In this document: piece by piece, positions 1 through 64,000 of the stretch
How positions within the stretch are numbered: the first letter of the stretch is position 1
How the letters are laid out: every line of letters begins with the position of its first letter
Assembly: GCF_014698305.1 (NCBI RefSeq)
Contig: NZ_JACJST010000028.1
Location: 1 to 64,000 of the forward strand
Source of the DNA: Anabaena lutea FACHB-196
GTDB lineage: Bacteria; Cyanobacteriota; Cyanobacteriia; Cyanobacteriales; Nostocaceae
Direction: 5' to 3'
DNA: 64,000 bases
Program-made: the position numbers and the translations under genes
The notes under the pieces: generated by a model
Seen by the model: the letters and a program-made list of their open reading frames with translations, nothing else
Databases searched by the model: none
Told to the model about the DNA's origin: nothing

Positions 1-211
1 TAACAATTATATGATTCGAGTTCTCAGTTCCTGTTTCATTGACTCTACATTAGATTCCTCTCATCCCTTATGTCAAGCCTAATTGAGATGCTCTTACCCT
101 GATGCTCTAATACCGAACAGATGATTGAGAAAGAGGGAGAAAAAATTTTCCTATCTTCAAAAAATCTTTAAACCTTTTGTGTACAGTAAAAATATCTGAG
201 GTTAAAAGTCA

Positions 212-634
212 ATGGAAAGTCAGCTACAATCTTGTGTTCTTAATAAAGATGTTAAGAAAAGAATTTTGGTGATTGATGATAACGCTGATACCTTAATCTT
301 ATTACAGTGTGTTTTAGAAGATATATGTAAATGGGATGTAATCACAGTCAAATCAGCAGATGAAGGGTTAGTTAAAGCGACAACAGAAACATTAGATGTA
401 ATTATTCTCGATGGGGTCATGCCAGAAATGGATGCTTTAAATTTTTTAACCCAATTGAGAAGTAATCCAAACACGCAGACTTTACCAGTAATTCTGTTAA
501 CTGGGAGTATAATTATAGCCGAGCAAATTTCGTTTTTAGATTATAACGTTTCGGGAGTAATTATTAAACCCTTTGATCCTCTTTCTCTCTGTGAACAGGT
601 GGCTCAATTTCTCGGTTGGACAATAGCAATGTAA
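212..634 (+). CDS. Single-domain response regulator (CheY-like receiver)
   Basis: A 140-residue protein made of one receiver domain after about 18 extra N-terminal residues. The acidic pocket (VIDDN), the phospho-acceptor Asp (IILDGVMP), the conserved Thr (LLTGS) and Lys (IIKPFD) are all present, so it should be phosphorylated by a histidine kinase. There is no DNA-binding or enzymatic output domain, so it probably acts by protein-protein contact or in a phosphorelay. It lies about 570 bp upstream of a hybrid kinase on the same strand, which is a plausible partner but not demonstrably in the same operon. The start ATG follows a weak purine stretch (GAGGTTAAAAGTCA). Confidence 0.9.
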   Translation: MESQLQSCVLNKDVKKRILVIDDNADTLILLQCVLEDICKWDVITVKSADEGLVKATTETLDVIILDGVMPEMDALNFLTQLRSNPNTQTLPVILLTGSIIIAEQISFLDYNVSGVIIKPFDPLSLCEQVAQFLGWTIAM

Positions 635-1202
635 GTAGGTTAGCGTTAAAAATTGTCGTTATGGCAAGGCAAAAAGCAAGATGCAAAAAGCAAGAGTCAA
701 GAGAGTTTTACTTTGATTTTTTCACGCCGTTTTACTTAAAACTTTTTGCACAATTTTATAGCTGTAGCCAGGATAATTAGGACATTATTAATCCTTGAAA
801 CCTAGATACAGCACTTCCCGGTGTAATGAGGTACAAAAACCCAACCCATCCCCGCAAGCGATGAGGGGGCTATGATGTACTTCATAACAAAGGGATCTGC
901 TGTATAACAAGGCTTTCCCTCCAGCAAGACAGCCTTCTGCCTCCTGCTATAGAACCAACCTCATAAGCTGTTGTGCATTTAATTTGTACAAGTCTGGTGT
1001 GCAGGATGCCGACCCCACAGGATTTAACCATTTTAGGATTATCCAATTTAGGTGCGTAACAGCTTACCATTTACCCCCCGGTTTCGCTGTCCCCCATTGC
1101 TAAGGGAGGTCTATGGCAATTGAGCTTTTTTTGATGTGTATTACTTTTACTGAACTGTATTACCACTACCAGGTAAGTTGAAGTCAAGGAGGTTCGGTTT
1201 TT
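635..1202. other. Intergenic region without a convincing gene
   Basis: About 570 bp between the receiver gene and the hybrid kinase. The only open frame (minus strand, about 62 codons) has no recognisable product. I see AT-rich and short cyanobacterial repeat-like segments (for example around 840-875 and 1075-1110). A good ribosome binding site, AAGGAGG, ends about 10 nt before the kinase ATG at 1203. No RNA gene was recognised. Confidence 0.5.
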
Positions 1203-2938
1203 ATGTGTAATAAAATACCAAGGAATACACCAAATCATACCTTATGTAGTTATGTTTCCAGAGTGGAAGTATCAGAGAAGAAACTGGTAAAAAACGCTGA
1301 TAGTAAAACTTATACTTGTAATGCTAGTGATATGTTGCGTCAATTTGCAGAGAACATTACTGATGCAGTATTTTGGATGTCAGATATCCAGAATCATCAA
1401 CTCCTTTACGTTAGTCCTACTTATGAACGCATTTGGGGACGCTCTTGTTCTCTCTTATATGCCAATTTTTATGATTGGCTAGAAGCAATTCATACAGAAG
1501 ACCGTGAGCAGGTACGAACTATTTTCTGTGAGCAAGCGCATATAGGTGGTTATGACCAGGAGTATCGAATTATCCGTCCCGATGGCGAGATGCGGTGGAT
1601 ACGAGACCGGGGATTTCCAATTAAAGATGAATCGGGAGAACCTTATCGAGTAGTAGGTATAGCCGAAGACATTACTAACCGTAAACAAGCTGAAGTAGAA
1701 AAACAACTTTTGCTGCAACGAGAACAAGTTGAGGGGGCAGATGCAGAGAAAGCTAACCGCCTCAGAGATGATTTTTTCGCCATTATTTCTCACGAACTTC
1801 GTACCCCACTAAGTCCGATTCTGGGGTGGACTAAACTACTGATGAGCGGCAAGTTAAATGGGGAACAGACAACAGAAGCCTTAAAAAGTATTGAGCGCAA
1901 TACACAGGCTCAAGTGAAATTGATTGAAGATTTGCTAGATGTCTCCCGCATTCTCCACGGGAAAATTAGGCTGAATATTTGTCCAGTAAATTTGAGTTCT
2001 ATCATCTCTACTGCTATAGAAAAAGTCCGCCAGTCTACTGCAATTAATTCAATTCAACTAATTACTGATATAGACCCCGATGTAGGGCAAGTTAGCGGTG
2101 ATTTAACTCGCTTACAGCAGCTAATTGATCATCTCTTATCCAATGCTATTAAGTTTACGCCAGAGGGAGGAAGAGTTATCGTTGAACTGTCAAAAGTCAT
2201 AGAAACTAAAAAACCATTAACAGAGAGAAATTCAATTTCGGCTACCGATTATCCTGCTTATGCTCAAATCAAAATTAGCGATACAGGTAAAGGTATTAGC
2301 CCAGAATTTTTGCCACAAATATTTGAATATTTTAGGCAAGAGGATAGCACAATTACCAGAAAATTTAACGGGTTAGGGTTGGGACTGGCAATTGTTCGTA
2401 ACTTAGTTGAATTACACAACGGCACTGTTGAAGCAGAAAGTTCTGGTGTTGGCCACGGTGCAACCTTTACTGTCAGGCTACCGCTATTGGCTGCTGATGG
2501 CAACTTTCCTGATACTTGCCAGAGCCAGCCGACTAATGTATCTTTTAACTTGAGTGGCATGAAAATATTGGTTGTAGATGATGATACTGATTCACGGGAC
2601 TTTGTTGCCTTTGTGCTGAAACAGTCTGGAGCAGAAGTTACAGCAGTATCCGATGCCTTAAGCGGACTGCAAGCAATACCACAGTTAAAACCCAATGTTT
2701 TGATTAGTGATATTGGCATGCCGCACATGAATGGCTATGAACTGGTCAGAGAAATTAGAACCTGGACACTTGAACAAGGGGAAAAATTCCCGCGATCGCC
2801 CTGACTGCATATACTGAAGAATTTGAGCAACGACAGGCATTGGAGGCGGGGTTTCAAATGCATATATCCAAACCAGTAGAACCAGAGGCTTTAACAACTG
2901 CTGTTGGGCAAGTGTTAGGGATAGCAACAGAGATATGA
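1203..2938 (+). pseudogene. PAS-hybrid sensor histidine kinase, frameshifted in its receiver domain
   Basis: Domains in order: a PAS/PAC domain (about residues 45-160), HisKA with the H-box SHELRTPL (about 195), and HATPase with N-box SNAIKFTP, G1 SDTGKGI and G2 [11 protein letters not shown]-terminal receiver follows with VVDDDTDS and the phospho-acceptor in LISDIGMP. The uninterrupted frame stops at 2804, inside the receiver, after EKFPRSP. In the +1 frame the expected rest of the receiver continues without a stop to 2938 (ALTAYTEEF..., then the conserved Lys-Pro in HISKPVEP). The break sits at A5 (2782-2786): one more A would restore EKIPAIALTAY. It could be a real mutation, a sequencing error at a homopolymer, or slippage. 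The kinase core is intact either way. No transmembrane segment is seen, so it is likely cytoplasmic. Confidence 0.85.
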
Positions 2939-3330
2939 ACTATTTGCACAATGAACCCAGTGCGGCTGATAATCCTCCATCTGGTGCTTTTTCTTGTAAC
3001 GCTTGCCATAGACGGCATTTTTACAATAGTTGATCATTTAAAGTCTTATTTTTTAATTGGCTTGTAGTCAGGGCTACAGCCTTACTGTGAATTGCCAAAG
3101 TTCAGGCAGCGCCTTTTTTGACAAGCCCCTTCGGAGCGAGAAGAGGAAACAGAAAAGAGAATTAGCCCAGAAGAAAGGTTTAAAGCCGAACTTCGTTCCG
3201 CTGCGAAGTTAGCCCCTTGTGGGCGGCTTAGTTTTCCCTGTTGCCCGTTGCCTGTTCCCTATTCCCTTTCATCCTACATCATGGAATCATGTCGTCTCCG
3301 TGTCTGGAGCGTCTGTAAAGTGAAATGGAA
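2939..3330. other. Intergenic region with palindromic repeat
   Basis: About 390 bp without a gene, between two convergent genes. It contains a short repeat rich in inverted segments (3120-3235, for example CGAACTTCG next to CTGCGAAG) and a tract of near-repeats of the type TTGCCTGTTCCCTATTCCC (3240-3270), both typical of dispersed cyanobacterial intergenic repeats. Small plus-strand open frames here overlap the 3' end of miaB and are not believed. Confidence 0.5.
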
Positions 3331-4695
3331 TTACACTGTTACGACTTGCCGTACTTCCACTGGTTCCCCAGTCAAGCTAAAGGGGCGAACTTCAGTAATT
3401 TTCACTTTTACTATTTGCCCTTTAAGTTCATTGATATCGCCGCTGAAGAAAGTCAGACGATTACCGCGAGTGCGTCCCATTACTTGGGTTTGATCTTTGG
3501 TATTTTGGTCTTCAACTAGTATTTCTTCAATTCTGCCAAAATAACGTTGCGATCGCTCGGCGGCTTTGACATTGACGAGATGATTTAATCTTTGCAAGCG
3601 ATCGCTCTTGACTTCTTCACTCAATTGATTATCCCACAAGGCCGCAGGTGTTCCCGGACGAGGTGAATAAGCAGCAGTATTCAACAAATCAAAACCAATA
3701 TCATCCACCAATTTCAGCGTATTTTCAAACTGTTCCTCTGTCTCTCCCGGAAAACCCACAATTGCATCTCCACTAATCGACGCATCGGGCATATAGCGGC
3801 GGATAGTATCAATAATCCGGCGATATTTCTCTTGGGTATAACCTCGTGACATCGCCTTTAATAGCTCGTTATCCCCAGATTGAAAAGGAATATGAAAATG
3901 TTCGCACACCTTCGGCAACTCTGCACAAGCCTTAATTAGTCGTTCTGTAAAATAACGGGGATGACTTGTAGCAAAACGTAACCGTTCAATCCCTGGCACA
4001 TCATGTACATAATACAGTAAATCTGTCAATGTGTGCAGGTGACGACCTTCAGGAGTTGCACCTGGTAAATCTCTGCCGTAAGCATCAATATTTTGACCGA
4101 GTAGGGTAATTTCTTTATAACCTTGTTTACCTAATTCTGTGATTTCCGCCCGAATAGCCTCTGGTGTCCGAGACTGTTCCACACCACGCACGTTAGGAAC
4201 TACGCAATAAGTACAACGTTCGTTACAGCCATAAATCACATTTACCCAAGCTGTCACCTGACTATCTCGGCGTGGTTGGGTGATATCTTCCATGATATGC
4301 ACCTCTTCTGTAGCCACAACCTGATTGCCTTCAAAAACTGACTCTAGCAAATCTTTGAGACGATTAGCGTGTTGTGGCCCCATCACCAAATCTAATTCTG
4401 GCACACGTCGCAATAAAGCTTCTCCTTCCTGCTGGGCAACGCAACCAGCTACAATTAAAGTTAAATCTGGCTGTTCATGTTTGCGCTTTGCTTGTCTACC
4501 AAGATAAGAATAAACTTTCTGCTCGGCATTATCCCGAATTGTACAAGTATTATAAAGAATTACATCTGCATGATTTGGGTCTTCTGACCACTCAAAGCCC
4601 ATGTCTTCTAAGATGCCTGCCATGCGCTCTGAGTCGGCTTTATTCATTTGGCAACCGAAGGTAGTAATGTGGTAGCGGCGGGATGAAGTGGTCAT
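3331..4695 (-). CDS. miaB: tRNA-2-methylthio-N6-dimethylallyladenosine synthase MiaB
   Basis: A radical SAM methylthiotransferase that adds the 2-methylthio group to i6A37 of tRNAs reading UNN codons. The protein has 454 residues, the usual length. The N-terminal MTTase domain has its three cluster Cys ([28 protein letters not shown]). The radical SAM motif CxxxCxxC is [10 protein letters not shown]-terminal TRAM domain follows ([10 protein letters not shown] to the end, including [11 protein letters not shown]). The family is split into MiaB, MtaB and RimO; the N-terminal [11 protein letters not shown] and the overall pattern fit MiaB best. It appears monocistronic, with no close neighbour on the same strand. 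Confidence 0.95.
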
Positions 4696-4858
4696 GGGGA
4701 ATTACGCTTAGTCAGTTATTGTATTTTACGTCCATTTATCATTCTATCGAAAGCTCTAGGTTACAGTGTAGATGGTTCACAAGTGTAAGCGCCCAAACTG
4801 AAACAGCCTGAGCGCTTGACTAATAGGTTGCAGAGAAAATTCTGCTGTGTGAATCGAA

Positions 4859-5221
4859 TTAAACAGGCATCATTTGCATAGATCTGCAAGATTCAGCACA
4901 CTTGCGACAAGCAGCAGCACATTCCATCATTTTTCTATCGTCGCTCATCTTTTCACAAGCTGTTGCACAGCGATCGCACATTTCTGCACAAAGCATACAA
5001 GTGCGTCCCATTAACTCGGAACCACTCATGATCATATTTGTACACATCATGCACATTTCCGAGCAATCGCGCATTATGCTCATCATGGTCATATCCATAT
5101 GCTTACCGCCTTTGCTCATACAGTAAGCCATAGTTTCCATGCACATTTTGTGACATTCCATGCAAGCGTTCATAGCTGTTTGCATTTGGGAAGTCATAGA
5201 TTCATTCATCATCATCATCAT
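4859..5221 (-). CDS. Cys/Met-rich four-helix bundle copper-binding protein (DUF326-like)
   Basis: A 120-residue protein with Cys and Met spread along predicted helices in CxxC/CxxxC spacing (MECHKMC, CSEMCMMC, CMLCAEMCDRC, CAAACRKCAESC). This matches the four-helix bundle copper-storage or ferredoxin-like DUF326 family (Csp type), whose members bind many Cu(I) ions through Cys lining a bundle. Met content is unusually high, including a run of five Met at the N terminus. Because of that run the exact start is uncertain; AGGAG lies 8 nt before the first ATG and supports 5221. There is no signal peptide, so it is probably cytosolic, as for Csp3-type proteins. A role in copper buffering is inferred from family resemblance. 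Confidence 0.8.
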   Translation of the reverse strand: MMMMMNESMTSQMQTAMNACMECHKMCMETMAYCMSKGGKHMDMTMMSIMRDCSEMCMMCTNMIMSGSELMGRTCMLCAEMCDRCATACEKMSDDRKMMECAAACRKCAESCRSMQMMPV

Positions 5222-5625
5222 AGGAAGTACTCCTGATTTTCTGATATATATTGACAGCCCTTAGTTGGACTTACTTCAACATTAGTTCAAATTTTTTAAG
5301 AGTCAATAGGGTTTTTGATCCTGAATTCATAAGCTCATAATTCCGATATAATTACCGGACTTTATTTAAGGTTATATATAAGTTAGTGATGATTTTTTCC
5401 GAAGTTCTTACAAAATAAGGCTGACAACCTCTCGTATCCAACTTGAGATTCGTCAACCCATTAAACTTCACAGATAGGAATCCAAACAGAAAGCTATTTA
5501 TTACTAAATATTAATGTCATCAATTTTTGATATTTGTGCCAAAATGGCTTTTATTCAATTCTATAAAGGCAGAAGTTTTAGTTTTTAGATAACATCTTTT
5601 TAGCTTCTGCCATCTACCTTAGAGC
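5222..5625. other. Intergenic region, promoter side of the copper-protein gene
   Basis: About 400 bp of AT-rich sequence between two minus-strand genes. It must hold the promoter of the four-helix protein gene and the 3' end of the transsulfuration operon. I see no convincing operator, RNA gene or terminator. Confidence 0.4.
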
Positions 5626-6768
5626 TTATTTATCAGCCAAAGCATTTTCCACATCAGCTTGCAAATCTAGATAATGCTCAATTCCCACAGAAAGTCTGAC
5701 TAAATTATCCTTAATACCCCGTTTTAGTCTTTCTGCTTCTGGTAAAGAACCATGAGTCATTTTGGCTGGATAGCAAAGTAATGATTCCACTCCTCCTAAA
5801 CTTTCTGCTAACAAAAATAATTGCAGTCGAGAAGCAAATCTTTCTACTTCCGTCAAACCACCCTTTAATTCCAAACTAATCATCCCCCCAAAGCCAGACA
5901 TTTGCTCTTTTGCCAGATGATATTGTTCATGAGTTGGCAAACCTGGATAATAAATACGTTCAACTTTGGGATGCTTTTCTAAATATTTCGCCAAAAACAA
6001 AGCATTTTTTTCATGTTCGCGCATTCGCACCGCTAAAGTTTTAATTCCTCGCAACACTAACCAACTATCAAAGGGACTGGGAACCGCACCAATGGCATTT
6101 TGATAAAACTTGAGTTGTTGGTATAGTTCCTCATTAGAGGTGACAACTGCACCACCAATAATATCGCTATGTCCACCTAGATATTTAGTTGTGCTGTGAA
6201 CAACAATATCTGCACCTAAATTTAAAGGTTGTTGGAAATAAGGACTAGCAAAGGTATTATCAACTACTAAGATGATATTATTTTGATGGGCAAAATTTGC
6301 CAATGCAGCAATATCAATAATTTTTAATAGCGGGTTTGTTGGTGTTTCAATCCAAATCAATTTTGTATTAGATTGAATGGCGCTTTCAAAATCATGGATG
6401 TTATCAATATCGACATAAGTCGTATCTACGCCCCAATTTTTGACTACCTTTTCTAATAACCGATAAGTTCCTCCATACAAATCATCACCAGCAACAATAT
6501 GATCACCTGTTTTCAGAAGACTTAATACAGTTGTAGTTGCAGCCAAACCAGAAGCAAAAGCCAACCCGAATTTAGCATTTTCCAGAGAAGCTAAAGCATC
6601 TTCCAAAGCTTGGCGGGTGGGGTTTCCTGTGCGAGAATATTCATAACCTTTGTGCTGGCCAATTGCTTCTTGTTCATAGGTAGAAGTTAAATAAATTGGT
6701 ACAATTACCGCTCCAGTTTGAGGATCTGGTTTTTGTCCTTCGTGAATTGCTCTAGTTTCAAATTCCAT
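5626..6768 (-). CDS. Cystathionine gamma-lyase / gamma-synthase family PLP enzyme
   Basis: A 380-residue Cys/Met-metabolism PLP enzyme. Visible landmarks are the N-terminal YEYSRTGNPTR motif, the phosphate-binding ASGLAA segment, the Asp contacting the PLP ring (VVDNTFASP) and the PLP-lysine in HSTTKYLGGHSD. Family members catalyse gamma-replacement (MetB) or gamma-elimination of cystathionine. Sequence alone does not separate these. The gene lies 80 bp downstream of a cystathionine beta-synthase on the same strand, which favours cystathionine gamma-lyase in reverse transsulfuration (homocysteine to cysteine). The interval between the two genes carries a heptamer tandem repeat. Confidence 0.88.
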   Translation of the reverse strand: MEFETRAIHEGQKPDPQTGAVIVPIYLTSTYEQEAIGQHKGYEYSRTGNPTRQALEDALASLENAKFGLAFASGLAATTTVLSLLKTGDHIVAGDDLYGGTYRLLEKVVKNWGVDTTYVDIDNIHDFESAIQSNTKLIWIETPTNPLLKIIDIAALANFAHQNNIILVVDNTFASPYFQQPLNLGADIVVHSTTKYLGGHSDIIGGAVVTSNEELYQQLKFYQNAIGAVPSPFDSWLVLRGIKTLAVRMREHEKNALFLAKYLEKHPKVERIYYPGLPTHEQYHLAKEQMSGFGGMISLELKGGLTEVERFASRLQLFLLAESLGGVESLLCYPAKMTHGSLPEAERLKRGIKDNLVRLSVGIEHYLDLQADVENALADK

Positions 6769-6818
6769 TATTTTCTCTTTCTTATTCCTGGGGTTTTAAC
6801 TGTGTCAGCCTAATGTGT

Positions 6819-6858
6819 AATTACGAATTACGAATTACGAATTACGAATTACGAATTA
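6819..6858. repeat. Short tandem repeat, 7-bp unit AATTACG
   Basis: Five complete AATTACG copies plus a partial one. This is the heptameric repeat class common between genes in heterocystous cyanobacteria. It runs into the end of the cystathionine beta-synthase gene and supplies its last codons and the stop. Confidence 0.95.
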
Positions 6859-8210
6859 GTTTGACTAATCCAATATTTAATTAAATCGGCTCTGGTAATT
6901 AAGCCAGTGGGGACATCATCATGGGTAATTATAATTCCTGTTGTTCCTGATAATAGAACTCGGTAAGCTTCAGAAATATCAACTTCTTCATCTAATAGCG
7001 GTAATGGTTTACCCATAACTGCGGAAACTTCTTGATTAGAAAAGTTGATCCCATCATGTAAACATTTCATCAAAGATGCTTCATTCAAACTACCTAATAC
7101 ATGATGATTATCAATTACAGGTAACTGGGAAATATTTAGTTTTTGCAGTAAGTTGGTAGCCGTGCTTAAAGTGTCACGAGAAGTAACGGAAATGAGTGAG
7201 GGGAAATCTGTTTTTTGTGAGAGAATTTCTCCTACTCTAATAGTTCTGGCTTTTGTTCCTTCCCAAAAACCATTTTCCTGCATCCAAACATCAGAATAAA
7301 TTTTATTGATGTAGTTTCTGCCTGTGTCTGGTAACAGCACAACAATATATTTAGGTTCGGTTAATCTGGCTGCATATTTGAGAGCGGCAGCTACTGCTGT
7401 TCCACAAGAACCTCCCACTAATAAGCCTTCTTCTCGTGCGAGACGACGCGCCATATTAAAGGATTCTTTATCACTGACGCGAACCATTTCATCAACTAAT
7501 TGACGATTAAATGTTTTAGGAATAAAGTCTTCGCCAATGCCTTCAACTTTGTAAGATTTGGGACTATCACCAGAGAGAATTGATCCTTCAGGATCTGCAC
7601 CGACAATGGTAATATTGGGGTTTTGTTCTTTGAGATATTTAGCAACTCCAGAAATTGTTCCTCCTGTTCCCATGCCGGCGACAAAAACATCTATTTTTCC
7701 GTTACTATCTGCCCAAATTTCTGGGGCTGTGCTGAGATAATGGGCAAGGGGATTATTGGGGTTTTCAAATTGATTTGGTCGATACGCACCGGGAATTTCT
7801 TTAGCGAGTCTATCGGCTACGCCGTTATAACTTTCGGGTGAATCGGGTGCTACAGATGTGGGGGTAACTACAACTTCTGCGCCGTAAGCTTTGAGCAGAT
7901 TTATTTTATCTTGGCTCATTTTATCGGGCATAACAAATATGCAACGATATTTTTTGACTGCGGCGATAAGTGCAAGTCCGACTCCTGTGTTACCTGCGGT
8001 GGCTTCGATGATGGTTCCACCTGGTTGTAATTGTCCTGATGTTTCGGCGGCTTCTATCATGGACAGGGCGATTCTATCTTTGGTACTCCCGCCAGGATTG
8101 AGATATTCGACTTTGGTGTAAATGGTTGAGGAAATGTCTTCTGTAATGCGGTTGAGTTTGACTAATGGGGTTCTGCCGATGGTTTGTAGGATATTATCGT
8201 AGGTTGCCAT
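6849..8210 (-). CDS. Cystathionine beta-synthase with C-terminal CBS domain pair
   Basis: A 453-residue fold-type II PLP enzyme. The catalytic part (about 1-320) has GRTPLVKLN, the PLP-lysine in GGSTKDRIA, the Asn-containing substrate loop TAGNTG and the glycine-rich phosphate loop GTGGTISG. Two CBS motifs follow (about 335-450), as in full-length cystathionine beta-synthases, where they may bind adenosyl ligands. It condenses serine with homocysteine to cystathionine. It is the first gene of a probable two-gene operon with the downstream gamma-lyase/synthase. The last residues and the TAA stop fall inside a heptamer tandem repeat, so the C terminus (…QTNS) may vary between strains. O-acetylserine-dependent CysK is a less likely alternative because of the CBS domains. 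Confidence 0.9.
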   Translation of the reverse strand: MATYDNILQTIGRTPLVKLNRITEDISSTIYTKVEYLNPGGSTKDRIALSMIEAAETSGQLQPGGTIIEATAGNTGVGLALIAAVKKYRCIFVMPDKMSQDKINLLKAYGAEVVVTPTSVAPDSPESYNGVADRLAKEIPGAYRPNQFENPNNPLAHYLSTAPEIWADSNGKIDVFVAGMGTGGTISGVAKYLKEQNPNITIVGADPEGSILSGDSPKSYKVEGIGEDFIPKTFNRQLVDEMVRVSDKESFNMARRLAREEGLLVGGSCGTAVAAALKYAARLTEPKYIVVLLPDTGRNYINKIYSDVWMQENGFWEGTKARTIRVGEILSQKTDFPSLISVTSRDTLSTATNLLQKLNISQLPVIDNHHVLGSLNEASLMKCLHDGINFSNQEVSAVMGKPLPLLDEEVDISEAYRVLLSGTTGIIITHDDVPTGLITRADLIKYWISQTNS

Positions 8211-8451
8211 GATTCCTCGTTGTTAGTGAGAGGATTTTGGTGGTGATGGATTTTTAAGAGAAAGGAACCGCAGAGGCGCTGAGAACGCAGAGAGAATGGG
8301 CAACATTTAAATTACTAAAATTCGATAGTGTTAATGTAGTATATCCGATTTTGACTTTAAGGAATACAAGTTTTGAACTTATAGATTGATTCTTGATACA
8401 GTATTGATGCTGACCTATAGGAACTATTGAAGGTTATCAACCCGAATCACC

Positions 8452-9075
8452 ATGAAATCTCTGCATCGTCCTGATTTATATAGCTGGTCTTGTTTCAACC
8501 CTGCAAGGAATATTGATTTTAATGGGTTCGCCTGGATTCGTCCAGAGGGTAATATCTTGATTGATCCAGTAGCTTTATCAAACCATGATTGGAATCATCT
8601 GGAATCTCTCGGTGGTGTGGTTTGGATTATTTTGACGAATTCGGATCATTTGAGATCAGCCAAGGAAATTGCTAATCAAACCTATGCCAAGATTGCTGTC
8701 CCTGCTGGGGAAAAAGAGTATTTTCCGATTTTATGCGATGCCTGCGGTGATGGAAGCTATCGCTGGTTGACTGATGGTGAGGAGTTTGTCCCTGGACTGA
8801 AGGTGATAGAAATGCAAGGTTCTAAAACTCCTGGTGAGTTGGCGTTGCTGTTGGAGGAAACGACCTTGATTACTGGGGATTTAGTGCGATCGCACAAAGC
8901 CGGTACTTTAACTATTTTACCAGATGAAAAGCTGATGAATCGAGATCAAGCTGTGGCTTCTGTTCGCAGGTTGGCAGGTTTGGAGAAGGTGGAAGCGGTG
9001 CTAGTAGGTGATGGTTGGTCTGTTTTTCGAGATGGTAGGGAACGATTGCAGGAGTTGGTAGCGACTTTGGGGTGA
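8452..9075 (+). CDS. Metallo-beta-lactamase-fold protein with incomplete metal site
   Basis: A 207-residue protein with the strand pattern of a small MBL-fold domain. The normal HxHxDH motif reads LTNSDH, so the first two His are missing while Asp-His remain. The later Asp is kept (ITGDLVRSH), and a final GHG-like segment reads GDG. Related proteins occur in cyanobacteria annotated simply as MBL-fold hydrolases. No substrate can be assigned and a mononuclear or non-catalytic role is possible. The ATG at 8452 follows AT-rich sequence without a strong ribosome binding site. It stands alone between the transsulfuration operon (divergent) and the long membrane-protein gene. Confidence 0.7.
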   Translation: MKSLHRPDLYSWSCFNPARNIDFNGFAWIRPEGNILIDPVALSNHDWNHLESLGGVVWIILTNSDHLRSAKEIANQTYAKIAVPAGEKEYFPILCDACGDGSYRWLTDGEEFVPGLKVIEMQGSKTPGELALLLEETTLITGDLVRSHKAGTLTILPDEKLMNRDQAVASVRRLAGLEKVEAVLVGDGWSVFRDGRERLQELVATLG

Positions 9076-9264
9076 TGTGGAGGACGGAGAGCGATCGCAT
9101 GACTTCAGAACAACATGGTACAAAATTTAACGTAGGCTGGAAAATGCTCACTTTATACTGTGTAAGTATCTACTACTCTAATTAAGAAGCCTTTTCAAGT
9201 TAGACATATTCGCCTAAAAACTGCCTTCTTTCATTTTGAAAAATTTCAGTTGATTAGAATACAT

Positions 9265-12258
9265 ATGATTGTGAAAAAACTCAAAACCTATTGGTCAGGT
9301 GCTTTGAAAAATCTGCAAGTATTTCAGGCTTGGAATCAGAGAAGTTTAGCGAACCAAAAAATCATTTTGTATGGAGCTTACTTCTTAATCGGTATGAGTT
9401 TAGGCTCTCTTTTGGGATTATTTAAACATAATTTAATTATTCTTAATAGTTCATCTATTTTTTCCTGGATTCAATCTTGTTTAAATTGGATAATTTCTAT
9501 ATCACCTAACACTGGCTTCCTCTCAGATATAGTAGCTTTTCAAGGGGCAATAATTGCTATTGCTATACCTCTCAGCTTAGAAATTATTTCTAGAATATCT
9601 GAGCGATATCAATCAGGAGTTATTACCAAGAAATTTAGCCAAGAGTCGGAAATTAAGCTGCTACCAATATTGTTAACTATAGATATCATAGCTGCTATTT
9701 TTATAAAATTTTTCACCCCTGCTGATTCAATTTCTGGTTATTGGAAAATAATTGCATGGATTACTTTTATAGTATTTATATTTACGATTTATATACTCTA
9801 TAAATTTTTTGCTACCCTGCGACGTTATATAACTGATACTAATTTCTTATTAGATGAGCTTTTCAATGATATGGGAGAATCACTTACTCTCCAAACTCAA
9901 AATAATAAAGTAGATAATCAAGGTTTGAAATTAAAACAAAAACAATTTGTTGAAGCCCTGGAAGCTACTGGTGATATTTTAGTATTTGAAACAAAGAATA
10001 AGAAAGGAGAAGAAAAAATCAAAATAGGACTAAATAGAATTAGAGAGAAAATGAGACAATTTCTTGATATGCAAAAAAGTAGTCCTAAAGAATTTGAACG
10101 CTTACTTTTATCTCAAGATTTTTTTGATGTATATGATCAGGATAAAACTAATGCTACACTACTATTAACATTCAATCCTAAAAAACATCTTGTTTCATTT
10201 ACAGCAGCAGTAAATCAACTTTTGAGAATCCGCGAAGCAGCTTTAGAAGTAAACAATAGTGAAATTGAGCGGTTTGCAACTGATCATATTATTTCGTTAC
10301 TTACAGATATATCTCAGATTCCTAATAATAATTTGCTTGTAGAACAATTGCTTCAAAATCTTGCCGAAATCAGAAGAAGTATTAAAGAAAATCAAAGCAG
10401 TTCAGCACATCTGGTTTCAACAAGCTGGTACATTGATATAGTATTTAATCCTTTGTTTGATATTTCATATTTGCATCTATTTGATAGATACTTTTTTTAT
10501 GAAATTCAAGATATTATTTCTAATGAGAAACCTTCTTTCTTCAAAGGAATTGTTTCTATTTTAAAAGATTCTGGTATGCTTAAATGTTACCCTAACTTAC
10601 CTGATTCTGCTTCAAAGATTGTTGTTTATGAAGATTTCCTTATTAATTACAACACAGAAAATTATTATGAATTAGAACAAAATTATGAAGCAATCAATAA
10701 ATTAGAATCTCTTAAAAAGATTCTTGAAAATGTGCGTACCATAGAAACCATAGAAAATCTAGATAGTTGTCTCGTAAATATTGATGAAATAGAAATTTTA
10801 TTAAAGCCTTATTTTGAACCTTTTCCAAAGATAGAGTATCAGAGATATCAGAAATATGAAGATATAGGAAACAACATTAGAGGAATTATAAAATTAAATT
10901 TCAAGCGTAATAATCTTCAGAGTATTATATTTAATGCTGGAGCATACTGTATTTTCAAAAAACGATTTGACTATATTCAATATTTATGGGAATATAATCT
11001 ACCTTCTGATGCTGATGCAATACGGTTAAATCATGATATTTATCCTATAACTGTTGGGGGTTTGATAAATTTCGGAATAAATGCTATTCAGATTGCTTCA
11101 TTTTGGGAAGATCATCACGAAAGTAAAATATATCATCAAAAATATTTATTGTTTCTCTTAATTCGAGAAATTCAGAGAAATAATAAGCAAGAAATTATTG
11201 ATAACTTTAGATTTTCAGAAGCTCTAGATTCCCGCGAATTAGATAATATAAGTTACTCGGTAGATAGTTTTATCGAACTTGCTAATAAACTCAAAGAAGA
11301 TACTGAAAATTTAACAATACTTGGACTGGACATTAATAATATTGAATCTGCATTAATTCCATTTTTGGAAAGTTTAAAACCAAAAGTAGAAGAACGGATA
11401 AAAAGTTTACTAAGAACTAAAAATATAAGTTCTCAAAAAGTCGATCAATTTAAACAAGATTTTACTGATAACTTTGATAAATCAACAATAATTAGAAATA
11501 TTCTCAGTTATCATGGATTGTATGAAGATAGAATTCATGCGGGTTTAGAAATTGGAATTAATCCATTTGGTATCATAGAGGTTTCAGAAAAAGCTGCTTT
11601 CTTTGAAGAATGGTATTTGCAATATTCTGATATGGGTATTACCTACGGTAGAGAGTTAGCAATATGCGAAAATTTAAGAATTATAGAAGAAATAGAAAAT
11701 TTGTGCCACGAGATTGATATCAGTCAGTTCGACGCAGCAATTGATGTATTTAAAGAAAATTTAGGAAATATAATTATTCTAACTATAAATTTGGATATGA
11801 ATAGTCTTCTTAAAAATAGAGACAATTTCAAATCCAAGCAGCAAAATGATTGTCCAAAAATAGAATTGAAAGGTTTTCAGGGATGCTATACAATTGAAAA
11901 TTTTGATATTCCAGTCTTTACTGTGTATGACAATACTGGTAACAAGAGAATTTTAATCTTTGATAAATCTAGGCTAGGTAAACTAGTTCAATATTCACCC
12001 AGCAATGAGAGCGAGACGGAAGAATTGACAGGTATATTTCATATTAGTATCCAGTCTTTTTCAGAAAATCAAGAAATAATGAATGATTTACTACAAAATC
12101 CACCAACCTGGTTAACAGATTTGGGTGATCAAATCAAACAAAAAGAATATCTGGAGGAAAAAGTTAAAATCGAAATTTATGAAAAATTCCAATTGGAGAA
12201 ACATCAAGACTTTCAGGGGTATTTAATAAAATTACCTCATCAAGATTCCTCTAATTGA
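9265..12258 (+). CDS. Large membrane-anchored protein of unknown function
   Basis: A 997-residue protein I do not recognise. The ATG at 9265 is preferred over an in-frame TTG at 9250. The first about 190 residues contain four hydrophobic segments (near 28-50, 80-105, 125-145 and 150-175). The remaining 800 residues look soluble, mostly helical, rich in Lys, Glu, Asn and Ile, and are probably cytoplasmic. No nucleotide-binding or nuclease motif was seen. The gene is clearly more AT-rich than its neighbours, and an xisI pseudogene and a dispersed repeat follow it, so it may be an acquired gene. A G/C hairpin (CCCCCCTT-agc-AAGGGGGG, 12313-12331) lies 55 nt after the stop but has no T-tract. Confidence 0.7.
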   Translation: MIVKKLKTYWSGALKNLQVFQAWNQRSLANQKIILYGAYFLIGMSLGSLLGLFKHNLIILNSSSIFSWIQSCLNWIISISPNTGFLSDIVAFQGAIIAIAIPLSLEIISRISERYQSGVITKKFSQESEIKLLPILLTIDIIAAIFIKFFTPADSISGYWKIIAWITFIVFIFTIYILYKFFATLRRYITDTNFLLDELFNDMGESLTLQTQNNKVDNQGLKLKQKQFVEALEATGDILVFETKNKKGEEKIKIGLNRIREKMRQFLDMQKSSPKEFERLLLSQDFFDVYDQDKTNATLLLTFNPKKHLVSFTAAVNQLLRIREAALEVNNSEIERFATDHIISLLTDISQIPNNNLLVEQLLQNLAEIRRSIKENQSSSAHLVSTSWYIDIVFNPLFDISYLHLFDRYFFYEIQDIISNEKPSFFKGIVSILKDSGMLKCYPNLPDSASKIVVYEDFLINYNTENYYELEQNYEAINKLESLKKILENVRTIETIENLDSCLVNIDEIEILLKPYFEPFPKIEYQRYQKYEDIGNNIRGIIKLNFKRNNLQSIIFNAGAYCIFKKRFDYIQYLWEYNLPSDADAIRLNHDIYPITVGGLINFGINAIQIASFWEDHHESKIYHQKYLLFLLIREIQRNNKQEIIDNFRFSEALDSRELDNISYSVDSFIELANKLKEDTENLTILGLDINNIESALIPFLESLKPKVEERIKSLLRTKNISSQKVDQFKQDFTDNFDKSTIIRNILSYHGLYEDRIHAGLEIGINPFGIIEVSEKAAFFEEWYLQYSDMGITYGRELAICENLRIIEEIENLCHEIDISQFDAAIDVFKENLGNIIILTINLDMNSLLKNRDNFKSKQQNDCPKIELKGFQGCYTIENFDIPVFTVYDNTGNKRILIFDKSRLGKLVQYSPSNESETEELTGIFHISIQSFSENQEIMNDLLQNPPTWLTDLGDQIKQKEYLEEKVKIEIYEKFQLEKHQDFQGYLIKLPHQDSSN

Positions 12259-12400
12259 GATCATGTTAGAGGGTGTTTGAAAAGTCTACGGTTGTATCAA
12301 GATCCCCTCTAACCCCCCTTAGCAAGGGGGGAACAACCTACTCAAAGTCCTCATTTTTAAGGAGGATTTAGGAGGATCTAAAGTTTTTAATATATCTGGA
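12259..12400. repeat. Dispersed intergenic repeat with perfect 8-bp hairpin
   Basis: The segment with GGTGTTTGAAAAGTC and the perfect inverted repeat CCCCCCTT/AAGGGGGG (12313-12331) resembles dispersed cyanobacterial repeats of the type 'taaccccccttag...aaggggg'. It separates the membrane-protein gene from the xisI relic. It may also slow transcription, although no U-tract follows the stem. Confidence 0.5.
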
Positions 12401-12655
12401 AAAATTGAAGTAGAGACAATCTTCGATACACAAAGGGATCATGATCAGATTGTCCATATTGGCAGGGAAAATAAATGTCGAGTATATGGCTGTTCTCTGC
12501 AACTCGACATCAAAAATGAAAAAATCTGGATTCAATGGAATGGAAAATAAGTTGATATTGCTGAAGAATTAGTTCAACTTAGTGTTCCCAAATAAGACAT
12601 TGTTATCGGGTTTCATTCCCCTTAATATGCGAAAATTTACCGATTATGTAGTAAG
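12401..12655 (+). pseudogene. Decayed xisI-like gene (fdxN element excision controlling factor)
   Basis: Translation from 12401 gives a clear XisI-type sequence: EVETIFDTQRDHDQIVHIG, then CRVYGCSLQLDIKNEKIWIQ, up to a stop in the first frame near 12550. After a one-base shift the family continues with VDIAEELVQLSVPK, an in-frame stop, DIVIGFHSP and another stop. The conserved order (RDHYQ..., RVYGC...DIK..KIWIQ, DIA.EL...GVPK.DIVLGFHSP) matches intact XisI proteins. The N-terminal part before KIEVE is missing or replaced by a repeat. XisI and XisH control excision of the nifD/fdxN-type elements, and many copies exist in Nostocales. No xisH is adjacent. This copy cannot make a full protein. 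Confidence 0.85.
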
Positions 12656-12670
12656 TTAAGCTAAAACCTC

Positions 12671-13009
12671 TTACAATTCAATCAACTTAAAGCCCCAAAT
12701 TTTTAAAACAGTAGTTGCTATTTCTGGATCTACACCATCATAAGCCTCCCATTCCGAGTTCTTATCTTTAGGATGTCCATCACCTACATGACCTGCAACT
12801 TTTATCACCGGGACACCCACCATATAATCACGTTCCATCCCTTTGGGGAGAGCTAGTTGAATTCTGCGGCCTACGAACTTTGATGTACTAGTTTTAGCCA
12901 CAGATTCACGAACTAGACAAATATCACCAGCAGTCCCCCAAGTAGTTTGGTAGATGTGGAGGAACGATATATAACTTTCTGGTCTGATGGCTCTTTTGAG
13001 AACTTGCAT
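12671..13009 (-). CDS. Hypothetical protein, 112 residues
   Basis: I do not recognise a family. The frame is supported by AAGGA about 8 nt before the ATG and by a normal amino-acid composition without low-complexity stretches. It has no signal peptide or membrane segment. Notable segments are GRRIQLALPKGMERDY and VAGHVGDGHPKDKNSEWEAYDG near the C terminus, which contains closely spaced His, Asp and Glu. It lies tail-to-tail with the xisI relic and 505 bp downstream of msrB on the same strand, so it could be part of the accessory patch. Confidence 0.55.
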   Translation of the reverse strand: MQVLKRAIRPESYISFLHIYQTTWGTAGDICLVRESVAKTSTSKFVGRRIQLALPKGMERDYMVGVPVIKVAGHVGDGHPKDKNSEWEAYDGVDPEIATTVLKIWGFKLIEL

Positions 13010-13129
13010 TATCTAATCCTTACTTATCGTTTTTGATTCAACAATTTCATTAAAACCTCATCAGAAACAACTACAAGTTTCAATACTAGACACGGTTTCT
13101 ATGACAATTTCCTCCTTATAATAAAATAA

Positions 13130-13153
13130 AACAAGGAGTTTAACCCCCTTGTT
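13130..13153 (-). terminator. Rho-independent terminator of msrB
   Basis: The stem AACAAGG/CCTTGTT (13130-13136 with 13147-13153) lies 31 nt past the msrB stop on the minus strand. It is followed in that direction by a T-rich tract (complement of 13115-13129). Confidence 0.7.
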
Positions 13154-13183
13154 AAAATTTAAAAGTTTAGGCTTATTAGTAAT

Positions 13184-13678
13184 CTACGCAGGTGTAAACT
13201 GCAACGATACACCGTTCATACAGTAACGCAAGCCTGTTGGTTTAGGTCCATCATTGAACACGTGGCCTAAATGTCCACCGCAGTTACTGCAATGTACTTC
13301 CACTCTAGTCATGAAAAATGACCGATCTGTAGTAGTTGCGATCGCACCCTCAATCGGTTTAAAAAAGCTCGGCCAGCCAGTACCACTGTCAAACTTGGTT
13401 TCTGAAGTAAACAAAGCCTGTCCACACCCTGCACAAACATAAGTACCTGGGGCATAATTTTTGTCTAGAGGGCTAGTGTGGGCGCGTTCTGTGCCATGTT
13501 TCCGCAACACCTGAAACTGTTCCGGCGTTAAAATTGATTTCCACTCGTTTTCAGGTTTCGTCACTGCAAACTCACTCTGAGAAGTTGCCATAGTTTCTGA
13601 ACTCCAATTGATATAACGTGAAAAAAAGGCCGTACCAACTAGAACGGCACTAATTTGCAAAAAATGGCGTTTGTCCAT
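13184..13678 (-). CDS. msrB: Peptide-methionine (R)-S-oxide reductase with N-terminal export signal
   Basis: A 164-residue MsrB that reduces the R-epimer of methionine sulfoxide in proteins. The zinc-binding Cys pairs are CAGCG and CSNCG, the conserved [10 protein letters not shown] is present, and the catalytic Cys lies in LRYCMNG. Compared with cytosolic MsrB it has about 45 extra N-terminal residues. These begin [10 protein letters not shown] followed by a hydrophobic stretch, resembling a Tat-like signal or anchor with KR in place of RR. This suggests repair of proteins in the periplasm or at the thylakoid lumen side. That location is inferred. The gene is followed by its own terminator. 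Confidence 0.92.
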
Positions 13679-14001
13679 ATATCTATTATTTGCTATTTTT
13701 CTCTTCTAGAGCCAACCCACTTCAGCCAGACATTCACCGAAGAGGACGCGGGAACGCGGGGACGCGGAGAGTTCCCTTGTCAGATGCCAGACGCGGGACA
13801 TGAAGCCCCCTCAACTTCGATCCAGACGCTTGGAATTGAGCGGGGTTGCAATCCTCGTCCAATTCCTGTCTCCGCGTCTCCTCATCTGGAGCGTAAGAGC
13901 GTCTCTTCATGAACTAGCATCCGCGATCGCCCTGAATTACTCCTGAGAGAATAATTAAAATTTGCTCAAAAATTTGCTCAAAAATTGCCGAAAAAAGCGC
14001 A
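13679..14001. repeat. Intergenic G/C-rich repeat segment
   Basis: About 320 bp between msrB and the mgtC-like gene. It holds tandem-like GACGCGGGAACGCGGGGACGCGG runs (13744-13775) and a complementary CCGCGTCTCC segment further on (13871-13880), so the interval can fold on itself. No credible gene was seen. Confidence 0.6.
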
Positions 14002-14529
14002 TCAATCGTCATCATCAACGACTGTTAACTCCTGAGTTGTTTCCTGATTACCCTGACGAATTAAAACCTTAAATAGACGATTTAACCGCTTCACCCCACT
14101 TAGGGTAATCAGAGTTAGAAACGCTCCCAATAATCCCATTTGCCAAAGACCACAGCCAATGGCCGCCCCCAACCCAGCCGCAGTCCACACACAAGCTGCT
14201 GTAGTTAAACCCCGCACTTTTGGCACTTCATCTCTTCTGGGCGATTCTTGGAGTATCAATCCGGCTCCCAGAAATCCGACCCCAGTTGCTACACCCTGAA
14301 TCGTCCGACTCAATGCATTGGTAGCTGCATAGGGGCTTTCACCTTCAGCCTGTAAAGGAATCATCACAAATAGGGCAGCACCCATACTCACCAACATGAA
14401 TGTTCGCATACCCGCTGGTCTACCGCCTTTTTGACGGTTTAATCCAATAATACAACCCACCAAGAGCGCCAGCGTTAATCTGAATGCTATGTGTGGCAAA
14501 TCATTGGCAGCTAGAAACATTGGATTCAT
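14002..14529 (-). CDS. MgtC/SapB family membrane protein
   Basis: A 175-residue inner-membrane protein with four to five hydrophobic helices. Family landmarks are RLTLALLVGCIIGLNRQ near the N terminus, GMRTFMLVSMGAALFVM and GVGFLGAGLI. The C terminus is short and hydrophilic (TQELTVVDDDD), lacking the ACT-like domain of Salmonella MgtC. The family is linked with magnesium homeostasis and with inhibition of F-type ATP synthase in pathogens; its role in cyanobacteria is not settled. The ATG is supported by GGAGG six bases upstream. Confidence 0.88.
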   Translation of the reverse strand: MNPMFLAANDLPHIAFRLTLALLVGCIIGLNRQKGGRPAGMRTFMLVSMGAALFVMIPLQAEGESPYAATNALSRTIQGVATGVGFLGAGLILQESPRRDEVPKVRGLTTAACVWTAAGLGAAIGCGLWQMGLLGAFLTLITLSGVKRLNRLFKVLIRQGNQETTQELTVVDDDD

Positions 14530-14916
14530 CTCAACCTCCAGGAAATTTTGCGCCTATTGCCAGTAGGCTGGATGGCTACCCAAAGTTATGGGTGTAAATA
14601 TAAATACCAAAAGTCTATAGGATTATAGTTGTTTATGTTTAGTTTAACAGTAGGTTAAAAATAAGTAAATTCATATACGTCATACAACATTTATGTGGCG
14701 CAATCTCACATATAGCAGTCCTAAATGATTCATGAACACTTCTGTTCCCTATTAAGAGTTCCCTAGAATTGGTATAAAACCCTTTTCCCCTGCTCCCTGC
14801 CTTATAATCGCTAAGTGTGAAATACTTAAAGTAAAGCGATCGCATCAACATAGATCAGCTATTGTGAAGTATCTTTGTAAAAAGTCACTAATTTAAACCT
14901 CAGAACTGCAACACTA
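14530..14916. other. Divergent intergenic region
   Basis: About 390 bp between the divergent mgtC-like and glutamine amidotransferase genes, so it should contain two promoters. It is AT-rich. I identify no specific operator; the 70-codon minus frame in it shows no family features. Confidence 0.4.
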
Positions 14917-15696
14917 ATGTGTCAACTGCTGGGAATGAACTGCAATGTACCAACGGATATTTGCTTTTCCTTTGAAGGGTTTTCTGCACGAGGAGGCAAA
15001 ACCGATGAACATAGTGATGGTTGGGGTATTGCTTTTTTTGAAGGTAAAGGATGCCGGATTTTTCTCGATGCTAAACCCTCTATCGATTCTCCACTAGCAG
15101 AGTTAGTGCGGCGCTATCCTATCCATTCTACCCATGTGATTGCCCATATCCGCAAAGCTACTCAAGGTGAAGTCACCCTAGAAAACTGTCATCCTTTCCG
15201 TCGGGAACTATGGGGAAGATATTGGGTATTTGCCCACAATGGTAACTTGCCAGATTTTCAAGTAGAACGTAAAGGTATTTTTCAACCTGTAGGTGACACA
15301 GATAGCGAACAAGCATTTTGCTTGATGCTCAACACTTTACGAGAAAATTTTCCTCAAGGACAACCCCCGTTAGAAGAACTTTATCAAGTACTGCGTAAAA
15401 TTACGGAACAAATAGCATCAATAGGAGTTTTTAACTATCTACTATCAGATGGAAAACATTTCTTTACTCATTGTTCAACCAAACTCTGCTACATTATCCG
15501 ACAAGCACCTTTTGCAGCTGCTCACTTGATTGATGAAGATATGACTGTCGATTTTAGTGAATTGACAACACAGCGCGATCGCGTTGCTATCATCGCTACT
15601 ACACCCCTGACGGATAACGAAGTTTGGACACCAATCCAACCAGGAGAACTATTAGTATTTCAGGACGGATTACCACTCAAATTCACTCACATTTAA
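14917..15696 (+). CDS. Class II glutamine amidotransferase (YafJ-like)
   Basis: A 259-residue single-domain Ntn-type glutaminase. After Met removal, Cys2 (MCQLLGMNCN) is the nucleophile. Other landmarks are DEHSDGWGIAFFEG, the Arg-containing HIRKAT segment and the oxyanion-loop FAHNGNL. There is no synthetase or isomerase domain, as in the YafJ group, whose acceptor substrate is generally unknown. EgtC of ergothioneine synthesis belongs to the same fold but no egt genes are nearby. The gene is monocistronic and convergent with the PatA-like gene. Confidence 0.88.
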   Translation: MCQLLGMNCNVPTDICFSFEGFSARGGKTDEHSDGWGIAFFEGKGCRIFLDAKPSIDSPLAELVRRYPIHSTHVIAHIRKATQGEVTLENCHPFRRELWGRYWVFAHNGNLPDFQVERKGIFQPVGDTDSEQAFCLMLNTLRENFPQGQPPLEELYQVLRKITEQIASIGVFNYLLSDGKHFFTHCSTKLCYIIRQAPFAAAHLIDEDMTVDFSELTTQRDRVAIIATTPLTDNEVWTPIQPGELLVFQDGLPLKFTHI

Positions 15697-15717
15697 GTAA
15701 TTCCTTGAGAAGAATAT

Positions 15718-16899
15718 CTAATCAGATAATATCAACTCAGGTATATTTATTATCTCTGATGATTTAGTCTGTAAATACTGATACACTATTTGCATTACGT
15801 TATCATTATATACAGGTTTGTTAATAAAATCGTCCGCCCCAAATACCTTAGCCCTGAATCTATCGAAAACACCTTCGCTACCTGTTAATATGACAATTGG
15901 CGTATTAGCAAAATAAGAACAGCGTCGTAATTGTTCGCAAATTTGATAACCACTACTAACGGGCATAATCAAATCTAAAAATATCAGATTTGGTTGATGC
16001 TGAATTAAAATCGGTAGAGCTTGTAATGGATCTTGAATGCCAAGAAATCTCATACCGTTAGATACAATAATCCTCTCTAATATTTTACACGCTAGCAGAC
16101 TATCATCAATACAGGCAATAAGAGGCGAATTTCCTTTATTTAGTTGTTTATAGTTAAAGCTTTGTTGAATTTTTCTTATTGATGATGGCAAATCAGGTAC
16201 TTCTATAAGTTCGACAATTCCTTTATCAATAAACATCCGCAATGAATAAGTGATAGCTAACACACTTTGCCGCATTTTCGCAGCTAAATCTAATAGAGTA
16301 TATTGACCATTTATTAACCTTTCAAAGTTTTTGTAGAAACTTTTACTTACTTGCTGTCTAAGTTTTTCCGGCTGCCGAATAACTGGAGATAAATTAGGTG
16401 AAATCCTTCTTAAACCAGCTTGCGACCAGTTATGCCAGGCATCTTGCATTGCCTTAATAAACATATTTGTACTGGTGGAAATCATCAGTGCTTTTAAAAT
16501 TGTGTCTTGATTGATTTCGCAGATGAAGTCAGCAACATTCACCTGTTGAGCTAAATCAAATAAAATTTCCTCTATAGTATGGGTGACAAAATCATTAAAT
16601 TGTTTCTGCTTGATCTGTCCTGTATGATATAAGTTTTCTAGCAGTAAATAATCCCAATACTCAATTAAGATATTCTCATCCCGCAGATCAATTTTATCAA
16701 TATCAATTTCTGGGCAAATTAAATCCATATTTCTCAGCCAACGTCTACGAGGATGAACTCCTCCTGTTGCCCAAACTATCTGTCCTAATTGATAATAAAA
16801 AGTCCATTTATTTCCCTGTATACCTTGAATAATTAGCTGTCCATTGTGTTGTAATAGACTGCATTTTTTAAATTCTTGCAATAATGTATTCAAGTTCAT
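15718..16899 (-). CDS. PatA-like response regulator (PATAN domain plus receiver)
   Basis: A 393-residue protein. The N-terminal two thirds resemble the PATAN region of PatA/PixG/TaxP proteins (GQLIIQG...WTFYYQLGQIVWATGG... at about 20-50). A helical linker and a C-terminal receiver (about 265-385) follow. The receiver has the acidic residues in ACIDDS, the phospho-acceptor in LIFLDLIMP, Thr in ILTGSEG and Lys in FINKPV. In heterocystous cyanobacteria such proteins affect heterocyst pattern, cell division or phototaxis. Here no che/pil or het genes are adjacent, so the pathway cannot be named. It appears monocistronic. Confidence 0.88.
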   Translation of the reverse strand: MNLNTLLQEFKKCSLLQHNGQLIIQGIQGNKWTFYYQLGQIVWATGGVHPRRRWLRNMDLICPEIDIDKIDLRDENILIEYWDYLLLENLYHTGQIKQKQFNDFVTHTIEEILFDLAQQVNVADFICEINQDTILKALMISTSTNMFIKAMQDAWHNWSQAGLRRISPNLSPVIRQPEKLRQQVSKSFYKNFERLINGQYTLLDLAAKMRQSVLAITYSLRMFIDKGIVELIEVPDLPSSIRKIQQSFNYKQLNKGNSPLIACIDDSLLACKILERIIVSNGMRFLGIQDPLQALPILIQHQPNLIFLDLIMPVSSGYQICEQLRRCSYFANTPIVILTGSEGVFDRFRAKVFGADDFINKPVYNDNVMQIVYQYLQTKSSEIINIPELILSD

Positions 16900-17362
16900 G
16901 ACTTTTTACTTAATTACAACCTAGTTATTTGTATCATTTTGTAGTGTTTATTAAGTATCAACCAGGTTAAATTTTGTTTAAAACTAAGTTATTACCCTGT
17001 TAGTCAATTTTAAAAATAATTGTGATATGTAGAAAACTGCAAAACTTATAGAGTCGGTATTATACAATCCGAAATGACATAAGATGTTCTAATTTTTTGC
17101 TTTTGTTGAGAATCTTATAGTTTAATTTGCGTGGTGTTAGCGCTAAACACTCTAAATTACGTAGGTTGGATTGTAGCTTGTTTCCCCATAAGAGGAAAAC
17201 AAAAACCAACAAAATTACGAAAATGTTATACCAACAGCACACTAAGCGTTTGCGTTAGCTGTCTGTCAGCACGACACTATCGTTTTACCCAACCTCACAT
17301 TAGCCTCAATTTAACTGTATCATCTTCATCATCTTAGTGTGTAAGTCTTAAGATAGATAAAT
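16900..17362. other. Intergenic region, nothing recognised
   Basis: About 460 bp, AT-rich, between two minus-strand genes. It contains the upstream region of the PatA-like gene. Two short opposed open frames of about 60 codons have no family features and are taken as noise. Confidence 0.4.
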
Positions 17363-18466
17363 TTAACGCCGTCCACCTTGAATTTTATCAAAGATAGCAC
17401 CATCATTAAAGAACTTCTTCTGTACAGCATCCCAACCACCAAGACTTCCGACAGTGTAGAGTTGAGTAATTTTGGGGAATTTATTCTGCACTTCTTTGGC
17501 CACAGTGGCGTTAACTGGTCTAAAACCAACTTTAGCAAACTCACGCTGTGCTTCTGGAGTGAAAAGAAACTTAACGAAAGCTTCTGAAACCGCACGGGTT
17601 CCATGCTTATCAACGTTTTTATCCACAACTGCCACAGGGCCTTCTATGGAAATATTGACAGAAGGAACTTCGTAAGAAACATCAGTCTTTCCTTGTTGTG
17701 CAGCTAAGATGACTTCGTTTTCATAATTTAGTAAGACATCCCCCTGACCTTTTTTGTAAAAAGCATCACTAGATTCTCTCGCGTCTTTGGGTAAAACAAC
17801 TACATTTCTAAACACATCATTTACAAATTTTAAAGCCTGGGTTTCATTTCCCCCATTCTTAGTCACTGCACCCCACAAAGCTAAGAAATTCCATCTAGCA
17901 CCACCAGAGGTTTTGGGATTAGCTGTGACAATCTTCACACCTGGTTTGATTAAATCATTCCAAGTTTTAATCTTTTTGGGATTACCAGCACGAGTTTCGA
18001 GTGCAACTACTGAACGGGTAATAATTGAACCATTGGGGGCTTCTTTCTCCCAACCTGGGTTAATCAATCCTGCTTGTTCAATTTTTTTGGTATCTAGTGC
18101 TAATGCCAGAGCTACCACATCTGCGGGTAAGCCATCAATCACAGCACGAGTTTGGGAGCCAGAACCACCATAGCTCTGCCTAATTACCACTTCTTGACCT
18201 TTTTCCTTCTTCCATTTCGCCACAAAATTAGGAATGATTTTTTCATAAGCAGCTTTAGTGACTGCGTAACTAACTAAGGTAATTTCAACTTTTTTACCAC
18301 CTTGACTAATGAGTTGGGTTTTTTGGGCTGTACCTGCAAACACTGGCAGGATACTGCTTATACTCAACCCTGCTGCTAAAAATAACGCAGAAGAAGATTT
18401 AAAAGGTGAAAAGAGTGGTTTTCTTGTTGGCAGGAATTGGGAAGTTTTTGAGAAATTATGTGTCAT
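17363..18466 (-). CDS. sbpA: Sulfate ABC transporter, periplasmic sulfate-binding protein (copy 1)
   Basis: A 367-residue substrate-binding protein of the sulfate/thiosulfate family. It has a cleavable-type signal peptide (hydrophobic core LFLAAGLSISSILPVFAG). Family motifs include SYGGSGSQTRAVIDGLPADVV, DPKTSGGARWNFLALWG and LFTPEAQREFAKVGFRPV. The second ATG (18466) is preferred because AAGG lies 8 nt upstream; an ATG five codons earlier (18481) has no ribosome binding site. It is transcribed away from a second sbpA with cysT and cysW. It lacks a lipobox, so unlike copy 2 it should be soluble in the periplasm. Confidence 0.92.
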   Translation of the reverse strand: MTHNFSKTSQFLPTRKPLFSPFKSSSALFLAAGLSISSILPVFAGTAQKTQLISQGGKKVEITLVSYAVTKAAYEKIIPNFVAKWKKEKGQEVVIRQSYGGSGSQTRAVIDGLPADVVALALALDTKKIEQAGLINPGWEKEAPNGSIITRSVVALETRAGNPKKIKTWNDLIKPGVKIVTANPKTSGGARWNFLALWGAVTKNGGNETQALKFVNDVFRNVVVLPKDARESSDAFYKKGQGDVLLNYENEVILAAQQGKTDVSYEVPSVNISIEGPVAVVDKNVDKHGTRAVSEAFVKFLFTPEAQREFAKVGFRPVNATVAKEVQNKFPKITQLYTVGSLGGWDAVQKKFFNDGAIFDKIQGGRR

Positions 18467-18481
18467 GGATTTGCCTTGCAT

Positions 18482-18984
18482 AAGGATAAATACAATTAAC
18501 GGTTATTTGGTCGAGTTACCGTAGTTGCTGTCTAAAAAAGAGCGTATCAGATGCGACATAGAAAATCAATAGTTTTTACACTTAAAAACAACTATTTTCC
18601 AATCGGGCATTGTATGTATTTTTTGTTACTATTTAAAAATAAAAATACTTATAGGCTTGAATTGTTGATAAATGATTTATTTCTAGAAATTGGGGAAATA
18701 AAATCTGGAATATACTTTAAAACCAATATTGATAATTTGTATAAAATATAACTAGACGCTTAGTGAAAAATGTATGATTTGACTAAATAATTATGGTCAT
18801 AAATTGATACTAGCTAATTTATGGTATTGTAATTTTTCATGAAACTGCTAAAATCCCCATATTACCTATCGCTAATGTGATGTTTTGTCTAGGATTCATA
18901 ACTAGATACCTGCGATCGCGTATTAGCATAAAGTATATGTACTTTATTTCTATCAACTAACTGTAGTTTAACAGGAGGAAAAAA
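18482..18984. other. Divergent control region of the two sulfate-binding protein genes
   Basis: About 500 bp of AT-rich DNA between the divergent sbpA genes. Both promoters must lie here. It includes the palindrome at 18928-18947 and a weaker one, ATAAAT-g-ATTTAT, near 18668-18680. A 66-codon plus frame (18551-18751) is judged to be noise. Confidence 0.6.
18928..18947. promoter_or_regulatory. Perfect 8-4-8 palindrome, candidate operator of sbpA-cysTW
   Basis: ATAAAGTA and TACTTTAT flank TATG, centred about 47 nt before the sbpA ATG at 18985. The symmetry and position suit a transcription-factor site, possibly for a sulfur-responsive regulator. The regulator is not known from this sequence. 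Confidence 0.5.
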
Positions 18985-20112
18985 ATGAATTTATGGCAGC
19001 GCTTACTGAAACAATGGCAACTTAGGTTAAGACCAAATTCGCTCAAAGGCTTTGTATCACTATTTTTAGTTGGGGGAATTTTGACTGTAGCACTTGCTTC
19101 TTGCTCTGGTGCGAATAACACTGCTGCGAATAACACTAGTACTACCACTGAAACTGCTGCTGGCGAAAAGAAGCAAAATGTAGAACTAACCCTTGTCTCT
19201 TTTGCTGTCACCAAAGCTGCTCACGAAGCCATTATTCCTAAATTTGTGGAAAAATGGCAAAAAGAACATAACCAAACTGTCACCTTTAAACAAAGTTATG
19301 GTGGTTCTGGTTCTCAAACTCGCGCCGTCATTGATGGTTTAGAAGCAGATGTTGTTCACTTAGCACTGGCTGGGGACACATCAAAAATTGAAAAAGCGGG
19401 ATTAATTCAGCCAGGATGGGAAAAAGAAAGTCCCAATAATGCTATTGTTTCTAAGTCTGTAGCAGCTTTAGTCACTCGTGAAGGCAACCCGAAAGGTATC
19501 AAGAATTGGGCAGATTTAGCAAAAGATAATGTTAAACTGATTACCGCTGATCCCAAAACTTCAGGAGTTGCACGTTGGAATTTTCTGGCATTGTGGAACT
19601 CAGTCATTAAAACTGGTGGAGATGAAGCCAAAGCCACTGATTTTGTGACTAAAGTTTACAACAATGTTCCCATCTTGACAAAAGATGCTCGTGAAGCTAC
19701 AGATGCATTTTTCAAGCAAGGTCAAGGTGATGCGCTGATCAACTATGAAAATGAAATTGTACTAGCAGAACAAAAGGGTGAAAAAGTGACTGCGATTATC
19801 CCTGATGTGAATATTTCCATTGATAATCCCATCGCTGTTGTAGATAAGAATGTTGATAAACACGGTAATCGTGAAGTAGCAGAAGGTTTCGTCAAATTCC
19901 TATTTACTCCAGAAGCACAACAGGAATTTGCCAAGGTGGGATTTCGTCCTGTAGATGATACTGTTGCTAAAACTAAGGAATTTGCCGATAAATATCCTCC
20001 AGTAAAAACTTTGGGTACAGTTGAGGACTTCGGTGGTTGGGATGCAGTTCAGAATAAGTTTTTTGCTGACGGGACAGTTTTTGACCAAATCCAAGCCAAA
20101 AAGAAGCGGTAA
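18985..20112 (+). CDS. sbpA: Sulfate ABC transporter, sulfate-binding lipoprotein (copy 2)
   Basis: A 375-residue paralogue of the divergent binding protein. It starts with a lipoprotein signal ending in the lipobox LASC (Cys about residue 40), so it should be membrane-tethered. The same family motifs are present (SYGGSGSQTRAVIDGLEADVV, DPKTSGVARWNFLALW, LFTPEAQQEFAKVGFRPV). A strong AGGAGG lies 6-7 nt before the ATG. It heads an operon with cysT (42 nt downstream) and cysW. The two binding proteins may differ in affinity or in sulfate versus thiosulfate preference; that is inference. Confidence 0.94.
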   Translation: MNLWQRLLKQWQLRLRPNSLKGFVSLFLVGGILTVALASCSGANNTAANNTSTTTETAAGEKKQNVELTLVSFAVTKAAHEAIIPKFVEKWQKEHNQTVTFKQSYGGSGSQTRAVIDGLEADVVHLALAGDTSKIEKAGLIQPGWEKESPNNAIVSKSVAALVTREGNPKGIKNWADLAKDNVKLITADPKTSGVARWNFLALWNSVIKTGGDEAKATDFVTKVYNNVPILTKDAREATDAFFKQGQGDALINYENEIVLAEQKGEKVTAIIPDVNISIDNPIAVVDKNVDKHGNREVAEGFVKFLFTPEAQQEFAKVGFRPVDDTVAKTKEFADKYPPVKTLGTVEDFGGWDAVQNKFFADGTVFDQIQAKKKR

Positions 20113-20154
20113 TTGGTAATTTGTGAAAAATAACTATTGACTCAATTATGAATT

Positions 20155-21024
20155 ATGACTGTATCTTCTCCTGTGCAAGCTAACATTAAACCTTCTGTTT
20201 GGAAGGTATTCTTAGATAATGTGATTCACCTTCCTTGGACTTGGCGAATTACCATAGGATACCTATTTGTGATGTTGTTTGTTCCCATAACGGCCATGTT
20301 CCTCAAAGCCAGTACGGAACCTCCGGCTAAGTTTTGGGAAATCGCTACCAATGAGTTAGCATTGTCCACTTACAATGTTACTTTTGTAACTTCACTGTTT
20401 GCGGCGCTACTCAATGGTGTGTTTGGAACTTTGATTGCTTGGGTATTGGTACGTTATGATTTCCCTTTCAAACGGATAATTGATGCCACGGTTGATTTAC
20501 CTTTTGCTTTACCAACATCAGTTGCTGGTTTAACTTTAGCAACTGTTTACAGCGATAATGGTTGGATTGGTTCACTGTTAGCACCACTGGGAATTAAGGT
20601 ATCTTTTACCCGGTTGGGGGTTGGGGTAGCAATGATATTTATATCTCTGCCTTTTATCGTGCGGACTGTGCAACCTGTGCTTCAGGAAATGGAACATGAA
20701 ATTGAAGAAGCAGCTTGGTGTCTGGGTGCGACTCAATGGCAGACTTTCTGGAAAGTAATTTTACCGCCTTTATTTCCCACAATTTTGACGGGTGTGGCTT
20801 TGGGTTTTTCCCGCGCAGTCGGGGAGTATGGTTCAACGGTAATTATTTCTTCCAATACCTCTTTTAAAGATTTGATTGCACCTGTGCTAATTTTTCAGCG
20901 CTTGGAACAGTATGACTATTCTGGTGCAACAGTCATTGGTGTGGTTTTACTAGCAATTTCTTTAGTGCTGTTACTGGCAATTAATTTCTTACAAGCTTGG
21001 GCGAGAAGATATGACAACAGATAA
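20155..21024 (+). CDS. cysT: Sulfate ABC transporter permease CysT
   Basis: A 289-residue inner-membrane permease with about six helices. The cytoplasmic EAA loop that contacts the ATPase is [21 protein letters not shown], followed by [20 protein letters not shown]. It pairs with CysW to form the channel for sulfate/thiosulfate. It is in the operon sbpA-cysT-cysW, with its 3' end overlapping cysW by 14 nt, which implies translational coupling. Confidence 0.95.
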
Positions 21025-21850
21025 GAGGAATAGTACTAAACAGCAAAGTTGGGTTCCAGGTGTTTTGATTGCGATCGCGATCGCTTATTTATTTTTAGTC
21101 CAATATATCCCAACGATCAACCTTTTTTTTGAAGCTTTCAAAAAAGGATTCACCCCATTTCTATCTAACCTCACAAAACCGGAATTTCTCCATGCCGCTT
21201 GGCTAACTTTGTTACTGGCTTTAATTGCTTTGCCTGTAAATACAGTATTTGGTTTATGTGCCGCTTGGGCGATCGCTCGCCATAAATTCCCAGGACGCGC
21301 TATAGTTCTGAGTATAATCGACCTCCCCTTTTCTATTTCCCCAGTCGTAGCTGGTTTAATGATTGTGCTACTTTATGGAAGACAAGGCTGGTTTGGCCCT
21401 TGGCTTCAGGCACATAATATCCAGATTATCTTTGCATTTCCCGGCATGGTTCTAGCTACAGCATTTGTGAGTATGCCTTTTGTAGCCAGAGAAGTAATTC
21501 CCATCTTAGAAGAATATGGCAAAGATCAAGAAGAAGCAGCTAGAACCCTAGGTGCAAATGATTGGCAGACATTTTGGCGTGTCACCTTACCCAGTATCCG
21601 TTGGGGCTTACTCTATGGCTTAATTTTAACCAATGCCAGAGCAATGGGTGAATTTGGGGCTGTTTCCGTCGTATCTGGTAACATTGCCAACACAACTCAG
21701 AGTCTACCGTTATTTGTAGAAGACGCTTATAAACAGTATGAATCCGAAGCTGCTTTTTCAGCGGCTGTAATTTTGGCGCTTTTAGCAGTAGTAACTTTGG
21801 TACTGAAAGAGATTCTAGAACGGAAAACCAAAATTAAAGAAGTTGAATAA
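21011..21850 (+). CDS. cysW: Sulfate ABC transporter permease CysW
   Basis: A 279-residue permease with about six hydrophobic segments and the EAA loop [21 protein letters not shown], then [19 protein letters not shown] typical of CysW. It overlaps the end of cysT. No ATPase gene (cysA) follows within the window, so the ATP-binding subunit must be encoded elsewhere. Confidence 0.95.
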
Positions 21851-22059
21851 TTCGTAATTGCAATGATTGAAATATCAATGGATTTCATAATTTTGTGCAG
21901 CCTTATATCATATCCAGTTTAATACTTATCATTTAGACTGACGCGGAGACGCGGGGACGCGGAGAATTTTTTTGATAAGTGATGAGGCGGACATGATATT
22001 ACATAAAATTGGCATTACTAGAAAAAATATCAAATTCCTTTCTTTGCAAGAGGTTTTTT

Positions 22060-22326
22060 ATGGCTAGTGAAAATGCACTTATCTATCAAAGAATTCGGGT
22101 GAGAATTCCTAAAGACTATCACCAAGAACCTGTAATTTCTCGTTTAGTATCTGACTACGGACTGACTGTGAATATCAAAGTAGCAATTCTAGGACGTGAT
22201 GCTATTGGTGATGGTTGGTTTGAGCTAGATTTACAAGGAACAAAAGCACAAATTCAAAACGGGTTAATCTATCTCCAAGAACTGGATTTAGAAGTTTGGG
22301 ATGATAAAAAAATTAGTCATTGGTGA
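22060..22326 (+). CDS. NIL-domain protein
   Basis: An 88-residue protein consisting of one ferredoxin-like NIL domain (RIRVRIPKDYHQEPVISRLVSDYGLTVNI...). The domain is otherwise found at the C terminus of MetN-type ABC ATPases, where it senses methionine. The ATG at 22060 is chosen because AGAGG lies about 7 nt upstream; an earlier in-frame TTG has no support. It sits 209 bp after cysW, suggesting a role in sulfur-compound sensing or transport. That role is inferred from context only. Confidence 0.8.
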   Translation: MASENALIYQRIRVRIPKDYHQEPVISRLVSDYGLTVNIKVAILGRDAIGDGWFELDLQGTKAQIQNGLIYLQELDLEVWDDKKISHW

Positions 22327-22461
22327 TTACAGCAGTTTTCACTCATAGCATTTCCTAGTCTAATGAAGTACAAAATTATCTGCGTTCATCTGCGTTTAAT
22401 GATTACTGCTTGTACCTCACTTGAATAGGAATTGCTATATAATGATTAGGAAGCAATGGAT

Positions 22462-23001
22462 TTACTCAAACACTGGCGACCAAATATCAGAAATTGCTAC
22501 TTCCCAACCAGGTAATAAATTAGGAAGAGTTAGAATATCACCATCTTTCAATATTAGTTTTTCACCAGAATTGTAAACTTCTAAAGTTCTAGTTTTCGGA
22601 TTAATTAAAATCCCAACTTGAGAACCAAGACTGATAAATTCTTGAATTTTGGTGCGGAGTTTTTCTAAAGAATCAGTTTTTGATTTTACCTCAACCACCA
22701 AATCAGGAACTAATTCCGCATAGTCTTCCGTCGAACGTTTTAACCTGTCAGCCCGCACAAAAGAAACATCAGGCGCTCGTAAATCTGTATTCGGTAATCT
22801 AAAACCCGCACTCGAACCAACTACACGCCCTAGTTTACGCGGTCTTACCCAGTTACCTAACATTCTCGCAAACTCGGTTCCTACTTCTTCAGACTCATAA
22901 CCTGACGGACTCATAACAATTATGCTCCCATCGACTAATTCCATGCGATAGTCAGGATAAGCTACCTGCATTTTCTCTAGGTCTTGGACAGTCAGAGACA
23001 T
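22462..23001 (-). CDS. Uma2 family (DUF820) putative restriction-like endonuclease
   Basis: A 179-residue protein with the PD-(D/E)XK-like layout of the Uma2 family: ELVDGSIIVMSPSG, then APDVSFV and PDLVVEVKSKTDS carrying the acidic residues and lysine. These genes are very abundant in filamentous cyanobacteria and their function is largely unknown. It is divergent from the Zur-box gene at 23106, with about 100 bp between starts. Confidence 0.85.
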   Translation of the reverse strand: MSLTVQDLEKMQVAYPDYRMELVDGSIIVMSPSGYESEEVGTEFARMLGNWVRPRKLGRVVGSSAGFRLPNTDLRAPDVSFVRADRLKRSTEDYAELVPDLVVEVKSKTDSLEKLRTKIQEFISLGSQVGILINPKTRTLEVYNSGEKLILKDGDILTLPNLLPGWEVAISDIWSPVFE

Positions 23002-23083
23002 AAGGCTTGCTCCTCAAGTATCTAAATCTATTTTGGCATTTCTGGTGAACTTTATATTACCTGACTTAACTTGGCAAAATACA

Positions 23084-23098
23084 CAATAATGATTATCA
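23084..23098. promoter_or_regulatory. Zur-box-like operator
   Basis: CAATAATGATTATCA matches 13 of 15 positions of the cyanobacterial Zur consensus TGATAATNATTATCA. It ends 7 nt before the ATG of the COG0523-like gene. The same stretch also forms a perfect 15-bp palindrome, TAATGATTATCATTA. Zur with zinc normally represses at such sites, so the downstream genes are probably induced in zinc shortage. Confidence 0.7.
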
Positions 23099-23105
23099 TT
23101 AAAAT

Positions 23106-23885
23106 ATGAATATACCAATTATCACAGTTGTTGCTGGACTCGCAGGCTGTGGGAAAACTACCTGGATTTGCCAAAAGTTGCAAAATACCGCCTCCCTTGA
23201 CAATGTAATTTATTATAGTCCTGGAAATGGCAAAGTTCCCATAGACCAAACACGCCTAGCTGCGGAATTCCCAGAAGTAAAAATCTTTGGAGATGGTCAA
23301 GAAATCGAATTTTATACCCAGCTAGAAACCGCCAAACTAGCCTATATTGAACTGGGGTTTTATTTGGAATTAACGGCAATTCAGCAAATATTAAACGATG
23401 TACCTTATATTTCTATAGCTATTTTACCACCACACCTCAAAGATTCTGAATATCATAATTGGGCAGAAAAAATTATCACAGGTGCAAATATTGATATCAG
23501 TATTTCCCCAAGTCAACTTTGGCGCGTTCCCAGTAGTGGTCAAGTTATTGACGAAGACAGTTTACATGATTTTTGGTATGAAATTACTCATCATGCTTAT
23601 GGTCAAGTTACCCGTGCTAAAGGTATCTTTGATGTAGCTGATGGTCGGTCAATTTACGGTGATTTTGTCGCGGGTATCCCCACTACAGATTTTCTGGAAT
23701 TGGATATTCCACGTCATTTAGAAGGCAGACCACAGCGCTTTAGTGGTATAGAAGTATGGGGTAAAAATTTAGACGAGTCAGCAATTAAACAAACTTTACA
23801 AGATTGTTATTTGTCAGACATGGGCATCAAACAATACCAAGAACAGGTCAAACAGATTTTATCAGAAGGGGAGATAACTCAGTGA
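23106..23885 (+). CDS. Divergent COG0523/CobW-like P-loop protein lacking the CxCC metal motif
   Basis: A 259-residue protein. Walker A is GLAGCGKTT at residues 10-18. The C-terminal 90 residues follow the CobW C-terminal domain (QVTRAKGIFDVADG..., RPQRFSGIEVWGKNLDE, then a terminal DCYLS). Between them, the G3E metal-binding CxCC and the guanine-specificity NKxD seen in canonical COG0523 proteins are absent. COG0523 proteins are zinc or other metal chaperones with GTPase activity. A Zur-box-like site lies just upstream. It overlaps the following metallophosphoesterase gene by 4 nt (GTGA), so the two are translationally coupled. It may be a regulatory or degenerate partner of the canonical COG0523 gene at 28400. 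Confidence 0.75.
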   Translation: MNIPIITVVAGLAGCGKTTWICQKLQNTASLDNVIYYSPGNGKVPIDQTRLAAEFPEVKIFGDGQEIEFYTQLETAKLAYIELGFYLELTAIQQILNDVPYISIAILPPHLKDSEYHNWAEKIITGANIDISISPSQLWRVPSSGQVIDEDSLHDFWYEITHHAYGQVTRAKGIFDVADGRSIYGDFVAGIPTTDFLELDIPRHLEGRPQRFSGIEVWGKNLDESAIKQTLQDCYLSDMGIKQYQEQVKQILSEGEITQ

Positions 23886-24694
23886 AAATAGCAATTATGT
23901 CCTGTATTCATGGCAATTCTGAAGCTTTGGATGCAGTTTTATTAGATATCGATCACCAAAAAGCTGAAAAAATCTTTTGTCTGGGAGATTTAGTCGGATA
24001 TGGCCCCTATCCAAATGAGGTAGTAACACAAATTCGTGCTTTGGATATTCCTACTTGTGCTGGTTGTTGGGATGAAGATATTGTTGAAGGTTTAAATGCT
24101 TGTGATTGCAGTTATCCTTCGTTATTAGCTGAAAACAGGGGTAAAATAGCTCATGAATGGACTAATAAACAAATCAATCTCGAAAATAGAGAATTTTTAG
24201 CCCAATTACCCCATAGTTTCCGTGAGGAAAATTTAGCTTTTGTTCACGGTAGTCCTCACAGCAATCACGAATACTTGTTACCTGAACTTGACGCTTTTAC
24301 CGCTTTAGAACGAGTACTTTTTACAGATGCAGATGTGCTATTTTGTGGTCATACTCATGTCCCTTATGTCCGTAATTTGGATGCAGGTAGTTTGCAAGTG
24401 CGTGTTCAAGGTGAAGGTACAGAAGCAAGGGAAATCAATTTTACAGCTAACCTGAAACGGATTATTAATGTTGGTTCTGTGGGAGAACCTCGACATGGAA
24501 GACCTAATGCAACTTATGTGATTTATGACACCGATAATCAAGAAGTGAAGCTGAGGGAAGTTGCTTACGATTATCAAAAAACCTGTGCCGCGATTATTGA
24601 GAAGGGTTTACCTGCTATTTTTGCTTGGCGTTTGTCTCAAGGTTTGGAATATGCTGAAAGGGCTGATGATGCAACTCATGTTTGTACTAAGTAA
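23882..24694 (+). CDS. Metallophosphoesterase family protein (YfcE/MJ0936-like)
   Basis: A 270-residue calcineurin-like phosphoesterase. The GTG at 23882 is chosen: GGGGAG lies about 8 nt upstream and it overlaps the stop of the preceding gene. Motifs: the first DxH reads SCIHGN (Asp replaced by Cys, His kept), GD in CLGDLVGYGP, the GNH(D/E) region reads AGCWDED, then VHGSPH and the closing GHTHVP. So most but not all metal ligands are conserved. It is coupled to the COG0523-like gene under the Zur-box-like site. The substrate is unknown. The Asp-to-Cys change could alter metal preference. Confidence 0.8.
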   Translation: MKIAIMSCIHGNSEALDAVLLDIDHQKAEKIFCLGDLVGYGPYPNEVVTQIRALDIPTCAGCWDEDIVEGLNACDCSYPSLLAENRGKIAHEWTNKQINLENREFLAQLPHSFREENLAFVHGSPHSNHEYLLPELDAFTALERVLFTDADVLFCGHTHVPYVRNLDAGSLQVRVQGEGTEAREINFTANLKRIINVGSVGEPRHGRPNATYVIYDTDNQEVKLREVAYDYQKTCAAIIEKGLPAIFAWRLSQGLEYAERADDATHVCTK

Positions 24695-24778
24695 GTGGGC
24701 GTTAAAAAATATAAGATCAACCTAACTCCCAACTCCCTACCTCTTTCTTTGTACGGAGAGGTTTTATAAGAAGTAATT

Positions 24779-24818
24779 AAACGCAAATAAACGCAGATAA
24801 ACGCAGATAAATGCAGAT
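24779..24818. repeat. Tandem 10-bp repeat (AAACGCAGAT type)
   Basis: Four imperfect copies of AAACGCAGAT lie between the two phosphoesterase-like genes, followed by a common cyanobacterial repeat (GCTGAGGCGCAGGGGGCGCAGAG, about 24852-24874) that runs up to the next start codon. Confidence 0.75.
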
Positions 24819-24885
24819 GATATCTGGATGATGGCAAAAGTTGATTCAAACCGCTGAGGCGCAGGGGGCGCAGAGAAAGAAGAAA

Positions 24886-25635
24886 ATGACTAAATGGGCT
24901 ATTTTAAGCGGAATTGAGGGTAATTTAGCGGCTTATGAGGCTGTAATGGCTGATGTTAAGCGTCTGCGGGATGTTGAGGCTTTATATATTTTGGGTGATT
25001 TGGTGGGGCCAAATCAAGATTCTGAGAAGTTGGTTGCAAGAGTTCGTAATCCAAAGCGCGGGGAGTTGGAACCTTTAGTTTGTAAGGGTTGGTGGGAAGA
25101 ACAATGTTTTATTCTGCACGGTGTGGCTGGGACTGGGGAACCGACGGAGTTAATGGCTAAGTATGGGGGAGATACTGTTAAGTTACTTTGGGATTCGGTT
25201 TCTCGTCCGACTGTGCAATGGTTGCGAAATTTGGATTTTGGTTTTTTTGAACTTGATTGTTTATTAATTCACGGTTCAACGGTAGCAATTGATGAAACAC
25301 TAACGCCGGAAACACCTCCTATCCAAATGCTTGACCGTTTGGGACGTATGCAAGCAAATAATTTATTCTGCGGTCGTTCTGGTTTAGCTTTTAGATATCA
25401 GCTAGAAGCAGGTTCTATTACTACGGGTGTGACAACTTTGGATAGTTCTCCTACTCCTGAAACTGTGGAAATTTCTCCGCGTCAAGTTATAGGTGTGGGT
25501 AATGTGGGCAGAAATCCAGGAGAAGCAATTTATACTGTTTATGATCCAGAGACGAATTTTGTAGAATTTAAAACTGTACGTTACGGAGTTGGAAAAGGTT
25601 TTCAGGTTTCAACTAAGGTAATTTCTGCTGGGTAA
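24886..25635 (+). CDS. Degenerate metallophosphoesterase-like protein
   Basis: A 249-residue paralogue of the upstream gene, with similar order (LSGIEGNLAAYEAV, ILGDLVGPN, LLIHGST, NVGRNPGEAIYTVYDP). The metal site is largely gone: DxH is GxE (SGIEGN), GNHD is GWWEEQ, and GHTH is GRSG. Only the GD aspartate and one His remain, so catalysis is unlikely. The ATG at 24886 is used because the upstream TTG-started extension is repeat-derived. The 191-bp gap to the previous gene carries repeats, so co-transcription is uncertain. A pseudoenzyme or binding partner of the active paralogue is plausible. Confidence 0.7.
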   Translation: MTKWAILSGIEGNLAAYEAVMADVKRLRDVEALYILGDLVGPNQDSEKLVARVRNPKRGELEPLVCKGWWEEQCFILHGVAGTGEPTELMAKYGGDTVKLLWDSVSRPTVQWLRNLDFGFFELDCLLIHGSTVAIDETLTPETPPIQMLDRLGRMQANNLFCGRSGLAFRYQLEAGSITTGVTTLDSSPTPETVEISPRQVIGVGNVGRNPGEAIYTVYDPETNFVEFKTVRYGVGKGFQVSTKVISAG

Positions 25636-25802
25636 TTTTTGGTTTTGTTTCCCAACCAGAAGCCAAGATAGAACTACTGTATAGATGATATTGAATTAAC
25701 TCAGATATTTTTAGCTAATTTGGCTAAGATGGACTGATTGACAATCAACTGGTCTGAAAAGATGGTTGGTTTATTTTCCTAGCCATAAACTTTTTTCCTG
25801 AA

Positions 25803-26174
25803 ATGAACAGAAAATTTATCTTGGCCTTGCTTTCTAGTCCTGTCTTGTTTACGTCTATGCTATCTATGGTGATGATGGCTAGACCAGCCCATGCTAGTCA
25901 AACAGTTACCCCTGTTGGCACTCATCTTTCTTGTGTCCGTTCTCCCCACTCAGCAACTGTACGTCAGGTATGTATACAGGTGGATAATGTTACTCCTACG
26001 ACGGTTAAACCAAATATAGAATTGGCGCAAGTTCAACCTGCTCAAAATCAGTCAGATGAGCTAGAATTCACTGATGCAGAAAGTGATGAAGCGATTAAGT
26101 TGTTTGGCTGTGATTGCCCAGTTTGTCTTAATGCTGTGCGTCAGTTGCATGGTGTAGCACCTTTACCCGTGTAG
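25803..26174 (+). CDS. Small exported protein with C-terminal CxCxxC motif
   Basis: A 123-residue protein with a clear signal peptide (hydrophobic core LALLSSPVLFTSMLSMVMMA, cleavage near RPAHA-SQ). The mature part is about 90 residues, with an acidic stretch (DELEFTDAESDE) and a terminal motif LFGCDCPVCLNAVRQLHG. The same motif type recurs in the exported protein at 30747. The C-x-C-x-x-C arrangement suggests metal binding or a thiol function, but no known family was recognised. It is followed by a strong bidirectional terminator shared with psaK. Confidence 0.7.
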   Translation: MNRKFILALLSSPVLFTSMLSMVMMARPAHASQTVTPVGTHLSCVRSPHSATVRQVCIQVDNVTPTTVKPNIELAQVQPAQNQSDELEFTDAESDEAIKLFGCDCPVCLNAVRQLHGVAPLPV

Positions 26175-26294
26175 TTTTTAAAACCGTATTTATGCATAAT
26201 TGAACTTCATCAAAAAATACAGATGATAGGCAAGTAACTGTGAATATCTGTTGTTGAGATGCTCCCGTTTTGCAGGAGGCATGAGTCAAGGAGA

Positions 26295-26324
26295 AAAAGC
26301 CAGAAATCAAGTTTTCTGGCTTTT
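26295..26324. terminator. Bidirectional Rho-independent terminator
   Basis: A perfect 11-bp stem, AAAAGCCAGAA/TTCTGGCTTTT (26295-26305 with 26314-26324), with A and T tracts on either side. It lies between the convergent CxCxxC-protein gene and psaK and can serve both strands. Confidence 0.9.
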
Positions 26325-26379
26325 AGCTGGAAAAATAAACAATAAATCGATTTAATACAAGCGAAGTTGGGACTCAAGC

Positions 26380-26640
26380 TTAGATTCTGCCGATGTTGTG
26401 GAGTCCGAGGATGATTCCTGTACCTAAGATGTGACCAAAGGCGGTGGTTGCTAATACAGCAGGTAAACCAAAACCACCAAAGAAATTGGGTGCGGGTAGA
26501 GCAGGTTCTGCGTTAGGATATTTGATTGTAAATTTGCCGATAGCGATCGCTAGAATGTTGGCGAGAATCATGATGATGCCAACAGTAGGACTCCATTCTA
26601 GGGTTGTGGGTACAGTAGCGAGTAAGCTAGAGGTCAACAT
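26380..26640 (-). CDS. psaK: Photosystem I reaction centre subunit PsaK
   Basis: An 86-residue thylakoid membrane protein with two transmembrane helices (VGIIMILANILAIAIG and LPAVLATTAFGHILGTGIIL) joined by a loop containing KYPNAEPALPAPNFFGGFG, the PsaK signature. It ends in GLHNIGRI. PsaK sits at the edge of photosystem I and can mediate docking of phycobilisomes or IsiA. The start at 26640 is chosen over a longer open frame because AGGAGA lies 7-9 nt upstream and the N terminus (MLTSSLLATVPTTLEWSPT) matches the family. Cyanobacteria usually have several psaK copies. Confidence 0.93.
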   Translation of the reverse strand: MLTSSLLATVPTTLEWSPTVGIIMILANILAIAIGKFTIKYPNAEPALPAPNFFGGFGLPAVLATTAFGHILGTGIILGLHNIGRI

Positions 26641-26924
26641 CTGGTTTTCTCCTGAGATTATTGAATCATTGAGAATATAATCTTCAAAATTCATCGGAAA
26701 AATCAACAACAAGCCGATTTTTGCAGCAATATTTAACAGTTGTTGCCAATACTTAATAAAAACAATCACTCTACTGATGCCATTTGGTCATCAGCAATAC
26801 AATTACCAGATAAATTGTCTTTTTTTGACTCAGAATACAATGAGCGATGGGTAAACTGAATACGGGCGATCGCTCTCCAGATAATTTAAACTCAAGATGA
26901 GACTGATTATTTCCTGAATTTATT

Positions 26925-27359
26925 ATGTCCTCAACTCTTGATTCCTTGCCACCAGCTTTAGCTAAAATCGTCCAACGCTTCCAACGTGCTGCTGAACCGA
27001 AGCGACGTTATGAACAGTTAATTTGGTATGCTCAGAAGTTGCCAGAGTTTCCCGAAGCTGATAAATTACCCGAAAACAAAGTTCCTGGTTGCGTCTCACA
27101 GGTATATGTGACAGCATCACTAGATGATGGGAAAGTGGTTTTTCAGGGAGATTCTGATTCCCAGCTAACTAAGGGATTAGTCGCACTTTTGGTAGAAGGA
27201 TTAAACGGACTCACACCCACACAAATCGTCCAATTAACTCCTGATTTTATTCAAGCTACTGGTTTAAATGTTAGCTTGACACCTTCCCGCGCTAACGGTT
27301 TTTACAACATTTTCAAAACCATGCAGAAAAAAGCTTTGGAATGTAAATTAGAAAATTAG
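26925..27359 (+). CDS. sufE: SufE-family sulfur acceptor protein
   Basis: A 144-residue SufE/CsdE protein that accepts persulfide sulfur from a cysteine desulfurase (SufS) for Fe-S assembly. The acceptor Cys lies in VPGCVSQVYV at about residue 55, with the conserved YEQLIWYAQKLPEF upstream and TPSRANGFYNIF near the C terminus. No suf genes flank it. It is followed after about 90 bp, which includes a heptamer repeat, by an alpha/beta-hydrolase-like gene. Confidence 0.92.
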   Translation: MSSTLDSLPPALAKIVQRFQRAAEPKRRYEQLIWYAQKLPEFPEADKLPENKVPGCVSQVYVTASLDDGKVVFQGDSDSQLTKGLVALLVEGLNGLTPTQIVQLTPDFIQATGLNVSLTPSRANGFYNIFKTMQKKALECKLEN

Positions 27360-27399
27360 GGACGCGGTGACTGGGGACTGGGGAGGAAATTTCTTCACC

Positions 27400-27439
27400 A
27401 ATGACTAATGACTAATGACTAATGACTAATGACTAATTA
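27400..27439. repeat. Short tandem repeat, 7-bp unit AATGACT
   Basis: Five complete AATGACT copies plus AATTA, between sufE and the hydrolase-like gene. It belongs to the same class of heptamer repeat as at 6819 but with a different unit. Confidence 0.95.
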
Positions 27440-27446
27440 AATCAAG

Positions 27447-28355
27447 ATGTCTACCAATTTATTAACAAAGCCTGCTGGTGCATTTGGTGGTGAAGTTCAA
27501 GAATTTCTCTGGAATTGGGAAAATCAACAATTGCAGGTGATTTATGAAACTCTTGGCCAAGGTTCTCCGCTTTTGTTGCTTCCCGCTTTTAGTAGTGTTT
27601 CTACAAGAGGAGAAATGGGAGAACTTGCTAAATTACTCGCTTCCCATTTTCAAGTTACAGCTTTAGACTGGCCAGGTTTTGGGGAATCTTCCCGACTAAA
27701 ATTAGATTACAACCCAGCAATATATCAGCAATTTTTGGCAGATTTTGTGAAATCTGTGTTTAATATCCCTATTATTGTAGTTGCTGCTGGTCATGCTGCT
27801 GGTTATGTGCTGCAACTAGCCGTTAAACAGCCAAATGCTTTTTCGCGGATTGTTTTGGTAGCACCAACTTGGCGTGGCCCTCTACCGACAATGGGGGCAA
27901 ATGCAAATATAGCTGCTATGGTGAGGGGATTAGTGCGATCGCCCATTCTCGGTCAAGCACTCTATAAACTTAATACTACCCCATCTTTCTTAAGTTGGAT
28001 GTACAGCCGCCATGTCTTCACCGATACAGCGAAACTTACACCCAGTTTCATCACCGAAAAATGGCAAAGCACTCAACAACCAAACGCCAGATTTGCTTCT
28101 GCGGCCTTTGTCACCGGCAATATAGATACTATTCATAGTCAAACAGAGTTTCTATCCCTAGTGCAGTCCTTATCCGCCCCACTAATGGCGGTAATTGGCG
28201 AATTTAGCCCCCCGAAGTCACGGCAAGAAATGGACGCATTGGCGGCTTTACCAGGAGTTAGCAGCGTTGTGGTTCCTGGTTCTTTGGGATTGCATGAAGA
28301 ATACCCAGCAGTGGTTTTTGAGGCAATATTACCATTTTTAACAAGGGTGTGTTAA
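27447..28355 (+). CDS. Alpha/beta-hydrolase-fold protein with altered nucleophile
   Basis: A 302-residue protein with the alpha/beta-hydrolase layout: GSPLLLLPAFSSVSTRGEM (oxyanion region), TALDWPGFGESSR, nucleophile elbow, then a late acidic region (AVIGEFSPPK) and the His in GSLGLHEEYP. The elbow, normally GxSxG, reads AAGHAAG, so the Ser is Ala. Either it is non-catalytic or another residue serves. A Zur-box-like site and the COG0523 GTPase gene follow immediately. I cannot assign a substrate. Confidence 0.75.
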   Translation: MSTNLLTKPAGAFGGEVQEFLWNWENQQLQVIYETLGQGSPLLLLPAFSSVSTRGEMGELAKLLASHFQVTALDWPGFGESSRLKLDYNPAIYQQFLADFVKSVFNIPIIVVAAGHAAGYVLQLAVKQPNAFSRIVLVAPTWRGPLPTMGANANIAAMVRGLVRSPILGQALYKLNTTPSFLSWMYSRHVFTDTAKLTPSFITEKWQSTQQPNARFASAAFVTGNIDTIHSQTEFLSLVQSLSAPLMAVIGEFSPPKSRQEMDALAALPGVSSVVVPGSLGLHEEYPAVVFEAILPFLTRVC

Positions 28356-28357
28356 AC

Positions 28358-28372
28358 AGATAATGATTATCA
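28358..28372. promoter_or_regulatory. Zur-box-like operator before the COG0523 GTPase gene
   Basis: AGATAATGATTATCA matches 14 of 15 positions of the cyanobacterial Zur consensus TGATAATNATTATCA. It begins right after the stop of the hydrolase-like gene and ends 27 nt before the GTPase start, a normal operator position. Confidence 0.82.
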
Positions 28373-28399
28373 ACAAATCATCAAATTTGGTTTAAGATT

Positions 28400-29371
28400 A
28401 TGATGGCTTCAGAAACATTCACGACCGTGCCTGTAACCGTTTTAACTGGCTATTTAGGTGCAGGTAAAACTACTTTACTCAATCACATTCTGACTTACGA
28501 ACACGGGAAAAAAGTTGCTGTCATCGTCAATGAATTTGGGGAAGTAGGCATTGATAATCAACTAGTTATTGATGCAGACGAAGAAATCTTTGAAATGAAC
28601 AACGGCTGTATTTGTTGTACAGTTCGGGGTGACTTAATTCGCATCATCGGCAATTTGATGAAACGTCGTGATAAATTTGACCATTTAGTCATTGAAACCA
28701 CTGGATTAGCAGATCCTGCACCTGTAATTCAGACATTCTTTGTAGATGAAGATATGCAGAGTCAATTGTCACTAGATGCAGTAGTTACAGTTGTCGATGC
28801 CAAGCATATTTGGCAACATTGGGAAGCAGACGAAGCCCAAGAACAAATTGCATTTGCTGATGTAATTTTATTGAATAAAACCGATTTAGTCAGCCCAGAA
28901 AATTTAGAAGAATTAGAAAAGCGGATTCGGTCGATGAATGCGATCGCAAAAATCTACCGCACCCAAAACTCAGAATTAGGAATGGATGCATTATTAGGTG
29001 TAAAAGCCTTTGACTTAGACCGCGCTTTAGAAATTGATCCCAACTTCTTAGGTGAAGATGCTCACGTACATGATGAAAGCGTTTATTCTGTAGCTTTTGT
29101 AGAAAAAGGCGAAATAGACGGACAAAAATTAAACGAATGGTTAAGTGAATTATTGCGTACTCAAGGAATAGATATCTTTCGCATGAAAGGCATTCTAAAC
29201 ATTGCAGGAGAAGATGACCGCTTTGTTTTCCAAGGAGTACACATGATATTTGATGGTAAACCAGATAGACCTTGGAAAGCCAGCGAAACCCGGAAAAATG
29301 AACTTGTATTCATCGGTAGAAACCTAGATGAAGCCAAACTAAAACAAGATTTTCTAGCCTGTCTAGCGTAA
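28400..29371 (+). CDS. COG0523 (CobW/ZigA-type) zinc-chaperone GTPase
   Basis: A 323-residue G3E-family GTPase. Walker A is GYLGAGKTT, the metal motif CxCC is NNGCICCTVRG, Walker B is in the VIETTGLADP region, and base specificity is LNKTD. The C-terminal CobW domain contains KGILNIAGEDDRF and LVFIGRNLDE. Such proteins deliver zinc to client enzymes when zinc is scarce, and several are Zur-repressed; the Zur-box-like site upstream supports that here. Two adjacent ATG codons occur at the start (28400 and 28403) with only a weak ribosome binding site. A cobalamin role (CobW) is less likely because no cob genes are present. Confidence 0.9.
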   Translation: MMASETFTTVPVTVLTGYLGAGKTTLLNHILTYEHGKKVAVIVNEFGEVGIDNQLVIDADEEIFEMNNGCICCTVRGDLIRIIGNLMKRRDKFDHLVIETTGLADPAPVIQTFFVDEDMQSQLSLDAVVTVVDAKHIWQHWEADEAQEQIAFADVILLNKTDLVSPENLEELEKRIRSMNAIAKIYRTQNSELGMDALLGVKAFDLDRALEIDPNFLGEDAHVHDESVYSVAFVEKGEIDGQKLNEWLSELLRTQGIDIFRMKGILNIAGEDDRFVFQGVHMIFDGKPDRPWKASETRKNELVFIGRNLDEAKLKQDFLACLA

Positions 29372-29380
29372 ATCCAAATA

Positions 29381-29438
29381 TTCTTCTTCCTTCTTCCTTC
29401 TTCCTTCTTCCTTCTTCCTTCTTCTTCCTTCTTCCTTC
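29381..29438. repeat. TTCCTTC tandem repeat
   Basis: A pyrimidine tract made of repeated CTTCTTC/TTCCTTC units, followed by a short palindromic segment (GCGCTCTTCGCGCC, 29439-29452) and CTCTGCGTCCTCTGCGTCTCTGCGG at about 29582. These are dispersed intergenic repeats between the GTPase and the WD40 gene. Confidence 0.85.
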
Positions 29439-29640
29439 GCGCTCTTCGCGCCTTCGCGGTTCATTTAATCATTATTCTTCAGACGTAAATCGAGATAGAG
29501 TAATAGTCAAAAAACTCAAAAATAGGCGTTGGTGAATAAAAATGAGAAACTCATATCCTAAATCAACAACGCCATTTTTTTCTCTGCGTCCTCTGCGTCT
29601 CTGCGGTTAGAAAAAATAATATTGCCCATCATATTTACAC

Positions 29641-30696
29641 ATGAACTACACAACTAGTAAAACTCAAGAATTTACACCCTACTATTCAGGTCAGCTTGCA
29701 GATTATGTTACATCTTTAACTTGGTCACACCAAGGAGAAAAACTAGCTGCAACTTCCGCTGCTGGAGAAGTTATTCTTTGGGAAAATAGCGAAATCACAA
29801 CCTTACAAACTGCCACAGGTAAATCAGTAGATTGCGTGGCATTTTCTGCCGATAGTAAATATTTAGCCGTCGGTGGACAAGATGGAAAAGTGAAAATATG
29901 GCGAGAAAATCAATTAATTACTACTTTAGAAAATGCCCCTGCTTGGGTTGATAAATTAGCTTGGAATCATATAACTAACCAACTAGCTTTTAGTTTAGGG
30001 CGCTGCGTTCAAGTATGGGATGCGGACGCAGAAGAAATTGTTGTCACGCTGAATTTTGAAAACTCATCAATTTTAGGGATTGATTGGCGTAAAGATGGAC
30101 AATATTTAGCCATTAGCGGTTATCAAGGAGTGAAAATTTGGAATACTCAAGATTGGGATGAAGAACCTTATATTTTAGCTACGACTACAGTCAGTGTAGC
30201 AATGGCTTGGTCGCCTGATGGCAAATACTTAGCTTCTGGCAATATGGATCGTAGTGTCACCGTGTTGGAATGGGGAAATCCCGATCCTTGGCTAATGCGA
30301 GGCTTTCCGGGTAAAATTCGCCAATTAGCTTGGTCAGAAGCCACTACAGCCGCTGGTGCGCCGCTTTTAGCTTCTTCCAGTGTTGAGGGTATAGTAGTTT
30401 GGGAGAAATCCGAGGATGAGTCATTGGGTTGGGAAGCGCGCATATTGACTAATCATGTGGATATAATTAATGCGATCGCATTCGCACCCCAAAGTTTTCT
30501 TCTCGCTTCCGCAGCAGCTGATGGTTGGTTGTGTTTGTGGAACCAAGCCACAGAAGTATCCCAAATTCTCACAGGTGTCAGTGCAGGATTTTCTACCCTA
30601 GCTTGGCATCCCAGTAGGGGTGGGGTTTCCCCACCCTTAATAGCCGCAGGTGGGGAACAAGGGGAACTACTTATTTGGTCAAAAACTACTGACTAA
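29641..30696 (+). CDS. WD40-repeat protein
   Basis: A 351-residue protein made almost entirely of WD40-type blades. Seven or eight units can be seen, each with the pattern (L/V)AWSPDGKYLASG...G.V.(I/V)W, for example VAFSADSKYLAVGGQDGKVKIW and MAWSPDGKYLASGNMDRSVTVLEW. There is no signal peptide, so it is a cytoplasmic beta-propeller scaffold. It lies 269 bp after the zinc GTPase on the same strand, with repeats between, so operon membership is uncertain. No partner can be named from sequence. Confidence 0.85.
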   Translation: MNYTTSKTQEFTPYYSGQLADYVTSLTWSHQGEKLAATSAAGEVILWENSEITTLQTATGKSVDCVAFSADSKYLAVGGQDGKVKIWRENQLITTLENAPAWVDKLAWNHITNQLAFSLGRCVQVWDADAEEIVVTLNFENSSILGIDWRKDGQYLAISGYQGVKIWNTQDWDEEPYILATTTVSVAMAWSPDGKYLASGNMDRSVTVLEWGNPDPWLMRGFPGKIRQLAWSEATTAAGAPLLASSSVEGIVVWEKSEDESLGWEARILTNHVDIINAIAFAPQSFLLASAAADGWLCLWNQATEVSQILTGVSAGFSTLAWHPSRGGVSPPLIAAGGEQGELLIWSKTTD

Positions 30697-30746
30697 TGAC
30701 TAATAATTGGCTATGCTGTATCAGCAGCGGCCTCTAAGTGTGAACT

Positions 30747-31010
30747 ATGAACATAGCCAAACTCATTTTGCTTGCTTGTCCAGTCTTTCTGGCATCTCTG
30801 CTACTAGTAGCTAATCCAGCCCATGCATTGGGTAGAAACGGAGTCATCACTCTAGCTACACCATCTGCACCCAACAATATTGAACTAACAGCACCACATT
30901 TTGGTTTAGTAACCAATCCAATTATTGATCAATTAGGTTGCGGTTGCTCTACTTGTGTTCAGGCTAAATTTCAGATGTTACAAGGCAAGTTGCCTGCTGC
31001 TGATTTTTAA
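30747..31010 (+). CDS. Small exported protein with C-terminal CxCxxC motif (second copy)
   Basis: An 87-residue protein with a signal peptide (LILLACPVFLASLLLVANPAHA) and a short mature part ending in LGCGCSTCVQAKFQMLQGKLP. The architecture (signal peptide ending in PAHA, mature region, then C-x-C-x-x-C about 20-30 residues from the end) matches the protein at 25803, although the middle parts differ. This points to a small unrecognised exported family. It is followed by a strong terminator. A metal-binding or thiol role is inferred only. Confidence 0.7.
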   Translation: MNIAKLILLACPVFLASLLLVANPAHALGRNGVITLATPSAPNNIELTAPHFGLVTNPIIDQLGCGCSTCVQAKFQMLQGKLPAADF

Positions 31011-31036
31011 TAAAGTTAGCAGTTCTGAAAATTTCC

Positions 31037-31063
31037 AAGGCACAGCATCACTGTGCCTTTATT
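31037..31063 (+). terminator. Rho-independent terminator
   Basis: A perfect 9-bp stem, AAGGCACAG/CTGTGCCTT, with loop CATCA and a following T-rich tail, 27 nt after the CxCxxC-protein gene. Confidence 0.9.
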
Positions 31064-31099
31064 AATTTGAGATGTGTCAGTTGTCAGGATCATTAGAGG

Positions 31100-32107
31100 A
31101 TGTTAGAAAAGTCGAAAAACATACTATTTAATAAATTATTAAATGCTGGTTTTTTTACTCTTGCACTTGGATTCGCCGGGTGTGGAAATCGAACTATAAA
31201 TACAGCATATACCCGAACTAATCAAACCAACAGCATTAACAGAAATCTTCCCCAAGTTGTAGCAACGACTAGTATACTCTGTGATTTAACTCAACAGATT
31301 GCCGGGACAAGTATTAACCTTACCTGCTTGATTCCTCCTGGTTTAGATCCCCGCTTTTATCAACCCACTCCAGAAGATAGACAAGCCATTGAACAGGCTA
31401 ATCTTATTTTATATCATGGCTATAATTTTGAATCAGGTTTAATCAAAATCATTAAAGCAAAACAAAACCGAACGCGGAAAATAGCTGTTGCCCAACTTGC
31501 TGTACCACAGCCACAAAAATTACGAAATAATGGTCAAGAATTCACAGAACCACATATTTGGCACAATACAAAGAATACTATCCAGATAGTAGAGGTAATT
31601 AATAGTAATTTAGCTAAAATTTCCCCTAAAAATGCAAAAGCCTATAACAGCAATACCGCAAAACTTACCAAAGAATTAAACCAACTAAATAGCTGGATTA
31701 AAACTAGACTGGCCAGTATTCCCACAAAAAACCGCAAAATACTGACAACCCATCAAGCAATAATTTATTATGTCAAAGCTTATGGTTTTCCCTATAAAGG
31801 AAGTTGGCTAAATATTAGCGATGAAGAGAATTTAAGCAATATAAAAGTTAAAAATATGGCTAAATATATTCAAAAATCTAAAGTCATAACAATTTTTGCA
31901 GACACAAAAACCAACTCCAATGTGCTTGAACCTATAGCCAAAGAAGCTAATGTAAAACTTTTTCCCAGACAACTTTATATAGATGGACTTGGTGAACCTG
32001 GTAGTGATGGAGAAACCTATCAAAAAATGATGGATGCTAACACACGCAGCATTGTAGAAGGACTGGGTGGAACTTATCTGAAATTTGCACCGAACATTTC
32101 TAAGTAA
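31100..32107 (+). CDS. Metal ABC transporter substrate-binding lipoprotein (ZnuA/MntC family) with altered first ligand
   Basis: A 335-residue cluster A-I binding protein. The lipoprotein signal ends at GFAGC (Cys about 28). Ligand positions: the first His (normally DPHxYxPTP) is Arg here, PGLDPRFYQPTPED; the second is kept (EPHIW); the third region is TTHQAIIYYVKAYGF with His kept; the last Asp is in FADTKTNSN. These proteins bind Zn2+ or Mn2+ in the periplasm. No permease or ATPase genes are adjacent, so it is either an orphan binding protein or works with subunits encoded elsewhere. The region has zinc-related genes, but no Zur box is seen directly upstream. Confidence 0.82.
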   Translation: MLEKSKNILFNKLLNAGFFTLALGFAGCGNRTINTAYTRTNQTNSINRNLPQVVATTSILCDLTQQIAGTSINLTCLIPPGLDPRFYQPTPEDRQAIEQANLILYHGYNFESGLIKIIKAKQNRTRKIAVAQLAVPQPQKLRNNGQEFTEPHIWHNTKNTIQIVEVINSNLAKISPKNAKAYNSNTAKLTKELNQLNSWIKTRLASIPTKNRKILTTHQAIIYYVKAYGFPYKGSWLNISDEENLSNIKVKNMAKYIQKSKVITIFADTKTNSNVLEPIAKEANVKLFPRQLYIDGLGEPGSDGETYQKMMDANTRSIVEGLGGTYLKFAPNISK

Positions 32108-32113
32108 GCAATT

Positions 32114-33355
32114 ATGATCATATTAGTATTAAATGCCGGCTCAAGTAGCCAAAAAGTCTGTCTGTATGAAATTACAGATATGACTGTTCTCAACCAAGCA
32201 CCACAACCTCTTTGGGAAGGGAAAATAAACTGGATTCAAGACAAAAGTGGAGCAGAAATAGAGGTAAAAACAGCAACGGGTGCAGTGTTGCAAGAATATA
32301 TCGAGGGTGACTCCCACAGCGCACATTTTGCTTATATACTCCATACTCTTAGTCACGGTGCGACTAAGGTGATAAGTCAGTTGTCAGAAATCGATGTAGT
32401 CGGACATCGGGTAGTACATGGTGGACAAGACTACCGTAACACAGTGGTAATTACAGAAGATGTCAAAAACGCTATCTCTCGTCTTTCTACCCTGGCTCCA
32501 GCCCATAATCCAGCCGCTGTAGAGGGCATAGAAGCCATTGAAAAAAGCTTGGGAGATGTTACCCAAGTCGCAGTATTTGATACTAGCTTCCATAGTACTT
32601 TACCAGATGCAGCCGCTATTTATCCTGGCCCCTATGAATGGGTAGAACAAGGTATCCGCCGCTACGGGTTTCATGGTATTAGTCATCAGTACTGTTCTAC
32701 CCTTGCAGCACAAATCCTGGGTCGAGATTTAAACGAACTGCGGTTAATAACCTGTCATTTAGGTAATGGTTGCTCTTTGGCGGCGGTTAAACATGGTCGC
32801 AGTATTGATACAACTATGGGTTTTACGCCTATTGATGGCTTAATGATGGGCAGTCGTTGTGGATCAATTGATCCAGGGATTCTGATTTACCTATTGCGCC
32901 AATGTGATTACTCAGCAGAAAGGCTAGACTATGTTTTAAATAAAGCTTCTGGATTACGGGGAATTTCGGGCGTTTCTAATGATTTACGGGAAGTAATAGC
33001 CGCAAAGGAGCAAGGTAATGAACGCGCCCAATTAGCCTGGGATATATACGTACATCGCTTGCAGGCTGGTATCGGTTCTATGCTGGCTAGTTTGGGGGGT
33101 TTAGATGCTTTAGTTTTCACCGGTGGGGTGGGGGAAAAATCTCCCGGAATTCGTCAAGAGGCAAGTGCCGCCTGGGAATTTTTGGGATTGAAAATAGATG
33201 CTGTCAAAAATCAGCAGCAGCCAATTAATGTTGATATTGCTACATCTGATTCGGCTGTGCGAGTATTAGTTATACATACTCAAGAAGATTGGGCTATAGC
33301 ACAACAGTGTTGGGAATTACAGCAGGGAATAGGGAATAGGGTTGAAAGTCTCTAG
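32114..33355 (+). CDS. ackA: Acetate kinase
   Basis: A 413-residue ASKHA-fold enzyme interconverting acetate + ATP and acetyl phosphate + ADP. Signatures: LVLNAGSSSQK at the N terminus (acetokinase signature 1), VVGHRVVHGG, FDTSFHSTLP, RRYGFHGISHQY (signature 2), and CHLGNGCSLAAVKHGRSIDTTMG. It begins only 6 nt after the metal-binding lipoprotein gene, so the two are probably co-transcribed, an odd pairing. No phosphotransacetylase gene (pta) is in the window. Confidence 0.95.
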   Translation: MIILVLNAGSSSQKVCLYEITDMTVLNQAPQPLWEGKINWIQDKSGAEIEVKTATGAVLQEYIEGDSHSAHFAYILHTLSHGATKVISQLSEIDVVGHRVVHGGQDYRNTVVITEDVKNAISRLSTLAPAHNPAAVEGIEAIEKSLGDVTQVAVFDTSFHSTLPDAAAIYPGPYEWVEQGIRRYGFHGISHQYCSTLAAQILGRDLNELRLITCHLGNGCSLAAVKHGRSIDTTMGFTPIDGLMMGSRCGSIDPGILIYLLRQCDYSAERLDYVLNKASGLRGISGVSNDLREVIAAKEQGNERAQLAWDIYVHRLQAGIGSMLASLGGLDALVFTGGVGEKSPGIRQEASAAWEFLGLKIDAVKNQQQPINVDIATSDSAVRVLVIHTQEDWAIAQQCWELQQGIGNRVESL

Positions 33356-33614
33356 GCATAAGGCTTTGTTCTTAAATTTTGTATCTCCTGCAACCTAAAA
33401 TCTGCTGTATGTAAAATCAACAAGTAGTAATTTAAAAGAAAGTGTATTATATATAGGAATCATAAATGATATTTGCAAAATTTTAAGTAGTCTAGATAAG
33501 GCTATGCCTTACAGAACCAGGATATCGTGGGCAATGCCCACCCTACGTAAAATTTCAAAAATCAAATATTAGTCCTATACAATGATGTAAATTGTCTGAA
33601 AAATCAGAAAGAGT

Positions 33615-34400
33615 ATGTTTATATCTCGTGAAGATATTACTACACCTTTGGTAGCCTGTTTGTGCATCTTAGGAATTAGCTTAAGTCAATTACCTAGATT
33701 GCAAAAATTGTTAATTAGTAAAGAAAATACATCTTTAGAAAGCTTACAAAAAAACCTAGAAAAAGAAAATTTACGGCTTAATTTACTCGAAAAATTCCCT
33801 AGTTTTAGTTATGAAAACGTGATTGCTGATTGGACATATATCGATTTTTTGCAATATTTTGGCGATAATCCAGTTAGAGATAAAACAGGTTACAGCTTGA
33901 GTCCAGAATATTTTGAAGTTATACTAGGACGAGATCCGAGATTTTTAGCAGCTTATTTGGGTCTTTCTATCAGCACTTCTTTATATGCTGGTATGCCAGA
34001 GAAGACTATTGGCTTAATAGAGAATGGTTTAAAATCTCTATCTCCTACCGTACCGAATAAATCTTACTATGTATGGCGATATAAAGGAACAGATGAGTTA
34101 TTATTTTTAGGCAAATCCCAAGCTGCAAAGGAATCTTTTTTACAAGCTGCTAATTGGGCAAATGTTCAAACTGATCAAGAAAGTAAAAAAGCGGCTTTTA
34201 TATCTGCAAAAACTGCTGAATTTTTGAGTAATAATCCTGATAGTAAATTTGCCCGCATTGCTGGTTGGACAATGGTTTTACAGAATAATGTTGATGTGAA
34301 AACTCGTAAAAGAGCAATTAGAGAAATTGAAAATCTAGGAGGTAAGGTAGTGATTAATGCTGAGGGATTCCCTGTGATTAATCTCCCTGAGAAAGATTAA
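33615..34400 (+). CDS. Membrane-anchored helical-repeat (TPR-like) protein of unknown function
   Basis: A 261-residue protein with one N-terminal hydrophobic segment (TTPLVACLCILGISLSQL) and then a mostly helical body. The pattern of helix pairs (DPRFLAAYLGLSISTSLYAGMPEKTIGLIENGL, QAAKESFLQAANWANVQ) resembles tetratricopeptide repeats without strong consensus. Similar uncharacterised proteins occur in cyanobacteria. No catalytic motif is seen. The membrane topology suggests the helical part is anchored at a membrane surface. Confidence 0.65.
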   Translation: MFISREDITTPLVACLCILGISLSQLPRLQKLLISKENTSLESLQKNLEKENLRLNLLEKFPSFSYENVIADWTYIDFLQYFGDNPVRDKTGYSLSPEYFEVILGRDPRFLAAYLGLSISTSLYAGMPEKTIGLIENGLKSLSPTVPNKSYYVWRYKGTDELLFLGKSQAAKESFLQAANWANVQTDQESKKAAFISAKTAEFLSNNPDSKFARIAGWTMVLQNNVDVKTRKRAIREIENLGGKVVINAEGFPVINLPEKD

Positions 34401-34436
34401 AATAATTCGTAATTCGTAAACAGAGAATTCTTAATT

Positions 34437-34500
34437 TTCCCCGCGTCCCCGTGTCCCCGCGTCTCCGCGTCCCCGTGTCCCCGCGTCTCCGTCTCCCCTG
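34437..34500. repeat. GC-rich tandem repeat (CCCCGTGTCCCCGCGTCTCCG type)
   Basis: Repeated CCGCGTCCCCGTGTCCCCGCGTCTC units directly before the aminotransferase gene, in strong contrast to the AT-rich flanks. The open frame runs through them, which would give a false N-terminal extension of 22 residues. Confidence 0.85.
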
Positions 34501-34516
34501 CCCCTCTTCCCTATTT

Positions 34517-35308
34517 ATGTATTGGTATTGTGGTGAATTAATTGAATCCCAAAAGTTGGAATTAGATATTAATGATCCAGGTTTACTTTATGGGGCAACG
34601 GTTTTTACGACACTGCGGATTTATGGTGATTCCCTTGATAGTAGTTTAACTAATTGGCAAGCACACTGCGATCGCTTGAAATTTAGTTTACACGCTTTCG
34701 GCTGGACAGAACCAGACTGGAATTTTGTCCGTCAAGGTGCAGAAATCCTGTTGAAACATTTTCCAGTTCTCAGAATCACGATTTTTCCTGATGGTAGAGA
34801 ATGGATCATGGGCAGATTATTACCACCTAACTTGACAGAAAAGCAAAGTCATGGTATCGTGTGCGCCCTTGCTGAACCAGAATTAGCTCGTTCTCTTCCT
34901 GATCATAAAACTGGCAACTACTTGAGCGCTTGGTTAGCAAAAAATATTGTTCAAACCTTAACAGCCGAAGAAGCGATTTTAGTAAATTCTCAAGGAAATT
35001 GGCTAGAAACTAGCACTGGCAATCTTTGGGGATGGGGGGAAGGCTGTTGGTGGACACCACCTTTAGAAGCGGGAATTTTACCAGGAATAGAGCGATCGCA
35101 TTTGCTCAAAGAACTAAAAAACCGTCAAATCAGCGTACAGCAGGAACCTTGGACACCGGAACTAGTCAAGAGATTGGCAGCGATCGCCTACACTAATAGT
35201 GTTGTAGAGATTATTCCCATCCATACCGTGCAACAGCCGACAGGGTCGCTACAATATAATCCCTACCACGATTGTTTATCAAAACTCAAAGAATTATTTT
35301 TACCATGA
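34517..35308 (+). CDS. pabC: Class IV aminotransferase, probable 4-amino-4-deoxychorismate lyase
   Basis: A 263-residue fold-type IV PLP enzyme. The ATG at 34517 (MYWYCGELIES) is chosen because upstream codons lie in a repeat. Visible are the N-terminal DPGLLYGATVFTTLRIYGD, the PLP-lysine candidate in HKTGNYLSAWLAK, the conserved Glu-containing EEAILVNSQGNWLETSTGNLW and GILPGIERS. PabC forms p-aminobenzoate and pyruvate for folate synthesis. Branched-chain or D-amino-acid aminotransferase activity is an alternative within this family. Confidence 0.82.
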   Translation: MYWYCGELIESQKLELDINDPGLLYGATVFTTLRIYGDSLDSSLTNWQAHCDRLKFSLHAFGWTEPDWNFVRQGAEILLKHFPVLRITIFPDGREWIMGRLLPPNLTEKQSHGIVCALAEPELARSLPDHKTGNYLSAWLAKNIVQTLTAEEAILVNSQGNWLETSTGNLWGWGEGCWWTPPLEAGILPGIERSHLLKELKNRQISVQQEPWTPELVKRLAAIAYTNSVVEIIPIHTVQQPTGSLQYNPYHDCLSKLKELFLP

Positions 35309-35422
35309 CACGAACACCATTTTGGTATACGTTAAGATAAGTTAACATAATTCTAATAATGCCCTCTCTTCTTTAGAAGAAGTTACGCGCAAGCACAAAA
35401 AAAATCAGGAGGAAAGACCTCG

Positions 35423-37264
35423 GTGAATAAAAAATGGAGAAATGCTGGGCTGTATGCGCTACTTTTTATAGTTGTAATTGCTTTAGGGACTGCGTTCTTT
35501 GACAACCAACCCCCTCAAGTAGAAACATGGCGCTACAGTCAGTTTATTCAAGAAGTTGAAAGCGGCAAAGTAGAAAAGGTCAGTCTCAGTTCAGACCGTT
35601 CTACAGCAATGGTTACGCCTAAATACGACCCCAATAAAAAGCGCGTCACCTTAGTTAATGACCCAGACTTAATCAATACTCTGACAGCTAAAGGTGTTGA
35701 TATTGCCGTATTACCCCAAACCGACGAAGGGTTTTGGTTTAAAGCACTCAGCAGTTTATTTTTCCCTGTATTGCTTTTAGTTGGTTTATTTTTCTTGTTA
35801 CGTCGCGCTCAAAGTGGCCCCGGTAGCCAAGCGATGAACTTTGGTAAATCTAAAGCCAGAGTGCAAATGGAGCCACAAACCCAAGTTACATTTGGTGACG
35901 TTGCTGGTATTGACCAAGCCAAATTGGAATTAAACGAAGTTGTAGACTTTCTGAAAAACGCCGACCGCTTTACCGCCATTGGTGCCAAAATTCCTAAAGG
36001 TGTACTCTTAGTTGGCCCTCCAGGTACAGGTAAAACCCTCCTCGCTCGTGCTGTAGCTGGGGAAGCTGGTGTACCCTTCTTCAGTATCTCCGGTTCTGAA
36101 TTTGTGGAAATGTTCGTTGGTGTGGGTGCTTCCCGCGTCCGCGATTTATTTGAACAAGCTAAATCTAACGCTCCCTGTATCGTCTTTATTGATGAAATTG
36201 ACGCAGTCGGTCGTCAACGGGGTGCTGGTTTAGGTGGTGGTAACGATGAACGGGAACAAACCCTCAACCAGTTACTGACCGAAATGGATGGTTTTGAAGG
36301 TAACACCGGCATCATCATCATTGCTGCTACCAACCGTCCTGATGTACTTGATGCAGCTTTATTGCGTCCCGGTCGTTTTGACCGTCAAGTTGTCGTAGAC
36401 CGTCCTGACTACGGTGGACGCAGCGAAATCCTCAAAGTTCACGCACGTGGTAAAACTTTATCGAAAGATGTGGACTTGGATAAAATCGCTCGTCGTACCC
36501 CTGGTTTTACAGGTGCAGATTTATCTAACTTGTTGAATGAAGCCGCAATTTTAGCAGCACGTCGCAACTTAACCGAAATTTCGATGGATGAAATCAATGA
36601 TGCCATCGACCGCGTATTAGCTGGACCAGAGAAGAAAGACCGAGTCATGAGCGAAAAGCGCAAAACCTTGGTTGCATATCACGAAGCTGGTCACGCTTTA
36701 GTTGGGGCTTTGATGCCTGACTATGACCCTGTACAGAAGATTAGCATTATTCCCCGTGGTCGTGCCGGTGGGTTGACTTGGTTTACTCCTAGCGAAGACC
36801 GCATGGATACAGGTTTATATAGCCGTGCTTATCTCGAAAATCAGATGGCCGTGGCTTTAGGTGGTCGTTTAGCTGAAGAGATTATCTTTGGTGAAGAAGA
36901 AGTTACCACAGGTGCTTCCAATGACTTGCAACAGGTAGCACGAGTTGCTAAACAGATGATAACTCGGTTTGGGATGAGCGATCGCTTGGGTCCTGTGGCT
37001 TTAGGTCGTCAACAAGGTAATATGTTCCTCGGTCGAGATATCATGTCTGAACGTGATTTCTCCGAAGAAACCGCAGCCGCAATTGATGAAGAAGTTCGGA
37101 AATTAGTCGATACAGCTTATATTCGCGCTAAAGAAGTGTTGGTCAACAACCGCCACATTTTAGATGAAATCGCGCAAATGTTGGTGGATAAAGAAACAGT
37201 AGACGCTGATGAATTGCAAGAAATTCTCGCAAATAACGATGTCAGAACTGCTGCTTTTGCATAG
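35423..37264 (+). CDS. ftsH: ATP-dependent zinc metalloprotease FtsH
   Basis: A 613-residue membrane protease. Two transmembrane segments ([16 protein letters not shown] and [15 protein letters not shown]) flank a small lumenal/periplasmic domain. The AAA module has Walker A GPPGTGKT, Walker [10 protein letters not shown] and the second region of homology [20 protein letters not shown]. The protease motif is HEAGH, with a distal Asp in TTGASNDL. The start is GTG with AGGAGG about 10 nt upstream. In cyanobacteria FtsH hexamers degrade damaged D1 in photosystem II repair; which paralogue this is cannot be decided here. Confidence 0.96.
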
Positions 37265-37402
37265 TAGTTAATCAGTTTTTAAGGTTGGGGTATTTCTGGT
37301 TTTTCTGGAAGTACCTCAATTTTTTTATCTCACGCAGAGTCGCAGAGGCGCAGAGAGGTTTGTTATCCTTAAAGTAAGGAAATTTAGTAAGGAGGGTAAG
37401 TA

Positions 37403-37648
37403 ATGACTAGTGCAACAATTACCACAAAAGGACAAGTCACTATACCTAAAGAAATTAGGGATTATCTGAATTTGGATACAGGAAGTAAGGTTGATTTTGT
37501 GATTGATGAAAATGGGATAGTGAAACTTATCCCCCTGAATATACCTATCAAAAAATTATCTGGGATTCTGCATAGAGAAGGGATGGAGTCTGCAACTTTA
37601 GAAGAAATGGAAAAAACAATTAGTGAGGCTGCAAGTGATTGGACTTGA
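37403..37648 (+). CDS. AbrB/MazE-type antitoxin (VapB-like)
   Basis: An 81-residue protein with a SpoVT/AbrB swapped-hairpin DNA-binding domain (TITTKGQVTIPKEIRDYLNLDTGSKVDFVIDENG) and an acidic C-terminal tail. A good ribosome binding site, AAGGAGGG, lies about 6 nt upstream. It overlaps the following PIN-domain gene, the typical antitoxin-first arrangement. It should bind and neutralise the toxin and repress the operon. Confidence 0.9.
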   Translation: MTSATITTKGQVTIPKEIRDYLNLDTGSKVDFVIDENGIVKLIPLNIPIKKLSGILHREGMESATLEEMEKTISEAASDWT

Positions 37649-38021
37649 TACAAATATTTTAGTACGCTACCTCACAAAAGATGATGATCAGCAATGGGAA
37701 AAAGCTGTTGAGATTGTAGAAGGCGGAGAACAGTGTTTCGTTGCTAATGTTGTTATCTGTGAATTAATCTGGGTTTTGCGTGGTAAGCCTTATTCTTTTA
37801 GTAAAGAAGAAATTAGCAATACTATAGAAATGATGTTGCAATGTGCTGTTTTTGAATGGGAAAATCGGTCTGTAATTTATCAGGCGTTGCAGCGTTTTAA
37901 ACAGGGAAATGCAGATTTTTCAGATTATTTAATCGGTGCAGTTGCTCAACAGTCTGGTTGTACTATAACAGCGACGTTTGATAGAAAGTTGAGAGGTGAA
38001 AAAGGTTTTGATTGCCTTTAG
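37635..38021 (+). CDS. vapC: PIN-domain toxin (VapC-like RNase)
   Basis: A 128-residue PIN-domain protein. The acidic residues are present: IGLDTNILVRYL, ANVVICELIW and the late DFSDYLIG with ATFDRKL. The GTG at 37635 is preferred (GAGG six bases upstream; VIGLDTN matches family N termini) over GTG 37623. It overlaps the antitoxin by 14 nt. VapC toxins cleave tRNA or rRNA; the target is not predictable. Confidence 0.9.
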   Translation: MIGLDTNILVRYLTKDDDQQWEKAVEIVEGGEQCFVANVVICELIWVLRGKPYSFSKEEISNTIEMMLQCAVFEWENRSVIYQALQRFKQGNADFSDYLIGAVAQQSGCTITATFDRKLRGEKGFDCL

Positions 38022-38159
38022 TTATTTCATCATCCCCAAAAATCGCATTTTTGTGAAAAAAAGGCGCTATTTTGATTAAACCTTGTTTATTCCATTTTGA
38101 GCTTAATGAACTTAGGTTAAAATCCGAATACTGGCAAGTTTAAGTATAAAAATTAGATT

Positions 38160-39356
38160 ATGGCAAATGAAGAGCATTTAGAAATACTCAAGCAAGGGGT
38201 AGAAGTTTGGAATAAGTGGAGAGATGAAAATCAAGATATCAGACCTTACCTAACAGGTGTAGAGTTAATAGATACTGATTTAACAGGAGCTAACCTTAGA
38301 GAAGCTTTTCTTATGAATGCTACTCTTTGGGGAGTCAATTTAAGTAAAGCTGATCTTAGAGATGCTTACCTTGCGGGTGCTTCTCTTTGTGAAACTGAAT
38401 TTCGAGAAGCTAACCTAAGTAAAGCTGACCTTAGTCACGTTGATCTGACAGCTACAGACCTAAGTGGTGCAACTCTTAGTAATGCTAATCTTAGTGGGAG
38501 TAACGTTAATTTTGAACATCCGAAGAGTGTAAATTTCAACAAAGCAAACCTCAGCCATGCTAACTTAAGCTATGCAGAACTTGCCTGTTCTAACTTTAGT
38601 GAATCTGACCTCAGTGGATCAAATCTTTCCAATTCTAACTTAAATCATACCGATATTAGTAACGCTAATATTTGTCATGCTAATTTATTTCAATCTCAGG
38701 TAATAGCTACAAATTTTTATAATTCAAACCTAACAGGTGCTTGTATAAAAGATTGGCATATTAATAAAGAAACTAACTTGGACGGAGTAATTTGTGAATA
38801 CGTTTTTATTGGACTTGAGAATATTTATTTTAATCCTCACAAAACAGAAAGACGACCTATAAATGGTAATTTTGCACCAGGAGAATTTGCCAGTTTATAT
38901 AAAAAGATTATAGAAAATACAGATTTAATTTTACGTAAAACTCCCCAAAATGATAATAATATCAATAATCAAGGAGTTCAATTTTATTCAAACTCAACAA
39001 TTCACACTTGGCAAAATCTACGCTTTCGCTCAAAAACAGAAATCAAAATTGCTGAAGCATTAGACCGCGCTGGAGTTTTATTTGTACCCAACTCATTAGC
39101 ACGACTCAACACACCCAAAGGGAGAGCAAATAAAGAGGCTGATTTTCTCATTTGTTATAACGGTAAATGGGGTGTTTTAGAAGTTGATGGACCCCATCAC
39201 ACCGCAGAACGCAGAGTAGAAGAACAAGAAAGAGAACGAATTTTTAAGAGAAATGGTATTAAAGTTGTAGAAAGATTTGATGCTGAAAGGTGTTATAACA
39301 ATCCCGATGAAGTAATGCAGGATTTTTTCAAACTGATAGAAATTGGATATTCTTAA
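38160..39356 (+). CDS. Pentapeptide-repeat protein fused to a PD-(D/E)XK-like nuclease domain
   Basis: A 398-residue protein. Residues about 35-215 are pentapeptide repeats (A(D/N)LSxA type: TDLTGANLREAFLMNATLWGVNL..., SNLNHTDISNANICHANL) forming a right-handed beta-helix. After a linker, the last about 115 residues resemble a restriction-endonuclease-like domain. That domain reads RFRSKTEIKIAEALDRAG, then KEADFLICYNGKWGVLEVDG (Asp ... Glu-x-Asp core), followed by HHTAERRVEEQERERIFKRNGIKVVERF. The nuclease part is like DUF559/Vsr-type folds, with Asp-x-x-type rather than Lys after Glu. The role may be defence or DNA maintenance; this is inference. It lies next to a toxin-antitoxin pair. Confidence 0.78.
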   Translation: MANEEHLEILKQGVEVWNKWRDENQDIRPYLTGVELIDTDLTGANLREAFLMNATLWGVNLSKADLRDAYLAGASLCETEFREANLSKADLSHVDLTATDLSGATLSNANLSGSNVNFEHPKSVNFNKANLSHANLSYAELACSNFSESDLSGSNLSNSNLNHTDISNANICHANLFQSQVIATNFYNSNLTGACIKDWHINKETNLDGVICEYVFIGLENIYFNPHKTERRPINGNFAPGEFASLYKKIIENTDLILRKTPQNDNNINNQGVQFYSNSTIHTWQNLRFRSKTEIKIAEALDRAGVLFVPNSLARLNTPKGRANKEADFLICYNGKWGVLEVDGPHHTAERRVEEQERERIFKRNGIKVVERFDAERCYNNPDEVMQDFFKLIEIGYS

Positions 39357-39461
39357 AATGCTGAAAAAATAATTTTCTCATCTATATATTCGGGATATTT
39401 TATAGATGAGATACTGAATTTTAGATTATTCTGAATTATTTGGAATTAACCTTTTTAAAAC

Positions 39462-40100
39462 TTACAAACTTTCAGTATCTACACCCATAGCCTGACGATT
39501 TGGTAATAATTTAATCAAAAATAAACCAGTAATGCCACCGTAGATGAATCCACTCACCATGCTACCTGCTACTGTAGCCGAAAATAAAATTGGAATCAGT
39601 GTCTCTAAACCGCCTATAAATATCTTCTCAGCAGTAACAGCCGCCAGAATACAGGCCAATGAACCTATACCTGCGCCTACTATGACACCTATAGTAGTGG
39701 CAATCAGCCAGTTAAGAGTCTTTTCTCTCGGCCATTTCATAACTAGCGCTTGGGCAAAACTCAGGGAAATAATGCCACTGACTATGCCCAAAATTGGACT
39801 CATAATGGCATTAGAAGTAATCACAAGTATTAGCCCACCAATCCCACAGCCCATGCTGAAACCGAACGTTGTAGCTAATATCCATTTAGCAGAAACTTTC
39901 TTGCGTAAAACTAACTTTTGGGCAATACCCACACACAAACCACCCAATGCGCCACCCCAAAAACCTGAAATTCCAGATAAAGGAGAGTTTATCGCCAGCA
40001 AGCTAGAAAAAAAGCCTAAGAAAAAGCCAAGACAAACGCCAATAGTAGTAGCTAATACCCACCGCCACCAAAATTTCCATCTCACAGTTGAGGTTGACAT
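39462..40100 (-). CDS. Small multi-pass membrane protein with threefold internal repeat
   Basis: A 212-residue protein with six hydrophobic, Gly-rich helices. Three copies of a unit starting W(V/I/L)(L/I)ATT(I/F)G occur at about residues 14, 72 and 135, each followed by a second Gly-rich helix. This indicates internal triplication of a two-helix hairpin. No charged transport motif or known family was recognised. The function is unknown. Confidence 0.65.
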   Translation of the reverse strand: MSTSTVRWKFWWRWVLATTIGVCLGFFLGFFSSLLAINSPLSGISGFWGGALGGLCVGIAQKLVLRKKVSAKWILATTFGFSMGCGIGGLILVITSNAIMSPILGIVSGIISLSFAQALVMKWPREKTLNWLIATTIGVIVGAGIGSLACILAAVTAEKIFIGGLETLIPILFSATVAGSMVSGFIYGGITGLFLIKLLPNRQAMGVDTESL

Positions 40101-40536
40101 AGATTTTATAAGTAGATGGGCGTTAAAAAATATAACATAGACCTAACCCCCCAGCCCTCACAAAAGTAGGTATTTTACATTGTCGTGAGGGCTAGACTTG
40201 GTGGACAAGGAAGGACAGTGGACAAGGGAGGAAAACCGTACAAAATCATATTCTCTTGGTAACAAGAACAGTCCGTCAAAAGACCATTGTGCGTATAAAA
40301 TCTTCCTTGTCTACCTTCCCTCCTTGTCTTCCAAGTCCTGCCTTCACAGATAATATTAAAAACCTACCCTTGTGAGACCCCCCAGCCCCCTTCCCTACCA
40401 GGGAAGTGGGAGTCAAAGCCTCTCCCCTGGTAGGGGAGCCAGTGCGTTGCGGGGGTTCCCGCCGTTGTAGCAACTGGCGTGAGAGGTTTGGAGAGAGGTT
40501 TTATATTTAATTGCGCCAAGTTACTTATAAAAGAAT
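40101..40536. repeat. Intergenic repeats with two complementary hairpins
   Basis: About 440 bp without a gene. Two perfect 7-bp hairpins occur: CTTCCCT-acc-AGGGAAG (40390-40406) and CTCCCCT-ggt-AGGGGAG (40422-40438). Their loops are complementary and the two arms can also pair with each other. GGACAAGGAAGGA-type direct repeats lie at 40202-40230, with complementary copies at 40301-40335. Confidence 0.75.
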
Positions 40537-41952
40537 TTAGATTTCTGGATTATAAGTGGGAAGATGTCGGTTATTATCCCAACCATACCAATGACGCACT
40601 GCTAACCACGCAACTGAAAGTAAACCTGCAAGGCTAAGAGTTAAACCACTCCAGGGTATCAATAATCCAAATACAGGTAAAATTGCTCCAGCAATAGTAC
40701 AGATAATGGCAGCTAAGGAAGCATGACGATTTGACCCTAAACCATAGGTCAAAATTAGTAAGATAAATGAAATCATGATCCAAGCTAATTCGGCATTGAT
40801 TAACCGCGCCATGTAGGTTAAAATTAGTAAACAAGCAAAGAAAATCCCTCCAGTTATAGCCACATTTTTTAAACTCATTGGTAGAGATAAATACAGTAGT
40901 AATATCCACCATAAAAATAATGCTGGCGCTAATAGTAATAATCTAGGAATAATGCCAGTATTTCTAATTGCTTGAGTACTGGTAAAGACCCCAAAAGGAT
41001 TTTTCACAGAAACATTGTCATCAAAAATCCAAGTAAATTCAGTGCCGTCACCAGCGATTTTTTTCTTATTAGTGGGTTCAATGCCACTAGCAAAGTCAGC
41101 ATTACTAAAATTGGCTGTTGCTGTGAGGCGGAATTGAGAAAGTATTTGATTGGCTGCATTATAAACCCAACGTGGACCACCTCGTGCCTGATAAGTAACT
41201 CTAAATGTTGTTTCTTCGCCCGGTTCTAAACGAAAGGGAAAACCATAATCACCGGGATTAGTTTGTTTTAATCTTGTTCCGTTCCGTTCTAGTTTGTAAT
41301 TAGTTAAAAGTGAGTAACCGTAAGGTGGTGGTGCTTCAAAGAAAAAACTATTTATATCACTTAGTTGGTTAACAACTTTGTAATCAGCAGTGTAGTCTGT
41401 CAGATAAATAGAACTACGATTTTGAACGTTGACACTTTGGTCAATTTTGACTTGAATTTGTGAGCCAGATAATGTTAGATAACGGGTGACTTTTTGTTTA
41501 TCGTTGACTTTGACTATTTTGCCGTCAACTTGGGTGGTATAGGTGTATGGTTCTTCGGTAATGTAACGGATTTGAGGTGCGGTTTGTTCTAATTTATCAC
41601 CTGCAACAGTTTCGGCAATTTGTGAGACTTTAGCTTGTTCCCAGTGGTGGTAACGGTTGCTTAAAGTTGAAGTTAGGAAAAATCCGGTGACTAAGAGAAC
41701 TAAAATTAGAGCTAAATGCTGTAGTCCCCGCAATAATTGAGAATAGCGAATTGCCCATTCACCAAAGAAAACCGCTTGTTCGACAGTATTTCGTCTGAGG
41801 GAAAAACTTATTAGTGCGATCGCTATTCCTAAAGCTACAATCAAAAATACAAATAACAGTGAACCTTGAAGTACTTGAGTGCCAAATTGTACTAATTCAT
41901 TGGGATGTGTCAAATCTGGCAATCCGGGAATGCCTTGAGCAGAAGGAGACAT
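40537..41952 (-). CDS. Integral membrane protein with large extracytoplasmic domain, unknown function
   Basis: A 471-residue protein. Two N-terminal hydrophobic helices (SLLFVFLIVALGIAIALISF and HLALILVLLVTGFFLTSTL) come first. A soluble domain of about 240 residues follows with beta-type composition and PYTYTTQVDGKIVKV, FRLEPGEETTFRVTYQARGG. Five or six C-terminal helices close it. The soluble part is probably periplasmic or lumenal. I recognise no family. It may be a conserved cyanobacterial protein. Its start is divergent from uvsE. Confidence 0.65.
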   Translation of the reverse strand: MSPSAQGIPGLPDLTHPNELVQFGTQVLQGSLLFVFLIVALGIAIALISFSLRRNTVEQAVFFGEWAIRYSQLLRGLQHLALILVLLVTGFFLTSTLSNRYHHWEQAKVSQIAETVAGDKLEQTAPQIRYITEEPYTYTTQVDGKIVKVNDKQKVTRYLTLSGSQIQVKIDQSVNVQNRSSIYLTDYTADYKVVNQLSDINSFFFEAPPPYGYSLLTNYKLERNGTRLKQTNPGDYGFPFRLEPGEETTFRVTYQARGGPRWVYNAANQILSQFRLTATANFSNADFASGIEPTNKKKIAGDGTEFTWIFDDNVSVKNPFGVFTSTQAIRNTGIIPRLLLLAPALFLWWILLLYLSLPMSLKNVAITGGIFFACLLILTYMARLINAELAWIMISFILLILTYGLGSNRHASLAAIICTIAGAILPVFGLLIPWSGLTLSLAGLLSVAWLAVRHWYGWDNNRHLPTYNPEI

Positions 41953-42108
41953 GGGCAGATATGGAGATTTTTAGATAATTTAAGCAACTTGACAGATGTA
42001 ATCTCACAAAAGTTTCTGCAAAAATACTAGGAATAGATTGTTAAATTTAGTCAACCACCCACCACTGACTTGAGTATAGCTATGGTGGGGGTATGCTGGA
42101 GGTTGGAG

Positions 42109-43053
42109 ATGACTAAAATTCAGTTACAAAAAATCAATGCACAGCAGCAACCGATCACTGTGCCGTACTTAGGTTTGGTTTGCATTACTTCTGATCAGCA
42201 AGTGCGCTTTCGGACTATTACCCGCACCCGTTATTTAAAACTATCTCTTCAACAACGAGAAGACACCCTGAAAGAACTTTATCAACATAATTTGCGGTGC
42301 TTGGATGGGGCTTTGTCTTTTTGTCAAAAGCAGAATATTCGGCTTTATCGAATGTCATCAGCTTTATTTCCTCTCAGTGATATGGAAGATGAAATTGGCG
42401 CAAATATTTTGGAACAGATGAGCGCCGATTTAGGTAAAATTGGTCAAAAAGCCCAAAGTTTAGCAATCAGAATGGTGTTGCATCCAGATCAATTTGTAGT
42501 GTTGAGTTCTGATTCATCTGAAGTCGTGCAGAACAGTATTAAAATTTTAGCAAGGCACGCCCGCACATTAGATTTACTCGGTTTACCCCAGTCAAATTGG
42601 GCGTTAATGAATATTCATGGTGGCAAGTCTAAACGTGGAGAAAAATTGGTAAAAGTAATTTCTGAACTACCACCAGGTATCAAAAACCGCTTGACTTTAG
42701 AAAATGATGAATATGCCTATAACGCTCAGGATATTTTAGCTGTATGTCAACAGGCGAAAATAGCGATGGTCTTTGATGCTCATCACCATATTTGTTATGA
42801 AAATTTAGATACTTATAATCATCCCAGCATAGAGTCTACGCTTTTGGCAGCACGAGAAACTTGGTCAAATCCAGATTGGCAGTTAGTACATATTTCCAAT
42901 GGTGACTCAGGTTTTAATGATCGAAAGCACAGTGATTTAATTACTGCTATGCCTGATGCTTACTACCAAGTGCCTTGGATAGAGGTAGAAGCCAAACACA
43001 AGGAAAAAGCCATAACTCATTTGCAAGATTGGTGGTTAATGCCCAATAATTAA
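42109..43053 (+). CDS. uvsE: UV damage endonuclease UvsE
   Basis: A 314-residue TIM-barrel nuclease that nicks DNA 5' of UV photoproducts. Family features: YLGLVCITSDQQVRFRT, IRLYRMSSALFPL, the metal-binding HPDQFVVLSS, NIHGGKSKRGEK, LTLENDEYAY, FDAHHHIC and EVEAKHKEKAI. The ATG at 42109 is preferred (GGAGG about 7 nt upstream); earlier in-frame TTG/ATG codons (42070, 42082) lack support. It forms an alternative to nucleotide excision repair, useful in a light-exposed phototroph. Confidence 0.9.
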   Translation: MTKIQLQKINAQQQPITVPYLGLVCITSDQQVRFRTITRTRYLKLSLQQREDTLKELYQHNLRCLDGALSFCQKQNIRLYRMSSALFPLSDMEDEIGANILEQMSADLGKIGQKAQSLAIRMVLHPDQFVVLSSDSSEVVQNSIKILARHARTLDLLGLPQSNWALMNIHGGKSKRGEKLVKVISELPPGIKNRLTLENDEYAYNAQDILAVCQQAKIAMVFDAHHHICYENLDTYNHPSIESTLLAARETWSNPDWQLVHISNGDSGFNDRKHSDLITAMPDAYYQVPWIEVEAKHKEKAITHLQDWWLMPNN

Positions 43054-43114
43054 GGATATATTAACTATACTTACGTATTTTCATGCTGCTAAGAAAGAAT
43101 AAATAAAATAAAAT

Positions 43115-44713
43115 ATGGCGATCGCTATCGATTTTGGAACTAGTAACACTGTCATTACCCGCTGGAATCCCGTCACCCAGCGGCCAGAAACCATAAATTT
43201 ACCCGGTTTATCGATTCAGCAAAATCTTAATCCCCCGCTGATTCCTAGCTTGGTTTATGTGGAACAAGCAACCCAAGATCAAGTCTTAGTTGGGCAACAA
43301 GTGCGCGATCGCGGTTTGGATATCAAAAGTGACAGTAGATTCTTCCGCAGCTTTAAACGGGGAATTGGGGCAAATATCCAAGGCTTCTTGCCCGAACTAG
43401 ACGGAGAAAATATAACTTTTGAACAAGTAGGAACATGGTTCTTAACCAAGATAATTTCTGAACTAGCTCGCACAGAAGGTGGTTTAGATTCCTTAGTTTT
43501 GACAGTACCTGTAGATAGCTTTGAAACATATCGTTACTGGTTAGGCAACGTTTGTCAAGCACTGCCTGTTGAAGAAGTGAGAATGTTGGATGAACCCACA
43601 GCCGCAGCTTTAGGCTATGGTTTGGCAGAACAAGAAAATTTGTTGGTAATTGATTTTGGTGGCGGTACCTTAGATCTATCTTTAGTGTGTATAGAAAAAA
43701 ATGCCCAAGCTAATACTAAACCAGTGGGATTTTTACTCAAATGGGGTAATAAATCTCTGGCTGAAGATTCTCAGCAAAAGGTAAAAACTGCCCGTGTCTT
43801 GGCTAAAGCTGGACAAAATTTAGGCGGTACAGATATTGATAATTGGATAGTTGATTACTTTGCTAAAATCCAAGGATTGCCGATTAATTCCCTGACGACT
43901 CGACTGGCAGAACGGTTAAAAATTCAGCTATCTACCCAAGATAGAGCTAGTGAATTTTTTTTTGATAATGAGACTTTTGAAAGCTATGAAATGGAACTTA
44001 ACCGCAAGGGACTAGAAGAACTCCTCAAAGAACACGGATTTTTTGACAGATTACATGAGGCAATGATGGCACTGTTGCAGCAAGCCAGACGACAAGGAAT
44101 AGAACTTGATGATATTAATGCAGTTTTGTTAGTTGGCGGTTCTGTGCAATTACACGCAGTGCAAACATGGGTGAACCAATATTTTGAGCCAGAAAAAATC
44201 CGCTTTGAACGTCCTTTTGAAGCGATCGCTCAAGGTGCGCTGCAAATCACCCAAGGAATGGAAATCAAAGACTATCTCTATCACAGTTATGGTGTACGTT
44301 ACTGGGATCGTCGCCACCAGCGTCACAGCTGGCAACCAATTGTTAAAGCTGGTCAGGCTTATCCCTTGACTCAACCAGTAGAATTAGTTTTGGGGGCTTC
44401 TGTGGAAAATCAACCGAGTATAGAGTTAATTTTGGGCGAATTGGGAACAGACACCGGCAGCACAGAAGTTTATTTTGATGGAGATCGCCTCATTACTCGC
44501 AATATTAAGTGTTTAACAACCCCAGTCAAACCCCTCAACGACAAAGAAGGTGCTAGAAAAATTGCCCAACTATCACCCCCAGGATTTCCGGGGAGCGATC
44601 GCATTAAAATCCTCTTTCAAGTTGATGATAAATGCTGTTTACGCATCACCGTTGAGGACTTGTTGACAAATGACACCCTGGTTGAAAATCAACTTGTGGC
44701 ACAGTTGAAATGA
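43115..44713 (+). CDS. Hsp70-family protein (divergent DnaK-like)
   Basis: A 532-residue ASKHA ATPase. N-terminal phosphate 1 motif IAIDFGTSNTVI, phosphate 2 motif LVIDFGGGTLDLSLV and adenosine motif AVLLVGGSVQLHAV are present. The C-terminal part (about 390-532) does not resemble the DnaK substrate-binding domain with its lid and is shorter than DnaK (about 640). It is a cyanobacterial Hsp70-like protein of unknown client, not the main DnaK. No grpE or dnaJ is adjacent. Confidence 0.88.
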   Translation: MAIAIDFGTSNTVITRWNPVTQRPETINLPGLSIQQNLNPPLIPSLVYVEQATQDQVLVGQQVRDRGLDIKSDSRFFRSFKRGIGANIQGFLPELDGENITFEQVGTWFLTKIISELARTEGGLDSLVLTVPVDSFETYRYWLGNVCQALPVEEVRMLDEPTAAALGYGLAEQENLLVIDFGGGTLDLSLVCIEKNAQANTKPVGFLLKWGNKSLAEDSQQKVKTARVLAKAGQNLGGTDIDNWIVDYFAKIQGLPINSLTTRLAERLKIQLSTQDRASEFFFDNETFESYEMELNRKGLEELLKEHGFFDRLHEAMMALLQQARRQGIELDDINAVLLVGGSVQLHAVQTWVNQYFEPEKIRFERPFEAIAQGALQITQGMEIKDYLYHSYGVRYWDRRHQRHSWQPIVKAGQAYPLTQPVELVLGASVENQPSIELILGELGTDTGSTEVYFDGDRLITRNIKCLTTPVKPLNDKEGARKIAQLSPPGFPGSDRIKILFQVDDKCCLRITVEDLLTNDTLVENQLVAQLK

Positions 44714-44764
44714 AACTTTCGACTCAAGGGATTGTGGTTTATTCTCAAATCCACAATTGAAAGC

Positions 44765-45298
44765 CTACCGACGCACAACCACCACAGTTCCCATCGAAGC
44801 CCAATTATATAACTTACGCGCTTGACTAACTGGCAAATTAACGCAACCATGACTAACTGGAGTGCCAAAACGGTTATGCCAGTAAGCACCGTGAATAGCA
44901 TAGCCTTGATGAAAATACATGGCGTAAGGAACATCAGGAATGTCGTAACCTCTACCACGCATCCGGTTAATGCGATATTTAGAATTAATTTGAAACCTAC
45001 CAACGGGTGTAGGGGTTTTACTCTTTCCAGTAGAAATTCGGTAGGAATACACTAAATTCTTACCTTCCCATGCCCGTAATCTCTGCTCAGATAAATCAAT
45101 TTCGATCCAGCGAGATAGAGAGATTTGCTGATTTTTAGATACAGTCATGCTTTGATTTACTGTATAAGCATTAGCTGTAGTAGTTTTGGGGTTATTAGTT
45201 GGTGATGACCAAGAAAAGAAAGTCATCAGCATCAACACTATACTTGTACAAAAAGTTCCAGAGGAACGTATTAAAGCACTGCGAATCCAGCTTGGCAT
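44765..45298 (-). CDS. L,D-transpeptidase (YkuD domain), copy 1
   Basis: A 177-residue exported enzyme with an N-terminal signal/anchor ([20 protein letters not shown]). The YkuD domain has [15 protein letters not shown] at its start and the catalytic signature [20 protein letters not shown]. It cross-links peptidoglycan stem peptides (3-3 links) or attaches proteins. A second copy lies about 290 bp away on the same strand, with near-identical active-site segments, suggesting tandem duplication. Confidence 0.93.
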
Positions 45299-45505
45299 AA
45301 TCCAATTACCTTTTAATTATCTAATTAGTACAGGCGAACTTTTCTAGATTGAAGATTTGCAATTATCAGTTCGCGCAGGATTCATCAGGATTTACGCCAA
45401 ATTCTGGAAAACAGAGATTCTCAATTCTCCCTCTATCTTACTTGTCCTAGAGAACAGCGAACTGTTTAATTGTTTTGATTTCTTGTGATTTGAGGACTGG
45501 GGGAA

Positions 45506-45582
45506 GGTGACAGGTGACAGGTGACAAGTGACAGGGAAGAGATTTTTACCAGTTACCAATTACCAATTACCAATCACCAATC
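45506..45582. repeat. Short tandem repeats (GTGACAG and TTACCAA/TCACCAA units)
   Basis: About four GTGACAG/GTGACAA copies at 45506-45536, then five or six ACCA(A/G)TT/ACCAATC copies at 45548-45582, running up to the stop codon of the second L,D-transpeptidase gene. Confidence 0.9.
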
Positions 45583-45584
45583 AC

Positions 45585-46133
45585 CTATTTCTGCACTACT
45601 ACTGGAGTTCCTACATCAGCCCAATCAAATACCCATTTAGCATGATTAGGTGCAAGATTTACACAGCCATGACTCACAGGAGTACCAAATCTGTTGTGCC
45701 AGTAGGCTCCATGAATGGCATAACCGCCTTGATAATACATAGTATGGGGGACATTGGCGACATCATAACCTCTACCGCGCATCCGAGTTTTTTTCAATTT
45801 AGTTTGAATCTTAAAAGTCCCAATGCGAGTAGGTGTAGATCGTTTCCCAGAAGAAATGGTGATCGCATAAACAGGATTGCTACCTTCCCAAGCAATTAAA
45901 TTTTGCTTTGAGAGGTTAATTTGAATCCAGCGTTGATCAGATTGTTTCAGTGTTTGAATAGCTGTAGCAATTTTGTTGTCGGAATTTGCCCAAACTTCTC
46001 CAGATCCGGGACTGACAATACTAGCAGAGACAAAAGCACCCGCGAGTAAAATTTTTAAAGGACGCATCCACTGAGGATTAATAAGATTTGTCATGATAAA
46101 CACACTCCTCTTCACTAATGGGGAATTGGTCAT
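45585..46133 (-). CDS. L,D-transpeptidase (YkuD domain), copy 2
   Basis: A 182-residue exported L,D-transpeptidase. The signal region is KILLAGAFVSASIVSPGSGEVWA. The domain starts with IQINLSKQNLIAWEG and has [20 protein letters not shown], like copy 1. The N-terminal 60 residues differ from copy 1, so the copies may be located or regulated differently. It is the upstream member of the pair on the minus strand. Confidence 0.93.
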   Translation of the reverse strand: MTNSPLVKRSVFIMTNLINPQWMRPLKILLAGAFVSASIVSPGSGEVWANSDNKIATAIQTLKQSDQRWIQINLSKQNLIAWEGSNPVYAITISSGKRSTPTRIGTFKIQTKLKKTRMRGRGYDVANVPHTMYYQGGYAIHGAYWHNRFGTPVSHGCVNLAPNHAKWVFDWADVGTPVVVQK

Positions 46134-46170
46134 TGGGGAAAACTATTACCCCTACCCACTCCCCTAACTA

Positions 46171-46803
46171 CTAATTTAACGTCCGTATGAGATTTTTGGC
46201 TTGAAGAGCGATCGCACGCCAATTTTCCTCTAATACCCATTTCTTCGGGAATAATTCCCCACTTAAGCCCACAGCTACTGCTCCAACTTGTAAAAAATCT
46301 TTAGCATTTTGTAACGTTACACCCCCAGTAGGAATTAGGGGAATATGACCAAGAGGAGCTTGTAAACTTTGAATATAGCTAGTTCCCCCAACTGATTGTA
46401 CCGGGAAGACTTTGACACAACTTGCACCCTGCGTCCAAGCAGTAACAATTTCAGTAGGTGTAAGTGCGCCCGGAATAATCGGCACATCTTTAGCAACCGC
46501 GGCTTTAATCATTTCTGGGTCAGTATGGGGAGTGAAGAGAAATTGCGACCCAGCGGCGATCGCATCTTGTAACTGCTGGACATTAAACAGTGTTCCTGTA
46601 CCAATTAGACAGTGCGGTAACTGAGTACGGAGTTGAGAAATTAAATCAGCTGCGCGATCGCTATTCCAGGTAATTTCTATGAGATGCATACCTCCATCAG
46701 CCACAGAAGAAGCCATTTTTTCACCCCATACCATTTTAGGAGCGCGAATAACTGCGATCGCTCGATTTTGCAGCAACTGTGATAACCAAACTTGATTCGA
46801 CAT
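46171..46803 (-). CDS. eda: KDPG/KHG aldolase
   Basis: A 210-residue class I aldolase of the Entner-Doudoroff pathway (2-keto-3-deoxy-6-phosphogluconate to pyruvate and glyceraldehyde 3-phosphate) and of 4-hydroxy-2-oxoglutarate. The Schiff-base Lys is in ASCVKVFPV, the catalytic Glu in LIEITW, and the phosphate loop in PTGGVTLQN. The length is normal. No edd gene is adjacent; cyanobacteria often have eda alone. Confidence 0.92.
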   Translation of the reverse strand: MSNQVWLSQLLQNRAIAVIRAPKMVWGEKMASSVADGGMHLIEITWNSDRAADLISQLRTQLPHCLIGTGTLFNVQQLQDAIAAGSQFLFTPHTDPEMIKAAVAKDVPIIPGALTPTEIVTAWTQGASCVKVFPVQSVGGTSYIQSLQAPLGHIPLIPTGGVTLQNAKDFLQVGAVAVGLSGELFPKKWVLEENWRAIALQAKNLIRTLN

Positions 46804-47040
46804 TTTGACTGTGACTGATACAGCAGGGAACAGGGAATAGCATTGAAAGTCTATTGGTATATGGTTTTGTTGTTAAATTTTGTCAATCATTTACCTGCAA
46901 TATGCTGTAATTGGCGTAATTTAGATAAAAAATAGGATTGCTATATTTTTTTTGTCAACAACAAACACAACAAAAATTACCCCAATTATTTTTTAATCGA
47001 GGTAAATTACAAGTTTATAACTAATAGCTATTTTTTGACA
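46804..47040. other. AT-rich intergenic region beside an IS remnant
   Basis: About 240 bp of AT-rich sequence between eda and the IS200/IS605-type right end. No gene or clear promoter was recognised. Confidence 0.4.
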
Positions 47041-47290
47041 TACTCACCGACCTAAAGGCGCGGTGATTCTTGACGCTTCACCGACTGACGCTAACTGTTG
47101 CTAGTCTTACTCTGTCTCTGCGCCCGTTTAGAGTCGTGGCAATGCCCTATCCCGACTTTATTTATATTTTTTGCGGCGTTCTCATCTCGGTCGTGTTCAG
47201 CCCCACAATTCAAGCAAGGACACTTTATACCTGGCGCTACGCATCTCGGTATAATTCCTTTTCTAAACTGGGCTTTAGACCCAGAACTAA
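47036..47290 (-). mobile_element. IS200/IS605-type remnant: tnpB 3' end and terminal hairpin
   Basis: The minus strand encodes a TnpB C-terminal piece: KCPCLNCGAEHDRDENAAKNIN (zinc-ribbon half plus the last RuvC-motif Asp), ending at an in-frame TAG near 47092. Beyond that stop the same frame gives RQSVKRQESPRL-stop (to 47052), the usual TnpB end, so the stop is a mutation. The end overlaps the terminal hairpin TCACCG...CGGTGA (47043-47065), the right-end structure of these elements. No tnpA and no tnpB N-terminal part is present. The fragment overlaps the 3' end of the neighbouring hybrid kinase in another frame. Confidence 0.85.
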
Positions 47291-49108
47291 AGTTTTCATT
47301 GATACTTCCACCTCCTGCCCTCTGCCTCCTAACTCCTGCCTTTTTTGTAATGGCTCTAGGGAAACTGAACAATTGGGATCTATTGTTTCCACTATTTTTT
47401 TAGTTACACCAGAAGCCTTGTGTGGCAGACTATTTTCTGCTTCTAAAAGTGGCAATCTCACAGTAAAGGTCGAGCCTAGCCCTTCACCAGGACTCTCTGC
47501 ATAGACGCTGCCGCCATGTAGTTCTACCAAATGGCGGACAATTGCCAACCCCAGTCCCAGTCCCGTTTGGCTTCTAGTTATGCTGCCATCAGCTTGACGA
47601 AAGCTCTCAAAAACACATTCTATAAAGTCTGGTTTGATGCCAATACCCGTATCAGTAACTTGGATCTGAGCGTACCTCTGCTCTGTCTGCTGTGTTTCTT
47701 GGTTACTGAGAACTGATAGACTAATTTCTACTTTACCGTCTTGGGGCGTGAACTTAATGGCGTTAGTAAGTAGGTTCCAAACAATTTGCTGCAACCGTTC
47801 TTGATCACCTGAAACCCTAAAAGTTAAGACGGGGGAGATAGAGGTAGATGATAGCGGTGAACAAGTAAGTTCTTCCTGATTTATTGGGGTTATTGTCCTA
47901 TGTTGCCCCGTATCGGTGACGACAAAAAAACTAAATAAAATATTTTTAGCTTGAGCTTGCAGATGCACAGTATTTAATGCAGCTTCAATTACAGATAATA
48001 TATTAACGGGGCCGATATTTAAAGATAACTTGCCATGAATAATCCGTGAGACATCTAAAATATCCTCAATAAGTTGCTCTTGGGAAAGTGCATTGCGTTC
48101 AATTGTTTCCAAAGCACGCGCAGTGGTTTTCTCATCTAATTTGCGATTGCGGAGTAGTTTAGACCAACCCAGTATCGAGTTGAGAGGTGTACGGAGTTCG
48201 TGAGAAAGGGTAGCTAAAAACTCATCTTTCATGCGGTTTGCGGCTTCCGCTTCTTGGAGCGCTGCTTGCTGAAGAAGTGATTTGGTGCGTTCTTCTTCAG
48301 CTTGTTTGCGATCGCTAATGTCTTCGACTGTACCCACATAACCGATGATTTTGCCTTGATCAGAAAGCATTGGTGATGAGTGAAAATTTACCCAACGCAT
48401 AATTTCTGCTGGCCTCAGTATGCGAAACTCACGGGAATATTCCCTACCTTCGCGGATGCAGTCCAACCATTCTGCAAGTACCTGTTCTCGGTCTTGTGGA
48501 TGTACCGATCGCAACCACCCTTCTCCTAAACTTTTCTCAAGTGTAATGCCCAAAATATTTTGGTAGCGGGGGTTTGTGTATGTACACTTGCCAGCTATAT
48601 CTGTTAAGAAAATACCCACAGGCGAGCAAGCACTTAAACAACGAAACTGTTCTTCACTTCTTCTGAGTTGGGCATTGGCGATGATCAGTTCTGCTGCTTG
48701 TTGTTTTACCTCCACCGTTTTCTGAAACAATTCTACAAATGCTGCCACCTTAAATTTTAATATTTCCGGGTCAATTGGCTTGAACAGATAGTCTACTGCC
48801 CCTAAGGAATACCCCTTGAACACCATCGACTCACTACTACTAAATGCTGTTAAGAAAATTATTGGGGTGTATTGCGATCGCTCTCGTTGTCTAATTAAAG
48901 CTGCTGTCTCAAATCCATCCATATCTGGCATTTGCACATCGAGTAAAATTACGGCAAAATCTTGAGTAAGCAGATATCTCAAAGCTTGGGTTCCTGATGT
49001 AGCCTTCACCAGATTGTGACCAAGGCTTTGAAGTATCGCCTCTAAAGCCAGCAGATTCTCTGAATGGTCATCTACCATGAGAATGTTTACTTTTGCACTG
49101 GATACCAT
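47237..49108 (-). CDS. Hybrid sensor histidine kinase (receiver-PAS-HisKA-HATPase)
   Basis: A 623-residue protein. Receiver at about 5-125 ([34 protein letters not shown]). PAS/PAC at about 150-270 ([39 protein letters not shown]). HisKA has H-box [17 protein letters not shown] at about 305. HATPase has [21 protein letters not shown] and [18 protein letters not shown]. The last about 60 residues after [11 protein letters not shown] are not family sequence, and the final part (from about SMKTLVLG) is read from the IS remnant in a non-tnpB frame. The original C terminus was therefore probably different. No membrane segment is seen, so it is cytoplasmic. Confidence 0.88.
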
Positions 49109-49417
49109 AGAAAAAATATTTTTTTGGATATAAAAAAACGCCGTTCAGCTTTTAGTTAACCACTCTCTACCTTTTGCTTGTTATGTTGCAACTACCTAAA
49201 GTTACAAATTTCTGCCAAATGAAGTCTGATTCGCAGTTACATGATTGTTTATCAAGAAATAACGCAGCATTAAAGATTTTGAACTCCTGACCGAAGAGGC
49301 ATGGAAGCCGGATGCCGGGAGAATTTGGATCTCAGCCTGCCAAATTTATTCCCTGAGAAGGATGCTGGGGCGAGAATCCCTTGAGAGTCTGTAATAAGAA
49401 CGCAGTACTTTTGTAAA
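49109..49417. other. Divergent intergenic region of two signalling genes
   Basis: About 310 bp between the minus-strand hybrid kinase and the plus-strand receiver gene. It is expected to contain both promoters. No operator is recognised. Confidence 0.4.
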
Positions 49418-49795
49418 ATGCCACATATCTTAATAGTAGATGATGAAGCACCCCTACGCGAAAGCCTCACCTACACCCTGCAAAAAGAAGGCTACACCGT
49501 GACAACAGCAGCAGACGGACACAGTGCCATCAAACAGTTTCACAAGGTAGTCCCAGATGTAATTTTGCTCGACCTCATGCTCCCGGAAGTTGACGGCATG
49601 GAAGTATGCTGGCGAATTCGGGCATTTTCAGATATTCCTATTGTCATGCTCACAGCCAAAGATCAGGATATTGAGAAAATTTGGGGCTTGGAGGCAGGTG
49701 CAGATGATTATGTCACCAAGCCATTTAACACCCGGGAACTGCTAGCACGAATAAAAGCAGTTTTGCGCCGTCGTTCGGCGAAAGATTCTGAATGA
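49418..49795 (+). CDS. Receiver-only response regulator of OmpR type
   Basis: A 125-residue receiver: ILIVDDEAPLRESL, VILLDLMLPEVDG (phospho-Asp), VMLTAKDQ and DDYVTKPFN. The sequence is OmpR-like, up to the linker LLARIKAVLRRRS, where the winged-helix DNA-binding domain would normally begin, but it ends there. The stop overlaps the next gene's start (ATGA), so the absence of the output domain is not a simple downstream truncation. It must act through partners, most likely with the kinase encoded next. Confidence 0.9.
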   Translation: MPHILIVDDEAPLRESLTYTLQKEGYTVTTAADGHSAIKQFHKVVPDVILLDLMLPEVDGMEVCWRIRAFSDIPIVMLTAKDQDIEKIWGLEAGADDYVTKPFNTRELLARIKAVLRRRSAKDSE

Positions 49796-51243
49796 AAGAC
49801 TGGTTTCCTGGTAAAAAGTTAAATACCATTCATGCCAAGCTGTTAGCCACATACCTGCTACTGATAACCTTGGGAACTTCTTTGATGGCAGGCTACATCC
49901 TGTGGTCATTCCATCTCTACTTGATGCGAACACGAGAAGCGGATTTGGATAACTGGACAATTGCCTTGAGCGAGAGTGCAGGAGATGCTTTAGCGGAAAT
50001 GAATCTTCAGCAGGTAGAATTGCTGGTAAAGCGGTATGGTGCGCCACAAAATGTGACCCTTCGCATTTTTAATCAACAAGGTCGTCTGTTAGCTACTTCC
50101 GATCCCCAGTTAGATAAAAAAATCACAGACTGGTACAAGGTTCCTGGTGTATGGGAAGCTCTGCAAAATCGTCCCCAACAAGGTGTGGCAAAAGGAATTT
50201 TATCAACAGAAGATCGCCTATACGTCGCTAGACCAATTGTGCGTAACGGTCAATTACTCGGTATAGTGCGAATGTCGATCACGTTAAAACAGGTTCAGAA
50301 CCAGTTTACTAGAGTGATTTGGAACGTTTTGGGGACACTATCGCTGACCATTTTGCTATGTGCGCTGATCAGCACTCGCTTTGCTCGCAGTCTCTCAAAA
50401 CCGATTGAAACTATGCAAAACTTTGCGATTCGCTTGGGTAGTGGTGATTTTGGCGATAAGCTGGAAATCCGTGAAAACAATGAGCTAGATCAGTTAGCGA
50501 CAGAACTAAACCGGATGAGTGAACGGTTAGCTTCGCTGGACCAAGAGCGTCGGGTGTTTCTAGCAAATGTCTCTCACGAACTTCGTACACCGATCAGCAA
50601 TGTTCAGGTAACACTAGACGCACTGAGAAATGGCGCATACGAAGAACCTCAATTGCGCGATCGCTTTTTCCAAACTATCGAGAACGAGATCAAACGCTTA
50701 TCACGACTGGTTCATGACTTGCTCGATTTAGGACGTTTGGAAGCGGGTGTCTCTCAACTGGAACAACAACCTATCTCACTGCGGAATTTGATTAACCGTG
50801 CTGTTGGGACAATGGAACCCAGAATGCAATCTGTCGGCATCTCTGCGCGAGTAAATGTGGTTGATTTACTGCTACAAGGCGATCCGGAGCGGCTATTACA
50901 AGCGATTTTAAATGTACTCGACAATGCTATAAAACACTCAGTGCCAAATTCCCAGGTCTTTATTTCTGGCTACAACGAGGGTAAACTAGCAGTTGTGAAA
51001 ATTCAAGACCAGGGGACAGGCATCACTGAGAATGATTTACCCCGGATTTTTGAGCAGTTTTACACGACTAATCCCTCCCGTCAAGGTAATAGCAACGGTT
51101 TGGGATTAGCGATCGCCAAACGGATTTTAGAAGCTCATCATGGTAGCATCACAGCCAACAGCACACCCAATCAAGGGGCAACTTTTACGATTTGCTTGCC
51201 TCTGACAAGGATAATAGAATCAACTGATGCAGATTTACTTTAA
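49792..51243 (+). CDS. Membrane sensor histidine kinase (HAMP-HisKA-HATPase)
   Basis: A 483-residue kinase with two transmembrane segments ([21 protein letters not shown] and [20 protein letters not shown]) flanking an extracytoplasmic sensor of about 130 residues. HAMP ([21 protein letters not shown]), HisKA ([16 protein letters not shown]) and HATPase ([38 protein letters not shown]) follow. It is translationally coupled to the receiver gene by a 4-nt overlap. Its stop codon shares TTAA with the stop of the convergent giant kinase gene. Confidence 0.93.
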
Positions 51244-54200
51244 CGGTATAGCCAAACACGCAACAGTGAAAGTAACTGTTCAATATCTACGGGTTTGGTG
51301 ATGTAATCTGATGCACCTGCCTCAAGACACTTTTCGCGATCGCCGATCATGGCTTTAGCAGTCAGCGCAATGATTGGCAAAGATTTAAATCGGGCGTTCT
51401 GGCGGATTAAGCGTGTTGTTTCATAACCATCCATTTCTGGCATCATTACATCCATCAAAATTACCTCAATGTCTGGTGTATCCTCTAAGATTTTCATACC
51501 GCCTCTGCCGTTTTCACCGTATAACACCTGCATTTGATGACGTTCCAGCATACTAGTAAGAGCGAAGATATTGCGGATATCATCGTCTATAATCAGCACT
51601 TTCTTACCAGCGAGGGAGTTTTCTGTTAAATGCAATTGTTCTAGCAATTGACGCTTGGGTTCAGGTAAATTTGCCTGAACGCGATGCAGGACTAATGCTG
51701 TTTCATCGAGCAGACGTTCAGGAGTTCGCACGTCTTTGACGATGATTGTCTCCGCTATCCGCTTAAGTTCAGTTTCTTTGTCGGTGGAAATTTCTGTACT
51801 GGTATAGACAATAATTGGTAAAGCTTCGCCATTGGGGTGTTGCTTGAGCTGCTCGATCATTTCAAAACCGGTCATATCCGGTAGCCCTAAATCGAGGACA
51901 AGGCAATCAAAAAGCTGAGAGTTAATAGCTTCCATCGCTGCGGCACCAGTACCAACAGCAGTGATCCTCACATCATTGCTGCCAATGAGTTCGACAATAC
52001 TCCGCCGCTGATCCTCGTCGTCTTCGACTACCAGCAAATCTTTTACCCGGCGCTGAATAAAACCTTTAATTTTTGTCAATGCCTCAGATACTGTCTCGCT
52101 AGTTACGGGTTTCTGCACATATGCGATCGCGCCTAATTGCAAACTGCGTTGTCGCCCTTCTTCAACTGTCATAATATGTACAGGAATATGACGCGTGTGT
52201 GGGTTATGCTTCAAGCGATCTAACACCGTCCAACCATCCATTTCTGGCAACCGCACATCTAGCAAAATGGCTGTAGGCTGGTATTCCTGTGCTAAAGTTA
52301 AGCCGATTCTGCCGTTTTGGGCGGCAATTACCTTAAATCCTTGCTGCCGTGCTAAATCTAGCAAGATGCGGGCAAAGTGAATATCATCCTCGACAATCAG
52401 TAACACATAGTCTTCTTCTTCAATAGAAGTGCGATCGTCATTCAAGAGCGCTGATTGCTGATTGCTGATTGCTCTTAGCGTAGAAGCGTGCAGTAAACTC
52501 TGTTGAGTTAACAGCGGTGGCGATGTAGACTCAGAACTCAGCATTCCTAGCTCAGAACTGAATTGCGGCAAGTAGAACGTGAAAGTGCTACCTTGATCAG
52601 GGTGACTAACAAGTTTAATTTCTCCACCAAAGAGGCGGGCAATTTCCCGGCTAATTGACAATCCCAATCCTGTACCGCCGTATTTACGACTAGTAGTACC
52701 ATCGGCTTGCTGAAACGCCTCGAAAATCACCTTCTGCTTATCGGGAGCAATGCCAATACCAGTATCGCTGACTGAGAAGGCAATCACAATCTGGGAGCGA
52801 TTTAAGGTTTCTTGGTTGAGGCTCCATCCCTGTTTTGCTACCTCAATCCCCAACCTTACTTCTCCAAGCTCTGTAAATTTAAAAGCATTAGAGAGCAGAT
52901 TTTTGATCACTTGTTGTAAGCGTTTGGCATCAGTATAGATGGTTCTTGGTAATTCAGGAGCCAATTCAATCGTGAAGGTCAGCCCTTTGTCCTGAGCTAT
53001 TTGCCGAAAGGTGCGCTCAATATGGTCGCCCAACTCTGTTAACAGCATTTGGGTCATGTTAATTGACATCGTTCCCGATTCGATTTTGGCCAGATCCAAA
53101 ATGTCATTAATCAGCGCCAAAAGGTCAGTACCTGCTGAGTAAATTGTGCGGCTATATTCGACTTGCTTGGCGGTGAGATTGCCCTCGACGTTATCTGCTA
53201 ACAGCCTAGCCAAAATCAACAAACTATTCAGCGGTGTCCGTAGTTCATGGGACATATTGGCGAGAAACTCGGACTTATATTTTGACGAAAGGGCTAGTTG
53301 TTCAGCTTTTTCTTCTAAAGACCGTCTAGCCTGTTCAATTTCTCGATTTTTGCGCTCGACTTCTTTTTTTTGCAGCGCTAACAACTTGGCTTTTTCTTCT
53401 AACTCGGCGTTGGTTTGTTGTAACTCGTCTTGCTGTCCTTTTAATAAATCTTCGGAAGTTTTGAGTGATTGGGCTTGCTGTTCTAGGCGCTTGTTGGTTT
53501 CCCGCAGTTCATTTTGCTGGGTTTGCAGTTCCTCCGCTAAAGACTGGGACTGCTTGAGCAATTCTTCAGTCCGCATTGAAGCGGCAATTGTGTTTAAGAC
53601 GATGGCAATACTTTCGGTGAGTTGATCAAAGAATGTCAAATGAATTTCGCTAAAGCGGCGGAAAGAAGCTAATTCAATCACCGCTGTCACCTGTCCTTCA
53701 AATAACACGGGTAAAACCACGGCATTGAGTGGGGTTGATTCTCCTAAACCAGAGGTGATTTTCACATAATCACTCGGTACTTCTGTGAGCAAAATTCTTT
53801 CTCTTTCTAAAGCACATTGTCCTACTAAGCCTTCACCCAAGTAAAAGCGGTTAGCTAGATGCTTGCGTTCGCGATAAGCGTAGCTACTAAGTAATTTTAG
53901 ATATGCGGCATTTTCTCCACTGTCCATTAAGTAGAATACGCCTTGTTGCGCTCCTACCAGCGGTGCTAATTCCGAAAGAATAAGTTTGGATACTGTTTCC
54001 AAGTCTCGCTGACCTTGCAGCATTCGCGTAAACTTGGCTAAGTTCGTTTTTAACCAATCTTGTTCTGTGTTTTTCTGCGTTGTTTCCCGCAGGTTGGCAA
54101 TCATCTGGTTGATATTGTCTTTGAGGATTGCTACTTCCCCTAGTGCCTCGACAGCAATTGAGCGAGTTAAATCACCCTTAGTCACAGCTGTAGCCACTTC

Positions 54201-57032
54201 TGCGATCGCTCTTAACTGCGTTGTCAGGGTGGCTGCGAGTTCGTTGACGTTGTCTGTCAAATCTTTCCAAGTCCCTGCCGCCCCAGGCACTCTGGCTTGT
54301 CCACCCAATTTACCTTCAATTCCCACTTCCCTTGCTACGGTAGTTACTTGATTAGCAAAGGTTGCTAAAGTATCAATCATTTCGTTGATTGTCTCTGCCA
54401 AGGTTTCAATTTCTCCCTTAGCATCTAGCATCAGTTTCCGCTTCAAGTCACCGTTAGCAACTGCTGTCACAACTCTAGCAATACCGCGCACTTGTGCTGT
54501 CAAGTTCCCCGCCATTGAGTTCACATTATCTGTCAAATCTTTCCAAGTCCCTGCCACACCTTCCACTTGCGCTTGACCGCCCAATTTACCTTCGGTTCCC
54601 ACTTCACGGGCTACCCGCGTTACTTCCGACGCAAAGGAACTCAGTTGATCCACCATTGTGTTAATGGTATTTTTTAACTCTAGAATTTCGCCTTTGACAT
54701 CAACGGTGATTTTCTTGGAGAGGTCGCCATTCGCCACCGCCTTTGTCACTTCGGCAATATTCCGCACCTGTGCCGTTAAGTTACCCGCCATTGAGTTAAC
54801 GTTATCTGTCAAATCTTTCCATGTACCAGCTACTCCCCTGACATAAGCCTGTACGCCCAATTTACCTTCGCTTCCCACTTCCCGTGCCACCCGCGTTACT
54901 TCCGAGGCAAAGGAGTTAAGCTGATCCACCATTGTGTTAATGGTATTTTTTAACTCTAGAATTTCGCCTTTGACATCAACGGTGATTTTCTTAGAAAGGT
55001 CGCCATTTGCTACTGCTGTTGTCACTTCGGCGATGTTCCGTACTTGTGCCGTCAAACTTCCCGCCATGAAATTCACGCTATCGGTCAAGTCTTTCCAAGT
55101 ACCAGCCACTCCTTTCACTTCGGCTTGCACACCCAGCTTACCTTCGGTTCCCACTTCCCTAGCCACCCGCGTTACTTCTGATGCAAAGGAGTTGAGTTGA
55201 TCCACCATCGTATTAACAGTGTTCTTTAACTCTAAAATTTCGCCTTTGACATCGACGGTAATTTTCTTGGAAAGGTCGCCATTTGCTACTGCTGTTGTCA
55301 CTTCCGCGATATTACGTACTTGCGCCGTCAAACTTCCCGCCATGAAATTGACGCTATCGGTCAAGTCTTTCCAAGTTCCAGCCACACCCCGAACATCTGC
55401 TTGAACACCCAGTTTGCCTTCACTTCCGACTTCACGGGCTACCCGCGTCACTTCCGAGGCAAAGGAACTGAGTTGATCTACCATGATGTTGATCGTGTTC
55501 TTCAGTTCAAAAATTTCGCCTCTGACATCAACGGTGATTTTTTTGGAAAGGTCGCCATTGGCGATCGCTGTAGCAACTTCGGCAATGTTTCGCACCTGTC
55601 CTGTGAGATTACCTGCCATCAAGTTGACGTTGTCTGTCAAGTCTTTCCAGGTTCCCGCTACCCCTCGGACTTCGGCTTGCACTCCCAGTTTACCTTCGGT
55701 TCCCACTTCCCTAGCCACCCGCGTTACTTCTGATGCAAAGGAGTTGAGTTGATCCACCATTGTGTTAATGGTATTTTTTAACTCTAGAATTTCGCCTTTG
55801 ACATCAACGGTGATTTTCTTGGAAAGGTCACCGTTTGCTACTGCTGTTGTGACTTCGGCAATATTCCGTACTTGTGCTGTCAAGCTTCCCGCCATGAAAT
55901 TTACACTATCGGTCAAGTCTTTCCATGTTCCCGCTACTCCCCGAACTTCTGCTTGACCGCCTAACTTTCCTTCTGCACCCACTTCCCTAGCCACCCTGGT
56001 CACTTCCGATGCAAAGGAATTCAGTTGATCCACCATGATGTTGACGGTGTTTTTCAACTCCAAAATTTCGCCTTTGACATTCACGGTGATTTTTTTGGAG
56101 AGGTCGCCATTTGCCACAGCTGTGGTCACTTCGGCAATATTTCGGACTTGGGCGGTCAGATTACCTGCCATCAAGTTGACGTTATCAGTCAAGTCTTTCC
56201 AGGTTCCCGCTACCCCTCGGACTTCGGCTTGCACACCCAGCTTACCTTCGGTTCCCACTTCCCTTGCCACCCGTGTTACTTCCGATGCAAAGGAGTTAAG
56301 TTGATCTACCATCGTGTTGACGGTGTTTTTGAGTTCGAGAATTTCACCTTTAACATCAACAGTAATTTTCTTGGAAAGGTCACCATTAGCGATCGCAGTT
56401 GCCACTTCGGCGATATTCCGCACCTGTCCGGTCAGATTACCCGCCATCAAGTTCACGTTGTCTGTCAAGTCCTTCCAAGTTCCAGCAACTCCTTTAACTT
56501 CGGCTTGTACGCCCAACTTTCCTTCCGTTCCCACTTCCCGCGCTACTCGTGTCACTTCCGATGCAAAGGAACCAAGCCGATCTACCATTGTGTTAACAAT
56601 ATTGGCAGTTTGGAGAAACTCTCCCTGGAGGGGTCTACCCTCAATTTCTGTAGCGATGGTCTGAGATAAATCGCCATTGGCTACAGCCCTAATCACACGA
56701 GTAGTTTCGGCAGTCGGTTGAACTAAATCTGTAATTAGAGTATTGACAGAAGTAACACAATCTAACCAAGAACCGCGCACATTTCCTAAAGAGGCGCGTT
56801 CGGTGATTTTACCTTCTTTGCCAACAATATTGCCGATTCGCTGTAGCTCTGTAGCCATGCGTTCATTCTGGTCAATAATATCATTGAGCGTATCGGCTAT
56901 TTTCCCCGCGATGCCAGTTTGATCTATAGGCAACCGAACAGAAAAGTCACCTTTTTTAACAGCATTCAATGTTGTCAGTAGCTGTTTTAAATCTAGATTA
57001 TCGCTATCTCTAGTTAACTGTTCAGTTACCAT
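51240..57032 (-). CDS. Giant soluble hybrid histidine kinase with 11 HAMP-like modules, GAF and three receivers
   Basis: A 1930-residue protein without membrane segments. Two divergent HAMP-like modules (about 1-180) precede nine 92-residue units (181 to about 985), each starting G(V/A)AGTWKDLTD and containing A(V/I)ANGDLSKKI. Then come a GAF domain (about 1000-1160), a coiled coil rich in Gln/Glu (about 1165-1245), HisKA ([12 protein letters not shown], about 1262) and HATPase ([29 protein letters not shown]). Three receivers follow (starting about 1545, 1670 and 1810; [33 protein letters not shown]). The layout recalls fungal Nik1/Os-1-type poly-HAMP kinases that respond to osmotic stress. 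The plus-strand open frames over the repeats are antisense shadows. Confidence 0.95.
54078..56492 (-). repeat. Nine in-frame 276-bp tandem repeats inside the giant kinase gene
   Basis: Units of exactly 92 codons encode the HAMP array. The inner ones (about units 1-7) are nearly identical in protein sequence, for example [10 protein letters not shown] or [10 protein letters not shown] variants alternating. The last two (ending in KRKLML and TRSIAV) are more diverged. Such an array is prone to recombination and assembly collapse. Confidence 0.93.
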
Positions 57033-57685
57033 AGTCTAATCCTTAAGAAATTTTTTGATGTTTTCTGCACTCTGTACCTGAAGAAGGAGTACTTTCAGGC
57101 TGATTCTATTTCTATAGTTGATTGCACTGTAATCCTATGTTAAAGATTTAAGACTCGTATGTAAGGAACCATTATCCTGGACTATCACGGTGAGAAATCT
57201 GAGTTATGCCAGCGTTTGTCAGGCTTGCTGTGCGATGTTTTGAGTCCCAAAAGTAAACTTATACATTTTAACCCCCCAGAGTGAAGTAGATAGACACAAA
57301 TAAACCGAAGTATGTAACGAAATATAAAATACTCGATTGTAATTGCTGAAGCCTCCGGCACGCTTCGCGAACACTTTGCTTCGTTCGCAATGACATAGTT
57401 ATAAATTTTCTCACTTTCTCACTTACCTGACTTGACAATCGGGGTAGGTGAAATGACTTATTTTCATCCATCCTGGTGTCCGCAGTTCATGATGATTACT
57501 TAGTGAAAATCAATATTCCTAATTAAATTTAAAATCTAATTCCATCTACAAAGATTTATTCAAATTTGTGAAAATTCAACCTCAAACTGCTGTGATTTGT
57601 TAGCCAGAATGCCCTGATTTTCCTGACTCATTAATTGATATCCAGTGGTTTCCCCATTAAATTTCGTTTATATTATTTTAAGATC
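57033..57685. other. Divergent intergenic region
   Basis: About 650 bp between the giant kinase and the DUF362 gene. It includes a repeat with palindromic core (GCCTCCGGCACGCTTCGCGAACACTTTGCTTCGTTCGC, about 57351-57390, overlapping inverted GCG/CGC segments). A 67-codon minus frame here (57268-57471) runs through the repeat and is not believed. No operator or RNA gene was recognised. Confidence 0.45.
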
Positions 57686-58672
57686 ATGCAACTATTAACC
57701 ATGCAAACACACAAACCATCCGTCAGCCTGATTCGGGCTAAATCTTACGCACAAGAGGCTTTAAGAGAATCCTTGGAAACCCTGCTAGAACCTTTAGGGG
57801 GAATGCCTGCTTTTGTCAAAAGGGGCGATCGCGTTTTACTCAAACCCAACTTACTCACAGGTTCTCGTCCTACTAAAGAGTGTACCACCCGCCCGGAATT
57901 AGTTCGCGCCGTTGCCGAAATGGTAATTGCAGTTGGTGGTAAGCCATTTTTAGGAGATAGTCCCGCTTTTGGTAGTGCCAAAGGTGTAGCAGTCGCAAAT
58001 GGATTATTACCAATTTTAGAAGAACTGAATTTACCAATTGTCGAATTTCACGGTAAACGTTATCAAACTGTTAACGACAATTTTAATCACCTGCTAGTAT
58101 CTAAAGAAGCAATGGAAGCAGATGTGATTATTAACTTACCCAAAGTTAAATCTCATATGCAATTAACCCTAACTTTGGGAGTAAAAAATCTCTTCGGTTG
58201 CGTCCCCGGTAAAATGAAAGCTTGGTGGCATATGGAAGCAGGTAAAGATGCTAACAGATTCGGAGAAATGTTAGTAGAAACTGCTAGAACAATTAATCCC
58301 GATTTAACTATTTTAGATGGAATTATTGGGCATGAAGGTAATGGACCTAGTGGTGGTGAACCTCGTCAATTAGAGGTTTTAGCAGCTTCGACAAATGTCT
58401 TTGCCTTAGATCGGGCAATGTTGGAAGTTCTTAAAGTTTCACCTGCACAAGTTCCCACTGTTGCCGCTTCCCAAAGGTTAGGAATTTGTCCCGAATTAAG
58501 TGATATTGACTTTCCTAATTTATCCCCAGACTTACTACAAATAGAAGATTGGCAATTACCTGAAAAGTTAATGCCTATCGACTTTGCCATGCCTCGTGTG
58601 ATTAAGTCCACATTTAAGCATCTTTACATTCGCTTTATTAAGGAACCAATGAGTGCTTATGGCAAGGGATAA
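57686..58672 (+). CDS. DUF362 domain-containing protein
   Basis: A 328-residue protein of the DUF362 family: VLLKPNLLTGS, the Gly-rich GDSPAFGSAKGVA, VIINLPKVKSHMQLTLTLGVKNLFGCVPG and LDGIIGHEGNGPSGGEPR. Members are often fused to or placed beside ferredoxin domains; here no ferredoxin domain or CxxCxxC is seen. The function is unknown. The start is uncertain between ATG 57686 and ATG 57701; neither has a clear ribosome binding site. Confidence 0.82.
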   Translation: MQLLTMQTHKPSVSLIRAKSYAQEALRESLETLLEPLGGMPAFVKRGDRVLLKPNLLTGSRPTKECTTRPELVRAVAEMVIAVGGKPFLGDSPAFGSAKGVAVANGLLPILEELNLPIVEFHGKRYQTVNDNFNHLLVSKEAMEADVIINLPKVKSHMQLTLTLGVKNLFGCVPGKMKAWWHMEAGKDANRFGEMLVETARTINPDLTILDGIIGHEGNGPSGGEPRQLEVLAASTNVFALDRAMLEVLKVSPAQVPTVAASQRLGICPELSDIDFPNLSPDLLQIEDWQLPEKLMPIDFAMPRVIKSTFKHLYIRFIKEPMSAYGKG

Positions 58673-58819
58673 ACGTGGAAATAAATAGTTAATACTTTAA
58701 CCTGGAAATAATTTTTTCTTAATCTCAAGAAAATCAGGATAGTGGATAATAATGGCTTGACTATAACCATCTACACAACAAATAAGTAAGCTGTGATCAC
58801 CTCTGCTTGCTTAAGCATA

Positions 58820-58845
58820 CCGCCCTAGTACAAAGGCGGTTTTTT
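58820..58845 (+). terminator. Rho-independent terminator
   Basis: CCGCC/GGCGG stem followed by TTTTTT, 148 nt after the DUF362 stop. It may end that transcript or a short RNA. Confidence 0.8.
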
Positions 58846-59546
58846 CATCGCTTCCTCTTGCTTCAACTGCGATGATTATTTATAAATTTTTAATATTGCT
58901 AATTGTTTGCTACAAGCAAATATCTACCATCTAGATGTTATTTATCTACTTATATAGACATTGACAAAGAAAACAGTAATAATCACTATACTGGAAAATT
59001 TAAATTCAGAAAGACTTTTGGTAAAAATCACTTAATAAAAAGAGCGAAACAGCTTCACAGTAACTGATATCTGTCCATGGAAATATTCTGTGGAAAAATA
59101 TTATTATTCTGATTTTCCGGAATGCATCAATCTTTCTGTGTATCTACAGTTGAGCAATTGACAACACCCAAAATGCTTTAAGTGGGTTTATTTAAACGGA
59201 TGGTGTATCAAACCTAAGAATATCGGCGCAAATACTCTTACCAAAAGCATTTTCAGATGTTATACTCAAAAAAAGTCATCCCAATCAACTCGGTTGATTA
59301 AACATCAAATTAAATGGACAAAGTAATTAATAATGCAGTGATCATGATCACAATGTTAACCAACCTTGACATAGATGCAGAAATTATCTGCACATATTTA
59401 GTCAGCAAATAAAGTATCAAATGTTTGAAACTTAATTTGTAACAAAAATGTCCTGTATAAAAACCTAATATGCCACTTTTGAAACTGGATGAGATTCTTT
59501 AAAGCTACAGAGTTTACAGCGAAAAAATAGCTAAAATATTATTGAG

Positions 59547-59564
59547 ACTCTCTTTAGAGAGAGT
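59547..59564 (+). promoter_or_regulatory. Perfect 7-4-7 hairpin in the leader of the small membrane-protein gene
   Basis: ACTCTCT and AGAGAGT flank TTAG, 35 nt upstream of the ATG at 59600. It could be an operator or an mRNA leader hairpin; no T-tract follows, so a terminator is unlikely. Confidence 0.45.
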
Positions 59565-59599
59565 GAACCTACAAGTGATATGACGAACCACAATTTTGT

Positions 59600-59788
59600 A
59601 TGAATTCAAATAGCCAGTCTGCCAATTCTTCCGATACATATTCCCAACGTTTGGCAGACATTGTGGGAACTGCGATCGCTCTCGTAACCCTAATCCTCCC
59701 TGTATTTATCATTTCTTACTATTCCTCACCCGATGTTCAGAATAGTCAGCAACAGCTAACCTATTATCTGGACAGAAGTGAAGAGTGA
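59600..59788 (+). CDS. Small single-pass membrane protein, 62 residues
   Basis: One transmembrane helix (IVGTAIALVTLILPVFIISYY) lies between a Ser/Asn-rich N terminus and a polar C terminus (SPDVQNSQQQLTYYLDRSEE). The size and topology resemble small accessory subunits of thylakoid or plasma-membrane complexes, but I recognise no family. The long well-structured leader and normal composition suggest it is real. An IS200/IS605-type end begins about 20 nt after the stop. Confidence 0.55.
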   Translation: MNSNSQSANSSDTYSQRLADIVGTAIALVTLILPVFIISYYSSPDVQNSQQQLTYYLDRSEE

Positions 59789-59807
59789 ATAAGATTTGAC
59801 ACTCCCC

Positions 59808-59935
59808 AGCCTAAAGGCGTGGGGATTCTTCATTCACAGACCCAACTTGCTCATACAAGATTTCTCCAGCATAAGTAGAGGTCGAATCTCCTGAAGCGTT
59901 GGGATCTAAGACCCAAGTGACCGTATCCCTACCGT
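59808..59935 (-). mobile_element. Second IS200/IS605-type remnant: tnpB 3' tail and terminal hairpin
   Basis: The minus strand, ending at 59811, reads YGRDTVTWVLDPNASG..., then EILYEQVGSVNEESPRL-stop. The terminal ESPRL is the same as in the 47-kb remnant and is overlapped by the hairpin CTCCCCAGCC...GGCGTGGGGA, the right-end structure of these elements. Only about 45 codons remain; no RuvC or zinc-ribbon motif is left. It is a scar of a past insertion. Confidence 0.65.
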
Positions 59936-60320
59936 ACTCAAGGTAAAAGCATTGCAACAGTCATATATCATGTACAGCAACTAGATGGTTAATTAATTTG
60001 GTTCTACCGTACTTGTTATGCTAAATCACCAGTCTAAAAAAGGGAACAGGGAACAGGGAACGGGGAACAGGGTAAAGAGGCAATATTTTGTAATCATGTT
60101 CAAAATTATGGCTTAATTCTTATGTATAGTAAGCTTTTCGAGATTTTTTTGGCTTGATTTTGCATATTAGGTACTGAAGAACCATTAATTTAGTATAAAT
60201 ATACTAAAAAATGGCATGGCAATGAATAGCTTGGGCAGAGATCCACAATTGCTCTAAAATTCTACACGGGGAACCAAATTGGGTGTACCCATGATTTACT
60301 TTTAGTAGAGGAGTTTTGTT
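59936..60320. other. Intergenic region upstream of ppa with repeats
   Basis: About 385 bp. It contains GGGAACAGGGAACAGGGAACGGGG direct repeats (60043-60070) and the palindrome at 60189-60208. No gene was recognised. Confidence 0.5.
60189..60208. promoter_or_regulatory. Perfect 8-4-8 palindrome upstream of ppa
   Basis: TTTAGTAT and ATACTAAA flank AAAT, 112 nt before the ppa start. The GTA...TAC half-sites are separated by 6 bases rather than the 8 of an NtcA site, so another factor, or no factor, is involved. Confidence 0.4.
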
Positions 60321-60833
60321 GTGGATTTAACCCTTATTCCTGCCCAACCGAAACCGGGTGTAATCAATGTTCTGATTGAAATTCCTGGCGGGAGTAAAAA
60401 TAAATACGAATTTGATAAAGACTTGCAAGCTTTTGCCTTAGACCGAGTACTTTCATCTTCGGTAAAATACCCTTATGACTACGGCTTTATACCTAACACT
60501 CTAGCGGATGATGGCGATCCGCTCGATGGTATGGTAATAATGGATGAACCGACCTTTCCTGGTTGTGTCATTGCGGCAAGACCAATTGGTTATTTAGAAA
60601 TGATTGATGGTGGCGATCGCGATGAAAAAATTCTTTGTGTTCCCGACAAAGATCCACGCTACGCCCATGTAAGATCATTGAAGGACTTGCCTCCGCACCG
60701 TTTAGATGAAATTGCCGAATTTTTCCGCACTTATAAAAATTTGGAAAAAAAGGTGACAGAAATACTCGGTTGGCAGGATGTAGAGAGGGTTGCACCCTTA
60801 GTAGAGAAGTTTATCAAAGCTGCTAAAAAATAG
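60321..60833 (+). CDS. ppa: Inorganic pyrophosphatase (family I)
   Basis: A 170-residue soluble pyrophosphatase that hydrolyses PPi to drive biosynthesis. Visible are [26 protein letters not shown] and the metal-binding signature DGDPLDGMV with later DKDPRY. The start is GTG with GAGGAG about 7 nt upstream. It lies 139 bp before panD on the same strand. Confidence 0.95.
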
Positions 60834-60972
60834 ATGATTGGTAATGTGTAAGAAGTGATGGGTAATGGGTATAATAAATATCAATTACCCATGACAAAAC
60901 TGAAAAAACTACCAACAACCCTCTCACCAGACTAAAACCACTCTCACTTGTTGCAGAAAAACCCAAACCGAA

Positions 60973-61356
60973 ATGCAGCGCACTCTCCTTTTGGCTAAGA
61001 TTCATAACTGTACCCTCACGGCAGCAAATATCAACTACGTGGGTAGTATCAGCATTGATGAAGTACTTTTAGATAAAGCTGGTATTTTACCTTATGAGCA
61101 AGTACAAGTAGTGAATAATGCTAATGGTCAGCGGTTTATTACTTACGCAATTCCTGCAACCGCTAATTCAGGAGCCATTCAATTAAATGGAGCAGCTGCA
61201 CGTTTAGGCATTATTGGCGATCGCTTGATTATAATGACTTACGGGCAGTTTACACTAGACGAGTTAAAACATTACTCTCCTACGGTTGTCATTGTGGACG
61301 AAAAAAACCGGATGCTGGAAGTACGCAACTACGATGACCTGCTCAGTAAGCTCTAA
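60973..61356 (+). CDS. panD: Aspartate 1-decarboxylase
   Basis: A 127-residue pyruvoyl enzyme making beta-alanine for pantothenate/CoA. The self-cleavage site Gly24-Ser25 is in NYVGSISID. Further landmarks are [11 protein letters not shown] and [17 protein letters not shown]. The length is normal. The following MBL-like gene begins 11 nt after the stop, so they are likely co-transcribed. Confidence 0.96.
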
Positions 61357-61367
61357 TTTCAAGAAAA

Positions 61368-62270
61368 ATGTCAAATTTTGAGCTGTCTGATTCCCAAAGC
61401 TACGTCAATGAAGAATTAACTCCCACGCTAAATAACCTTGCTGGGGAGTTTTGGGTTAAATTTTGGGGTGTACGCGGTTTAATTGCTACCCCAAACAGTC
61501 ATACCTGCGGCTATGGTAGTAATACTGCTTGTGTCGAAATACACATAGCAGGACAACGCTTGATTTTTGATGGAGGTACTGGCTTACGAGTTCTAGGTAA
61601 AACTTGGCAACATCTGCAAGAGCCTCTAGAAGCCCATTTATTTTTTACTAACTCCCAATCAAATCGCATCCAAGGATTTCCCTTTTTTGCTCCTGCATTT
61701 ATTACAGGTAACTGCTTCCATATTTATGGAACAGCGGCCTCTAATGGTGCATCAATCAAACAATGTCTGTGCGATCAGATGCTCCAACCGCACTTTCCTT
61801 ACCCTTTACAGGTGATGCAGTCAGAGTTGCTTTTTCATCATTTGATTCCTGGTAATACAGTGGAGTTAGGTGATGTAAAAATTACAACAGCATTAATTAA
61901 TAGAAATCAGCGGTCTATTGGCTACCTGGTCAGTTGGGGAGATCAAAGCATGGCCTACGTGACAGATTTACATCAGAGTCTTGATTTAGAAGAGCAAGAG
62001 CAGATTCTAAAAATCATTAAAGGTGTTGATTTACTAATTACCAATGCTACCTATACTCCCCCAACTAATAAAAACCATGAATATGCTGAATTACTATGGA
62101 AAACTCCAGTTGATTTAGCTCAAAGTGCTGGTGTGCAAAGGCTAGTAATCTCACACCATCATCCAGACGACGATGATGTTTTTCTTGACCAAATTCAAAA
62201 CCAACTGAAGTCTACATTTCCTAATGTATTACTAGCTTGTGAAGGTATGGTATTGCCTGTGAGTAAGTAA
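61368..62270 (+). CDS. Metallo-beta-lactamase-fold protein without the HxHxDH metal site
   Basis: A 300-residue MBL-fold protein of the type with FWGVRG and GSNTACVEIH, followed by LIFDGGTGLRVLGK. In relatives the next strand ends in THTHWDHIQGFPFF; here it is TNSQSNRIQGFPFF, so all four ligands of HxHxDH are replaced (Asn, Gln, Asn, Arg) while the surrounding sequence is kept. The later AYVTDLH and VISHHHPDDDD remain. It is probably not a normal di-metal hydrolase. It is coupled with panD. Confidence 0.85.
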   Translation: MSNFELSDSQSYVNEELTPTLNNLAGEFWVKFWGVRGLIATPNSHTCGYGSNTACVEIHIAGQRLIFDGGTGLRVLGKTWQHLQEPLEAHLFFTNSQSNRIQGFPFFAPAFITGNCFHIYGTAASNGASIKQCLCDQMLQPHFPYPLQVMQSELLFHHLIPGNTVELGDVKITTALINRNQRSIGYLVSWGDQSMAYVTDLHQSLDLEEQEQILKIIKGVDLLITNATYTPPTNKNHEYAELLWKTPVDLAQSAGVQRLVISHHHPDDDDVFLDQIQNQLKSTFPNVLLACEGMVLPVSK

Positions 62271-62277
62271 CTTCCAG

Positions 62278-63318
62278 TTACCTGAATTCAATCTTCAGTT
62301 CTTGAAGTTTAGCAGCTACTGCTCCACTGCTCAATAATTCTGTAGCTTTGGCTATCCCAGCTTGTACATCTGGAGAAAAGCCGCTGCGCCATAGATAAAA
62401 ACCACCATTCCACAAGGCTGTTGCCATGAGTTCACTTGCTTGACCAGCCAAAACTGATTGCATATCCTTAATCAGTTCTTCTGTAGTGCTAAGGGGAACA
62501 TTTTTGGTAGTAAAACCGTATTCACGAGGTACAAGGTGTAGCCGTTCTAATTCTGGGGATGTTGTTGGTGAAGATAATCCAATGATTGCTGTGCGATCGC
62601 GCGGTAAGTCACAACTACCTTCTAAACCCTTGACAAAGGTAAATTGCGCTACCCCACGTAACCCCAAAGCCACTTGAAACATTGCTTCTGTAGGGGGGTG
62701 AACAAAGCCAGCAATGATGTGAGCATGACCAGCGTAGGGACACCAAATTAACTCCATCGTCGCTAATGGTGGACGTTTACCAAGTTGATCGCGGTATTCC
62801 CATAAAGTTTGATTTAAAGGGAAATGCTTGGGTGTGTAAACAAAGCCAATTCCTGTTTGCTCAAAAACCTGCTGGGTTTGTTCCAGTGGTAAACCAGTCC
62901 AATCTACTCCTAAATCTTGCCAAATCTCTATTAAAGGTAAACCATATTTTGTTGGTAAGCGGTTTCCTCCATGCATAATCACAGGTTGTCCCGCAGCCGC
63001 TAATAATAAAGCCGTAATAATATTAATTGGCGCAGTGCGAGTTCTGCCATCATAGGGTATACCTAAAACGATTACAGGTTCTGCTATTGGTTGCAACTTA
63101 GGTCCGAGTTCATAGTAAGCATCCAACATCCCTGCTAACTCTTCACCTGTGGGACGTTTGATACGGTGAGCAATCAAAAACGCCCCAATTTGGGCTGGTG
63201 TCGCTTCACCCAGTAACATCATCTTTGTAGCAGTAGCCGCTTCAGCACGAGTTAAATTCTCGGATGTATGACTTCCACTACCTACTTTTTGGATAAATTC
63301 TCTAAATATATTAGTCAT
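62278..63318 (-). CDS. Anthranilate phosphoribosyltransferase-like protein (TrpD2/YbiB type)
   Basis: A 346-residue protein with the TrpD fold: N-terminal helical bundle (LTRAEAATATKMMLLGEATPAQIGAFLIAHRIKRPTGEELAGM), phosphoribosyl-binding region GIPYDGRTRTAPI, and HGGNRLPTKYGL in place of the TrpD KHGNRA/SVSS loop. TrpD2/YbiB proteins bind DNA or RNA and lack anthranilate transferase activity in the characterised case. The altered PRPP-binding loop supports that group over true TrpD. Confidence 0.85.
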   Translation of the reverse strand: MTNIFREFIQKVGSGSHTSENLTRAEAATATKMMLLGEATPAQIGAFLIAHRIKRPTGEELAGMLDAYYELGPKLQPIAEPVIVLGIPYDGRTRTAPINIITALLLAAAGQPVIMHGGNRLPTKYGLPLIEIWQDLGVDWTGLPLEQTQQVFEQTGIGFVYTPKHFPLNQTLWEYRDQLGKRPPLATMELIWCPYAGHAHIIAGFVHPPTEAMFQVALGLRGVAQFTFVKGLEGSCDLPRDRTAIIGLSSPTTSPELERLHLVPREYGFTTKNVPLSTTEELIKDMQSVLAGQASELMATALWNGGFYLWRSGFSPDVQAGIAKATELLSSGAVAAKLQELKIEFR

Positions 63319-63463
63319 TGATCAATTCTCAATTAGGGATTAATTTTATCAGTTAAGGTAATCTGGGATGATTCCTGACTCCAAAAATGGGGTTTTTAAT
63401 TCTTCTTAAGAATTTCGTTAAAATGGGATTTTTACTAAAAAACTGCAAAATACAAACAACATC

Positions 63464-64000
63464 ATGAATTTTAATTTAGAACAGTTTGCTAGTGATAACT
63501 ATTCTGGAATTTGTCCAGAAGCATGGGAATACACACTAAAAGCAAACCAAGGTAGCGCACCTGCCTATGGCAATGATCAATGGACTCAAAAAGCCTCAGA
63601 TAAGTTTCGAGAGTTATTTGAAATAGATTGCGAAGTTTTTTTTGTCTTTAATGGCACTGCCGCAAATTCATTATCATTAGCAGCTTTATGTCAGTCTTAT
63701 CATAGTATCATCTGTCATGAAAATTCACATATTGAAACTAGCGAATGTGGAGCGCCAGAATTTATTTCTAATGGTTCAAAACTTCTCCTAGCTGAAGGCG
63801 AAAATGGCAAATTAACGACAGAATCAATAGAAGCTTTATTGTTGGGGAAACGCAGCGATATTCACTATCCTAAACGAAAAGTAATTAGCTTAACTCAAGC
63901 AACAGAATTAGGGACTTTATATTCTATAGATGAACTGGCTGCTATTAAAGAACTGGCACACAAACATGATTTAAAAATTCACATGGATGGCGCACGCTTT
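63464..64000 (+). CDS. Threonine aldolase family PLP enzyme, 5' part (cut by window end)
   Basis: The first 179 codons of a beta-eliminating lyase/threonine aldolase family protein. Landmarks: FASDNYSGICPEAWEYTL, APAYGNDQWT, VFNGTAANSLSL, ICHENSHIETSECGAPEF and, at the edge, KIHMDGARF, which holds the Asp contacting PLP. The PLP-lysine lies beyond the window. Low-specificity L-threonine aldolase (glycine + acetaldehyde from threonine) is most likely. Confidence 0.9.
   Translation, partial: MNFNLEQFASDNYSGICPEAWEYTLKANQGSAPAYGNDQWTQKASDKFRELFEIDCEVFFVFNGTAANSLSLAALCQSYHSIICHENSHIETSECGAPEFISNGSKLLLAEGENGKLTTESIEALLLGKRSDIHYPKRKVISLTQATELGTLYSIDELAAIKELAHKHDLKIHMDGARF

Follow-up and report, generated by a model that had tools for sequence, protein, structure and literature searches.

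Three adjacent genes on the forward strand of the window, the 64,000-nucleotide stretch of DNA analysed here, are very probably under Zur-type regulation and would be switched on when zinc runs out. They encode a P-loop protein apparently derived from the COG0523 family, a metallophosphoesterase-fold protein with cysteines in place of metal ligands and a third member classed as a pseudo-phosphoesterase. Our interpretation, held at slightly under even confidence, is that the trio forms a Zur-repressed module handling scarce zinc, in which the metal site has been split off to the phosphoesterase partner. A first-pass annotation of this DNA had proposed a possible new zinc-limitation component at the locus, which the present analysis supports as likely; the third gene, the cysteine-substituted phosphoesterase, the relation to the arsenate reductase Car1 and the finding that small-genome cyanobacteria also have the trio go beyond it. 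The closest P-loop proteins are those of Anabaena catenula FACHB-362 and Trichormus NMC-1 (96 and 97% identical), and the host of the window is a heterocystous cyanobacterium close to these two strains.

The Zur-box-like operator

A 13/15 match to the Zur consensus, annotated earlier as lying 7 nt before the P-loop gene, was present as described. This 15-mer, CAATAATGATTATCA at 23084-23098, differs from TGATAATNATTATCA at two positions and stops 7 nt short of the ATG. It lies inside a 21-mer on the forward strand (23084..23104) with the core AATGATTATCATT, which ends 1 nt before the ATG. The cyanobacterial Zur box as quoted in PMC9337993 is NTNANAATGATNATCATTNTNAN, and in the better register the site matched 14 of the 16 bases specified by that consensus and 12 of 12 in the core AATGATNATCATT. 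A second Zur-box-like site (28352..28372, forward strand) stands 5' of an intact COG0523 gene, where positions 28358-28372 show one mismatch to TGATAATNATTATCA.

The box score, whether in the window or in the window's own genome, was rejected as proof of Zur control, since it did not rise above controls. At up to three mismatches the 15-mer matched the window 11 times where shuffles averaged 7.8, which is not significant by score; at up to two it matched the genome 95 times, against 127 for a reversed-pattern control. The 21-mer yielded two matches of up to three mismatches in the window (shuffle mean 1.16) and 14 of up to two mismatches in the genome, compared to 19 in the control. The site is significant because it is conserved across loci, not because of its score. 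For the operator survey, 116 of the 124 loci were full length, and 84 remained once loci sharing 90% identity or more with another had been removed. The Zur-box sequence has a conserved place upstream of the P-loop genes: a site with no more than two mismatches occurred within 300 nt upstream in 51 of the 84 loci, and in 31 of these 51 it was positioned at -19 to -28. Each of 20 dinucleotide shuffles left a box in 0 or 1 of the 84 loci, and other ORFs at the same loci had a box in 29 of 375 upstream regions. The 21-mer was present with up to three mismatches in 57 of the 84.

The remaining 33 loci had no box of up to two mismatches within 300 nt. Of these, 25 had long flanks, and 16 of the 25 lay directly behind a zinc-cluster or FAD-oxidoreductase gene, that is, a folE, hemB, thrS, znuA, COG0523 or FAD-oxidoreductase gene ending no more than 400 nt upstream on the same strand, compared to 1 of 32 boxed loci; nine of the 25 had neither their own box nor a searched gene just upstream. 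Where the trio follows such a gene instead of carrying its own box, a promoter further up could serve it. The window site also resembles a Fur box of the E. coli type. A Fur-box reading was rejected because the site does not agree with the Anabaena FurA consensus given in PMC4005646 and has zinc genes for neighbours.

The P-loop protein and the two phosphoesterase-fold proteins of the trio

The P-loop ORF (23106..23885, forward strand, 259 aa) carries the Walker A motif GLAGCGKT and a CobW_C domain and contains neither CxCC nor NKxD, in agreement with the earlier description. Motif counts for the three proteins were made on 119, 120 and 85 of the 124 loci respectively, after length and identity cuts and without deduplication. 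The strict Walker A pattern GxxGxGK[ST] was found in 105 of the 119 P-loop homologues, NKxD, by pattern, in two and CxCC in none; as a control, all 20 COG0523 rows of the comparison alignment carried CxCC. The window protein matched CobW_C of Pfam weakly, at 23.1 bits against a cut-off of 22, and the domain was detected at E ≤ 1 in all 21 family members scanned. PF02492, the CobW nucleotide-binding domain, was detected in 11 of the 21 (best E 0.0012) and not in the window protein. Alignment to COG0523 with hhalign gave an E value of 3.9e-6 at a probability of 87% with the C-domain alone aligned, and a full-length profile match to COG0523 was rejected on that account.

The best Foldseek match of the P-loop model (pLDDT 69.7) was YjiA (E 2.6e-5), at a low TM of 0.27/0.23, followed in the list by SRP GTPases and MeaB with some unrelated folds between. 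Searches of PDB sequences with the protein and with its profile returned nothing significant, YjiA being best at E 0.11. An unrelated P-loop family, which the first-pass annotation had named as a refuting outcome, is argued against by the CobW_C matches in every member scanned, the C-domain alignment and the low-TM match to YjiA. Since two defining COG0523 motifs fail, the protein is called COG0523-derived rather than a member; the evidence supports a COG0523 ancestry in which CxCC and NKxD would have been lost.

The second gene (23882..24694, forward strand, 270 aa) begins with a GTG at 23882 and overlaps the P-loop ORF, which ends at 23885, by 4 nt, as had been reported. Its product does not possess the canonical ligand set of the YfcE/SapH type (DxH ... 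GD ... GN[HY]D ... H ... GHxH). Cysteines (C8 and C62) take the place of the metal-binding D and N in every one of the 120 members, and the histidine of GNHD is also replaced. GCWDE and SC[IL]H were both found in all 120, NxCxCxxP in 117, VHGSP in 105 and a C-terminal HxC pattern in 104. Twelve positions (C8, H10, C33, D36, C62, C74, C76, H122, C155, H157, H159 and C268) were invariant in 57 of 57 full-length members; the phosphoesterase of locus L132 differs at 33 and 36, with the loss of D36. Conservation was strong, with a mean column identity of 85% in 21 sequences, ligand positions included. The closest structures by Foldseek were 3rqz and SapH (3qfm), an asymmetric Ap4A hydrolase, and Vps29 was also among the matches; the structure model is unreliable at 64-82, the stretch holding C74/C76. 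The protein thus has its fold in common with SapH, 3rqz and YfcE, but the DxH and GNHD motifs are not kept.

Non-cyanobacterial relatives of the phosphoesterase kept D and N in all eight cases fetched. Five of the eight are encoded in arsenic operons, two of them in one operon, and these five are 32-37% identical to the trio protein. CxC is present in four of the five: C74/C76 aligned with the CxC of L149-L151 and of one L196 copy, and the residue numbers 74/76 are the same in three (L149, L150 and the L196 copy). The arsenic operons, which also hold genes of the ArsR family and arsM or ACR3, were on four plasmids from three phyla (L149, L150, L151 and L196); in Pedobacter there are two adjacent phosphoesterase copies, one without CxC. 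Car1, the metallophosphoesterase-derived arsenate reductase of Rufibacter tibetensis, known here through PMC12124457, belongs to the same family and shares CxC 74/76; Cys74 and Cys76 are described there as essential, for reductase activity and not for zinc transfer. In contrast to the arsenic-operon relatives fetched, the trio protein has cysteines for the ligands D8 and N62, a zinc context rather than an arsenic operon, and a P-loop partner. In a tree of 31 rows nine third proteins stood apart (100/100) and eight outsiders were grouped (98/95); with several long branches in the tree, a single clade of the 14 Cys-type proteins is not proven by it alone.

The third protein (24886..25635, forward strand) had no Pfam match yet aligns to the phosphoesterase. 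Five of its seven ligand positions are changed (DxH to GxE, GNHD to GWWE and GHTH to GRSG), and the equivalents of D36 and H122 are kept. GIEGN was found in 72 and GWWE in 78 of 85 third proteins. In an alignment of the third gene, five of the 30 rows seem to be a different phosphoesterase, and counts from that alignment were not used.

Distribution and zinc neighbourhood of the trio

A survey of the gene pair, which the first-pass annotation had recommended, found the 4-nt overlap (spacing -4) kept in 104 of 118 loci, and all three genes were present in 85 of the 94 loci with longer flanks. Among 195 genomes of the order, the P-loop gene was detected in 100, the phosphoesterase gene in 96 and the third gene in 96, and 93 of the 102 genomes with any member had all three. 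To drop weak paralogue matches, the author chose E cut-offs for the phosphoesterase and third-gene sets; this excluded 23 of 119 genomes whose phosphoesterase matches were weak and 11 of 107 whose third-gene matches were weak, and all 100 P-loop genomes were kept, four of them with short weak matches. In a phylum-wide sample the P-loop profile matched 108 of 386 genomes, several only weakly and through the P-loop region. All three genes were found in eight of nine loci fetched from a family of small genomes (1.6-2.9 Mb), which are probably marine picocyanobacteria, and the ninth (L183) has the P-loop gene alone. The boxes of these loci are weaker, with one mismatch to a 23-mer in L182, two in L181 and L187 and three to four in the other six. 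A gene resembling SAM methyltransferases lies between the phosphoesterase and third genes in six loci (L052-L057).

In the window the trio stands in a zinc neighbourhood, all on the forward strand: an intact COG0523 GTPase with CxCC and NKxD (28400..29371), a WD40 protein (29641..30696) and a ZnuA/AztC-like metal-binding protein (31100..32107). One query placed a WD40-like relative close to the trio in 6 of 94 other loci. The neighbour stretches reached, depending on the locus, 0.4-10 kb upstream and 1.8-10.8 kb downstream of the P-loop start, and overlapping queries were merged. By raw count, 62 of the 94 trio loci had at least one HemB, FolE, ThrS, HisI, COG0523, DUF1636 or ZnuA gene and 45 had two or more kinds, COG0523 being represented in 37; the stretches of the other 32 held none of the zinc genes searched. 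For the 57 non-redundant loci, at least one zinc-cluster gene was found in 33 and two or more kinds in 24. In Trichormus variabilis ATCC 29413 the trio is on plasmid A, preceded by thrS, DUF1636, COG0523 and hisI, with hemB and znu genes diverging; a plasmid of Dolichospermum DET69 provides a second named example of the trio among zinc genes.

A gene for an FAD/NAD(P)-binding oxidoreductase was observed in 43 of the 94 loci (L051-L053, L084, L085, L088-L090, L093, L094 and others), and in 27 it is on the opposite strand no more than 1.5 kb upstream of the P-loop gene. Its counterpart in Synechococcus PCC 7002 is, by gene order, G0132, which is de-repressed in the zur mutant described in PMC4628125.

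Plasmid pAQ7 of PCC 7002 carries a truncated P-loop homologue behind a perfect TGATAATTATTATCA. Over its first 147 residues this ORF shares 99% identity with the P-loop protein of PCC 7117, a strain in which the trio is intact. By order and product the truncated homologue is G0131, the annotated record using other tags; mapping by gene order also identifies G0129 as a third-gene fragment and G0130 as an ORF without similarity to the trio. In the zur deletion strain, hemB-II, folE-II, G0131 and G0132 are reported to rise and G0129 and G0130 are not (PMC4628125). One truncated member of the family is therefore Zur-repressed, given the published transcriptomics and the gene-order mapping to G0131. 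Where PCC 7117 (L085) keeps the last part of the P-loop gene, the whole phosphoesterase gene and the first part of the third gene, pAQ7 (L084, 7418-8367) carries an unrelated segment, so the model strain has no intact trio at this place.

Possible function and relation to known systems

Under the interpretation put forward above, zinc-loaded Zur would leave the operator and the three proteins would be produced and assemble into a complex. In it, the P-loop protein would act as a nucleotide-driven switch, docking via its CobW_C domain, and the Cys-substituted phosphoesterase as the seat of the metal or of thiol chemistry that frees or inserts it; the metal site of a COG0523 chaperone would thus have moved to a partner protein. 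With the pseudo-phosphoesterase as a putative scaffold, the module may move zinc to client proteins, or recover it from them, during starvation. We infer every biochemical step of this scheme from sequence, and its regulation is well supported; the lack of a rise of G0129 and G0130 in the PCC 7002 zur mutant, as given in PMC4628125, counts against the scheme. That the trio is specifically a metal-insertion machine, in which a COG0523-type switch without a metal site works with a cysteine-ligated phosphoesterase centre carrying zinc, as part of the starvation response of many cyanobacteria, apparently including small-genome marine ones, is a possibility that we regard as doubtful.

The phosphoesterase could alternatively be a Zur-controlled, Car1-like thiol-redox enzyme with C74/C76 as its redox pair, activated or loaded by the P-loop protein, which in zinc starvation would reduce zinc-site thiols or another substrate and so, for example, protect zinc-free proteins from oxidation. 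The aligned and in part identically numbered CxC of the arsenic-operon relatives, their degree of identity and the essential cysteines of Car1 (PMC12124457) are consistent with this. However, the D and N of those relatives are cysteines in the trio, so the metal centre differs, and no arsenic genes were annotated in the five trio stretches viewed; we consider this explanation unlikely. If the protein were instead still active as a phosphoesterase, its metal site having been re-tuned, it might hydrolyse a starvation nucleotide, such as a dinucleotide or alarmone, that the P-loop protein also binds. The structural similarity to 3rqz and to the Ap4A hydrolase SapH, and the retention of H10, D36, H122, H157 and H159 in all full-length members, would fit such an enzyme, but the replacement of two metal ligands and of the GNHD histidine, together with the loss of D36 in L132, makes it rather improbable.

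The first-pass annotation had offered two roles for the P-loop protein: regulating the intact GTPase (28400) as one of its subunits, or acting as a partner of the phosphoesterase. The former could draw on the COG0523 genes in the stretches of the 37 loci and on the box-like sites before both window genes; yet it is with the phosphoesterases that the overlap is fixed and the co-occurrence nearly perfect, and a COG0523 match was found within the fetched stretch in only one (L195) of the nine small-genome loci. No specific support was obtained for the regulatory subunit, which appears quite improbable, and the partnership with the phosphoesterase is favoured by the same overlap and co-occurrence. 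Vps29 is a phosphoesterase-fold scaffold, and its appearance among the Foldseek matches of the second protein, along with the five of seven ligands lost from the third, would suit an assembly platform or sensor in the Zur response in which none of the three proteins is catalytic. The strong conservation of the phosphoesterase, with its ligand positions, is unlike that of a plain scaffold, and this explanation is very improbable.

The COG0523/G3E zinc chaperones include YjiA and ZigA, as well as ZagA/YciC and ZNG1. Walker A, CobW_C, probable Zur-type control and a neighbourhood of zinc genes link the trio P-loop protein to these chaperones, whereas it lacks CxCC, almost never has NKxD and is coupled to two phosphoesterase-fold proteins. 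In UreG/UreE and HypB/HypA a nucleotide switch is paired with a separate metal-binding partner, and the division of labour proposed for the trio would be alike; this is an analogy in which no homology of partners is claimed, the partner in the trio being a Cys-substituted phosphoesterase. The conserved natural variant without CxCC bears on how COG0523 proteins serve zinc homeostasis. Tied to a partner with new metal-centre cysteines, it would set the switch apart from the metal site and would let the mechanism be tested by mutating the parts.

The trio shares its type of operator and its hemB, folE, thrS, znu and COG0523 neighbours with the Zur regulon as reported for Anabaena PCC 7120, Synechococcus PCC 7002 and WH8102. 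In Anabaena, thrS2 and the COG0523 gene all4722 share an operon under Zur control (PMC4787780), and in WH8102 the uncharacterised synw0968, synw0972 and synw0973 are reported to be Zur-repressed. The intact trio was not found named in the available text on these regulons, and PCC 7002 (PMC4628125) carries the broken version; that the profiled zur-mutant strain has a broken copy is one reason why the trio could have been overlooked. In the literature searched, which mostly excludes subscription papers, we found no description of the trio and no paper treating COG0523 and metallophosphoesterase together. The trio would add a component to the cyanobacterial zinc response, probably including that of marine picocyanobacteria.

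Two small proteins with signal-peptide-like starts are also encoded among the zinc genes of the window (25803-26174 and 30747-31010), and their C-terminal Cys motifs, GCDCPVC and GCGCSTC, are similar. Homology between them was rejected, since the BLASTP alignment was confined to the N-terminal signal-like regions. Relatives of the second were found in 26 of 60 genomes.
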